DNA of 30,569 nt, taken from IMG/VR virus record IMGVR_UViG_3300030943_000127, positions 1-30,569 of that record. The stretch is one strand, 5' to 3'. Origin of the DNA: a virus. Shown here one piece after another: positions 1 through 30,569 of this stretch. A program made the translations under genes and the position numbers. Position 1 is the stretch's first letter. Each line of letters opens with the position of its first letter. The notes below the pieces were generated by a model. It was not told the DNA's origin. It saw only the letters and a program-made list of their open reading frames with translations, and ran no database searches.

Positions 1-163
1 GAGGGAATCCGTGTGGGCTTCCGTGGTGGCTTCCGTGGGGGATTCCGTGAGGGATTCCGTGTGGGAAGCCGTGAGGGAATCCGTGTGGGCTTCCGTGGTG
101 GCTTCCGTGGGGGATTCCGTGAGGGATTCCGTGTGGGAATCCGTGTGGGCTTCCGTGGTGGCT
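1..163 (+). repeat. 12-bp tandem coding repeat (left portion)
   Basis: The repeat has the form GTG-NGG(or GTG)-GMN-KCC, reading V-W/G/R/V-A/D/E-S/A. Units are grouped in a 72-bp higher-order block: 1-126 is identical to 30399-30524. Variation is concentrated in codons 2 and 3 of each unit, so the array is a mosaic rather than a simple homopolymer. The array continues at the right end of the window. Confidence 0.9.
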
Positions 164-328
164 TATTATTCATCATTCTTTGATATTCAGTATAAATATG
201 ATTTTTTGTCATTAAACAAACTTTGGGAAAGCGGGCTAGTACCATCATTTGACGGTAAAATATGGAGACTGCATACAGGTAAAAAAGCTGTAATAGTTTA
301 CGAGTGGACGCCGGAGGTCAAAAAATGA
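1..328 (+). CDS. 3' part of VxxS tetrapeptide-repeat protein gene
   Basis: This is the C-terminal part of a gene that begins at 29974 and runs off the window end. The frame is open from base 2. It opens with tandem tetrapeptides of the form V-[WVGR]-[ADE]-[SA] to about base 163, each encoded by 12 bp. A non-repetitive tail of about 55 residues follows, containing [16 protein letters not shown], a tail I recall from other phage repeat proteins. Collapsing the 27-bp end overlap joins both pieces in frame to 298 residues. The ATG at 11 lies inside the repeat and is unlikely to be a real start. The stop overlaps the next ATG (ATGA). Function is unknown. That this is a true gene is fairly certain; the exact repeat number is not, because assembly can collapse such repeats. 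Confidence 0.85.
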
Positions 329-474
329 CCAAATCATATCTTTGCGACGGTAAGACAGATAAGCCGAAACTAACCAAAGACGACAGACCGGAAGGGTGTA
401 GCGGTTTCCTTCACCGTAAAAACTCCGATGCTTGTAAAAAGTGCAAGTATCCTTACAGCAATGCGAAAAAATAA
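325..474 (+). CDS. small Cys-rich hypothetical protein, 49 aa
   Basis: ATG overlaps the stop of the repeat gene (ATGA), with GGAGG (313-317) at Shine-Dalgarno distance. The product ([10 protein letters not shown]...) is Lys-rich and has four cysteines (residues 7, 25, 37, 40), the last two as CKKC, which suggests one zinc-binding site. It begins a run of small genes that repeatedly overlap by 4 bp and are presumably cotranscribed. I do not recognise a family. Confidence 0.6.
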   Translation: MTKSYLCDGKTDKPKLTKDDRPEGCSGFLHRKNSDACKKCKYPYSNAKK

Positions 475-796
475 CGATGAACTTGTAACCAGGTATCGGC
501 TTATCGTTTCGATGATAGCCGAAGGGAAAGAGGATCGCGACGTATACGAGCCTATGGGTATATCAAAGCAGAACTATGATAATATCATCATTGTGCTACG
601 TAAGCGTCGAGATATCGAAATCTACAAGAAGCGCGGGAGATACCGGCTTTACACTCCTATAGCGGAAGCGATCGACAAGATAGGCAGTCTAAAACCGAAA
701 CCGCGCAAGGTTATCAAGAAGAAAGACGATTGGAAAAAGCATAAGTGGTCATGGTGGGGATTTATAACCCATGACAGCGAAATAGAGTTTCTATAA
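461..796 (+). CDS. putative winged-helix DNA-binding protein
   Basis: The product has 111 residues from ATG 461; an in-frame ATG at 428 would add 11 residues but overlaps the previous gene more deeply. Residues about 8-60 read as a small winged helix-turn-helix: a helix (ELVTRYRLIVSMIAEG), a turn (EPMGISKQNYDNIIIVLRKR) and a basic wing (KKRGRYRLYT). The C-terminal third is very basic and Trp-rich (KKKDDWKKHKWSWWG), consistent with nucleic-acid contact. A DNA-binding role is inferred from composition and helix pattern only. It could be an early regulator. No strong Shine-Dalgarno distinguishes the two starts. Confidence 0.55.
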   Translation: MRKNNDELVTRYRLIVSMIAEGKEDRDVYEPMGISKQNYDNIIIVLRKRRDIEIYKKRGRYRLYTPIAEAIDKIGSLKPKPRKVIKKKDDWKKHKWSWWGFITHDSEIEFL

Positions 797-808
797 CAGG
801 GGGATGGA

Positions 809-1117
809 ATGGATTATACGGTTGATGATTATATCAAGGCGCAAGATGATTGCGACAAAAGAGACACTTGCAGGGGTTGCCCACATTTTTTGAAAGATCT
901 TTGTACAATAAATAGCGATACAGATCTAATCAACGCATTAAAAACAATCAAACAACAGCGGGACGAGTTGCTTGAAAAGGGAAGATCTGTCGTAGAAAAT
1001 TATGTAAACGATGCCGATGAATGTATTAAGCGCAATCCAGATGAGGGTTTCCCGCAATGCCGGTCTATCGTTTCTATGCGCGACGCCATCGCTAAAATAG
1101 AAGGGGGGAAGGTATGA
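809..1117 (+). CDS. hypothetical Cys-motif protein, 102 aa
   Basis: ATG 809 lies 5 nt after AGGGGG (798-803), a strong Shine-Dalgarno. The N-terminus has a cysteine cluster (CDKRDTCRGCPHFLKDLC, residues about 15-32) that looks like a zinc or metal-binding knuckle. A charged helical segment follows, and two further cysteines lie near the C-terminus. The stop overlaps the next start. I do not recognise the family. Similar cysteine clusters recur in neighbouring genes (1114, 1260, 1672), so this block encodes several small putative zinc proteins. Confidence 0.6.
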   Translation: MDYTVDDYIKAQDDCDKRDTCRGCPHFLKDLCTINSDTDLINALKTIKQQRDELLEKGRSVVENYVNDADECIKRNPDEGFPQCRSIVSMRDAIAKIEGGKV

Positions 1118-1263
1118 AGCATAATTGTCCGGTCTGTAAGGGTAAAGGATATGTTCCATATACGCACAAAGAATCGATACAGCAATCGGGATACATGATT
1201 AAAATGGTTCAATGCAAAGCCTGTTCGGGCATTATCAACAGAAAGAACAGGAAAAAGTCATGA
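1114..1263 (+). CDS. small DnaJ-type zinc-finger protein, 49 aa
   Basis: ATG overlaps the preceding stop and has AGGGGGG (1101-1107) upstream. The 49 residues contain CPVCKGKG near the N-terminus and CKACSG about 25 residues later, the paired CxxCxGxG-type half-sites of a DnaJ-like zinc finger. Nothing else of DnaJ is present. Similar mini zinc fingers are common in phage early regions without known function. The stop TGA overlaps ATG 1260. Confidence 0.65.
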   Translation: MKHNCPVCKGKGYVPYTHKESIQQSGYMIKMVQCKACSGIINRKNRKKS

Positions 1264-1451
1264 CCTATAAACACAACGGGCAAACGTATCGAGCCATTGT
1301 CGGAGGTGATTGCAGAAAGTGCGCGTTTTACAATCATCCTGTAATCTGTTTAGAATTAGAGAAAGAAGTCGGAAGCTGTAATTTTACACACTGGCGTGAA
1401 AAGCTCGTGAGCCGGTTCCGCAACTGGTTGAAGAATAGGGGGAGAGGGTGA
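1260..1451 (+). CDS. small Cys-containing hypothetical protein, 63 aa
   Basis: The start is ATG 1260, which overlaps the previous stop and has an AGGA about 8 nt upstream. A longer in-frame start at 1212 would run deep into the previous gene. The product begins MTYKHNGQTYRAIVGGDCRK and carries CRKCAFYN, then two more cysteines (VICLELEK, GSCNFTHW), giving a possible four-Cys zinc site. The C-terminus is basic. Comparable small proteins in other phages have no known function. Confidence 0.55.
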   Translation: MTYKHNGQTYRAIVGGDCRKCAFYNHPVICLELEKEVGSCNFTHWREKLVSRFRNWLKNRGRG

Positions 1452-1675
1452 AAGTCAAGATAATCAAGTGTTCGGTTGATACCTACTGGTACTTCAACCA
1501 TATCGGCGAAGTGTTCGACGTTGTGACAATAGACGCGAAAGATCAGCAGCCGACACTTGGACAACCTCTTGACGATACCGAATATATGCACACCGCCGAA
1601 AAGGGCGACGTATATTATATCAAAACCGATGACTGCGAGATTACAGACGCCCAAAACGTCGAAGGAGTGAAATGA
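1448..1675 (+). CDS. hypothetical protein, 75 aa
   Basis: GTG start with GGGGGAGAG immediately upstream (1439-1447) and a 4-bp overlap with the previous gene. The product (MKVKIIKCSVDTYWYFNHIG...) reads as a small beta-rich domain, possibly SH3-like, with alternating hydrophobics (YWYFNHIGEVFDVV) and a later GDVYYIKTDDCEI strand. It overlaps the next ATG. I do not recognise the family. Confidence 0.55.
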   Translation: MKVKIIKCSVDTYWYFNHIGEVFDVVTIDAKDQQPTLGQPLDDTEYMHTAEKGDVYYIKTDDCEITDAQNVEGVK

Positions 1676-2049
1676 TGGAACTGACAGACAAGATGATTGA
1701 GGATGCGATTGAATGTAGAAAATGCAGTGAGTGCTCTTTCTACATCATTGGGAAGACTGACTCATGTAGAAGAGTACTCGCCCGCGAACTGCAAGCCGAA
1801 CGCGCAAAGCAGAAGGATGATTTATGGGAAAAGGCGCTTGACGGATGCACTGATTGTCATGTTCATTATACCGACGCAAACGGCCAGACAAGACGGACAA
1901 TTGATTATCATCGCGAACTTCCAAAAACGAGAGCAAGAGAGATAGCGGAGGAATATGCAGAGATAAAAGACGGCGGTTATGTACGAATGGAAGTCGCCAA
2001 TCTTATCGAATCCGCGATCCTGAAAGCACGGGCAGAACGGTGGATATAA
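1672..2049 (+). CDS. hypothetical Cys-rich N-terminus protein, 125 aa
   Basis: ATG 1672 (or the adjacent ATG 1675) has GGAG just upstream and overlaps the previous stop. Residues about 14-32 hold CRKCSECSFYIIGKTDSC, a likely metal knuckle. The middle has CTDCHVHYTD and the C-terminal half is charged and helical. The frame directly downstream (2024 onward, another reading frame) continues with coding-like sequence into the 2087 gene without an upstream start, so a frameshift joining the two is possible. Function unknown. Confidence 0.55.
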   Translation: MMELTDKMIEDAIECRKCSECSFYIIGKTDSCRRVLARELQAERAKQKDDLWEKALDGCTDCHVHYTDANGQTRRTIDYHRELPKTRAREIAEEYAEIKDGGYVRMEVANLIESAILKARAERWI

Positions 2050-2086
2050 TACTGCAGAGCTTGACCGTATCGAGTCAGAAAAGCCG

Positions 2087-2281
2087 GTGGAGGATGCAAA
2101 GCTGTTTGATGAAAGTGCATACGCTATATTTTCATTGATTGACAATATCCGCGAATATGTCTATGAAACCGAAGCGGTAAACGGATACTTTGTGCTATCG
2201 GAGAAAACCGCTCATGACAAGATAAAGCAATTCGCCGAGCGTTATCACCAGTCACGCATGGAAAAAGAGGTAAGTAAATGA
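2087..2281 (+). CDS. hypothetical protein with weak start, 64 aa
   Basis: The frame begins at GTG 2087 without a clear Shine-Dalgarno. Coding-like sequence in the same frame extends upstream to a TGA near 2021 without a start codon, so this may be the C-terminal part of a longer product made with the 1672 gene by frameshift, or a gene with a start damaged by an indel. The 64 residues are helical and charged (SLIDNIREYVYETEAVNGYF; KIKQFAERYHQSRMEKEVSK). The stop overlaps the next ATG. Confidence 0.4.
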   Translation: MEDAKLFDESAYAIFSLIDNIREYVYETEAVNGYFVLSEKTAHDKIKQFAERYHQSRMEKEVSK

Positions 2282-2376
2282 CTTTACAAGTGGTTCTATC
2301 GCATTTAACCGTTTTCTTTATCGGAATGCTTATTATGTACATAGCTTTTATGATAGAATGGCACGATGTTGATTAA
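2278..2376 (+). CDS. small single-TM protein, 32 aa
   Basis: ATG overlaps the previous stop and has AGAGG 6-7 nt upstream. The product is almost one membrane segment (VVLSHLTVFFIGMLIMYIAF) with a short acidic tail (EWHDVD), so it probably inserts in the inner membrane. It lies just before the promoter/operator region at 2369. Role unknown. Confidence 0.5.
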   Translation: MTLQVVLSHLTVFFIGMLIMYIAFMIEWHDVD

Positions 2377-2409
2377 AGTATACAGCTATGGTACACTGTA
2401 TATACAGTG
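2369..2409 (+). promoter_or_regulatory. promoter-like site with 16-bp perfect palindrome (operator candidate)
   Basis: A TTGATT (2369-2374), 17-nt spacer and TACACT (2392-2397) arrangement fits a sigma70-type promoter only loosely. CACTGTATATACAGTG (2394-2409) is a perfect palindrome covering the -10, the expected transcript start and the GTG start codon. TATACAG occurs at 2379 and again at 2401, 22 bp apart (two helical turns). This looks like a regulator binding region controlling the 2407 gene. The promoter call is inferred; the palindrome is directly seen. Confidence 0.5.
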
Positions 2410-3030
2410 AATGAGACTATAGAGCAGTTACAAACACTATATCTAGAGTCACGGAGCGAAACAGATTTTAATAATTTGTATCGCTCTGTTTCATTGTTAG
2501 CACGTCGGATGGTTATAACAAAGCTGAAAAAGTTCGGATCTTACGATGAATCCAGAGCGGGGCAATATTCAACAGAGGCTGCCCATATGTTTATGATGAT
2601 GTATATCAATCACCCTGGATGGAGTTGCAAGTACTTCAAGACAAGACTAGCGCGGGACGTTACAAACCGGTTATATACAAAAAGACATAAAGAAGATAGA
2701 TACTATTACGAGCATAATACTTCACTTGAACACATAGACATACCATACACAGAGAAACAAGAAACAAAACCAGACATTTTAGAAATCCTCAAGACAGACA
2801 AAGATAGTACCTTTATATATATGACACTCATCAAGGTATCGACAAAAGAGGACTATTTGAAACTATTAGCTACAAAAAAGACAATCCAATGGATTAAAGA
2901 GTACATAGTACAGCTTCTATGCCTTTATGATTCTATCAAAGGGGGATCAAATGGGACGAAAAAAACTAGAAACAAAGAAAGATACTTTATCGGCAAAGAT
3001 ACCACTAGAACTAAAGGAATGGTTCGTTAG
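2407..3030 (+). CDS. putative regulatory protein, faintly sigma region 2-like
   Basis: GTG 2407 gives 207 residues; no Shine-Dalgarno is present and the predicted transcript would start within a few bases, so translation may be leaderless. Residues about 20-100 (FNNLYRSVSLLARRMVITKL, then a helix with STEAAHMFMMMYIN, then FKTRLARDVTNRLYTKRHKE) loosely follow the helix layout of sigma-factor region 2. I see no convincing region 4 at the C-terminus. The last 80 bp overlap the ribbon-helix-helix gene. A transcription role before the structural genes would make sense, but this is inference. It could equally be an unrelated helical protein. Confidence 0.45.
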   Translation: MNETIEQLQTLYLESRSETDFNNLYRSVSLLARRMVITKLKKFGSYDESRAGQYSTEAAHMFMMMYINHPGWSCKYFKTRLARDVTNRLYTKRHKEDRYYYEHNTSLEHIDIPYTEKQETKPDILEILKTDKDSTFIYMTLIKVSTKEDYLKLLATKKTIQWIKEYIVQLLCLYDSIKGGSNGTKKTRNKERYFIGKDTTRTKGMVR

Positions 3031-3106
3031 GCATTGCAAGGAGACTGAACAATCTGGCGGTGAGATTATCACATCTTTATTAGAGTTTTATCGGGGGTTA
3101 GAATGA
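2951..3106 (+). CDS. ribbon-helix-helix (Arc/MetJ-type) small regulator, 51 aa
   Basis: ATG 2951 follows AAAGGGGGATCAA, a strong Shine-Dalgarno, and the TGA overlaps ATG 3103. The 51 residues start MGRKKLETKKDTLSAKIPLE: a basic arm, a short beta strand (TLSAKIP), helix 1 (LELKEWFVRHCKETEQ), the GGE turn and helix 2 (IITSLLEFYRGLE). This is the ribbon-helix-helix pattern, which dimerises and inserts the strand into the DNA major groove. It overlaps the end of the 2407 gene in another frame. It is a candidate binder for the palindromes at 2394 or 22337. Confidence 0.7.
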   Translation: MGRKKLETKKDTLSAKIPLELKEWFVRHCKETEQSGGEIITSLLEFYRGLE

Positions 3107-3585
3107 CAGAACGCGAAAAGATAGGCAAAGAGATATTCACATGGATAGACAAAGACCATACGTATACTTTGGTACTTATTCCCTACGCTGTAAGTATTGG
3201 AGCCATAACTCCAGAGGAAGGGGCAGCGTGTAAAAAGGATCTTGAGGAATACTACGAAAAGAACAAAGTGGAGAAAACTCACATGGAAAAGGTATTTATG
3301 GTAATTTTCCCGATACTTGGATTTTCAAAGAGCAAGATTCTTTACAATCTGATAACACAATTGCCTGATTACGTTGTCGAGGGTACTACATTAAGGGTCA
3401 ACGAAGAGCATATATTGAAGAAATTTGACAAAATGAGTACTCATGCTTTCTATCGTATCATGAATGAGCTTGAGTCAGACGGATATATCACTAAGGGCAA
3501 GAACAAGGGCAAAAAGGTATATACAATCAACTTCGACACTATTGAGGATACGTATAATAAACGGAAGGAAACCGACAATGGCTAA
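3103..3585 (+). CDS. winged-helix protein in small-terminase position, 160 aa
   Basis: ATG 3103 has GGGGG upstream and overlaps the previous stop. The C-terminal half (about residues 75-150) is a clear winged-helix pattern: KSKILYNLITQLPDYVVEG, then FDKMSTHAFYRIMNELESDG and the wing YITKGKNKGKKVYTINFDT. The N-terminal half is helical. Its position directly before the large terminase, with an 8-bp overlap, is where a small terminase (DNA recognition subunit) is normally found, and no other candidate is seen. A regulator role is the alternative. Confidence 0.55.
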   Translation: MTEREKIGKEIFTWIDKDHTYTLVLIPYAVSIGAITPEEGAACKKDLEEYYEKNKVEKTHMEKVFMVIFPILGFSKSKILYNLITQLPDYVVEGTTLRVNEEHILKKFDKMSTHAFYRIMNELESDGYITKGKNKGKKVYTINFDTIEDTYNKRKETDNG

Positions 3586-5164
3586 GTTTGTTAAGGGTGG
3601 AAAGCCTGGCCCTGGTCGGACTCCTGGGCTGATATCATATAAGAATCAAGTACTACGCTCATTCCTTGACATTATGGATAAGGAAGTTGAAACTCCGGAA
3701 GGTAAAGTCAAATTTTACGACGCTTTCTTAACTAGCTTTATGAATGAAGCTCTTGACGGAAAGCGAGAGGCGCAAGCGTTTTTTGCGGAAAGGTTGATGA
3801 AGCCGGACATACTTGAAACCGTTGACAATTACATAAATAGGGGAGCAAGGGAAGATACCGACTTTCTATCATACCGGATATATAAGGACTGTCACGACAT
3901 ACAACAGCAGATACTATTGTCAAAGAATAAGTACATTTATCTCATGGCCGGACGCCGATCCGGTAAGTCGGTAATAGATCAAAAGAAAGGCGCAGAGAAG
4001 GCAATCACAAAGCCGGACGCTAGAATCCTATATATCGGCCTATCGTTTACCAGGTGCATGGAGCTTTTCTGGTTGCCGATGCTTGCTACCTTGTCAGATT
4101 TGGGGGTAAAGCCAAAGGAACAGCGAAGAACCGAAGGGCTTATTACACTTCCGAACGGTTCAGAAATACACTTTGTAGGCAATACAACAGTAGACGAGCG
4201 GGATAAATTGCGCGGTTCTCAATGGGATTTGATAATCATTGACGAGGTGCAGAGCCAGAAAGCACTGGCGACGCTGATAGAAGAAATACTAGAGCCGACA
4301 CTGATAGACCGGAAAGGCCAAATGGTTTTATCTGGTACTGGTCCGAAGGTACGCGGCACTTATTGGGAAATGATATGGACAGATCACGAAAAGCACAAAG
4401 CCGCTCGGTTCAATTGGGGAATCCCTGACAATCCATTTATCCCTGACTATGAGAAAGTACTTGCAGGAATCCTGGAAGATAAGGGACTGACAGAAAGCAG
4501 CCCACTGTTCATTCGGGAATACCTTGGCAAGATTTGCTATGATGATGATGCGCTTGTATATCGGTTAGGTGAACAGAACTACTATACCGACGCTGACCTG
4601 ACGGCATGGATCAACAGTCAACCGATATCAGATATCAAGTTTACAGCAGGGCTTGATTATGGTTTTGACGATTCGGATGCCTTTTGTATAGTTATGTTCA
4701 GCTCAAGCAAGCCGGAAAGGTTCTTAATGTACGAATACAAGCAGAACCGTACAGGCGTAACAGAGCTTGCCGAGAACATGAAGAAAGGTCTCGAGTTTAT
4801 AAAAAATCATACACTTTTGCAGAATGTACCCGATGCAAGCCGGTTTTTCTACATATACGCTGATACTGCCGGTGGTTGTAAAAAGATATCAACAGAGCTT
4901 TGTACACAATATAGATTGCCGATTATGGACGCTTTCAAGGCAAATAAGTATTTTGCCGTCGAGATGCTCCAGGAGGAAATCCGGCGCGGTGACTTCAAAG
5001 TTCCTAGAGGTGGAATCTTTGACGATGAATCATTAAAGACGGTATTCAAGCGAAATGACCGCGACGAACTGACAAGATTGATAGATGACGAGGCCTTTCA
5101 CCCTGACGAAGTTGACGCTATTCTGTACTCAATGCGGTTTGTTTGGATTAACTACGTAAAATGA
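3578..5164 (+). CDS. terL: terminase large subunit
   Basis: This is the ATPase/nuclease motor that packages DNA through the portal. I start it at ATG 3578 with an AAGGAA upstream, giving 528 residues; an upstream in-frame start at 3464 would overlap the previous gene by about 120 bp. Seen motifs are Walker A GRRSGKS (residues 125-131), Walker B LIIIDEV (218-224) and the RNase H-type nuclease acidic residues in GLDYGFDD (D360), YADTAGG (D429) and HPDEVDAILY (about D513). The N-terminal 90 residues carry a basic GGKPGPGRTPG leader. Portal, scaffold and capsid genes follow. Confidence 0.95.
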   Translation: MAKFVKGGKPGPGRTPGLISYKNQVLRSFLDIMDKEVETPEGKVKFYDAFLTSFMNEALDGKREAQAFFAERLMKPDILETVDNYINRGAREDTDFLSYRIYKDCHDIQQQILLSKNKYIYLMAGRRSGKSVIDQKKGAEKAITKPDARILYIGLSFTRCMELFWLPMLATLSDLGVKPKEQRRTEGLITLPNGSEIHFVGNTTVDERDKLRGSQWDLIIIDEVQSQKALATLIEEILEPTLIDRKGQMVLSGTGPKVRGTYWEMIWTDHEKHKAARFNWGIPDNPFIPDYEKVLAGILEDKGLTESSPLFIREYLGKICYDDDALVYRLGEQNYYTDADLTAWINSQPISDIKFTAGLDYGFDDSDAFCIVMFSSSKPERFLMYEYKQNRTGVTELAENMKKGLEFIKNHTLLQNVPDASRFFYIYADTAGGCKKISTELCTQYRLPIMDAFKANKYFAVEMLQEEIRRGDFKVPRGGIFDDESLKTVFKRNDRDELTRLIDDEAFHPDEVDAILYSMRFVWINYVK

Positions 5165-5180
5165 CCCTATATATACGAGG
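5165..5180 (+). repeat. CCCTATATAT-R-CGAGG leader motif, copy 1
   Basis: The 16-bp sequence CCCTATATATACGAGG lies between the terminase stop and ATG 5186; it contains the GAGG ribosome-binding core. A copy with one mismatch lies at 9256-9271 before ATG 9278. A weaker relative (TTTATATACAAAGGGG) precedes ATG 7174. It could be a phage promoter element or translation leader. Confidence 0.5.
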
Positions 5181-5185
5181 AAACC

Positions 5186-5416
5186 ATGGTTAAACGATTG
5201 TTTGAGATTTATCTACAACTTAAAGAAGCTGAAAAGAAACAAAAGCAACTTGATAAAATGAAGGCGAACCCGCTGAATTATGGCATTATCCGTGATCTTG
5301 TCAATTCAGCGCAGCGCGGCGTAGAGATAGAAGTCAAGATGGTAGACGGTGTTACACTGACAATCAAGCAGGATCAGCAGATGCCGAGACAACCTTTATT
5401 CGGGGAGAACTTTTAA
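5186..5416 (+). CDS. hypothetical protein between terminase and portal, 76 aa
   Basis: ATG 5186 has CGAGGAAACC as ribosome-binding site. The N-terminal 30 residues are a Lys/Glu/Gln-rich helix (LQLKEAEKKQKQLDKMKA), followed by a short beta-rich part (VEIEVKMVDGVTLTIKQDQQ). The stop overlaps the portal ATG. It is probably a small head-assembly or regulatory protein, but I do not recognise it. Confidence 0.6.
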   Translation: MVKRLFEIYLQLKEAEKKQKQLDKMKANPLNYGIIRDLVNSAQRGVEIEVKMVDGVTLTIKQDQQMPRQPLFGENF

Positions 5417-7149
5417 TGACTCGTAATCAAGAATATATCAAAACAGATATCAGCCAGATGGAAACCTACCTCTCAAGGCGGGAGCAGAAATACCGGCGCA
5501 ACTTCAACCGGTACTACAATAACGGCAACCGGTCTGAGGATATCTGGAATATCTATGGAAACGTACTGGCATACTATAACCCTATTGACCAGTTAGGGAA
5601 CATTCCGTATATCAATGTTCTCCGTTCTTGTGTTGATACCATGCTGTCGAAACTGTCACAAACAAAGGTAAGGCCGTTCTTTAACCCTGTAAATGGCACT
5701 TTTAAGACAACGAAGGTATGCAAAAACGCACAAATCTTTTTCGACGAATACTACGAGCAGCAGGATATCTACAAGAAGCTACTGTCAAGCCTGTTTGATG
5801 CGCTTGTGTTCGACATGGGTGTTATCTGGGCAGACGATGAGACGGCGAACGTATCGCGCATTCCTCCTTGGGAGTTCCACTTCGACGCCGGTGAAATGAG
5901 TATCGGAAAGCTGACGCGCTGCGCTATTATCAAGAAGCAATACCCGCTTATTGATCTTCGGGACATTATCAAGAAAGAGTCTGACTACTATACGGCAATG
6001 GAAAGCACACCTAATGCCTATGTTAAACTAGTTAGATACTATGACTTGTTAGGGAAAAAGGAATATCTGTATATAGGCAATGAGCTTATCAGAGAACGCA
6101 AGATCTCTTACGACGTTGCACCATTCCAATGGATCTATTACAAAGAACCGGTCAAAGGTGCTTTCTCTGATTCGATGATGGATACCGTTTATCCTATCCA
6201 AAGAATGATTGACGAATTGACCTACAAGATTTCAACGGCTGCGCAACTGTCACCGACTAATACTATTTTCATTCCTCGCGGTTCAGATATCAAAACCAGT
6301 ATCTATGCTTCTAGTAAGATCGGTGACGTATTCGAGTATAACATAGCGGGTGCAGGGTCTTCCAATCAGGTAACGGTTGCCACACCTCCTGCCATAGACC
6401 GGCAATACATGGAGCTGTTAGAGCTGTTTGAACAGAAAATGTATAACATCACCGGTGTTTCGCAGTTGTCGGCACAGAGCAAGAAACCTTCGGGAATCAA
6501 TTCAGGTGTAGCACTTCAAACGCTTGAGGACGTTGAAAGCGAACGGCATAACCCGATTTTAGGTAACTATATCAGACTTGCAAGGGACTTAGCCGAAAGG
6601 ATTATCGACATTTACCCTGAAAATCAAGACGTGCTTCCGGTTCGTCAGTCTCGGTCAACTATTAAATGGGGAGACATAAAGAAAGAGCGCCGTATGTTCT
6701 CAATGCAGTTTAGCGCGTCAAGTTCACTATCGAAAGATCCAAAGGTGAAAATGGAACAGATCGAGAAACTTATGAACATGAAAATACTTGATCCTTCGAT
6801 GGCGGCTACCTTGCTTGATATGCCAGACCTTGAGGGTGCGTATTCAATCACTACCGCTGCTTATAACTCCAACGAAAAGACTATAGAGCGTGTAGTCGAG
6901 AATGGGCCGGAAGAAGATGGCACCTACGGATTTTTTGAGTGTACCGATATCAATCTACTCTACAAGCAAGCTGTCAATACTCTTTTGAGACTTGACGCTT
7001 CGGACGAATCGCCGGAAGTTCTTGACCGTTTAGTACAGTTTATCAAGCAGGTTAAGGGAACCATTGATACTATCAATCAAGCTATTATGCCGCCGGTGCA
7101 ACCTGTTGCCCCTCCGGTCCAGCCACCTGTCGGGCCTCCGGCGGCGTGA
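5416..7149 (+). CDS. portal protein
   Basis: The portal dodecamer forms the DNA channel at one capsid vertex. The call rests on position directly after terminase, size (577 residues) and general pattern: a Tyr/Arg-rich N-terminus (YLSRREQKYRRNFNRYYNNG), the DPI-x-NI entry region near residue 60, a mixed alpha/beta core, a segment near residue 345 rich in Ser/Gly (GVSQLSAQSKKPSGINSGVA) typical of portal crowns and channel helices, and a Pro-rich C-terminal tail (PPVQPVAPPVQPP). It has no neighbouring prohead protease. The family is portal with fair certainty, but I cannot tell the subtype by eye. Confidence 0.85.
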   Translation: MTRNQEYIKTDISQMETYLSRREQKYRRNFNRYYNNGNRSEDIWNIYGNVLAYYNPIDQLGNIPYINVLRSCVDTMLSKLSQTKVRPFFNPVNGTFKTTKVCKNAQIFFDEYYEQQDIYKKLLSSLFDALVFDMGVIWADDETANVSRIPPWEFHFDAGEMSIGKLTRCAIIKKQYPLIDLRDIIKKESDYYTAMESTPNAYVKLVRYYDLLGKKEYLYIGNELIRERKISYDVAPFQWIYYKEPVKGAFSDSMMDTVYPIQRMIDELTYKISTAAQLSPTNTIFIPRGSDIKTSIYASSKIGDVFEYNIAGAGSSNQVTVATPPAIDRQYMELLELFEQKMYNITGVSQLSAQSKKPSGINSGVALQTLEDVESERHNPILGNYIRLARDLAERIIDIYPENQDVLPVRQSRSTIKWGDIKKERRMFSMQFSASSSLSKDPKVKMEQIEKLMNMKILDPSMAATLLDMPDLEGAYSITTAAYNSNEKTIERVVENGPEEDGTYGFFECTDINLLYKQAVNTLLRLDASDESPEVLDRLVQFIKQVKGTIDTINQAIMPPVQPVAPPVQPPVGPPAA

Positions 7150-7173
7150 TCTTTATATACAAAGGGGAATTAA

Positions 7174-7782
7174 ATGTATGATGTGAGTTCGTTATCACCG
7201 GAAGAAAAAGACCGGCTTTTAGCTAAGCTGATTGAAGTGTCCGGTATCGAACCCTCTGGAAGTTCTGACGTTCATCCAGACGAAAGCCAGGATCTTGCTA
7301 TGCTTGAGCCATTCGCAAAAGTGGCCGAAATGCTTATCGGGAAAATGGAGCAACTGGAAGAACAGGTCGAGGCACTGGATAAACTTGTCACCGAAGAAAT
7401 TATTGGCGGTATTACAAGCCTATACAAAGAGAAATCACGTATGGGTGGCATATCGTCAATGATGGAGAAATACAAGGACAAGTTCGATCCGTACCAGGAC
7501 TTCTACAAAGAGACGGCGGGAAGTTCGCTGTATGATGATCTTTACGATGAAATTGAAAAGATGAAGGAAGCAGAGCCGGATTGGAACGAGGAAAAAGAAT
7601 GCGGCAAAGTAGACGAGCTTTTCAATGGACTCAAGGAACATCATGGAAAGATTAAAGGGCTTGTAGCTCCCGACGAGGGAATTGCTATCAAGGTAGAAAC
7701 AAAAGAAGCCGAACAGGAAGCAGACCCGCTTGAAAAAGTGAAGGCCATGCGGAAAAAGTTCGGGGACAGAACGTTAGGATAA
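7174..7782 (+). CDS. probable scaffolding protein
   Basis: ATG 7174 follows AAAGGGGAATTAA. The 202 residues are strongly acidic, helical and Glu/Lys-rich, with coiled-coil stretches (EMLIGKMEQLEEQVEALDKL; WNEEKECGKVDELFNGLKEH) and a basic helix at the C-terminus (LEKVKAMRKKFGDRTLG). The position between portal and major capsid protein, together with the basic C-terminal helix, fits a capsid scaffold. The sequence itself shows no diagnostic motif. Confidence 0.7.
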   Translation: MYDVSSLSPEEKDRLLAKLIEVSGIEPSGSSDVHPDESQDLAMLEPFAKVAEMLIGKMEQLEEQVEALDKLVTEEIIGGITSLYKEKSRMGGISSMMEKYKDKFDPYQDFYKETAGSSLYDDLYDEIEKMKEAEPDWNEEKECGKVDELFNGLKEHHGKIKGLVAPDEGIAIKVETKEAEQEADPLEKVKAMRKKFGDRTLG

Positions 7783-7795
7783 AAGGAGTATTTAG

Positions 7796-9184
7796 ATGCC
7801 TATCACGAACGATACAGGTGTAATCCCTGTATTAAAAACTTGGTATACCGATAAGGAAATGGAGTCGCTTCTTTGGAAAGCGTCGCCGGTTCTTCGGGAT
7901 ATGGTCAAAAACCGCGTTGGTGGCGCAAGTTACAACTTCGCTGCTACCTATTCAAGCGGTGGTGCTGCTGCCGGTGATGCTACCGTGGCAAGTGCCAATA
8001 GCGCAAACGGTAACGGAAAAACCGCACAGTTTGCCGTCACCCCTGGTCAGTTGTTTTCCGTGTTCTCCGTTGGAGCGCAGGAAGTTCTTGCATCCGAAAA
8101 CGTGCGCGGTGCGTTCATTCCTATCCCTGCTATCAAGATGTATAACGGTACAGCGGCATATCGTCGCCTGTTCGCTACTGCGCTTTATGGCCAGGGCTTC
8201 GGTGAAATCGGAAATGCTGCTGTCATTACCACTATTGTAGGTTCAAATACCCTTGACCTGGTGCAGAACTCTACGGTATGCAAGCTTGACATTGGTTCTG
8301 TATTCCAAGTAACCAACGGCGCGACTCCGGTTTCGTTGCTTCGGGCAGGTGTGAACACTGTTACCGCTATCAACGGTACTACCGTGACTTTCACCTCTAC
8401 CGCTGTCGAGACTTGGGCCGCTACTGACTGGGTGTGCTTGCAGGGCTGCCGGTCTGGTACCGTCACTCCGTTGCTTCCTGTTGGTTTGTCCGCTTGGCTT
8501 CCGACCTTGGCAGACCGCACCGGTGGTACTTGGACTACCTATATTGGTACTTCGTTCTTCGGTGTAGACCGCTCGGTATTCCCTGACCGCCTTGCGGGTA
8601 ACTATATCAAGAGAAATACTGGTGCTTCAGAAAAGTATATGGATTGTATCGTCCGTGGTTTGACCGCTGCGCGTAATGCCGGTGGTGATCCTCACTGGCT
8701 TGTAATCAATCCCTTTGACTATGCTACTGTCATGACGGAAATGGGCGCACTCAATAGCCTCATGCAGCAGGTAGACATGCACGGTGGAAAAGCCGAAAAG
8801 CAGGGAGCCACCCGCGGTTTCTCCGATACGAAGTACGCCTATGCATCCAGTTGGATTGACAAGGTTTACGACGATATCTACTGCCCGCGTTTTACCGCCT
8901 ATATCCTGGATGAGTCAACCATCGAGTTTGCCATGCTTAGCAATGGCAATTCACCGGTTAATGATGGTATTACCGGAAACAATCCTGGCGTGCAGGCTGT
9001 TGATGGTGTGCAGACTCCCGATATGAAGGGCAATGCTTACAGCTTCATTTTCGATGATTACGTTACCGTGCAACCTGGTTCGCTGACGGCCAACGGCCCT
9101 GCTTTGCAAGTTATCTTGCAGCTGTATGGATCGTTCGCCTTGCGCGCTCCTGGTAAGAACACCGTTATTAACTTCGTATCCTGA
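7796..9184 (+). CDS. major capsid protein
   Basis: A protein of 462 residues in the canonical place after the scaffold, with AAAGGAG upstream. It begins MPITNDTGVIPVLKTWYTDK and is rich in Ala, Gly, Thr and Val, with a likely Gly/Ala-rich E-loop around residues 40-75 (SSGGAAAGDATVASANSANG) and a beta-rich insertion at about 140-225. No prohead protease is seen. Codon choice (many GCT, ACC, GGT, CTT) is more biased and GC-richer than in neighbours, consistent with high expression. A strong terminator follows directly. An HK97-type fold is assumed from the context, not demonstrated. Confidence 0.88.
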   Translation: MPITNDTGVIPVLKTWYTDKEMESLLWKASPVLRDMVKNRVGGASYNFAATYSSGGAAAGDATVASANSANGNGKTAQFAVTPGQLFSVFSVGAQEVLASENVRGAFIPIPAIKMYNGTAAYRRLFATALYGQGFGEIGNAAVITTIVGSNTLDLVQNSTVCKLDIGSVFQVTNGATPVSLLRAGVNTVTAINGTTVTFTSTAVETWAATDWVCLQGCRSGTVTPLLPVGLSAWLPTLADRTGGTWTTYIGTSFFGVDRSVFPDRLAGNYIKRNTGASEKYMDCIVRGLTAARNAGGDPHWLVINPFDYATVMTEMGALNSLMQQVDMHGGKAEKQGATRGFSDTKYAYASSWIDKVYDDIYCPRFTAYILDESTIEFAMLSNGNSPVNDGITGNNPGVQAVDGVQTPDMKGNAYSFIFDDYVTVQPGSLTANGPALQVILQLYGSFALRAPGKNTVINFVS

Positions 9185-9202
9185 CGAGTTTTTCAGGTAA
9201 TA

Positions 9203-9233
9203 AAGGGGGCGGCCTTCGGGCTGTCCCTTTTTT
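9203..9233 (+). terminator. rho-independent terminator after capsid gene
   Basis: GGGGCGGCC (9206-9214) and GGCTGTCCC (9219-9227) form a 9-bp stem with two G-U pairs, a TTCG tetraloop and six Ts. It would reduce read-through from capsid into the tail genes and so raise capsid transcript levels. Just downstream lies a 10-bp palindrome TTGTATACAA (9232-9241). Confidence 0.9.
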
Positions 9234-9255
9234 GTATACAAGTATTCCTCTTTGT

Positions 9256-9271
9256 CCCTATATATGCGAGG
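9256..9271 (+). repeat. CCCTATATAT-R-CGAGG leader motif, copy 2
   Basis: CCCTATATATGCGAGG matches 5165-5180 at 15 of 16 bases and again ends in the ribosome-binding GAGG ahead of an ATG (9278). It follows the capsid terminator, where a new promoter would be useful for the tail genes. Confidence 0.5.
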
Positions 9272-9277
9272 TAGTAT

Positions 9278-10624
9278 ATGAAAAGCTCCCAAATTATAGC
9301 TAGAGCGCGTTCGCTCGCAGACATTCCAAACAGTAAATATATAAGTACTGACGATGAAAAACAGTCACTTATCGAGTCATATAAAGACATTTACAGCAAG
9401 ATTACTGATTCTTCCGACGATTACTTTATAAAATCTGTTGTCGTATCAACCGCAACGGCTACACAATTAGGTGAATCAGAATACGAGTTGACCATACCGG
9501 ACGATGTTTATAAACTGCGCTTTGTTGATTATCAGAATAATGGCCGATGGGTAAACATGGAGAAGTTCAATACTAACCTCCGAAACTCATTACCAGGGGA
9601 ACCGAAATACCGATGGCGCGGGAATAAGCTCTGGATTATAACAGGGGCTTTCAATGGCCTTCCGTCGAATATTCGCATTGACTATTATCCGCCTCCGGTC
9701 GAGCCGAGCGTACCGGAAAAGACTCTTGAGTACTTGCAGGCATATCAGCCTTACGACTTAGGAAAAATTACGAGTCCTTTTTTCCTTGAACAGAATAATA
9801 ACGATTACCTTTTTTATATCTACAACGGTACCGACATTTACGTAGAATCAATTTCCCTGAATAGCGTAACCAGATTATACACCGGCATTACTATTTCAAA
9901 CGTCGTGTACTTCGCGGGATATGTTTACTATATTTCAGCCGGTAACATTTACAGAGCTACTACTAACCTATCAGCCGTTATTGTACCGGTAGCGATTACG
10001 GCACTAGGAACGATTACCAGTTTTAGCTTGTCTGGTGGTCTTATCAATTACATAACCGGTACAGATACCTACAATTGTATGCTTGACGGAACAGGGTCAA
10101 CACTTGTAAACAACTTTTCAATGCTCGATGTATGCACCTTGAATGGTTCTATCGTATTCATGAAGTCTACCGGTATAGTTAATATCGGCGGTGTTGATAC
10201 TGCTTTGAACGTAGTACAGGTAGCGAGCGATGGCGTGGCGTTGTATACCCTTGCTCATTCGGGTGATATCAATAAAACACTTGACTATGGACTTCCGACA
10301 GAGACTACGGAAACCATCGGAATAGGTTTCGATATTCGTGGCGGTGAGATTCTGTATTCATTCATTGCCGTTACTGGTTTCGCTTATTCAGTCAACGCGC
10401 TTTCTACGATATCAGATACCGACTTTGTATATCCTTTGAATCAAGCTAACGAGCTTCTAGCATATCAATGCGCTATTGACTTCAAGCGTAAAGAAAACGG
10501 CGAAACGGTGCAGCTTGAAAAAAGATATATGGAAGTCATGGACAGAATGCTTGACGAATTGAAGCGCGACGAGTACCAGGCAGAACGCCGAACGCCTGAA
10601 TATAACAGACCATATAACTGGTAG
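9278..10624 (+). CDS. head-tail adaptor with inserted beta-rich domain
   Basis: Residues 1-140 look like a podovirus adaptor that docks on the portal: N-terminal helices (IIARARSLADIPNSKYISTD; KQSLIESYKDIYSKITDSSD), a beta part (ELTIPDDVYKLRFVDYQNNG) and IRIDYYPPP. The last 75 residues (FVYPLNQANELLAYQCAIDF, then a long charged helix) look like the usual adaptor C-terminus. Between them about 215 residues (about 155-370) are beta-rich, Tyr/Gly/Thr-rich, with short blade-like turns (YFAGYVYYISAGNIYRATTN). That fits an inserted propeller-like domain, since adaptors of this type are usually about half this length. Ends at the start of the 10633 gene. Confidence 0.7.
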   Translation: MKSSQIIARARSLADIPNSKYISTDDEKQSLIESYKDIYSKITDSSDDYFIKSVVVSTATATQLGESEYELTIPDDVYKLRFVDYQNNGRWVNMEKFNTNLRNSLPGEPKYRWRGNKLWIITGAFNGLPSNIRIDYYPPPVEPSVPEKTLEYLQAYQPYDLGKITSPFFLEQNNNDYLFYIYNGTDIYVESISLNSVTRLYTGITISNVVYFAGYVYYISAGNIYRATTNLSAVIVPVAITALGTITSFSLSGGLINYITGTDTYNCMLDGTGSTLVNNFSMLDVCTLNGSIVFMKSTGIVNIGGVDTALNVVQVASDGVALYTLAHSGDINKTLDYGLPTETTETIGIGFDIRGGEILYSFIAVTGFAYSVNALSTISDTDFVYPLNQANELLAYQCAIDFKRKENGETVQLEKRYMEVMDRMLDELKRDEYQAERRTPEYNRPYNW

Positions 10625-10632
10625 GGGATTAA

Positions 10633-13600
10633 ATGAACGTTGAACTTGAACTCAAGACAAGTATAAATACAAACACTTTCGCACAAGGAATAAACAAGTT
10701 TGGCGAAAATGCTGACAACCTTATCAATACCGGCATCGAGCGTAATGGCGGTATTACAAACATTTACGAGACAGAAACATTATATGCAGAAACAGGTCAG
10801 TATGTAATAACCGAAGATGCCAAAACAATCTCCATTGTGGATTCTGGCACGCCAGATTACAAGATAGTAAAGATTGATGGCAAAGTAGTCGGACAGTGTT
10901 CAGCCTATGGAGTGGAAAAACAGATCCGCGTCGTAGGTGCTGACGATATCTTTATCACTACAACTGGTTATGTGACTTGCTCGATAGTCGATAACATTAT
11001 CACTATTCGGGAATACGACTGGACAGAAACGCTATTGAATAGTCGGACGGTAACATTTACCAATCTCGGCACGGTGTTACGGTTTTTCACTTCGCTTTCT
11101 TTTGTTCGGTATAATGGCATGGTTTACGCTGATTCTATGGAATGGGCGTTACGACTAGGACCGCAAGTTGTAATTCTTCAAGAAAGCAATCCGACTATTA
11201 CCGTATCTATCGCGCTTCAAAGCACTTCCGTACTGGGTACAAATAAAATCAATGCTTCTTGTGTCTATAACAATACGCTTATACTTGCCGGAGTCGGTGG
11301 ACGTGTAGGATCTTTCGACGGTCAGAACTGGCGCAATTACGACGGTTCAGGTACAGGACTTGGAATATACAATGATGGCAATGTGACAACTGGCGTAATC
11401 GGTTCAAACGACATAACCGCTATTTGTGCATACTCGTATAACTCTGTAAACTATCTTGTTATCGGTGGTAACGGAGGGCGCGTCGGTTCATTCGATGGTC
11501 TTAACTGGAATATATGGAGCGGAGCAACTGCAATAGCGAATAACGCAACGGTTGTAAGTACTGACAATATTACCGCAATTATCCAGTATTCAAATAGCTT
11601 GATTGTCGCCGGTTCTGTTGGAAAGCTAGGGTCCTGGTCTGGTACTGCTTGGGTATTATATAGTTCGGCAACGGGGGGGGCTATATGCGATAACGCTACT
11701 TTAATAGGCGCAGTTTCTATAAACTCGCTTTTGGTGTGGTATGATAAAACCGGCGGTAGTACTTTGGTTGTCTCTGGTGCCTCTGGGCGCGTTGGGTCAA
11801 TGAAGATATCAGCATTGACAACTCCAGTTAAAACTATAACCGGAATAAGCGTGACTATAAGGGACAGAATACCAATAGACGGCGGTTTTGTTTCTGTAAG
11901 TTCTTCAAGTGCATTTAAGACAACTGACTTTGTTAGTTATACTCAATATGCCTTACCAACAAGCGATATAAATACAAGGATTGCCCTAGTAAATGGAATG
12001 TATTTTTATTGTATTCTAAATACAGATAAGGCATATTCTAGTCCAGATTTATCGACATGGACACCAGTTAGCACCGGTGGAAATAAAATAAAGGCTATCG
12101 GAAAATCATACGATAGACTTGTTTTCTATGCAACCGATAGCACCGGTGTAAATAACCTTACAGGATATACAACCGACGGAATCAATTTAGCTTTTGTTGC
12201 TCATCCTAGAGCATATACCGGTCTTGTTATTACTTTTGGGTATGGTATCGGGTTTCTGTTTACTACGCCAGCGGCCAATACTAATACAGGATACTTTACA
12301 ACCGACGGAGTAAACTTTTCAACTTCGACCTTTTCAAGCTCTGATTTTTGGTATGCTCCAGTATATATAAACGGAACATTTGTTATGATATGTGCAAACT
12401 CAAGCGCGACAAATAAATCTACATACTCTACTAATGGAACGTCATGGACGGCAGTAACTTTGCCTTCAAGTGCATTATACTTCAATACTGAAAATATAAA
12501 CGGTGTGTTATTTCTTAAAACCTTCGGATTAGTTGAATACTGTTCGCTGACAAAGGGAGCTACATGGGTGGCAACCGTTACTACGCCTAATCCTTCGGGA
12601 TATATGGCGGGAACAAAGATAATCACAACTAATCAGGGTACTAGCTATGTAGAGCTTGCTGGATATGCAACAAAGGCAATATACACGGCTACAACGCAAG
12701 CAGATTTACCAACAAATAACAACACGGTTACGGCTTCCGATATAAAGGCAAGTTGTGTATACAAGCGCGGAATAGCGTTCGCCGGTGCCTCTGGCAGGGT
12801 TGGCTATTATAATGGCGCGTGGTATAATTATAACACGACAACCGCAAGTATACCAACTAACAACGGCGTTGCAATTGGAACAAACCAAATAAATAGCGTT
12901 TCCGGTTTCGGTAATTTCCTTGTAGTCGGTGGAGTCGGCGGTCGGCTTGCATCTTATGACGGTACAAACTGGAAGAACTACGACGCAACAGGAACAGGAA
13001 CAGGGCCATATAGTAATGCAGTTATAATCGGCGCAAATGACATAACAACCATGACGCCTTACGGTACTATCTTGGCGGTGTCAGGTGGGAACTCTACCGT
13101 AAACACTCTATCGGCCACTGGAGGTTATAGTCCGTTTTATACCTCTGGTGGTACTACTGTTACCAATCTACTTGACGGCTTCAACTCTGTTGGCTACCTA
13201 TATGTATATCGTTACGAAAATGGGCTTTACCTTGTAAATCTCGTAGGGAATACGATAGGAAAATCATACACGTTGAACGATGCAACAAAGGCTATTGAAA
13301 TAATCAAGTGCAGATATGCCATACCTCAAGTATCGAACGGCGTGACACGGCATATAGTATCGACCTCTGACACTCCGACGCTTCACATTTACGACGCTAC
13401 AAACATACTTTGTGCGGGCTTGGTCGGATATACTGACTTTACAACGTATAGCGGTACGGTTGTTTACCCTGTTGCTAAATATACTTTGGGTAATGGGTAT
13501 GTTCTTCAATCTCAAGCAGGTTTCGGGTATAACGACTTTACCTTCCGTAACAACGTGAGCGCGACAAACGTATTTAACTATGTTTCACAGTTTACGGCGA

Positions 13601-15252
13601 GTATGCCAGGGCTTTATCAGGTTATACAATCAAACAGCGATACATTAATCAACGCGTATGGAAAGATCACGAATAATCTGGCATTGCCGCCTTCTGTTCC
13701 CTTTGAGATCCGCGTAGGACTGATTAACGGCGTGCAATCCTATCTATCTTGTGCGCTGCTTGACGGCATACAGCAAGATACGCTTGGCGTGCTTATAACC
13801 AACGTAGGGGACTTTTCAGATTCGTATCAGCCAATGACGATAAATGATAGTACTATTCTCTATCAAGCGAACGGATCTTTTATCATTACCAGAATGGGCG
13901 AGAACATTGCGGAATATATCCAGAAAATTGATACCGGTATCTATAAAATCAACAGTATTTCACCGTTGAACATCATTGATACTAACACGGAAACCCTTGA
14001 ATTAGGATCAATGGACTATAATAACCGTATGTTATTCCAGTCAACCGCCGCTCCATCATCACCGGCGAGCAAGTTTGCGTCGTTTATCCAGGGGCGGTAC
14101 TCTAATTCAATAGATACCGGTGACAAACTGGTAACAATCGGTAGTCCGACGGCTTCAAATGTCTCAATAGTCGGTTATCGCGTGCCGGTTGTATCGACTT
14201 CAACACAAAGTTATGCGGTTGACACGTATTTCGATGATATATACGCATTCTCAACCATTAACGACGGTTCGGAGCTTGTGTCACCGGACAAAGAGAACAC
14301 AGTATACGTATCGTCAACGGTAATCCCCCTTGCGATTGGCGTAACGTACAATAACGGCACTGCGACTCTATTTAATAGCACTACATTCTTGAAGCCTATG
14401 TATGATGGTTCGGTGATTGGAAACGATATACAGGGAACATACACAACTTTCTTGCTTTTCGGTCAGCTGTACTTATTTGATGGACTCAAAATCTACTTGG
14501 CGAACGTCGACCAGGTAACTGGTGTGTTTAACTCCAAAACGGCCTTATGTCTGGCAACCGGCTTGCAGTATATTGCATCGTCACCGACTGAAATAGCGTT
14601 TCTATCAACCTTCGATAACTCAATTTATATCTTCAACGGTGGCCGGAATCTGGTAAAATCAAAGCGGTTCAACAGCATGCCGGATATTATAAATGGCGAG
14701 TATGACATACTTGATAATTCGCTTTGTCTGAATACTACAACGGCGTTTATTTATATACGCGACAGCCTGGCGACGCTTAACGACAAGAAAGCAAGCCAAT
14801 CAACGGTAAAACTGTATTCGACAACTAGCGGGCTTATTATCGGGAACAATACAGGAAAATGGCAGTATACCTACAATAAATTAGGTGTTAGTAGCACGGT
14901 TGTACCTCTTGACCTTCAAACAGGGTATTACGGTACAGAGGATGGACAAAAAAGTATACTGCAATCTTTCGTTGTCACTATATATAGCGATACAAGAGAA
15001 CGCGCAACGGTAAACCTGACTAATTACACGGTTGACGCTGATAACGACTATGAACAAAACCAGTACTTTAACGTAAAGCCGGAAGATTATAACAGCGGCG
15101 GTTATTTGCGGTTGCGATTGATACCGAAGAATAAACGGTGTTTGGGGTCAAGTTTGAGGGTAAAGACAAACAATAAAGTTTTAATTGTTTCATTGCTTGC
15201 AGAAATAGACAACGGCGAAAAAGCGGTAGTAGCTAAAGAAAGGACGGTTTAA
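10633..15252 (+). CDS. large propeller-type tail protein (1539 aa)
   Basis: A 1539-residue protein after the adaptor, in the place of a podovirus tail nozzle or fibre protein. Repeated blades with a core like GGRVGSFDGxNWxNYD occur at about residues 220-390 and again at about 715-815. Between them, residues about 400-690 use another repeat type (TTDGxNF, SPDLSTWTPVS, STNGTSWTAVT), resembling BNR/Asp-box-like propeller blades. The N-terminal 130 residues and the C-terminal part (about 820-1539) are beta-rich without clear repeats. Nucleotides about 11820-12700 show more ATA and AAA codons than the flanks, which could mean a separately acquired domain. A G8 run lies at 11673-11680. It is probably involved in host attachment, but the role is inferred. 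Confidence 0.7.
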   Translation: MNVELELKTSINTNTFAQGINKFGENADNLINTGIERNGGITNIYETETLYAETGQYVITEDAKTISIVDSGTPDYKIVKIDGKVVGQCSAYGVEKQIRVVGADDIFITTTGYVTCSIVDNIITIREYDWTETLLNSRTVTFTNLGTVLRFFTSLSFVRYNGMVYADSMEWALRLGPQVVILQESNPTITVSIALQSTSVLGTNKINASCVYNNTLILAGVGGRVGSFDGQNWRNYDGSGTGLGIYNDGNVTTGVIGSNDITAICAYSYNSVNYLVIGGNGGRVGSFDGLNWNIWSGATAIANNATVVSTDNITAIIQYSNSLIVAGSVGKLGSWSGTAWVLYSSATGGAICDNATLIGAVSINSLLVWYDKTGGSTLVVSGASGRVGSMKISALTTPVKTITGISVTIRDRIPIDGGFVSVSSSSAFKTTDFVSYTQYALPTSDINTRIALVNGMYFYCILNTDKAYSSPDLSTWTPVSTGGNKIKAIGKSYDRLVFYATDSTGVNNLTGYTTDGINLAFVAHPRAYTGLVITFGYGIGFLFTTPAANTNTGYFTTDGVNFSTSTFSSSDFWYAPVYINGTFVMICANSSATNKSTYSTNGTSWTAVTLPSSALYFNTENINGVLFLKTFGLVEYCSLTKGATWVATVTTPNPSGYMAGTKIITTNQGTSYVELAGYATKAIYTATTQADLPTNNNTVTASDIKASCVYKRGIAFAGASGRVGYYNGAWYNYNTTTASIPTNNGVAIGTNQINSVSGFGNFLVVGGVGGRLASYDGTNWKNYDATGTGTGPYSNAVIIGANDITTMTPYGTILAVSGGNSTVNTLSATGGYSPFYTSGGTTVTNLLDGFNSVGYLYVYRYENGLYLVNLVGNTIGKSYTLNDATKAIEIIKCRYAIPQVSNGVTRHIVSTSDTPTLHIYDATNILCAGLVGYTDFTTYSGTVVYPVAKYTLGNGYVLQSQAGFGYNDFTFRNNVSATNVFNYVSQFTASMPGLYQVIQSNSDTLINAYGKITNNLALPPSVPFEIRVGLINGVQSYLSCALLDGIQQDTLGVLITNVGDFSDSYQPMTINDSTILYQANGSFIITRMGENIAEYIQKIDTGIYKINSISPLNIIDTNTETLELGSMDYNNRMLFQSTAAPSSPASKFASFIQGRYSNSIDTGDKLVTIGSPTASNVSIVGYRVPVVSTSTQSYAVDTYFDDIYAFSTINDGSELVSPDKENTVYVSSTVIPLAIGVTYNNGTATLFNSTTFLKPMYDGSVIGNDIQGTYTTFLLFGQLYLFDGLKIYLANVDQVTGVFNSKTALCLATGLQYIASSPTEIAFLSTFDNSIYIFNGGRNLVKSKRFNSMPDIINGEYDILDNSLCLNTTTAFIYIRDSLATLNDKKASQSTVKLYSTTSGLIIGNNTGKWQYTYNKLGVSSTVVPLDLQTGYYGTEDGQKSILQSFVVTIYSDTRERATVNLTNYTVDADNDYEQNQYFNVKPEDYNSGGYLRLRLIPKNKRCLGSSLRVKTNNKVLIVSLLAEIDNGEKAVVAKERTV

Positions 15253-15253
15253 T

Positions 15254-16309
15254 ATGGCGGGAACAGGATACGGCGGCGGTGGCCCTGGAGGGTCTGGATA
15301 CGGTGGATATGGTACAGCGTCAGCCCCTTCGGGTTATGGTGGTTTTTCATCACCTTCCGGCCCTGGAGCGGGAGGAAATGCATTTGGAGCGCCTTCCGGT
15401 GGAAATACAGGAAGCACAGCAAGCGGGCAAGGCGCGCCAGTAACAGTAGTAGACCCAGACGCCGGACTAACACCCGAAGAAATAGCAAAGAAAAAAGCCG
15501 ATAAAGAAATCACTTCTGGAAAAGGGTATAATCCTGCCTTAATTTCAGCCGCCGAGCTTCAAAAGAAACAAGCCGATCTTGCAGATTATTACGGCGCAGG
15601 GTCTAAACAGTCGATGGGCGAAAACGCTACCGACTATATGAACTTAGCAAACAAGGCGGCAAGCGGTCAGGCGGCACAGTCAGCGCAAGCAGGATCAACC
15701 GCGGCTATTCGGGCAGCTTTACAGGCGGCAAGATCTTCCGGAGTAAACAAAGGGCAATCGGCACTTGTGGCAGGTCAGCAAGCCGGTGACGTTTACTCCG
15801 ATCAATACCAGAAAGGGCTTGAATCTGGCAGAGCGCAGTACCAGGGTGCTACCGGTCAATTTAACAATCAAGAAGGTGCAGCCAATACAAACCAGATTAA
15901 CGCGCTTAACTCAAGAACCAATCTAATCGCCGGTAAACAGTCAGCAGACGCCGCGCAGAAATCAGCAAATGCTAATATGTTCGGTTCTGCTGCCGGTGCA
16001 GCAGCTCTGATGCTCCCATTATTTTCCTCTGATAAAAACCTTAAAAAAGACATAAAGGTATCAGATAACATTGACGATATTCTTGCAAAGGTTAAGCCTA
16101 TTAATTACAAGTACAAAGAATCAGCCGGAATTGATAATCAAGAACGTCCTGGAGTAACAGCACAAAGCCTTGAGGACTCCCCGCTTGCCGCTTCAGTTGT
16201 AGACACTCCAGAAGGTAAAAAGATTAACACTACCGAATTGACCCCTATGCTTCTAAACATGGTTATTCAACTGGGTCAGAGATTGCAAGAACTGGAGGCT
16301 AAGAAATGA
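15254..16309 (+). CDS. Ala/Gly-rich virion protein with C-terminal S74 chaperone domain
   Basis: The 351 residues begin with a Gly/Ser/Tyr-rich low-complexity part (about 1-60), then an Ala/Gln-rich helical part (about 90-240) ending in GSAAGAAALMLP, and from about 259 a peptidase S74 intramolecular chaperone: SDKNLKKDIK, then a segment with KPINYKYK and a C-terminal LLNMVIQLGQRLQELEAKK coiled helix. In this family the chaperone trimerises the upstream domain and then cuts itself off at the conserved Ser, here S259. Usually it sits on tail fibres; the Ala-rich body here looks more like an internal or ejection protein. Confidence 0.75.
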   Translation: MAGTGYGGGGPGGSGYGGYGTASAPSGYGGFSSPSGPGAGGNAFGAPSGGNTGSTASGQGAPVTVVDPDAGLTPEEIAKKKADKEITSGKGYNPALISAAELQKKQADLADYYGAGSKQSMGENATDYMNLANKAASGQAAQSAQAGSTAAIRAALQAARSSGVNKGQSALVAGQQAGDVYSDQYQKGLESGRAQYQGATGQFNNQEGAANTNQINALNSRTNLIAGKQSADAAQKSANANMFGSAAGAAALMLPLFSSDKNLKKDIKVSDNIDDILAKVKPINYKYKESAGIDNQERPGVTAQSLEDSPLAASVVDTPEGKKINTTELTPMLLNMVIQLGQRLQELEAKK

Positions 16310-17214
16310 CACCCGAAGAAATGGCAAAAGAAAACGCACGAAAAGGCATTATAAGCGGTGTCAATAAGATGCCGATCCCTGCTGATAATTCCGATCTTTT
16401 TATGTCCCCAGAAGATAAGGAAAAACTAAGGAAATCGCTAACGGATAGTGTAGAAGAAAAAAGAAATATGTTTAACATGATGCCCGCTCCTCATAAGTTT
16501 ATTGCCAATAAGCTAGGTATGGCTACCGATGTAATGCAGACCCCTGCGTTTCAAAAGTTGGCAAACATGGACATTATTGAAAAGCCAATAGATAAACCGA
16601 AGCTATTTGAAGCAATGCGACAAGATAACGGCGAACTTGTTCCCGCTGCTCCAGATACCAAAATGGAAACCGTGCCGCCTGTTCCTGTTAAACCTCCGAC
16701 AATCGAAAAGAAGGTACAGAAATCAGTATACGATACTGTCCCTAATCCTATGGAAATGGCAAAGGCACAGAAACCGCCGGAAGCCGTTGTATCGCAGTTG
16801 AAAGGCGAGGTTAAAAAAGGATCTGGAATTGGCGAAAAGATCAAAGCTCTTGCACTTCAGTTCGGGGTTCCTATTTTGAGCATTATCGAAGCGGGGGCAA
16901 AGGGTTATGCGCACAATGATTCTAATCTGTCGGCTAATACTATAATGGCAGAGAAATATAAAGAAAAGGAAAACGAATACCTGGCGGGATTAGCACGAGA
17001 AAGAGGAATCAGCGATGAAGCTAGAGCAAGAAATGAAGCCGAAGCCGATCAAAAGAGATGGGAGCAACGATTCGGAATTACCGAAGCCGCCGAAAAAGAA
17101 GCACGGAAAGCTGATTATGCACAGCAAGACAAGATAGCGGCGATGAGGGCGGCAGGGGAACAGGCAGTTAGTGCGCCAATGTCGGTTGACAAGTACTATT
17201 TTGGAGATGAATAA
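16306..17214 (+). CDS. putative internal virion (DNA ejection) protein, 302 aa
   Basis: ATG overlaps the previous stop by 4 bp. The product is charged, with Pro/Lys-rich linkers (PPVPVKPPTIEKKVQKSVYD at about 124-143), a central hydrophobic helix (IKALALQFGVPILSIIEAGA, at about 184) and a C-terminal Arg/Glu/Ala-rich coiled coil. It sits between two large Ala/Gly-rich proteins in the block where podoviruses encode their ejected internal proteins. There is no diagnostic motif, so the role is inferred from context. Confidence 0.55.
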   Translation: MTPEEMAKENARKGIISGVNKMPIPADNSDLFMSPEDKEKLRKSLTDSVEEKRNMFNMMPAPHKFIANKLGMATDVMQTPAFQKLANMDIIEKPIDKPKLFEAMRQDNGELVPAAPDTKMETVPPVPVKPPTIEKKVQKSVYDTVPNPMEMAKAQKPPEAVVSQLKGEVKKGSGIGEKIKALALQFGVPILSIIEAGAKGYAHNDSNLSANTIMAEKYKEKENEYLAGLARERGISDEARARNEAEADQKRWEQRFGITEAAEKEARKADYAQQDKIAAMRAAGEQAVSAPMSVDKYYFGDE

Positions 17215-19410
17215 ATGGCCGGACAGTTAGACGAAGAAGCATTTAACAAATATCTGGAAAAAATCGGCAAGGCAGCAGAAATCAAGAAAAAACCACTGTC
17301 ACTTGTTTCTGGAAAATATGCGCCTGACCTTTCGCAGAAAGAGATAGCAGATATCAAGGCCAATGAGTTCGCTGATAACGTCGAAATGCGTCGAGGGAAA
17401 GCGGGTGCTGCTGCCGGTGTAGCTTCCGAATCTGCGCTTAACTCGGCACTGGTAAATATTCCAGAGATCATTATGAAGGCCGGTGATGGTCAGCTATACC
17501 GAAACTATGAGGAATTAAAACGACGTCACCAAACAGCGCAAATGGTCGGAGACGTTGGCGGTATGTTCATTCCTACCGGTGGAGAGGGCCTTGCGCTTGC
17601 AGGAAAGGGATTGAAAGCACTACAAGCCGGTAAACTTGTCAACGCCGGTGAGAAACTAATCAAAGCCGGAAAGATCGTCAAAGAAGGTGGACAGGTCGGA
17701 AAGCTCGGCAAAATCGGGTCTGGATTTGTTCGCGGTGGACTTGCTCAAGCCGAACAGCTTGCGCCGCGCGTACTTACTGGGCAAGTTGATCCAGGTACGG
17801 CCGCAAGTGAACTTGCACTTGGCGCAGGGTTTGGCGGTGCTATGGGCGGTATTTCGGAAGGGGTTTCAAGGGTTCCCGAACTATTAACCGATATATCGAA
17901 ATGGGGTAATAAGACAATTGTAAAGGGTGCGAAGGCAAACAATAGAATAATAAATGGAGCAAAAGAATATATTGGTGAAGATCCAGACTTGTTTATGAAA
18001 AAGGGCGCGGAATATGTTCTAAAACATAAACTTGACAGAGAGCATAAACTAAAAGAGTTTGGCAAAATGGTTGAGCAAAAGTGGAAAGAAATGGGGGATA
18101 TATTCGATAAGTCTGGATATAAGTTGTCTAACGATATAGACAATGTTATAAACACTGAAAATATAAAAGACGCGATATCTAGAGATCCTTCTAATCTTAA
18201 TCTTGCCATTGACTATATTGATAAGATAGATAAAACAGACGGTCTTTCTAAAAAAAGAAAATGGCTTAATAACATGCTTTATAATGAGCCTAATCTTTCA
18301 GTAGATCAACAGGATATACTAAGGGGATTAAAAGGTTCTCTTCAAGGTAAAGCAGAAGATTTGTCTGGTATGAATATGCCAGAAATGCAAGACGATTGGA
18401 AATATAAAAAGCTATTTGAAAAGGCAGATTACAGGGATGAATTAAACACAAGTGCCGCCGGACTTTCAAGGGGAAGCGATAGTATCGCAAAAGCCGCTAT
18501 TGGCGCTTTAGTTGGTGGGGGATCGGGTGGAACAGCAGGTGGATTTGCAAGAAATGAGGATGGGTCTTATAATTACGCACCATTGATATCTGGAATTCTT
18601 GGCGGTTCTGCTGTTGGAGTCATGAATAAGATTGTAGCCAAACAGATTGCAAAACTTGCTACAAAACTAGACCCCGAAGATATAATCAAGTTACTCAAGG
18701 AAAAGAACCTTGATAAAATAGCAAAACTTGCAAGCCAGATTGACGTTGACAAGATAACAAGCAACGCAGTCAATCCATTTTCCCGCGCCTTGTCAAACAT
18801 GAACGCAGATAAATACAGCGGAAAAGAAATTGTAGAACCTCCGAAAACTGACTCTACCATAAACGGTGAGCCGGTGGAAAATCTGCAAGCGAATGCGACG
18901 GAAAAGCCTAACGATCTAATGATGCAAAAAATCACTAAGAAGTTGTTTAAGGATTACGCCGAACACTTTTCCGATCAAATGAGCTTTGAAGATTTTTACG
19001 CACAGGCTGAAAGATTGACAAACGGATTTGAGCCGAGAAAGGCTGCGCGTATTCTCTACCGTGACCCGAAACAGCGGGCGAAGTTTATCAAAGAATACGA
19101 CGTAGCCGAGAAAATCAAGAAAACAGATCTTGAAGAAACTTTCAAAAAGCGCGGTTTTTTTGGATCTGGTAACAAACTAAGCAAAGAAGAACAGACCGTA
19201 CAGAAAAATGATATTATAGACTCAATATCAGGTCTTATCGCTCAAGATGGCGGTATTGCTTCCGAAGCAGGGCGCAAGGCGGTTGTTAATGATCTGAATG
19301 CTATTATGGCTTTGAAAACGTCGCCGGAAGTCAAAAAAGGTATTCTTATCGACAAGCTACAAAAATACGGTATGGACGTGGAAACACTTAGGGGGCTTGG
19401 TTTAGTATGA
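17215..19410 (+). CDS. large internal virion protein, 731 aa
   Basis: ATG 17215 directly follows the previous stop. The N-terminal 230 residues contain Gly/Ala-rich amphipathic helices (LALAGKGLKALQAGKLVNAG) and a Gly-rich patch (ASELALGAGFGGAMGGIS). Another Gly/Ala-rich segment lies near residues 422-465 (AKAAIGALVGGGSGGTAGG). The remainder is charged and helical. This layout of long helices and membrane-active-looking Gly-rich runs is typical of podovirus proteins ejected with the DNA. The call is by composition and gene order only; no lytic transglycosylase motif was seen. Confidence 0.6.
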   Translation: MAGQLDEEAFNKYLEKIGKAAEIKKKPLSLVSGKYAPDLSQKEIADIKANEFADNVEMRRGKAGAAAGVASESALNSALVNIPEIIMKAGDGQLYRNYEELKRRHQTAQMVGDVGGMFIPTGGEGLALAGKGLKALQAGKLVNAGEKLIKAGKIVKEGGQVGKLGKIGSGFVRGGLAQAEQLAPRVLTGQVDPGTAASELALGAGFGGAMGGISEGVSRVPELLTDISKWGNKTIVKGAKANNRIINGAKEYIGEDPDLFMKKGAEYVLKHKLDREHKLKEFGKMVEQKWKEMGDIFDKSGYKLSNDIDNVINTENIKDAISRDPSNLNLAIDYIDKIDKTDGLSKKRKWLNNMLYNEPNLSVDQQDILRGLKGSLQGKAEDLSGMNMPEMQDDWKYKKLFEKADYRDELNTSAAGLSRGSDSIAKAAIGALVGGGSGGTAGGFARNEDGSYNYAPLISGILGGSAVGVMNKIVAKQIAKLATKLDPEDIIKLLKEKNLDKIAKLASQIDVDKITSNAVNPFSRALSNMNADKYSGKEIVEPPKTDSTINGEPVENLQANATEKPNDLMMQKITKKLFKDYAEHFSDQMSFEDFYAQAERLTNGFEPRKAARILYRDPKQRAKFIKEYDVAEKIKKTDLEETFKKRGFFGSGNKLSKEEQTVQKNDIIDSISGLIAQDGGIASEAGRKAVVNDLNAIMALKTSPEVKKGILIDKLQKYGMDVETLRGLGLV

Positions 19411-19670
19411 CGGAAGATAACATTTTCATGAAGTTTCTTGACCTCGATAAACCGAAGCCGGTAAACACAAAGATTACACCTATCGAAAAGAAAGTGTATA
19501 AGCGTACTATGGGCGACGTTTACGCAATGGCCGAGGCACAGCGCATTTTTAACCCTGGATTACCATCCGCACAGCCGAAGGGTCCGAACACTTCGCAGAT
19601 GGACATGGGGACAGCTTCAACGCTCGATACCTCTGGAAGTTGGGGAACTCCGGAGCGGATTGATGGCTAA
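19407..19670 (+). CDS. small virion-block hypothetical protein, 87 aa
   Basis: ATG overlaps the preceding stop (ATGA). The first 50 residues are charged (KFLDLDKPKPVNTKITPIEK); the rest is Pro/Ser/Thr-rich and disordered (GLPSAQPKGPNTSQMDMG). It overlaps the tail-collar gene by 8 bp. It is probably a small virion or assembly protein. Confidence 0.55.
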   Translation: MTEDNIFMKFLDLDKPKPVNTKITPIEKKVYKRTMGDVYAMAEAQRIFNPGLPSAQPKGPNTSQMDMGTASTLDTSGSWGTPERIDG

Positions 19671-20274
19671 ATATCCTTCTACGCTATTACCTCAAAATAA
19701 CGACAAAGAAGAAATACAGAAGGCATTGCTTGATCTGTTGGCAAAGATAAACGATCTATCTAGCAATAGCGTGCAATCTGGACTTGTCTATCAATTTGCC
19801 GGTGCTAAGATACCAATAGGATGGCTTCTTTGCGATGGTAGTTTGGTATCAAGAACTGATTACAGTGCTTTATTTGAGGTTATAGGGTCAACCTATGGAA
19901 GCGGAGATGGTAAGAATACTTTTAATCTTCCAGACTATCGCGAGTCTTATTTAGTTGGTATTGGTAAAAGATTAACAGGTGTAACAGATCACGATGTATT
20001 TACTTTGGGTCAATTTAAAGACGATATGATGCAACAAATAACAGGAACATTCCAACGAGGTAGTAATACAGAACTCTCAGTAGTTTCTGGTAAGGTTTCT
20101 GGGGCATTTATTTATGCAGGATCTTCACTTCCCTCTAACCCAGCCTATGGCAATGGATCAAATAATCCAGGATATTCTATTTTAGGTTTCGATTCCTCCC
20201 AGTCTCAAAATGCTAGGACTGGTAATATAACACGAGGAAAGGGAATCGGAATAAATTATATTATAAAAACATAA
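19663..20274 (+). CDS. phage tail-collar domain protein (Phage_Collar/MdpB-like)
   Basis: I chose ATG 19663 (GGAG 7 nt upstream) over an in-frame TTG 19660, giving 203 residues. The collar signature begins near residue 45 (FAGAKIPIGWLLCDGSLVSR), followed by DYSALFEVIGSTYGSGDGKN and TFNLPDYRESYLVGIG. The C-terminal TRGKGIGINYIIKT is the usual end of such collar proteins. These domains form distal fibre or short-tail tip pieces. It is the last clear structural gene before lysis. Function as a fibre tip is inferred. Confidence 0.85.
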   Translation: MAKYPSTLLPQNNDKEEIQKALLDLLAKINDLSSNSVQSGLVYQFAGAKIPIGWLLCDGSLVSRTDYSALFEVIGSTYGSGDGKNTFNLPDYRESYLVGIGKRLTGVTDHDVFTLGQFKDDMMQQITGTFQRGSNTELSVVSGKVSGAFIYAGSSLPSNPAYGNGSNNPGYSILGFDSSQSQNARTGNITRGKGIGINYIIKT

Positions 20275-20284
20275 GGAAAACAAA

Positions 20285-20539
20285 ATGACACAAAGTTGCG
20301 AAGAATCTTTAATCAGGGACGTTGGGAAGTTAAACGGTGAGTTCTCTCGGTTCCTTTCAGAATGGGACGCAATGAAAGGCGATCTAGTAAAAAGGTCAGA
20401 CGTTGACGCACTTGAAAAAAAGATAGATTCGCACTTGGATTCACATATTGACAATAAGACTTTAGTAGCGGCATGGGTTGGCATATTATCAAGTATGGCA
20501 ATAGGTATATATAATGGGCTTGCGAGCTTAAAGGGGTAG
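20285..20539 (+). CDS. XhlA-like/holin-type membrane protein, 84 aa
   Basis: The N-terminal half is a charged coiled helix (residues about 12-60, e.g. SDVDALEKKIDSHLDSHIDN) followed by one C-terminal membrane segment (LVAAWVGILSSMAIGIYNGL). This coil-plus-TM layout matches the XhlA family that cooperates in phage lysis, and the gene is just upstream of the endolysin. The alternative is an unrelated membrane-anchored coil. SD AAGGAAAACAAA lies just upstream. Confidence 0.55.
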   Translation: MTQSCEESLIRDVGKLNGEFSRFLSEWDAMKGDLVKRSDVDALEKKIDSHLDSHIDNKTLVAAWVGILSSMAIGIYNGLASLKG

Positions 20540-20541
20540 TT

Positions 20542-21087
20542 ATGGATTATAAAGTGGCAGACGACATGACATTGACCGGAGGTATTAACTTTCAACAGCT
20601 AGAGGTTATTCGGTCAGAGGTTTGGACATGGGGTACAGGATATCAGACACTTGTAGCAGATACAAACTATGTAACTATAAACTTTAACACACCAGCAAAA
20701 GGTAGTGTTTGGCTGTCGCCTGTCGATATTAATAAAACAGGTTTCGAGCTTTTGTGCGATCTTATCGAGGGCGGTACCTATGTGGCAACCGGCTCGGCAA
20801 ACGTAACAGAGTTTAATCTGAACCGAAACAATGTCGGTACGGTTCCCATTACGCCGGTTAAAGTTGGACTATCAACGGCGGGTACTACAATCGCAAGTGG
20901 TGTTTCTGCTCCTACTGAATTAGTCCCAGGTGTGGCCGGTGGATTTTGGATGCCTGGCGGTATCGGTGGAAATCGTAATATCATCTTGAAGCCTTCTACC
21001 ATGTATACCTTGAAGTTTACCGCAAAAGGTGGACAAGTTACCATGGCGGCTAATATAGATTTGACCTATGAGGCTCCAGGAAGTTGA
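20542..21087 (+). CDS. beta-rich protein, possible virion/decoration protein, 181 aa
   Basis: The product is beta-rich, with many Thr/Val/Gly and aromatics (VWTWGTGYQTLVADTNYVTI; a Gly/Pro loop at VAGGFWMPGGIGGN; LKPSTMYTLKFTAKGGQVTM). The composition suggests a virion decoration or fibre-associated jelly-roll-type protein rather than lysis. No family recognised. The stop TGA overlaps the TTG start of the endolysin. Confidence 0.55.
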   Translation: MDYKVADDMTLTGGINFQQLEVIRSEVWTWGTGYQTLVADTNYVTINFNTPAKGSVWLSPVDINKTGFELLCDLIEGGTYVATGSANVTEFNLNRNNVGTVPITPVKVGLSTAGTTIASGVSAPTELVPGVAGGFWMPGGIGGNRNIILKPSTMYTLKFTAKGGQVTMAANIDLTYEAPGS

Positions 21088-21530
21088 ACAGCATTGACCA
21101 ACTAAAACCAGAGGCGCGAGACAAAGCAAAAGTGTTTTTGCGAAAGTTGGACGCTTACGGCTTTCTTTATTCTGTACTTGAGACGCTAAGAACCGCCGAA
21201 ACGCAAGCGGCTTATTATGCACAGGGCAGGGAGAAACCGGAAAGCGTAAACAAGTTACGAGTCATTGCAGGGCTTCCGCCTATTTCAGAGGCAGAGGCAA
21301 ATCGAATCATAACAAAGGCGAAAAAGTCTAAGCACCAGGACGGAAACGCGCTTGACATAGTTCCAATACTAAACAAGCGTATTCCATGGATACCAGACAC
21401 GCCGGAGAAAGTAGAGACATGGAAAAAGCTCGGTGAAGTCGGGGAATCCTGCGGGTTTTCATGGGGCGGTCGGTGGACGCCTTTGGATAAAAACGGTCTA
21501 GGATGGGATCTTCCGCATTTTGAAATATAA
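21084..21530 (+). CDS. endolysin, M15-type L-Ala-D-Glu peptidase
   Basis: The start is TTG 21084, which overlaps the previous stop and has CAGGAAG just upstream. The 148 residues follow the M15 D,D/L,D-peptidase layout: LRTAETQAAYYAQGRE near residue 35-50, the zinc motif SKHQDGNALDIVP with H84 and D91, and WDLPHF with D142 and H145. H84, D91 and H145 are the expected zinc ligands, with D142 in the catalytic position. It cuts peptidoglycan stem peptides. No signal peptide, so release needs the holin at 21541. Confidence 0.85.
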   Translation: MNSIDQLKPEARDKAKVFLRKLDAYGFLYSVLETLRTAETQAAYYAQGREKPESVNKLRVIAGLPPISEAEANRIITKAKKSKHQDGNALDIVPILNKRIPWIPDTPEKVETWKKLGEVGESCGFSWGGRWTPLDKNGLGWDLPHFEI

Positions 21531-21540
21531 GGGGTAAATA

Positions 21541-21777
21541 ATGTCAAATGCTATCCAGGAAACAAATGGTGATACTTCTATCAGAAGGTTGCTTGCGCTT
21601 GTTTTTTCAATACTTGCGTGTATATCCGGCCCCGCTTCAATCTTTTTTAAACTTGATTGGAAGATTGTAGCTATTGCGTTCGGTGTTCCAATCGTTTCCG
21701 TTTTGATTCTGCTTTTGTTTACCACATGGTCGGAAATAGTGGCGACGATAAAAGCCGCAAAGGGACAAAATGAATGA
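21541..21777 (+). CDS. probable holin, two membrane segments, 78 aa
   Basis: Residues about 16-38 (LLALVFSILACISGPASIFF) and 43-62 (VAIAFGVPIVSVLILLLFTT) form two hydrophobic segments with short charged ends, the class II holin arrangement. It lies between the endolysin and the spanin-like genes, and the stop overlaps the ATGs at 21770 and 21774. GGGGTAAATA upstream is the ribosome-binding region. Confidence 0.75.
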   Translation: MSNAIQETNGDTSIRRLLALVFSILACISGPASIFFKLDWKIVAIAFGVPIVSVLILLLFTTWSEIVATIKAAKGQNE

Positions 21778-22138
21778 ACTACGAAAAACCATCGGATCTG
21801 TTTTGGCTTGCTTGCTTGTGCTTGCTATTGTCTTTACAACCGGCCTTTACTTCGGAGCCAAAAAAGGACGCGCTACAGCTGATAAACTCTATGAAAATAG
21901 ACTTGGATTTATTGTCAACGTCAATCGTCAGTTACAAGCAGAAAATCAGCGACTTGGAGAACTTAATCAGTCAATCACAGACCGACTTGCAGCAGTCACA
22001 AGCCGACTTGATCGAGCAAAAGAAATTATTGACGGATTCAAAGGACAAGTTAGCGACGATGGAAACACGATACAACGAATTAAAGACAATCTACGACAAC
22101 TTGAATTACTCATACAAGCGATCTATACAGACAATTAA
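21770..22138 (+). CDS. i-spanin (Rz-like) candidate, 122 aa
   Basis: ATG 21770 is the first of two ATGs in ATGAATGAAC. The product has an N-terminal membrane segment (SVLACLLVLAIVFTTGLYFG, residues about 10-29) with a positive end before a periplasmic Gln/Arg/Leu-rich coiled coil (VNRQLQAENQRLGELNQSIT; AAVTSRLDRAKEIIDGF). This is the usual shape of an inner-membrane spanin, used to destroy the outer membrane at lysis. It shares its entire length with the 21774 frame, which is also plausibly coding. Confidence 0.65.
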   Translation: MNELRKTIGSVLACLLVLAIVFTTGLYFGAKKGRATADKLYENRLGFIVNVNRQLQAENQRLGELNQSITDRLAAVTSRLDRAKEIIDGFKGQVSDDGNTIQRIKDNLRQLELLIQAIYTDN

Positions 22139-22202
22139 ATACGGCGCAATTATCGGTATATCAATAATCATTGCCGAAGGTATCATCATAGCCGTAAAAT
22201 GA
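21774..22202 (+). CDS. second spanin-like protein in overlapping frame, 142 aa
   Basis: ATG 21774 lies 4 nt after ATG 21770 and uses the same ribosome-binding region. The product starts with a signal-like segment (DLFWLACLCLLLSLQPAFTS), has a long coiled coil (KISDLENLISQSQTDLQQSQ; KDKLATMETRYNELKTIYDN) and ends with a membrane segment (YGAIIGISIIIAEGIIIAV, residues about 121-139). Only this frame is open from 22139 to 22202. Signal plus coil plus C-terminal TM is the layout of a unimolecular spanin, but the WLAC lipobox-like site is not canonical. Codons in both frames give heptads because the DNA itself is quasi-repetitive. Confidence 0.6.
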   Translation: MNYEKPSDLFWLACLCLLLSLQPAFTSEPKKDALQLINSMKIDLDLLSTSIVSYKQKISDLENLISQSQTDLQQSQADLIEQKKLLTDSKDKLATMETRYNELKTIYDNLNYSYKRSIQTIKYGAIIGISIIIAEGIIIAVK

Positions 22203-22273
22203 GCTATAACGCTAATGAAACCGGTTACAAACGCACGTAAACCAATAAAACGACAATCTTATCGAAACACGTT

Positions 22274-22299
22274 AAACCGCTCTGTTATGGGCGGTTTTT
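22274..22299 (+). terminator. rho-independent terminator ending the structural/lysis genes
   Basis: ACCGCTC (22276-22282) pairs with GGGCGGT (22289-22295) across the loop TGTTAT, with A-T pairs extending the base and a run of five Ts. It closes the late block just before the promoter at 22329. Confidence 0.85.
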
Positions 22300-22328
22300 C
22301 TATTTACAAGAAATAATGTATTTCCCGC

Positions 22329-22357
22329 TTGACTTGTAGCATACTGTATGCTAATAT
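22329..22357 (+). promoter_or_regulatory. sigma70-type promoter with palindromic operator in the spacer
   Basis: TTGACT (22329-22334), 17-nt spacer and TAATAT (22352-22357). The spacer holds TAGCATACTGTATGCTA (22337-22353), an 8-1-8 perfect palindrome touching the -10, so a bound dimer would block polymerase. Transcription would start near 22364, ahead of the 22378 gene and the recombination block. The half-site TAGCATAC recurs in the promoter at 28815. Confidence 0.8.
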
Positions 22358-22377
22358 GATACTTACAGGGGGCTGCT

Positions 22378-22542
22378 ATGAGAGAATCAGTTGAACGGTG
22401 CAAGATAATGCTTGCAGAACGTGAGTATGATTACCAGATGCACAACGATGTAAAGCGGTGCGATTGCCAGACTTGCAAAGAGTACCGGATAATCGAACGG
22501 AACTTATCGAGAATTAACGACGATACGCCAGGGGATCAATGA
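22378..22542 (+). CDS. small Cys-containing hypothetical protein, 54 aa
   Basis: ATG 22378 follows AGGGGGCTGCT, a good Shine-Dalgarno, and is the first gene after the 22329 promoter. The product (MRESVERCKIMLAEREYDYQ...) is charged and helical, with three clustered cysteines (RCDCQTCKEYR). The stop overlaps the next ATG. Family unknown. Its first place in the operon suggests an early role. Confidence 0.6.
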   Translation: MRESVERCKIMLAEREYDYQMHNDVKRCDCQTCKEYRIIERNLSRINDDTPGDQ

Positions 22543-22679
22543 TGTTTGTCTATAAAGGCATCACCGGTCATATGGTCGGTGAGTGGTTCTGGTCTTTTGA
22601 GCTTAACGGACGGCAACAATCAGCCGTAACGCTTAAGTTTGCCATGTTTATGATTGATAACAAGGAGTTGTATAAATGA
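22542..22679 (+). CDS. small hypothetical protein, 45 aa
   Basis: ATG overlaps the TGA of the previous gene, and its own TGA overlaps ATG 22676. GGGG lies 7-11 nt upstream. The product (MFVYKGITGHMVGEWFWSFE...) is aromatic-rich with a short basic tail. Support is translational coupling only; I do not recognise it. Confidence 0.5.
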   Translation: MFVYKGITGHMVGEWFWSFELNGRQQSAVTLKFAMFMIDNKELYK

Positions 22680-23311
22680 GCGAAACATACCAGAAAATGT
22701 GCAGACCGCCTAAATCAGCACTTCGCGAGATTCAAGCCGGTCGTCTCAAGGGAAAAACCGACATTAATCCACAATGGCGGTATGAGGTTATGGATTCTAC
22801 TTTCGGGGCTTGTGGTATCGGTTGGAAGTACGAAATAGTCAAGCTATGGACAGAACCGGCACCGGTGGGACAGCTTATGTGCTTTTCAGAGATACGGGCA
22901 TATGTCAAGAACGGCGACGGTTGGAGCGATCCGATTCCAGGTATCGGCGGGTCAATGCTTATTGAGCAAGAATCTAAGGGCTTGCACGTATCTGACGAAG
23001 GTTTCAAAATGGCAACAACAGACGCGCTATCAGTTGCACTAAAGATGCTTGGAGTCGGCGGAGACATTTACGCCGGTTTATGGGACGGCGCAAAGTACAA
23101 AGACAGACCGACGGAAACAGAACCGCAAGCACCGTCAGAATATGTTACGCTGAAAAGCTCACTTATCGACTGGATGGCTATCGAGCCGAAACTCTTGACA
23201 GATGCCGGACGCCAATACGCAAACGACATGATCCAACAAAAGAACATTGCGGGAATGAAACTTGCGCTTGACAAGTTCAAACAAGCAGCAAAACAAAGGG
23301 GAGACCAATGA
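22676..23311 (+). CDS. Rad52/Sak-type single-strand annealing protein
   Basis: The product has 211 residues and starts with AAGGAG upstream. The conserved core is seen as QWRYEVMDSTFGACGIGWKY near residues 34-53, a strand with MCFSEIRAYVKNGDGWSDPI, and the signature KMATTDALSVALKMLGVGGDIY near 110-131 (ATTDAL...G...Y). This matches the Rad52/Sak fold of phage annealing proteins, which coat single strands and pair homologous DNA. DUF1351 and SSB genes follow, the usual companions. ERF or RecT is less likely. Confidence 0.7.
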   Translation: MSETYQKMCRPPKSALREIQAGRLKGKTDINPQWRYEVMDSTFGACGIGWKYEIVKLWTEPAPVGQLMCFSEIRAYVKNGDGWSDPIPGIGGSMLIEQESKGLHVSDEGFKMATTDALSVALKMLGVGGDIYAGLWDGAKYKDRPTETEPQAPSEYVTLKSSLIDWMAIEPKLLTDAGRQYANDMIQQKNIAGMKLALDKFKQAAKQRGDQ

Positions 23312-24192
23312 ACGAAACAAAAGAGATCGCGCTGATTGAAAAAGAATCAGTAAATGGCAAGCTGACGACAAACATCGACGAGCTTGAAGTATTCGTAGCA
23401 GAAAAACTGGTAGAGTACATGCCGGAAAACTACAAAGGTGACTCCGACGCGGCAAAGAAAGACCGCGCAGTATTGAACGCCTCTAAAAAAGCAGTTTCTG
23501 GCGAACGTATTTCCATACTGAAAAGAGCTATGGAGCGTTTCGGTATTGATACATTTGAGACACGGTGCAAGAAAGTCGAAAAGGATATCGACGCCGCAGC
23601 CGATGCGCTCGATGCAATCGTCAAGGTTAAAGAGGAAGCGGAAAAGGCCGTCAAAAAAGCGCAGATCATCGAGTTTTGGAACTGCCAGAACTTTGATTTA
23701 GTCACTCTTGACCGCATTTTCGATGATCGTTGGTTGAACAAGACCGCGAAAAACAAAGACATCTTTGACGAAATCGAAAAGAAGATTGCCGATATCTATT
23801 CAGGTATCAAAACAATCGAGGCTTTTGGTATCGACGTTGATACGCTCAAGCCGATTTTTCTAGATACCCTTGATATCGGTAAAACCATCGAGCAGGGAAA
23901 CAGAATCAAGCAGAACCGTGAACGCCTTGAGAAAGAGGAATCAGAGCGCAAGGAGCGCGAAGCACTCAAGGAAAAACGCGACGCAATGGCAGAACTGGCA
24001 AAAGAGGAAATCAAGTCACAGAACGATGAGCCAATGGCAAATCTGGCTGCTCAAGCAGCGTGCGAGGAAGTTGACCTTGATCCCGAAATGAAGTTTACCC
24101 TTCGGTTTATCGGTAAAAAATCGGTATTGTTCAAAATGCGCCAGTACATGATTGATAACGGTATCAAGTACGAAAAACTGGAGCAAGTGTGA
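23308..24192 (+). CDS. DUF1351 family protein
   Basis: The 294 residues begin with an acidic, helical region (IDELEVFVAEKLVEYMPENY) and KKDRAVLNASKKAVSGERIS, the pattern I associate with DUF1351, then a coiled coil (KVEKDIDAAADALDAIVKVK) and a Glu/Lys/Arg-rich coil near 210-240. The C-terminus has a small alpha/beta part (MKFTLRFIGKKSVLFKMRQY). DUF1351 genes regularly sit beside annealing and SSB genes in phages, and the role is probably in recombination. ATG overlaps the preceding stop. Confidence 0.7.
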   Translation: MNETKEIALIEKESVNGKLTTNIDELEVFVAEKLVEYMPENYKGDSDAAKKDRAVLNASKKAVSGERISILKRAMERFGIDTFETRCKKVEKDIDAAADALDAIVKVKEEAEKAVKKAQIIEFWNCQNFDLVTLDRIFDDRWLNKTAKNKDIFDEIEKKIADIYSGIKTIEAFGIDVDTLKPIFLDTLDIGKTIEQGNRIKQNRERLEKEESERKEREALKEKRDAMAELAKEEIKSQNDEPMANLAAQAACEEVDLDPEMKFTLRFIGKKSVLFKMRQYMIDNGIKYEKLEQV

Positions 24193-24707
24193 TCGAATAT
24201 CCTGCCGCCGACTTCCGCTATAAAGACGGCTTTATCACGATAAGGGTGGACGCAAACGCCGAAGCCCTTGTCGGTACTCTGAAAACCGGTCAGATATACG
24301 CGAAGCTTGGCAAGCCGAGAAAGCCGAGAACAACCGGAGACGGTAGCCAATCGCACCATTTAAATGGACATATCCAACAGGTAGCCAATGCTATGGGCAT
24401 TGACTTTGACCGCATAAAGATGCTTGTCAAGATCGAGGCGCGGGAACTTGGCTACCCTGGGATTGAGTACTTCGGTATCTGGATACCTCAAAGCGAAGCC
24501 GACAGCGACACGGTAGAATGTGGCTACTTAATCGAGTCAGTCCACAAGGTCGCCGCGCAATTTGGCATAACGCTTATCGAGAACGAGCCGGAAATCGCTT
24601 CAAAGCCTACCGGTTACTATAAGTCATGGGAGACAATGACAGGCGACGAAAAGCGGGAATCTGACCCGAATCGGTTCGATTATGAAATGAATCTGGAGTT
24701 GTTTTAG
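24189..24707 (+). CDS. hypothetical recombination-region protein, 172 aa
   Basis: GTG start overlapping the previous stop (GTGA). Residues about 40-70 read LGKPRKPRTTGDGSQSHHLN followed by GHIQQVANAMGIDF and an alpha/beta body with IEARELGYP and FGIWIPQSEADSDT; the C-terminal helix holds LIESVHKVAAQFGI. This layout, a Ser-Gln-His-His-Leu-Asn start then a helix, resembles small NinB-like recombination factors, but I would not assign it. It sits between DUF1351 and SSB. Confidence 0.55.
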   Translation: MIEYPAADFRYKDGFITIRVDANAEALVGTLKTGQIYAKLGKPRKPRTTGDGSQSHHLNGHIQQVANAMGIDFDRIKMLVKIEARELGYPGIEYFGIWIPQSEADSDTVECGYLIESVHKVAAQFGITLIENEPEIASKPTGYYKSWETMTGDEKRESDPNRFDYEMNLELF

Positions 24708-24813
24708 AATGACTTATAAAACTGGTTGCCTGACTATTTTTATAGGATTTGTTGAGCCGTATAAAATAAAACTGCCAACAAAAATTAGTAAAGTCAATTT
24801 TGAAGGGGGTAAA

Positions 24814-24987
24814 ATGCTAACTGTGATAAACAAGAATCCGCTAACGATTATGACAAACAACGGCAGACAGTTTCGGGCTAATCTACCGCTGTCAATCGGA
24901 TGGGAAAAAGGCGACAAGTTCAACGTGATTGTCGATGATGAGAACAAGGATTGTATTATCCTTGAAAGATTAAAGGGGGACGAATGA
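24814..24987 (+). CDS. small hypothetical beta protein, 57 aa
   Basis: ATG 24814 has a strong GAAGGGGGTAAA ribosome site. An in-frame ATG at 24709, overlapping the preceding stop region, would add 35 hydrophobic residues (MTYKTGCLTIFIGFVEPYKI...). From 24814 the product is MLTVINKNPLTIMTNNGRQF..., beta-rich with WEKGDKFNVIVDDENKDCII, resembling a small AbrB/SpoVT-type swapped barrel. I favour the downstream start. The stop overlaps the SSB ATG. Confidence 0.55.
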   Translation: MLTVINKNPLTIMTNNGRQFRANLPLSIGWEKGDKFNVIVDDENKDCIILERLKGDE

Positions 24988-25394
24988 ACGCGCTTAATAG
25001 TATTTTACTTGAAGGTAATTTAACGAAAGATCCTGAACTAAAAGAACTTCCTTCCGCTTCTGTTGTTTGCAGTTTTAGCATTGCAAGTAATCGGTCATTT
25101 AAAAAGGGTGACGAATGGGAACAGGAAGTCTCGTACTTCGATGTTGAGGCATGGGGAAAACTTGGCGAATCAGTCGGAAGAAACTGCAATAAAGGTAGGG
25201 GCGTTCGCGTTGTTGGTCGAATCAAGCAAGAGCGATGGAATGACACTGACGGAAAGACACGATCAAAAGTAAAAATAATTGCCGAACACGTCGAGTTTAA
25301 ACCGTTGCAAAACACAGATAACGACAGCAAACCGCAACAGAGCGCAAGAAACGACAGCGCACCGCCTGATTTTCCAGACGATAAGCCAGTATAA
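24984..25394 (+). CDS. ssb: single-stranded DNA-binding protein
   Basis: An OB-fold SSB of 136 residues. The N-terminus MNALNSILLEGNLTKDPELK, then SFSIASNRSFKKGDEWEQEV, SYFDVEAWGKLGESV and GVRVVGRIKQERWNDTDGKT follow the family order. The C-terminal 30 residues are polar and disordered, ending DFPDDKPV, a reduced form of the acidic tip that contacts partner proteins. It overlaps the gene before by 4 bp and supports the annealing protein and replication. Confidence 0.93.
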   Translation: MNALNSILLEGNLTKDPELKELPSASVVCSFSIASNRSFKKGDEWEQEVSYFDVEAWGKLGESVGRNCNKGRGVRVVGRIKQERWNDTDGKTRSKVKIIAEHVEFKPLQNTDNDSKPQQSARNDSAPPDFPDDKPV

Positions 25395-25406
25395 AGGAGC
25401 TGTAAA

Positions 25407-25661
25407 ATGCAATTACCAAATATCAATGCGTTATTGGTTACAGATTATATTAGATATAAGGCGATATGCTATGAAATGAACAAAACGCCTTTATCGACCG
25501 AGGAATACAGGCGCGTTTTTCCGTTTGTGTTGCATAATTATAACGCCGGTGATAATCCTTGTTTTTTCGGTACTTTCGATGAGTTTATGCCGATAGCTGA
25601 AAAGATAGTGTGTGAAAAAAGGGCCGAGCGTCTTATATCGTTGCTTAAAACGTTAGATTAA
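25407..25661 (+). CDS. hypothetical protein, 84 aa
   Basis: ATG 25407 has AAGGAGCTGTAAA upstream. The product (MQLPNINALLVTDYIRYKAI...) is mostly helical with TPLSTEEYRRVFPFVLHNYN and a final helix EKRAERLISLLKTLD. I do not recognise a family. The stop precedes a hairpin at 25669. Confidence 0.55.
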   Translation: MQLPNINALLVTDYIRYKAICYEMNKTPLSTEEYRRVFPFVLHNYNAGDNPCFFGTFDEFMPIAEKIVCEKRAERLISLLKTLD

Positions 25662-25668
25662 AAAAAGT

Positions 25669-25688
25669 CGGGAGGGTAACACCTCCCG
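25669..25688 (-). terminator. strong hairpin, minus-strand terminator geometry
   Basis: CGGGAGG (25669-25675) and CCTCCCG (25682-25688) with loop GTAACA form a perfect 7-bp stem. The plus strand has no T run after it, but on the minus strand the stem is followed by ACTTTTTTT, a terminator geometry. It also sits just before the Shine-Dalgarno (AGGGG) of the 25701 gene and could affect its translation. Confidence 0.5.
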
Positions 25689-25700
25689 CAAAGGGGAACC

Positions 25701-25925
25701 ATGAAAACAACCGACGCCAATCTATACCGTAAATACGCCGAAGGGCTTGACCCTCGCGCCTTGCATGACGAAGTAGTAACCGTTCTCAAGCAGACGCGGT
25801 GTATTCATAACGAAACAGGGCCAGACCATGCCGAAATGCTAACAATCTGCCAAAAGGTGTTTGAGTCTAGGGGCGAGAATCACGCCTTTTTACATGCATA
25901 CAACACGGCGGTAAACAATGTGTAA
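25701..25925 (+). CDS. hypothetical protein, 74 aa
   Basis: ATG 25701 follows AAAGGGGAACC. The product (MKTTDANLYRKYAEGLDPRA...) is helical, with HDEVVTVLKQTRCIHNETG and HAEMLTICQKVFESRGENHA. I do not recognise a family. It overlaps the membrane protein at 25918. Confidence 0.55.
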   Translation: MKTTDANLYRKYAEGLDPRALHDEVVTVLKQTRCIHNETGPDHAEMLTICQKVFESRGENHAFLHAYNTAVNNV

Positions 25926-26085
25926 AATAACCGGTTCGCTACTATACGGCGCATTCCTCGGCATCCTGTTCTTTATCGTCGTATCCGTTATCGGCGGTAT
26001 CATCGGGACTATGACAACCGTAGACGCTGCCCGAAGTGCATTGTTTTTCGGTTCAGTTATGGCCATTGTAAAGTTATTCGATTGA
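25918..26085 (+). CDS. small two-TM membrane protein, 55 aa
   Basis: ATG 25918 overlaps the previous stop by 8 bp. Residues about 8-30 (LLYGAFLGILFFIVVSVIGG) are a membrane segment, and a second weaker one is near 40-53 (ALFFGSVMAIVKLF). The TGA at 26083 lies inside the TTGACA box of the promoter at 26082, so the gene ends exactly where the next transcript begins. Function unknown. Confidence 0.6.
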   Translation: MCKITGSLLYGAFLGILFFIVVSVIGGIIGTMTTVDAARSALFFGSVMAIVKLFD

Positions 26086-26110
26086 CAATTTTGCGCGGTG
26101 GGTGTATAGT
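26082..26110 (+). promoter_or_regulatory. near-consensus sigma70 promoter
   Basis: TTGACA (26082-26087), 17-nt spacer and TATAGT (26105-26110). Transcription would start near 26117 and run into the structured RNA at 26117-26236. It is one of the two best promoters in the window. Confidence 0.9.
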
Positions 26111-26116
26111 CTATTT

Positions 26117-26236
26117 GGGTTTGACTCATGAGGCGGATTCTCTACCTGCCTGATTGGTCAAACAATCAACCCTGTTAACCGTTAAGTTTATGCCGTAGAG
26201 AACCTGAAAAGGTGGCATAGATTTAGCGGTTTTTTA
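26117..26236 (+). ncRNA. structured RNA with intramolecular loop-loop pairing and terminator
   Basis: Fills the gap between the 25918 and 26254 genes. Seen pairings: P1 GTTTGAC (26119-26125) with GTCAAAC (26157-26163); inside it a hairpin AGGC (26131-26134)/GCCT (26148-26151); a terminator stem ACCGTTAAGTTTATGCC (26178-26194) with GGCATAGATTTAGCGGT (26214-26230) followed by Ts (26229-26235). The first hairpin loop TTCTCTAC (26138-26145) is perfectly complementary to GTAGAGAA (26195-26202) inside the terminator loop, which also holds ACCT-GAAA-AGGT. So it is either a small RNA of about 115 nt or a conditional leader for the 26254 operon. Confidence 0.75.
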
Positions 26237-26253
26237 TTTCCCTGGAGGAAATT

Positions 26254-26463
26254 ATGGAGTTACGGTTTAAGTCTGCAAGGAATCAGAAACCTAGAAAGGG
26301 GTCAAGAGTCTTGATTTATATCGAAATATATAATATCAAGGTTCAAATGTATGAAGTTTCGTACTATGACGGTAAAAATTATGTTGACCATGATGGCGTT
26401 AGGTTTTTAAATGTTACTTTATGGGCTTATTTACCTCAATATCCAGAAATAGGAACAAGATAA
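26254..26463 (+). CDS. DUF551-like small protein, 69 aa
   Basis: ATG 26254 has CCTGGAGGAAATT, a very strong ribosome site, directly downstream of the structured RNA. The product has RNQKPRKGSRVLIYIE, then YEVSYYDGKNYV and VTLWAYLPQYPEIG. The order (a loop with PxxGxxVLIY, an aromatic strand, then W-x-x-LP-x-x-P) resembles the DUF551 family of phage proteins of unknown role. Moderate support, by eye only. Confidence 0.5.
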   Translation: MELRFKSARNQKPRKGSRVLIYIEIYNIKVQMYEVSYYDGKNYVDHDGVRFLNVTLWAYLPQYPEIGTR

Positions 26464-26712
26464 ATGACTATTAAAAACAATCTCTTTGAATACCTTGACA
26501 GTCAACCGGAACGAATGTTTTCCGGTTGGGGATTATTCGATGTCATGTATTTCAGAACAGGATCTAAGACAATGCCCGAAACTTTGCTAAAGTACGCCAG
26601 AGAATATGCAGACATATCCGGGGCAAGTTTTGAGTGTTTAGACAAGGCAAAATCAAAGTACTTTTATAAACCAGGGTACAAGATCGCTGGACGATTGTGG
26701 GGGAGAGAATGA
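26464..26712 (+). CDS. hypothetical helical protein, 82 aa
   Basis: ATG 26464 directly follows the previous stop. The product (MTIKNNLFEYLDSQPERMFS...) resembles a small winged-helix domain: LFEYLDSQPERMFSGWGLFD, PETLLKYAREYADISGASFE and a C-terminal wing YFYKPGYKIAGRLWGRE. It precedes the initiator gene and overlaps it by 4 bp. It may be a replication or regulatory partner; this is inference. Confidence 0.5.
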   Translation: MTIKNNLFEYLDSQPERMFSGWGLFDVMYFRTGSKTMPETLLKYAREYADISGASFECLDKAKSKYFYKPGYKIAGRLWGRE

Positions 26713-27440
26713 ATTGGTTCCAACACGATACAGATTCTACGCAAGACGCGAAACTTAAAAAGCTATTAATCCGTCATGGTGCAATCGGTTACGCTGTATA
26801 CTTTCACTGTCTGGAGCTTATTGCATCTGACATATCAGAAAGTAATTTAACATTTGAGCTTGAACATGATTCCGAAATAATAGCGTCAAACCTATTTATC
26901 AAGGGAACCTCTGAAAAATCCGGTATAGAGATTGTAGAGCAGGTTATGCGTGATATTATCGAAATCGGACTATTTAGCGAGTCAAATGGGAGGATAATGT
27001 GTCTTAAATTGTTAAAGCGTATGAGTTTATCAATGACATCTAATCCAATGTTTCGGGCAGCCATTAACAAGAAAAAGGAAGAATATCATGACGACATCAT
27101 GACTCATCATGATTTTATCACGACGCGTCATGAGACATTAAAAGGATTAACAGTATTAAAAGGATTAGAGGATAATAAGAGTGTGCAACCTACGGTTACA
27201 CCTAAACCCACTTTTCAAAAACCAACTCTTGAACAAGTAAAGGAATACTGTCAAGAACGTCAAAACAGCTTGAAAGCTGAAAAGTGGTTTGACTTCTACA
27301 CTTCTAACGGATGGAAGGTAGGCAAGAACACTATGAAAGATTGGAAGGCAGCGGTTAGGACATGGGAGCAAAACGATTTTAAGGTAACAACAAAAGAAGG
27401 CGGGTACAAGTTCAAAGCGGAGGATTATAAAGACATATGA
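26709..27440 (+). CDS. replication initiator, DUF4373 (Lin1244/Lin1753-type) N-terminus
   Basis: I chose ATG 26709, directly after GGGGGAGAG, over an in-frame GTG 26697, giving 243 residues. The N-terminus (MNWFQHDTDSTQDAKLKKLL, then GAIGYAVYFHCLELIA) is the DUF4373/Lin1244-like winged-helix domain of phage replisome organisers. The middle is a His/Asp-rich linker (HDDIMTHHDFITTRHETLKG, about 126-145), encoded by the iteron region. The C-terminal part (about 170-243) has a helical domain with KAEKWFDFYTSNGWKVG, found in related initiators. It likely binds the origin inside its own gene and recruits the host helicase; no phage helicase was seen. Confidence 0.8.
   Translation: MNWFQHDTDSTQDAKLKKLLIRHGAIGYAVYFHCLELIASDISESNLTFELEHDSEIIASNLFIKGTSEKSGIEIVEQVMRDIIEIGLFSESNGRIMCLKLLKRMSLSMTSNPMFRAAINKKKEEYHDDIMTHHDFITTRHETLKGLTVLKGLEDNKSVQPTVTPKPTFQKPTLEQVKEYCQERQNSLKAEKWFDFYTSNGWKVGKNTMKDWKAAVRTWEQNDFKVTTKEGGYKFKAEDYKDI
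27085..27167 (+). repeat. helically phased iterons and 13-mers: candidate replication origin
   Basis: Five RTCAYGA sites start at 27085, 27096, 27106, 27117 and 27127 (spacings 11, 10, 11, 10 bp), so they lie on one face of the helix. Then an AT-rich segment holds two exact copies of ATTAAAAGGATTA at 27137-27149 and 27155-27167, 18 bp apart, a likely unwinding element. The whole lies inside the initiator gene, in its linker, as the lambda origin does in gene O. Spacing of 10-11 is not a multiple of 3, so codon repetition does not explain it. Confidence 0.65.
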
Positions 27441-27874
27441 AAACGATTGGCGAGTTTATGGACAAAATGACAAGCTATTTCGGAGGCGTCAAAAACAAGG
27501 CCGTAGCGGATCTGATTATCGAGGAATTACGGTATATCAAACCTTCAGACCTTGATATGCTTTTCCGACAGTTGGCAATCAGTCAGCCGGCGTCATGGAA
27601 CCCTGACCTTAAAAGCATTACCGATGCAATCAAGGCTTGCAAGATTGATACTTTGAGCGAACCAGGGAGAGAGAATAAATGCCCTGTTTGCGGTCATGTC
27701 TGGAATACAACAGGTATTTGTCCAGTCTGTTGCTACAATCCAGAGCGTGATGGTACGCCGGACGAACACCGGCAATGGTTCAAGGACTGGAAAGCGGGAA
27801 AAGAAAAGCGGTTTGACGTACACGGTATGTTAAACAATCTATTAGCCGAAAAGACGGTAAGGAGCGGGGAATGA
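27437..27874 (+). CDS. zinc-ribbon replication-region protein, 145 aa
   Basis: ATG overlaps the initiator stop. The product has an N-terminal helical part (IGEFMDKMTSYFGGVKNKAV), a middle part with SDLDMLFRQLAISQPASWNP, a zinc ribbon CPVCGHVWNTTGICPVCCYN at about 82-101, and a basic C-terminal helix (FKDWKAGKEKRFDVHGM). A four-Cys knuckle next to the initiator suggests a replication accessory, possibly a helicase loader, but I cannot assign one. Confidence 0.55.
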   Translation: MKTIGEFMDKMTSYFGGVKNKAVADLIIEELRYIKPSDLDMLFRQLAISQPASWNPDLKSITDAIKACKIDTLSEPGRENKCPVCGHVWNTTGICPVCCYNPERDGTPDEHRQWFKDWKAGKEKRFDVHGMLNNLLAEKTVRSGE

Positions 27875-28050
27875 TCTGCAATAAGTCCGGCACACAATAT
27901 GACTGTTCAGCCCGATGTACTCATGGGAAAGATCATAAGCCGGTAGAAATAAATATAAACCGTCAAGGCGTGCTTTGTATCGACTGCCAAAGGATATGCC
28001 CATTAATAGGCGACGCTGTGAAATGTGAGGTACATCATGAAAACCATTGA
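27871..28050 (+). CDS. small Cys/His-rich protein, 59 aa
   Basis: ATG overlaps the previous stop region and follows AAGGAGCGGGGA. Seven cysteines (including CSARCTHGKDH and LCIDCQRICPLIG) and several His residues point to one or two zinc sites. The gene overlaps the next one by 14 bp in another frame. Family unknown. Confidence 0.6.
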   Translation: MICNKSGTQYDCSARCTHGKDHKPVEININRQGVLCIDCQRICPLIGDAVKCEVHHENH

Positions 28051-28468
28051 GAAGCAGACAAAGAAGAAAGCAAAGAAGTTAACAGTTTTAAAGGTACAGA
28101 ACGAGGTAAATGCAGCTGTCCGGCGGTTAGAAGATCATTGCGTCACTGGTGATGAATCATGTAAAGGTATTCTTGAGGCCAGTCACTTCTACGCAAAAGG
28201 CGGATCAGGAGGTTTGCGTTTCTACCCTCCAAACATCCATTGCCAATGCACAAAGCATCATTATGACTGGCATCAGAGGGATCAGCTAACCTATACGACA
28301 TGGATGCAACGGAATTGCGAACAGTTGGAATGGATGAAATTGAACCGATCCAGACCGGCGAACTATAACCAAGTGGTATTACGCGAGATATACGACATGG
28401 CGAAAAATGACGAATTAGGGAAACTTACAGGATATATCCGAAATTTGATTGTAAGCGGTGAGTACTAA
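28037..28468 (+). CDS. NinG-like recombination nuclease
   Basis: I chose ATG 28037, five or six nt after GAGG, over an in-frame GTG 28025, giving 143 residues. The N-terminal 25 residues are Lys-rich. The core EASHFYAKGGSGGLRFYPPN and IHCQCTKHHYDWHQ fits the NinG/Rap signature (a His near the first turn, LRF-x-x-x-N, then IH-x-QC), a metal-dependent HNH-like fold that acts on branched DNA. Two further Cys (CVTGDESC) lie upstream, as in NinG. It would serve phage recombination together with the Sak-like protein. Confidence 0.75.
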   Translation: MKTIEKQTKKKAKKLTVLKVQNEVNAAVRRLEDHCVTGDESCKGILEASHFYAKGGSGGLRFYPPNIHCQCTKHHYDWHQRDQLTYTTWMQRNCEQLEWMKLNRSRPANYNQVVLREIYDMAKNDELGKLTGYIRNLIVSGEY

Positions 28469-28546
28469 ACCTTCGCCAAACGTAAAAAACGGCACTTTAT
28501 AGCGACTTTGTAGCGAAAATAGACAAACTACACAAAGGGGTAATAA

Positions 28547-28819
28547 ATGAGAGACTGTGAAGCACTTTTAGAAACGATGTTAAAGCCGGTTATGGAGAGA
28601 CTGACAGACCCGAAGAACGTGGCAAAGGGTGAGTTTCCAGATGATCCCAAAGAGATAATGGATTTATTCTACCTTGAGTTAAACGAATTGGAAGTCGAGC
28701 TTGGCGATTTACTGCCTTCAATCGGACGGATCGACAGAATAATCTATGAAGCATCCGACGTGATCGTCTGTCTGTCATTTTTAATAAAAAAGTGTACAGA
28801 AATCAAAAATAACAGTTGA
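28547..28819 (+). CDS. MazG-like all-alpha NTP pyrophosphohydrolase candidate, 90 aa
   Basis: ATG 28547 follows AAAGGGGTAATAA. Residues about 43-73 contain YLELNELEVELGDL and a second helix IIYEASDVIVCLSF, the E-x-x-E ... E-x-x-D arrangement of all-alpha NTP pyrophosphatases. These remove aberrant nucleotides; the phage may use it to adjust the nucleotide pool. The stop TGA (28817-28819) lies inside the TTGACA of the next promoter. The preceding 78 bp gap holds a tandem imperfect 11-bp repeat CTTTATAGCGA/CTTTGTAGCGA. Confidence 0.55.
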   Translation: MRDCEALLETMLKPVMERLTDPKNVAKGEFPDDPKEIMDLFYLELNELEVELGDLLPSIGRIDRIIYEASDVIVCLSFLIKKCTEIKNNS

Positions 28820-28843
28820 CAGGGTGAAAAAGGTAGCATACAA
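28815..28843 (+). promoter_or_regulatory. near-consensus sigma70 promoter for the repeat-protein cassette
   Basis: TTGACA (28815-28820), 17-nt spacer and TACAAT (28838-28843). TAGCATAC at 28833-28840 is the same half-site as in the palindrome at 22337-22353, so one regulator may touch both promoters. It drives 28877, 29149 and, across the contig junction, the VxxS-repeat gene. Confidence 0.85.
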
Positions 28844-28876
28844 TGATTTTAGGTTGTTAAACCAAAGGGGTTGATT

Positions 28877-29164
28877 ATGGACGAAAGAAAGATCGTAAGA
28901 ACAGATCGGGCGGGTGTGTTTTTCGGGAAAGTTGAAAAACGTGAAGGTGATAACGTAACTTTGACCAACGCGCGGAGAATATGGCAATGGCAAGGTGCGG
29001 CAAGCCTTTCTGAACTCGCAGAACATGGAACGGCAAATCCTTCTCAATGCCGATTTCCCTGCGCCGTAAGTAAAGTCGAATTGTTCGGCGTCATCGAAAT
29101 ACTTGGCGTAACTGAAAAAGCCGCCGCGTCCATCGATGGGGTTCCGGAATGGAAAAAAAGATAA
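28877..29164 (+). CDS. DUF6948-like small protein, 95 aa
   Basis: The start is ATG 28877 (AAAGGGG 9 nt upstream) rather than TTG 28871. The sequence DERKIVRTDRAGVFFGKVEK, then RRIWQWQGAASLSELAEHGT, CRFPCAVSK and a C-terminal VTEKAAASIDGVPEWKK fits the DUF6948 pattern as I recall it: a small beta sandwich of unknown function found in phages. It overlaps the Gly-X repeat gene by 16 bp. I infer a link to the repeat proteins from adjacency only. Confidence 0.65.
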   Translation: MDERKIVRTDRAGVFFGKVEKREGDNVTLTNARRIWQWQGAASLSELAEHGTANPSQCRFPCAVSKVELFGVIEILGVTEKAAASIDGVPEWKKR

Positions 29165-29874
29165 AGAACTTTCTTTGCGGCGCTGGCTGGGGCTCTGGCT
29201 GGGGCGCTGGCTGGGGCGATGGCGCTGGCTGGGGCGATGGCGCTGGCTGGGGCGTTGGCGCTGGCGCTGGAGATGGCGCTGGAGATGGCGCTGGCTCTGG
29301 CGCTGGCTGGGGCGATGGCGCTGGCTGGGGAGTTGGCGCTGGCGCTGGAGATGGCGCTGGAGATGGCGCTGGCGCTGGCGTTGGCGATGGCGCTGGCTGT
29401 AAAATTACCGAATACCAGGGAAAAAATGTTTATTACATTGACTCGATTCCGTGCGTTTTTGAGTCAGTGCATGAAACGTGGTCGGCTGTTCTGGTTATTG
29501 ATCAAAATGACTTTTCGGTCGAAAAAGCGTTTATTGCTAAACTCGACGGATATTTTGCGCATGGCGATACTATCAAAGACGCTTTTGCCTCAGTAACTGA
29601 AAAAGTCATGGATAACATGGACTTTGACGAAAAGAAGAAAACTTTTTTTGATAAGTTCCCTTCATTGACCGAACAGTATGCCGCTATTGACTTTTTCTCA
29701 TGGCACCATATCATTACAGGATCGTGCGAGTTTGGCCGGAAGTCTTTCGCCAAAGAGCACGATGTCGATCTTGATGGTTCGATGACTGTCAAAAGGTTCA
29801 TTGAATTGACCAAGGAATCATACGGCGGTGATCGAATAAAAGAACTTGAAGGAATGTACAAAAAAGAAGCGTGA
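29149..29874 (+). CDS. Gly-X repeat protein with conserved C-terminal domain, 241 aa
   Basis: ATG 29149 overlaps the previous gene. Residues 1-10 are a short leader; residues 11-83 are strictly Gly at every second position (G-A, G-W, G-D, G-S, G-V), about 36 dipeptides, with a 26-residue super-repeat (GWGVGAGAGDGAGDGAG occurs twice, 78 bp apart). The C-terminal 157 residues are globular: VYYIDSIPCVFESVHETWSA, DGYFAHGDTIKDAFASVTEK, then FFSWHHIITGSCEFGRKSF. Poly-Gly helices of this sort could bundle or be flexible spacers. The reading frame is open in other frames too, but only this one continues into the domain. Function unknown. Confidence 0.8.
   Translation: MEKKIKNFLCGAGWGSGWGAGWGDGAGWGDGAGWGVGAGAGDGAGDGAGSGAGWGDGAGWGVGAGAGDGAGDGAGAGVGDGAGCKITEYQGKNVYYIDSIPCVFESVHETWSAVLVIDQNDFSVEKAFIAKLDGYFAHGDTIKDAFASVTEKVMDNMDFDEKKKTFFDKFPSLTEQYAAIDFFSWHHIITGSCEFGRKSFAKEHDVDLDGSMTVKRFIELTKESYGGDRIKELEGMYKKEA
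29179..29397 (+). repeat. Gly-X dipeptide coding repeat (GGC-NNN)
   Basis: The repeats are 6-bp units GGC/GGA-GCT/TGG/GAT/TCT/GTT, forming a 73-residue Gly-every-second-residue tract. A larger repeat recurs with a 78-bp offset (29245 and 29323). Slippage or recombination could change its length. Confidence 0.85.
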
Positions 29875-29953
29875 CGGTCATAGAAGTGTTTGGCGGTGAT
29901 AGCCGAGATTAAAACTATCACACTTCTAGCGGGTTCGACTCCCGCCGATTCCA
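29851..29953 (+). ncRNA. tRNA-like element (T-arm plus long arm), no full tRNA
   Basis: GCGGG-TTCGACT-CCCGC (29929-29945) is a perfect T-arm with 7-nt loop, followed by CGATTCCA, a tRNA-type 3' end. Directly abutting it is a long arm: TAGAAGT (29881-29887) with ACTTCTA (29922-29928) and GTGATAG (29896-29902) with CTATCAC (29915-29921). GGAAT (29851-29855) could pair with ATTCC (29948-29952) as acceptor, but only 5 bp. There is no ordinary D-arm or 7-nt anticodon loop. It may be a degenerate tRNA or tmRNA-like RNA, or an att core matching a host tRNA gene 3' end. It overlaps the end of the 29149 gene. Confidence 0.6.
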
Positions 29954-29973
29954 TTTTCAAACAGGGGGCTTTT

Positions 29974-30569
29974 ATGTGTCAATTTTTTAGCTTTGTAGGT
30001 GATGGATACGGAAACTATCTGTATTCTGATTGGAACGTCAGGAAAAACAACCTTGACGAAAACACGGATAGCCATACATGGATATTAACCAGTAACAAGG
30101 TACCGGCTGATAAACAGGATCGTTGGTCAAAGTATGAATATAATCCTTTGACTAAGGATTTTGTAATCGATCAACCGGTTGAAGGACATGAACACAATGA
30201 CGCTGAATCATGGGTGAATAGGCTTGATTTTAAGACCATTGTGCCGACACTGATAATTAAACCGATTAAAAAACCATTAACGAAAAAAGTAAAGTTTGGT
30301 GATTCTGATATAGAAAATCTTAAAAACTGGGCTTCCGCGAGGGCTTCCGTGGTGGCTTCCGTGGGGGATTCCGCGAGGGCTTCCGTGGGGGAAGCCGTGA
30401 GGGAATCCGTGTGGGCTTCCGTGGTGGCTTCCGTGGGGGATTCCGTGAGGGATTCCGTGTGGGAAGCCGTGAGGGAATCCGTGTGGGCTTCCGTGGTGGC
30501 TTCCGTGGGGGATTCCGTGAGGGAAGCCGTGTGGGAAGACGTGAGGGAATCCGTGTGGGCTTCCGTGGT
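29974..30569 (+). CDS. 5' part of VxxS tetrapeptide-repeat protein gene
   Basis: ATG 29974 has AGGGGG at 29962-29967. The first 118 residues are non-repetitive ([20 protein letters not shown], then [20 protein letters not shown]), a head I recall from other phage proteins with such repeats. From residue 119 (30328) tandem V-x-x-S tetrapeptides run to the window end. The gene continues at base 1; collapsing the shared 27 bp gives 298 residues in frame. Function unknown; the head-repeat-tail organisation suggests a modular protein with variable middle. Confidence 0.85.
30328..30569 (+). repeat. 12-bp tandem coding repeat (right portion)
   Basis: The same GTG-NGG-GMN-KCC unit as at 1-163. 30399-30524 equals 1-126 base for base, and the last 27 bases equal the first 27. 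The first units have GCG instead of GTG at some positions (A for V), so the array drifts from left to right. Confidence 0.9.

Follow-up and report, generated by a model that had tools for sequence, protein, structure and literature searches.

A probable phage replication origin embedded in the gene of a Lin1244_N initiator

The locus and its gene neighbourhood

The window, by which we mean the whole stretch of DNA analysed here, is a complete virus entry of 30,569 bp. Both ends (1-157 and 30329-30569) carry a coding tandem repeat with a 12-bp period, and one open frame runs across the junction. Because the ends share this repeat, the record is probably a near-complete genome that was broken inside the repeat and closes there. 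A GC-rich 12/18-bp coding repeat (GAGWGDGAGW...) at 29179-29399, in ORF 29149-29874, has the same period and another sequence. The features considered below are the following.

24984..25394, + strand: SSB gene of the same replication module (SSB, E=1.3e-29)
26709..27440, + strand: initiator gene, 243 aa (ATG at 26709; open frame from GTG at 26697)
26709..27044, + strand: N-terminal winged-helix domain, aa 1-112 (AlphaFold model)
27030..27038, + strand: SMT tripeptide, aa 108-110, candidate specificity determinant (class correlation among relatives)
27085..27091, + strand: iteron 1, ATCATGA
27096..27102, + strand: iteron 2, ATCATGA
27106..27112, + strand: iteron 3, ATCATGA
27117..27123, + strand: iteron 4, ATCACGA, degenerate
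27127..27133, + strand: iteron 5, GTCATGA
27134..27183, + strand: putative DNA unwinding tract, AT-rich, 2 C in 50 nt, holding two copies of ATTAAAAGGATTA
27186..27413, + strand: C-terminal domain, aa 160-235, swappable module (phrog_15768 match)
27437..27874, + strand: downstream gene, 145 aa with a Cys-rich C-terminal half, in the helicase loader's place in relatives (by position only)

The initiator gene belongs to a replication and recombination module that also includes SSB and NinG. The first-pass annotation had called the N-terminal domain DUF4373-type, correctly so: DUF4373 is Lin1244_N, and the PF14297 profile covers aa 3-92 (E=4.7e-7) with 30.9 bits against a cut-off of 25, which places the protein in this family. 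The N-terminal part also matches phrog_2562, 'replication initiation protein' (E=1.1e-6), and the C-terminal domain matches phrog_15768 (E=7.6e-25) and, weakly, a DnaD-like helicase loader. This C-terminal domain also occurs behind other, unrelated N-domains (phages L002, L003 and L005); in L002 (5850-5925) and L003, a GCAAACCGAAA-type repeat of ~11 bp occupies the same place in the gene.

In the AlphaFold model of the N-domain (pLDDT 80, pTM 0.74), helices at 55-61 and 72-85 are followed by wing strands at 90-92/95-97 and a helix at 99-111. The model aligns to solved generic winged helices, all below Z 8 and including the DnaD N-domain 2vn2 (Z 6.9, 81 residues); the absence of other families from these matches carries no meaning. 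A Foldseek search with the full-length initiator model gave no significant match, and a PDB sequence search with the N-domain profile gave no relative. For Lin1244_N, no published function or binding site was found in the open-access literature, which misses most subscription papers.

In most relatives fetched, the Lin1244_N gene lies directly upstream of genes for DnaB helicase or for P-like or DnaC-like loaders. The gene that follows in the window (27437..27874) has no family match and no phage match. A role for it as helicase loader found no backing: tblastn gave no relative in phages or in viral contigs, and the PDB search returned only Nop10-like zinc noise.

A helically phased array under selection as DNA

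Five RTCAYGA sites lie between 27085 and 27133, all within the Lin1244_N (DUF4373) protein gene, and their starts at 27085, 27096, 27106, 27117 and 27127, in steps of 11/10/11/10 bp, are exactly those reported earlier. Iterons 1, 2, 3 and 5 contain the palindrome TCATGA, and iteron 4 reads TCACGA. Among 300 dinucleotide-shuffled windows, the maximum was two such sites per 55 bp. The two exact 13-mers ATTAAAAGGATTA, said to lie 18 bp apart, were likewise found, at 27137-27149 and 27155-27167.

The first-pass annotation had proposed that the spacing breaks codon periodicity and that selection therefore acts on DNA. The first point stands for adjacent sites, between which the reading frame alternates (HD, IM, HD, IT, HE). 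It fails at the next level: two steps make 21 bp, or 7 codons, giving the window protein a heptad-like HDxIMTx pattern, and the 18-bp spacing of the 13-mers is in frame (TLKGLT/VLKGLE). Because two steps make 7 codons, the codon-periodicity argument is weaker for the window taken alone. One might thus suppose that the heptads are selected as peptide, for instance for metal binding or oligomerisation, with the DNA pattern merely following, all the more so as the 21-bp double step recurs in several relatives. Relatives with 11/11/11 or 10/10/10 steps, however, present this DNA core in every one of the three frames, so that no peptide repeat can explain the array, and other clades keep the spacing unchanged around a different core (TCCCGACA or TCCGGA), hence with different peptides.

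The wobble positions point the same way. Counted in 42 related, non-independent sequences, the Val/Ile codons before Met end in C (NTC) in 60/60 cases compared with 245/1034 (24%) elsewhere, the motif His is encoded by CAT in 67/67 cases compared with 119/210 elsewhere, and the codon preceding it ends in T in 67/67 cases compared with 29% elsewhere. With synonymous positions fixed to this degree, we regard a purely protein-level repeat as highly improbable.

Recoding of the window's linker with synonymous codons, according to the phage's own codon usage, retained all five sites in only 318 of 200,000 trials (0.16%). Across 62 nonredundant relatives, a chain score for 10/11-bp steps beat synonymous shuffles (p<0.02) in 73% of linkers, compared with 0% of N-domains and 7% of C-terminal parts. 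Scores at 9/10 (53%) and 11/12 steps (37%) were also raised, each of these pairs sharing a step with 10/11, and step pairs of 13/14 and longer gave 5-24%. Of the 55 nonredundant relatives that came from protein searches alone, 34 had linker repeats phased at 10/11 bp beyond a codon-preserving null (p<0.01), with the reservations that in part of them the best-scoring chain is a purine tract rather than iterons and that homologue counts are not fully independent.

The proposal of selection on DNA rather than protein is thus borne out by recoding, chain scores and fixed wobble positions. It had been suggested that related phages lacking the phased sites while keeping the linker would speak against it; we found the opposite, the phased sites being kept while the linker protein and the C-domain vary. 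A DNA-only scan for TCATGA triplets gave 43 stretches; in 9 of them the triplets fell within a Lin1244_N gene, and every time in the linker. The array is absent from some domain-bearing relatives (L074-L076 and L133). The first three are 70-83 kb contigs whose Lin1244_N genes have the SMT segment, which may mean either that the domain serves another purpose there or that the origin is at another locus; in L133 (~3290-3470), Lin1244_N is joined to GIY-YIG/T5orf172-like sequence, possibly a recombinant or a homing insertion. A GC-skew change, suggested as a check at 27.1 kb, did not appear as any change of sign, and this check is uninformative because almost all genes lie on one strand.

Iteron classes and the adjoining tract

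Relatives fall into several iteron classes: TCATGA, TCCCGACA/GTCCG, TCCGGA (one phage) and others in remote members. GTCATGA sites also occur within a gene of the same kind in the E. coli K-12 phage mEp515. A tree of 97 N-domains needs 10 changes of iteron class, compared with 37.9 when shuffled; the iterons thus travel with the N-domain. The C-terminal domain clusters, which are swapped, change 33 times on this tree, a figure not on one scale with the 10 since cluster labels outnumber iteron classes.

The class is mirrored in a short segment after the wing, with SMT accompanying TCATGA and EYT accompanying TCCCGACA: SM[TAS] is present in 51/52 relatives of the former class, and [DE]YT in 24/24 of the latter. 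L145 and L150 combine a helix of the TCATGA clade with DDYT and TCCCGACA-type iterons, a mismatch that points at the post-wing segment and not at ancestry alone. This correlation makes the segment a candidate for the part of the protein that reads the iteron. That SMT might itself be a hidden DNA iteron was ruled out, as its serine codons vary freely and its conservation is thus at the protein level.

Beyond the array, predicted meltability reaches the 99.8th percentile of the window in the 50-mer whose first base, 27130, is at the edge of the last iteron. The 13-mers had been described as lying in AT-rich DNA beside the sites; the easily melted tract is indeed there, but relatives do not conserve the ATTAAAAGGATTA repeats themselves. 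At their place, relatives have kept an AT-rich, C-poor tract, usually of AGANN pentamers. In most relatives, up to 13 such units follow the last iteron in tandem, with AGA in exact 5-bp register; the longest run in this register averages 4.36 compared with 1.79 in synonymous shuffles, and no other period is enriched over the shuffles except the double of 5 bp. The tract starts 7 nt past the start of the last TCATG in 27/28 cases and 12 nt past the start of the last GTCCG in 20/20. As it is common to different iteron classes, its reader is probably distinct from the N-domain.

The window has no AGANN tract by the criterion of at least 3 units in exact 5-bp register after the last iteron (longest AGA run, 1), and its closest relatives, L028 and L061, have 4-bp AAGC repeats instead, so the pentamers are not indispensable. 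The missing pentamers, together with the degenerate iteron 4 (TCACGA), could be taken to mean that the array is a decayed ancestral one or a product of chance, with initiation now at another site. To this we give hardly any credence: five sites remain at exact helical spacing, which so few synonymous recodings preserve, very meltable DNA adjoins them, and a tandem-repeat scan of the record noted no second iteron array, GC-rich coding repeats aside.

A DNA-only probe of seven AGANN units was run against IMG/VR. This and two further DNA-probe scans gave at least 120 stretches each, and counts are not comparable between scans. Only 14 Lin1244_N genes were among the AGANN matches listed (at least 120). 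For 101 loci among the matches listed, the 75 bp upstream of AGANN contained 10/11-bp phased repeats beating all 20 dinucleotide shuffles in 59% of cases, compared with 2-7% for other steps or for the downstream side, and these repeats have many different sequences. The ORFs carrying the tracts match phage families annotated as replication initiation protein, primosomal protein, DnaD-like loader, replisome organizer and O-like. Across L168-L287, many unrelated initiator genes have 10-11 bp phased iterons directly before the pentamers, and in L191, L204, L212 and L215 the same arrangement is seen in stretches without a long ORF.

(AAGNN)7, intended as a composition control, had phased iterons upstream in 40% of loci among the matches listed, which implicates purine pentamers in general. 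We therefore treat AAGNN as another flavour of pentamer tract and the 7-bp-period set, with phased iterons in 7% of loci among the matches listed, as the clean control. These results raise the prospect, which we judge evenly balanced, that AGANN pentamers behind 10/11-bp iterons are a general strand-opening or strand-reading element of tailed-phage origins with many unrelated initiators, that the iterons of the Lin1244_N group are read by the SMT/EYT segment, and that the window is a member that lost its pentamers.

The layout of iterons plus tract also bears on whether the sites might instead be operators, through which the initiator or a neighbouring repressor autoregulates transcription or translation while the origin lies elsewhere. 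Palindromic 6-mers are typical of regulators, Lin1244_N is a generic winged helix, and regulator-like genes lie just upstream in several relatives. However, the array sits ~380 bp inside the gene and is followed by a tract of very low stability rather than a promoter, and the layout marks initiators of many unrelated types. We consider an operator array without origin function very unlikely; binding for both purposes would be compatible with an origin.

The probable origin and its relation to known systems

Taken together, the data lead us to read 27085-27183 as the phage's origin of replication, located where its own initiator gene encodes the linker, with a probability of roughly 0.88. An origin inside the initiator gene, as first proposed from the letters, is supported at the level of sequence by the phased sites, the DNA-level constraint, the conservation in the family, the linkage of the sites to the N-domain and the adjoining meltable tract. 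Two hallmarks of embedded origins of the lambda/SPP1 type are present, namely repeated sites within the initiator gene that are selected as DNA and an AT-rich, easily melted tract directly beside them. In the mechanism that we envisage, the Lin1244_N winged-helix domain would bind the TCATGA sites, which, being one per helical turn, lie on one face of the DNA. The bound initiators would form a packed array whose end abuts the AT-rich, C-poor tract 27134-27183, and their binding would strain and open this tract. The C-terminal domain, together with the next gene's product or host proteins, may then bring the replicative helicase to the exposed strand.

That an origin can lie inside its initiator gene is already known from lambda, SPP1 and 80alpha. 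For the array, the tripeptide code, the pentamer tracts and the Lin1244_N target, no description was found in the open-access literature, which misses most subscription papers, and their novelty is provisional. The analysis offers a likely function and a DNA target for a widespread phage domain of unknown role (Lin1244_N), and many unannotated phage origins would become predictable from sequence alone. Two classes distinguished by one tripeptide would also be a natural specificity switch for studying how initiators read iterons.

The comparison with lambda gene O, drawn at the outset, is apt. The lambda origin, made up of iterons and an AT-rich tract, occupies the middle part of gene O (PMC7466680); in both systems, the N-terminal domain is encoded upstream, mid-gene iterons follow and the AT-rich tract comes next. 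In lambda, the loader gene P is next to O. The four lambda iterons are inverted repeats of 18 bp at a spacing of ~20-24 bp, with the core TCCCTC/GAGGGA, whereas the window has single 6-bp TCATGA palindromes every 10-11 bp. Lambda O matches Phage_rep_O (PF04492) at 5.7e-36, whereas Lin1244_N is the sole match of the window protein at E<=0.1. The window would thus resemble lambda ori in its working, and its initiator is outside the O family. With the Lin1244_N phage proteins it shares the same Pfam domain (at gathering score), and these are encoded upstream of helicase or loader genes.

SPP1 oriL sits in gene 38 (PMC6316719), and in 80alpha, ORF20 and ORF21 suffice for autonomous replication, the origin being inferred to be embedded in ORF20 (PMC5499656). 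As proposed for the window, an origin within the initiator gene (inferred for 80alpha ORF20, shown for SPP1 gp38) combines direct repeats with an AT-rich element; in these two, however, the repeats are ~15 bp apart, the tract is of a trinucleotide AAT type in place of pentamers, and the N-domain differs (a weak HTH_36 match in 80alpha). In L061, a close relative (79% N-domain identity), Lin1244_N is followed by Phg_2220_C, the C-domain also present in 80alpha ORF20; the family is thereby linked to an initiator for which genetic evidence exists. A118 ORF49, a DnaD-like initiator of a Listeria phage (L520, 8955-9080), has ACAACG every 12 bp and then an 8-bp-period AAGAATTA tract, the same grammar of iterons and tract with other periods.

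A further parallel is the bacterial oriC, with its basal unwinding system of DnaA boxes, DnaA-trios and a DnaD recognition element (PMC10201434). As would hold for the phage tracts, sites bound as duplex there stand next to a short-period tract, which turns single-stranded and is recognised by a second activity, although the period is 3 and the initiator is DnaA, compared with 5 and phage-encoded winged-helix initiators in the phages. The window tract has neither a 3-bp AGA register nor a 3-bp periodicity peak that would indicate a DnaA-trio or DnaD element. The complement of AGANN presents 5'-TNNT-3' every 5 nt, the form of the DnaD motif; as a general reason for the pentamers this was rejected, since AAG-type tracts also follow phased iterons and make no TNNT, and the link to DnaD is therefore a lead only. 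If the pentamer tract is real, it would be a second case, beside the DnaA-trios of oriC, of a short-period tract adjoining an initiator array.
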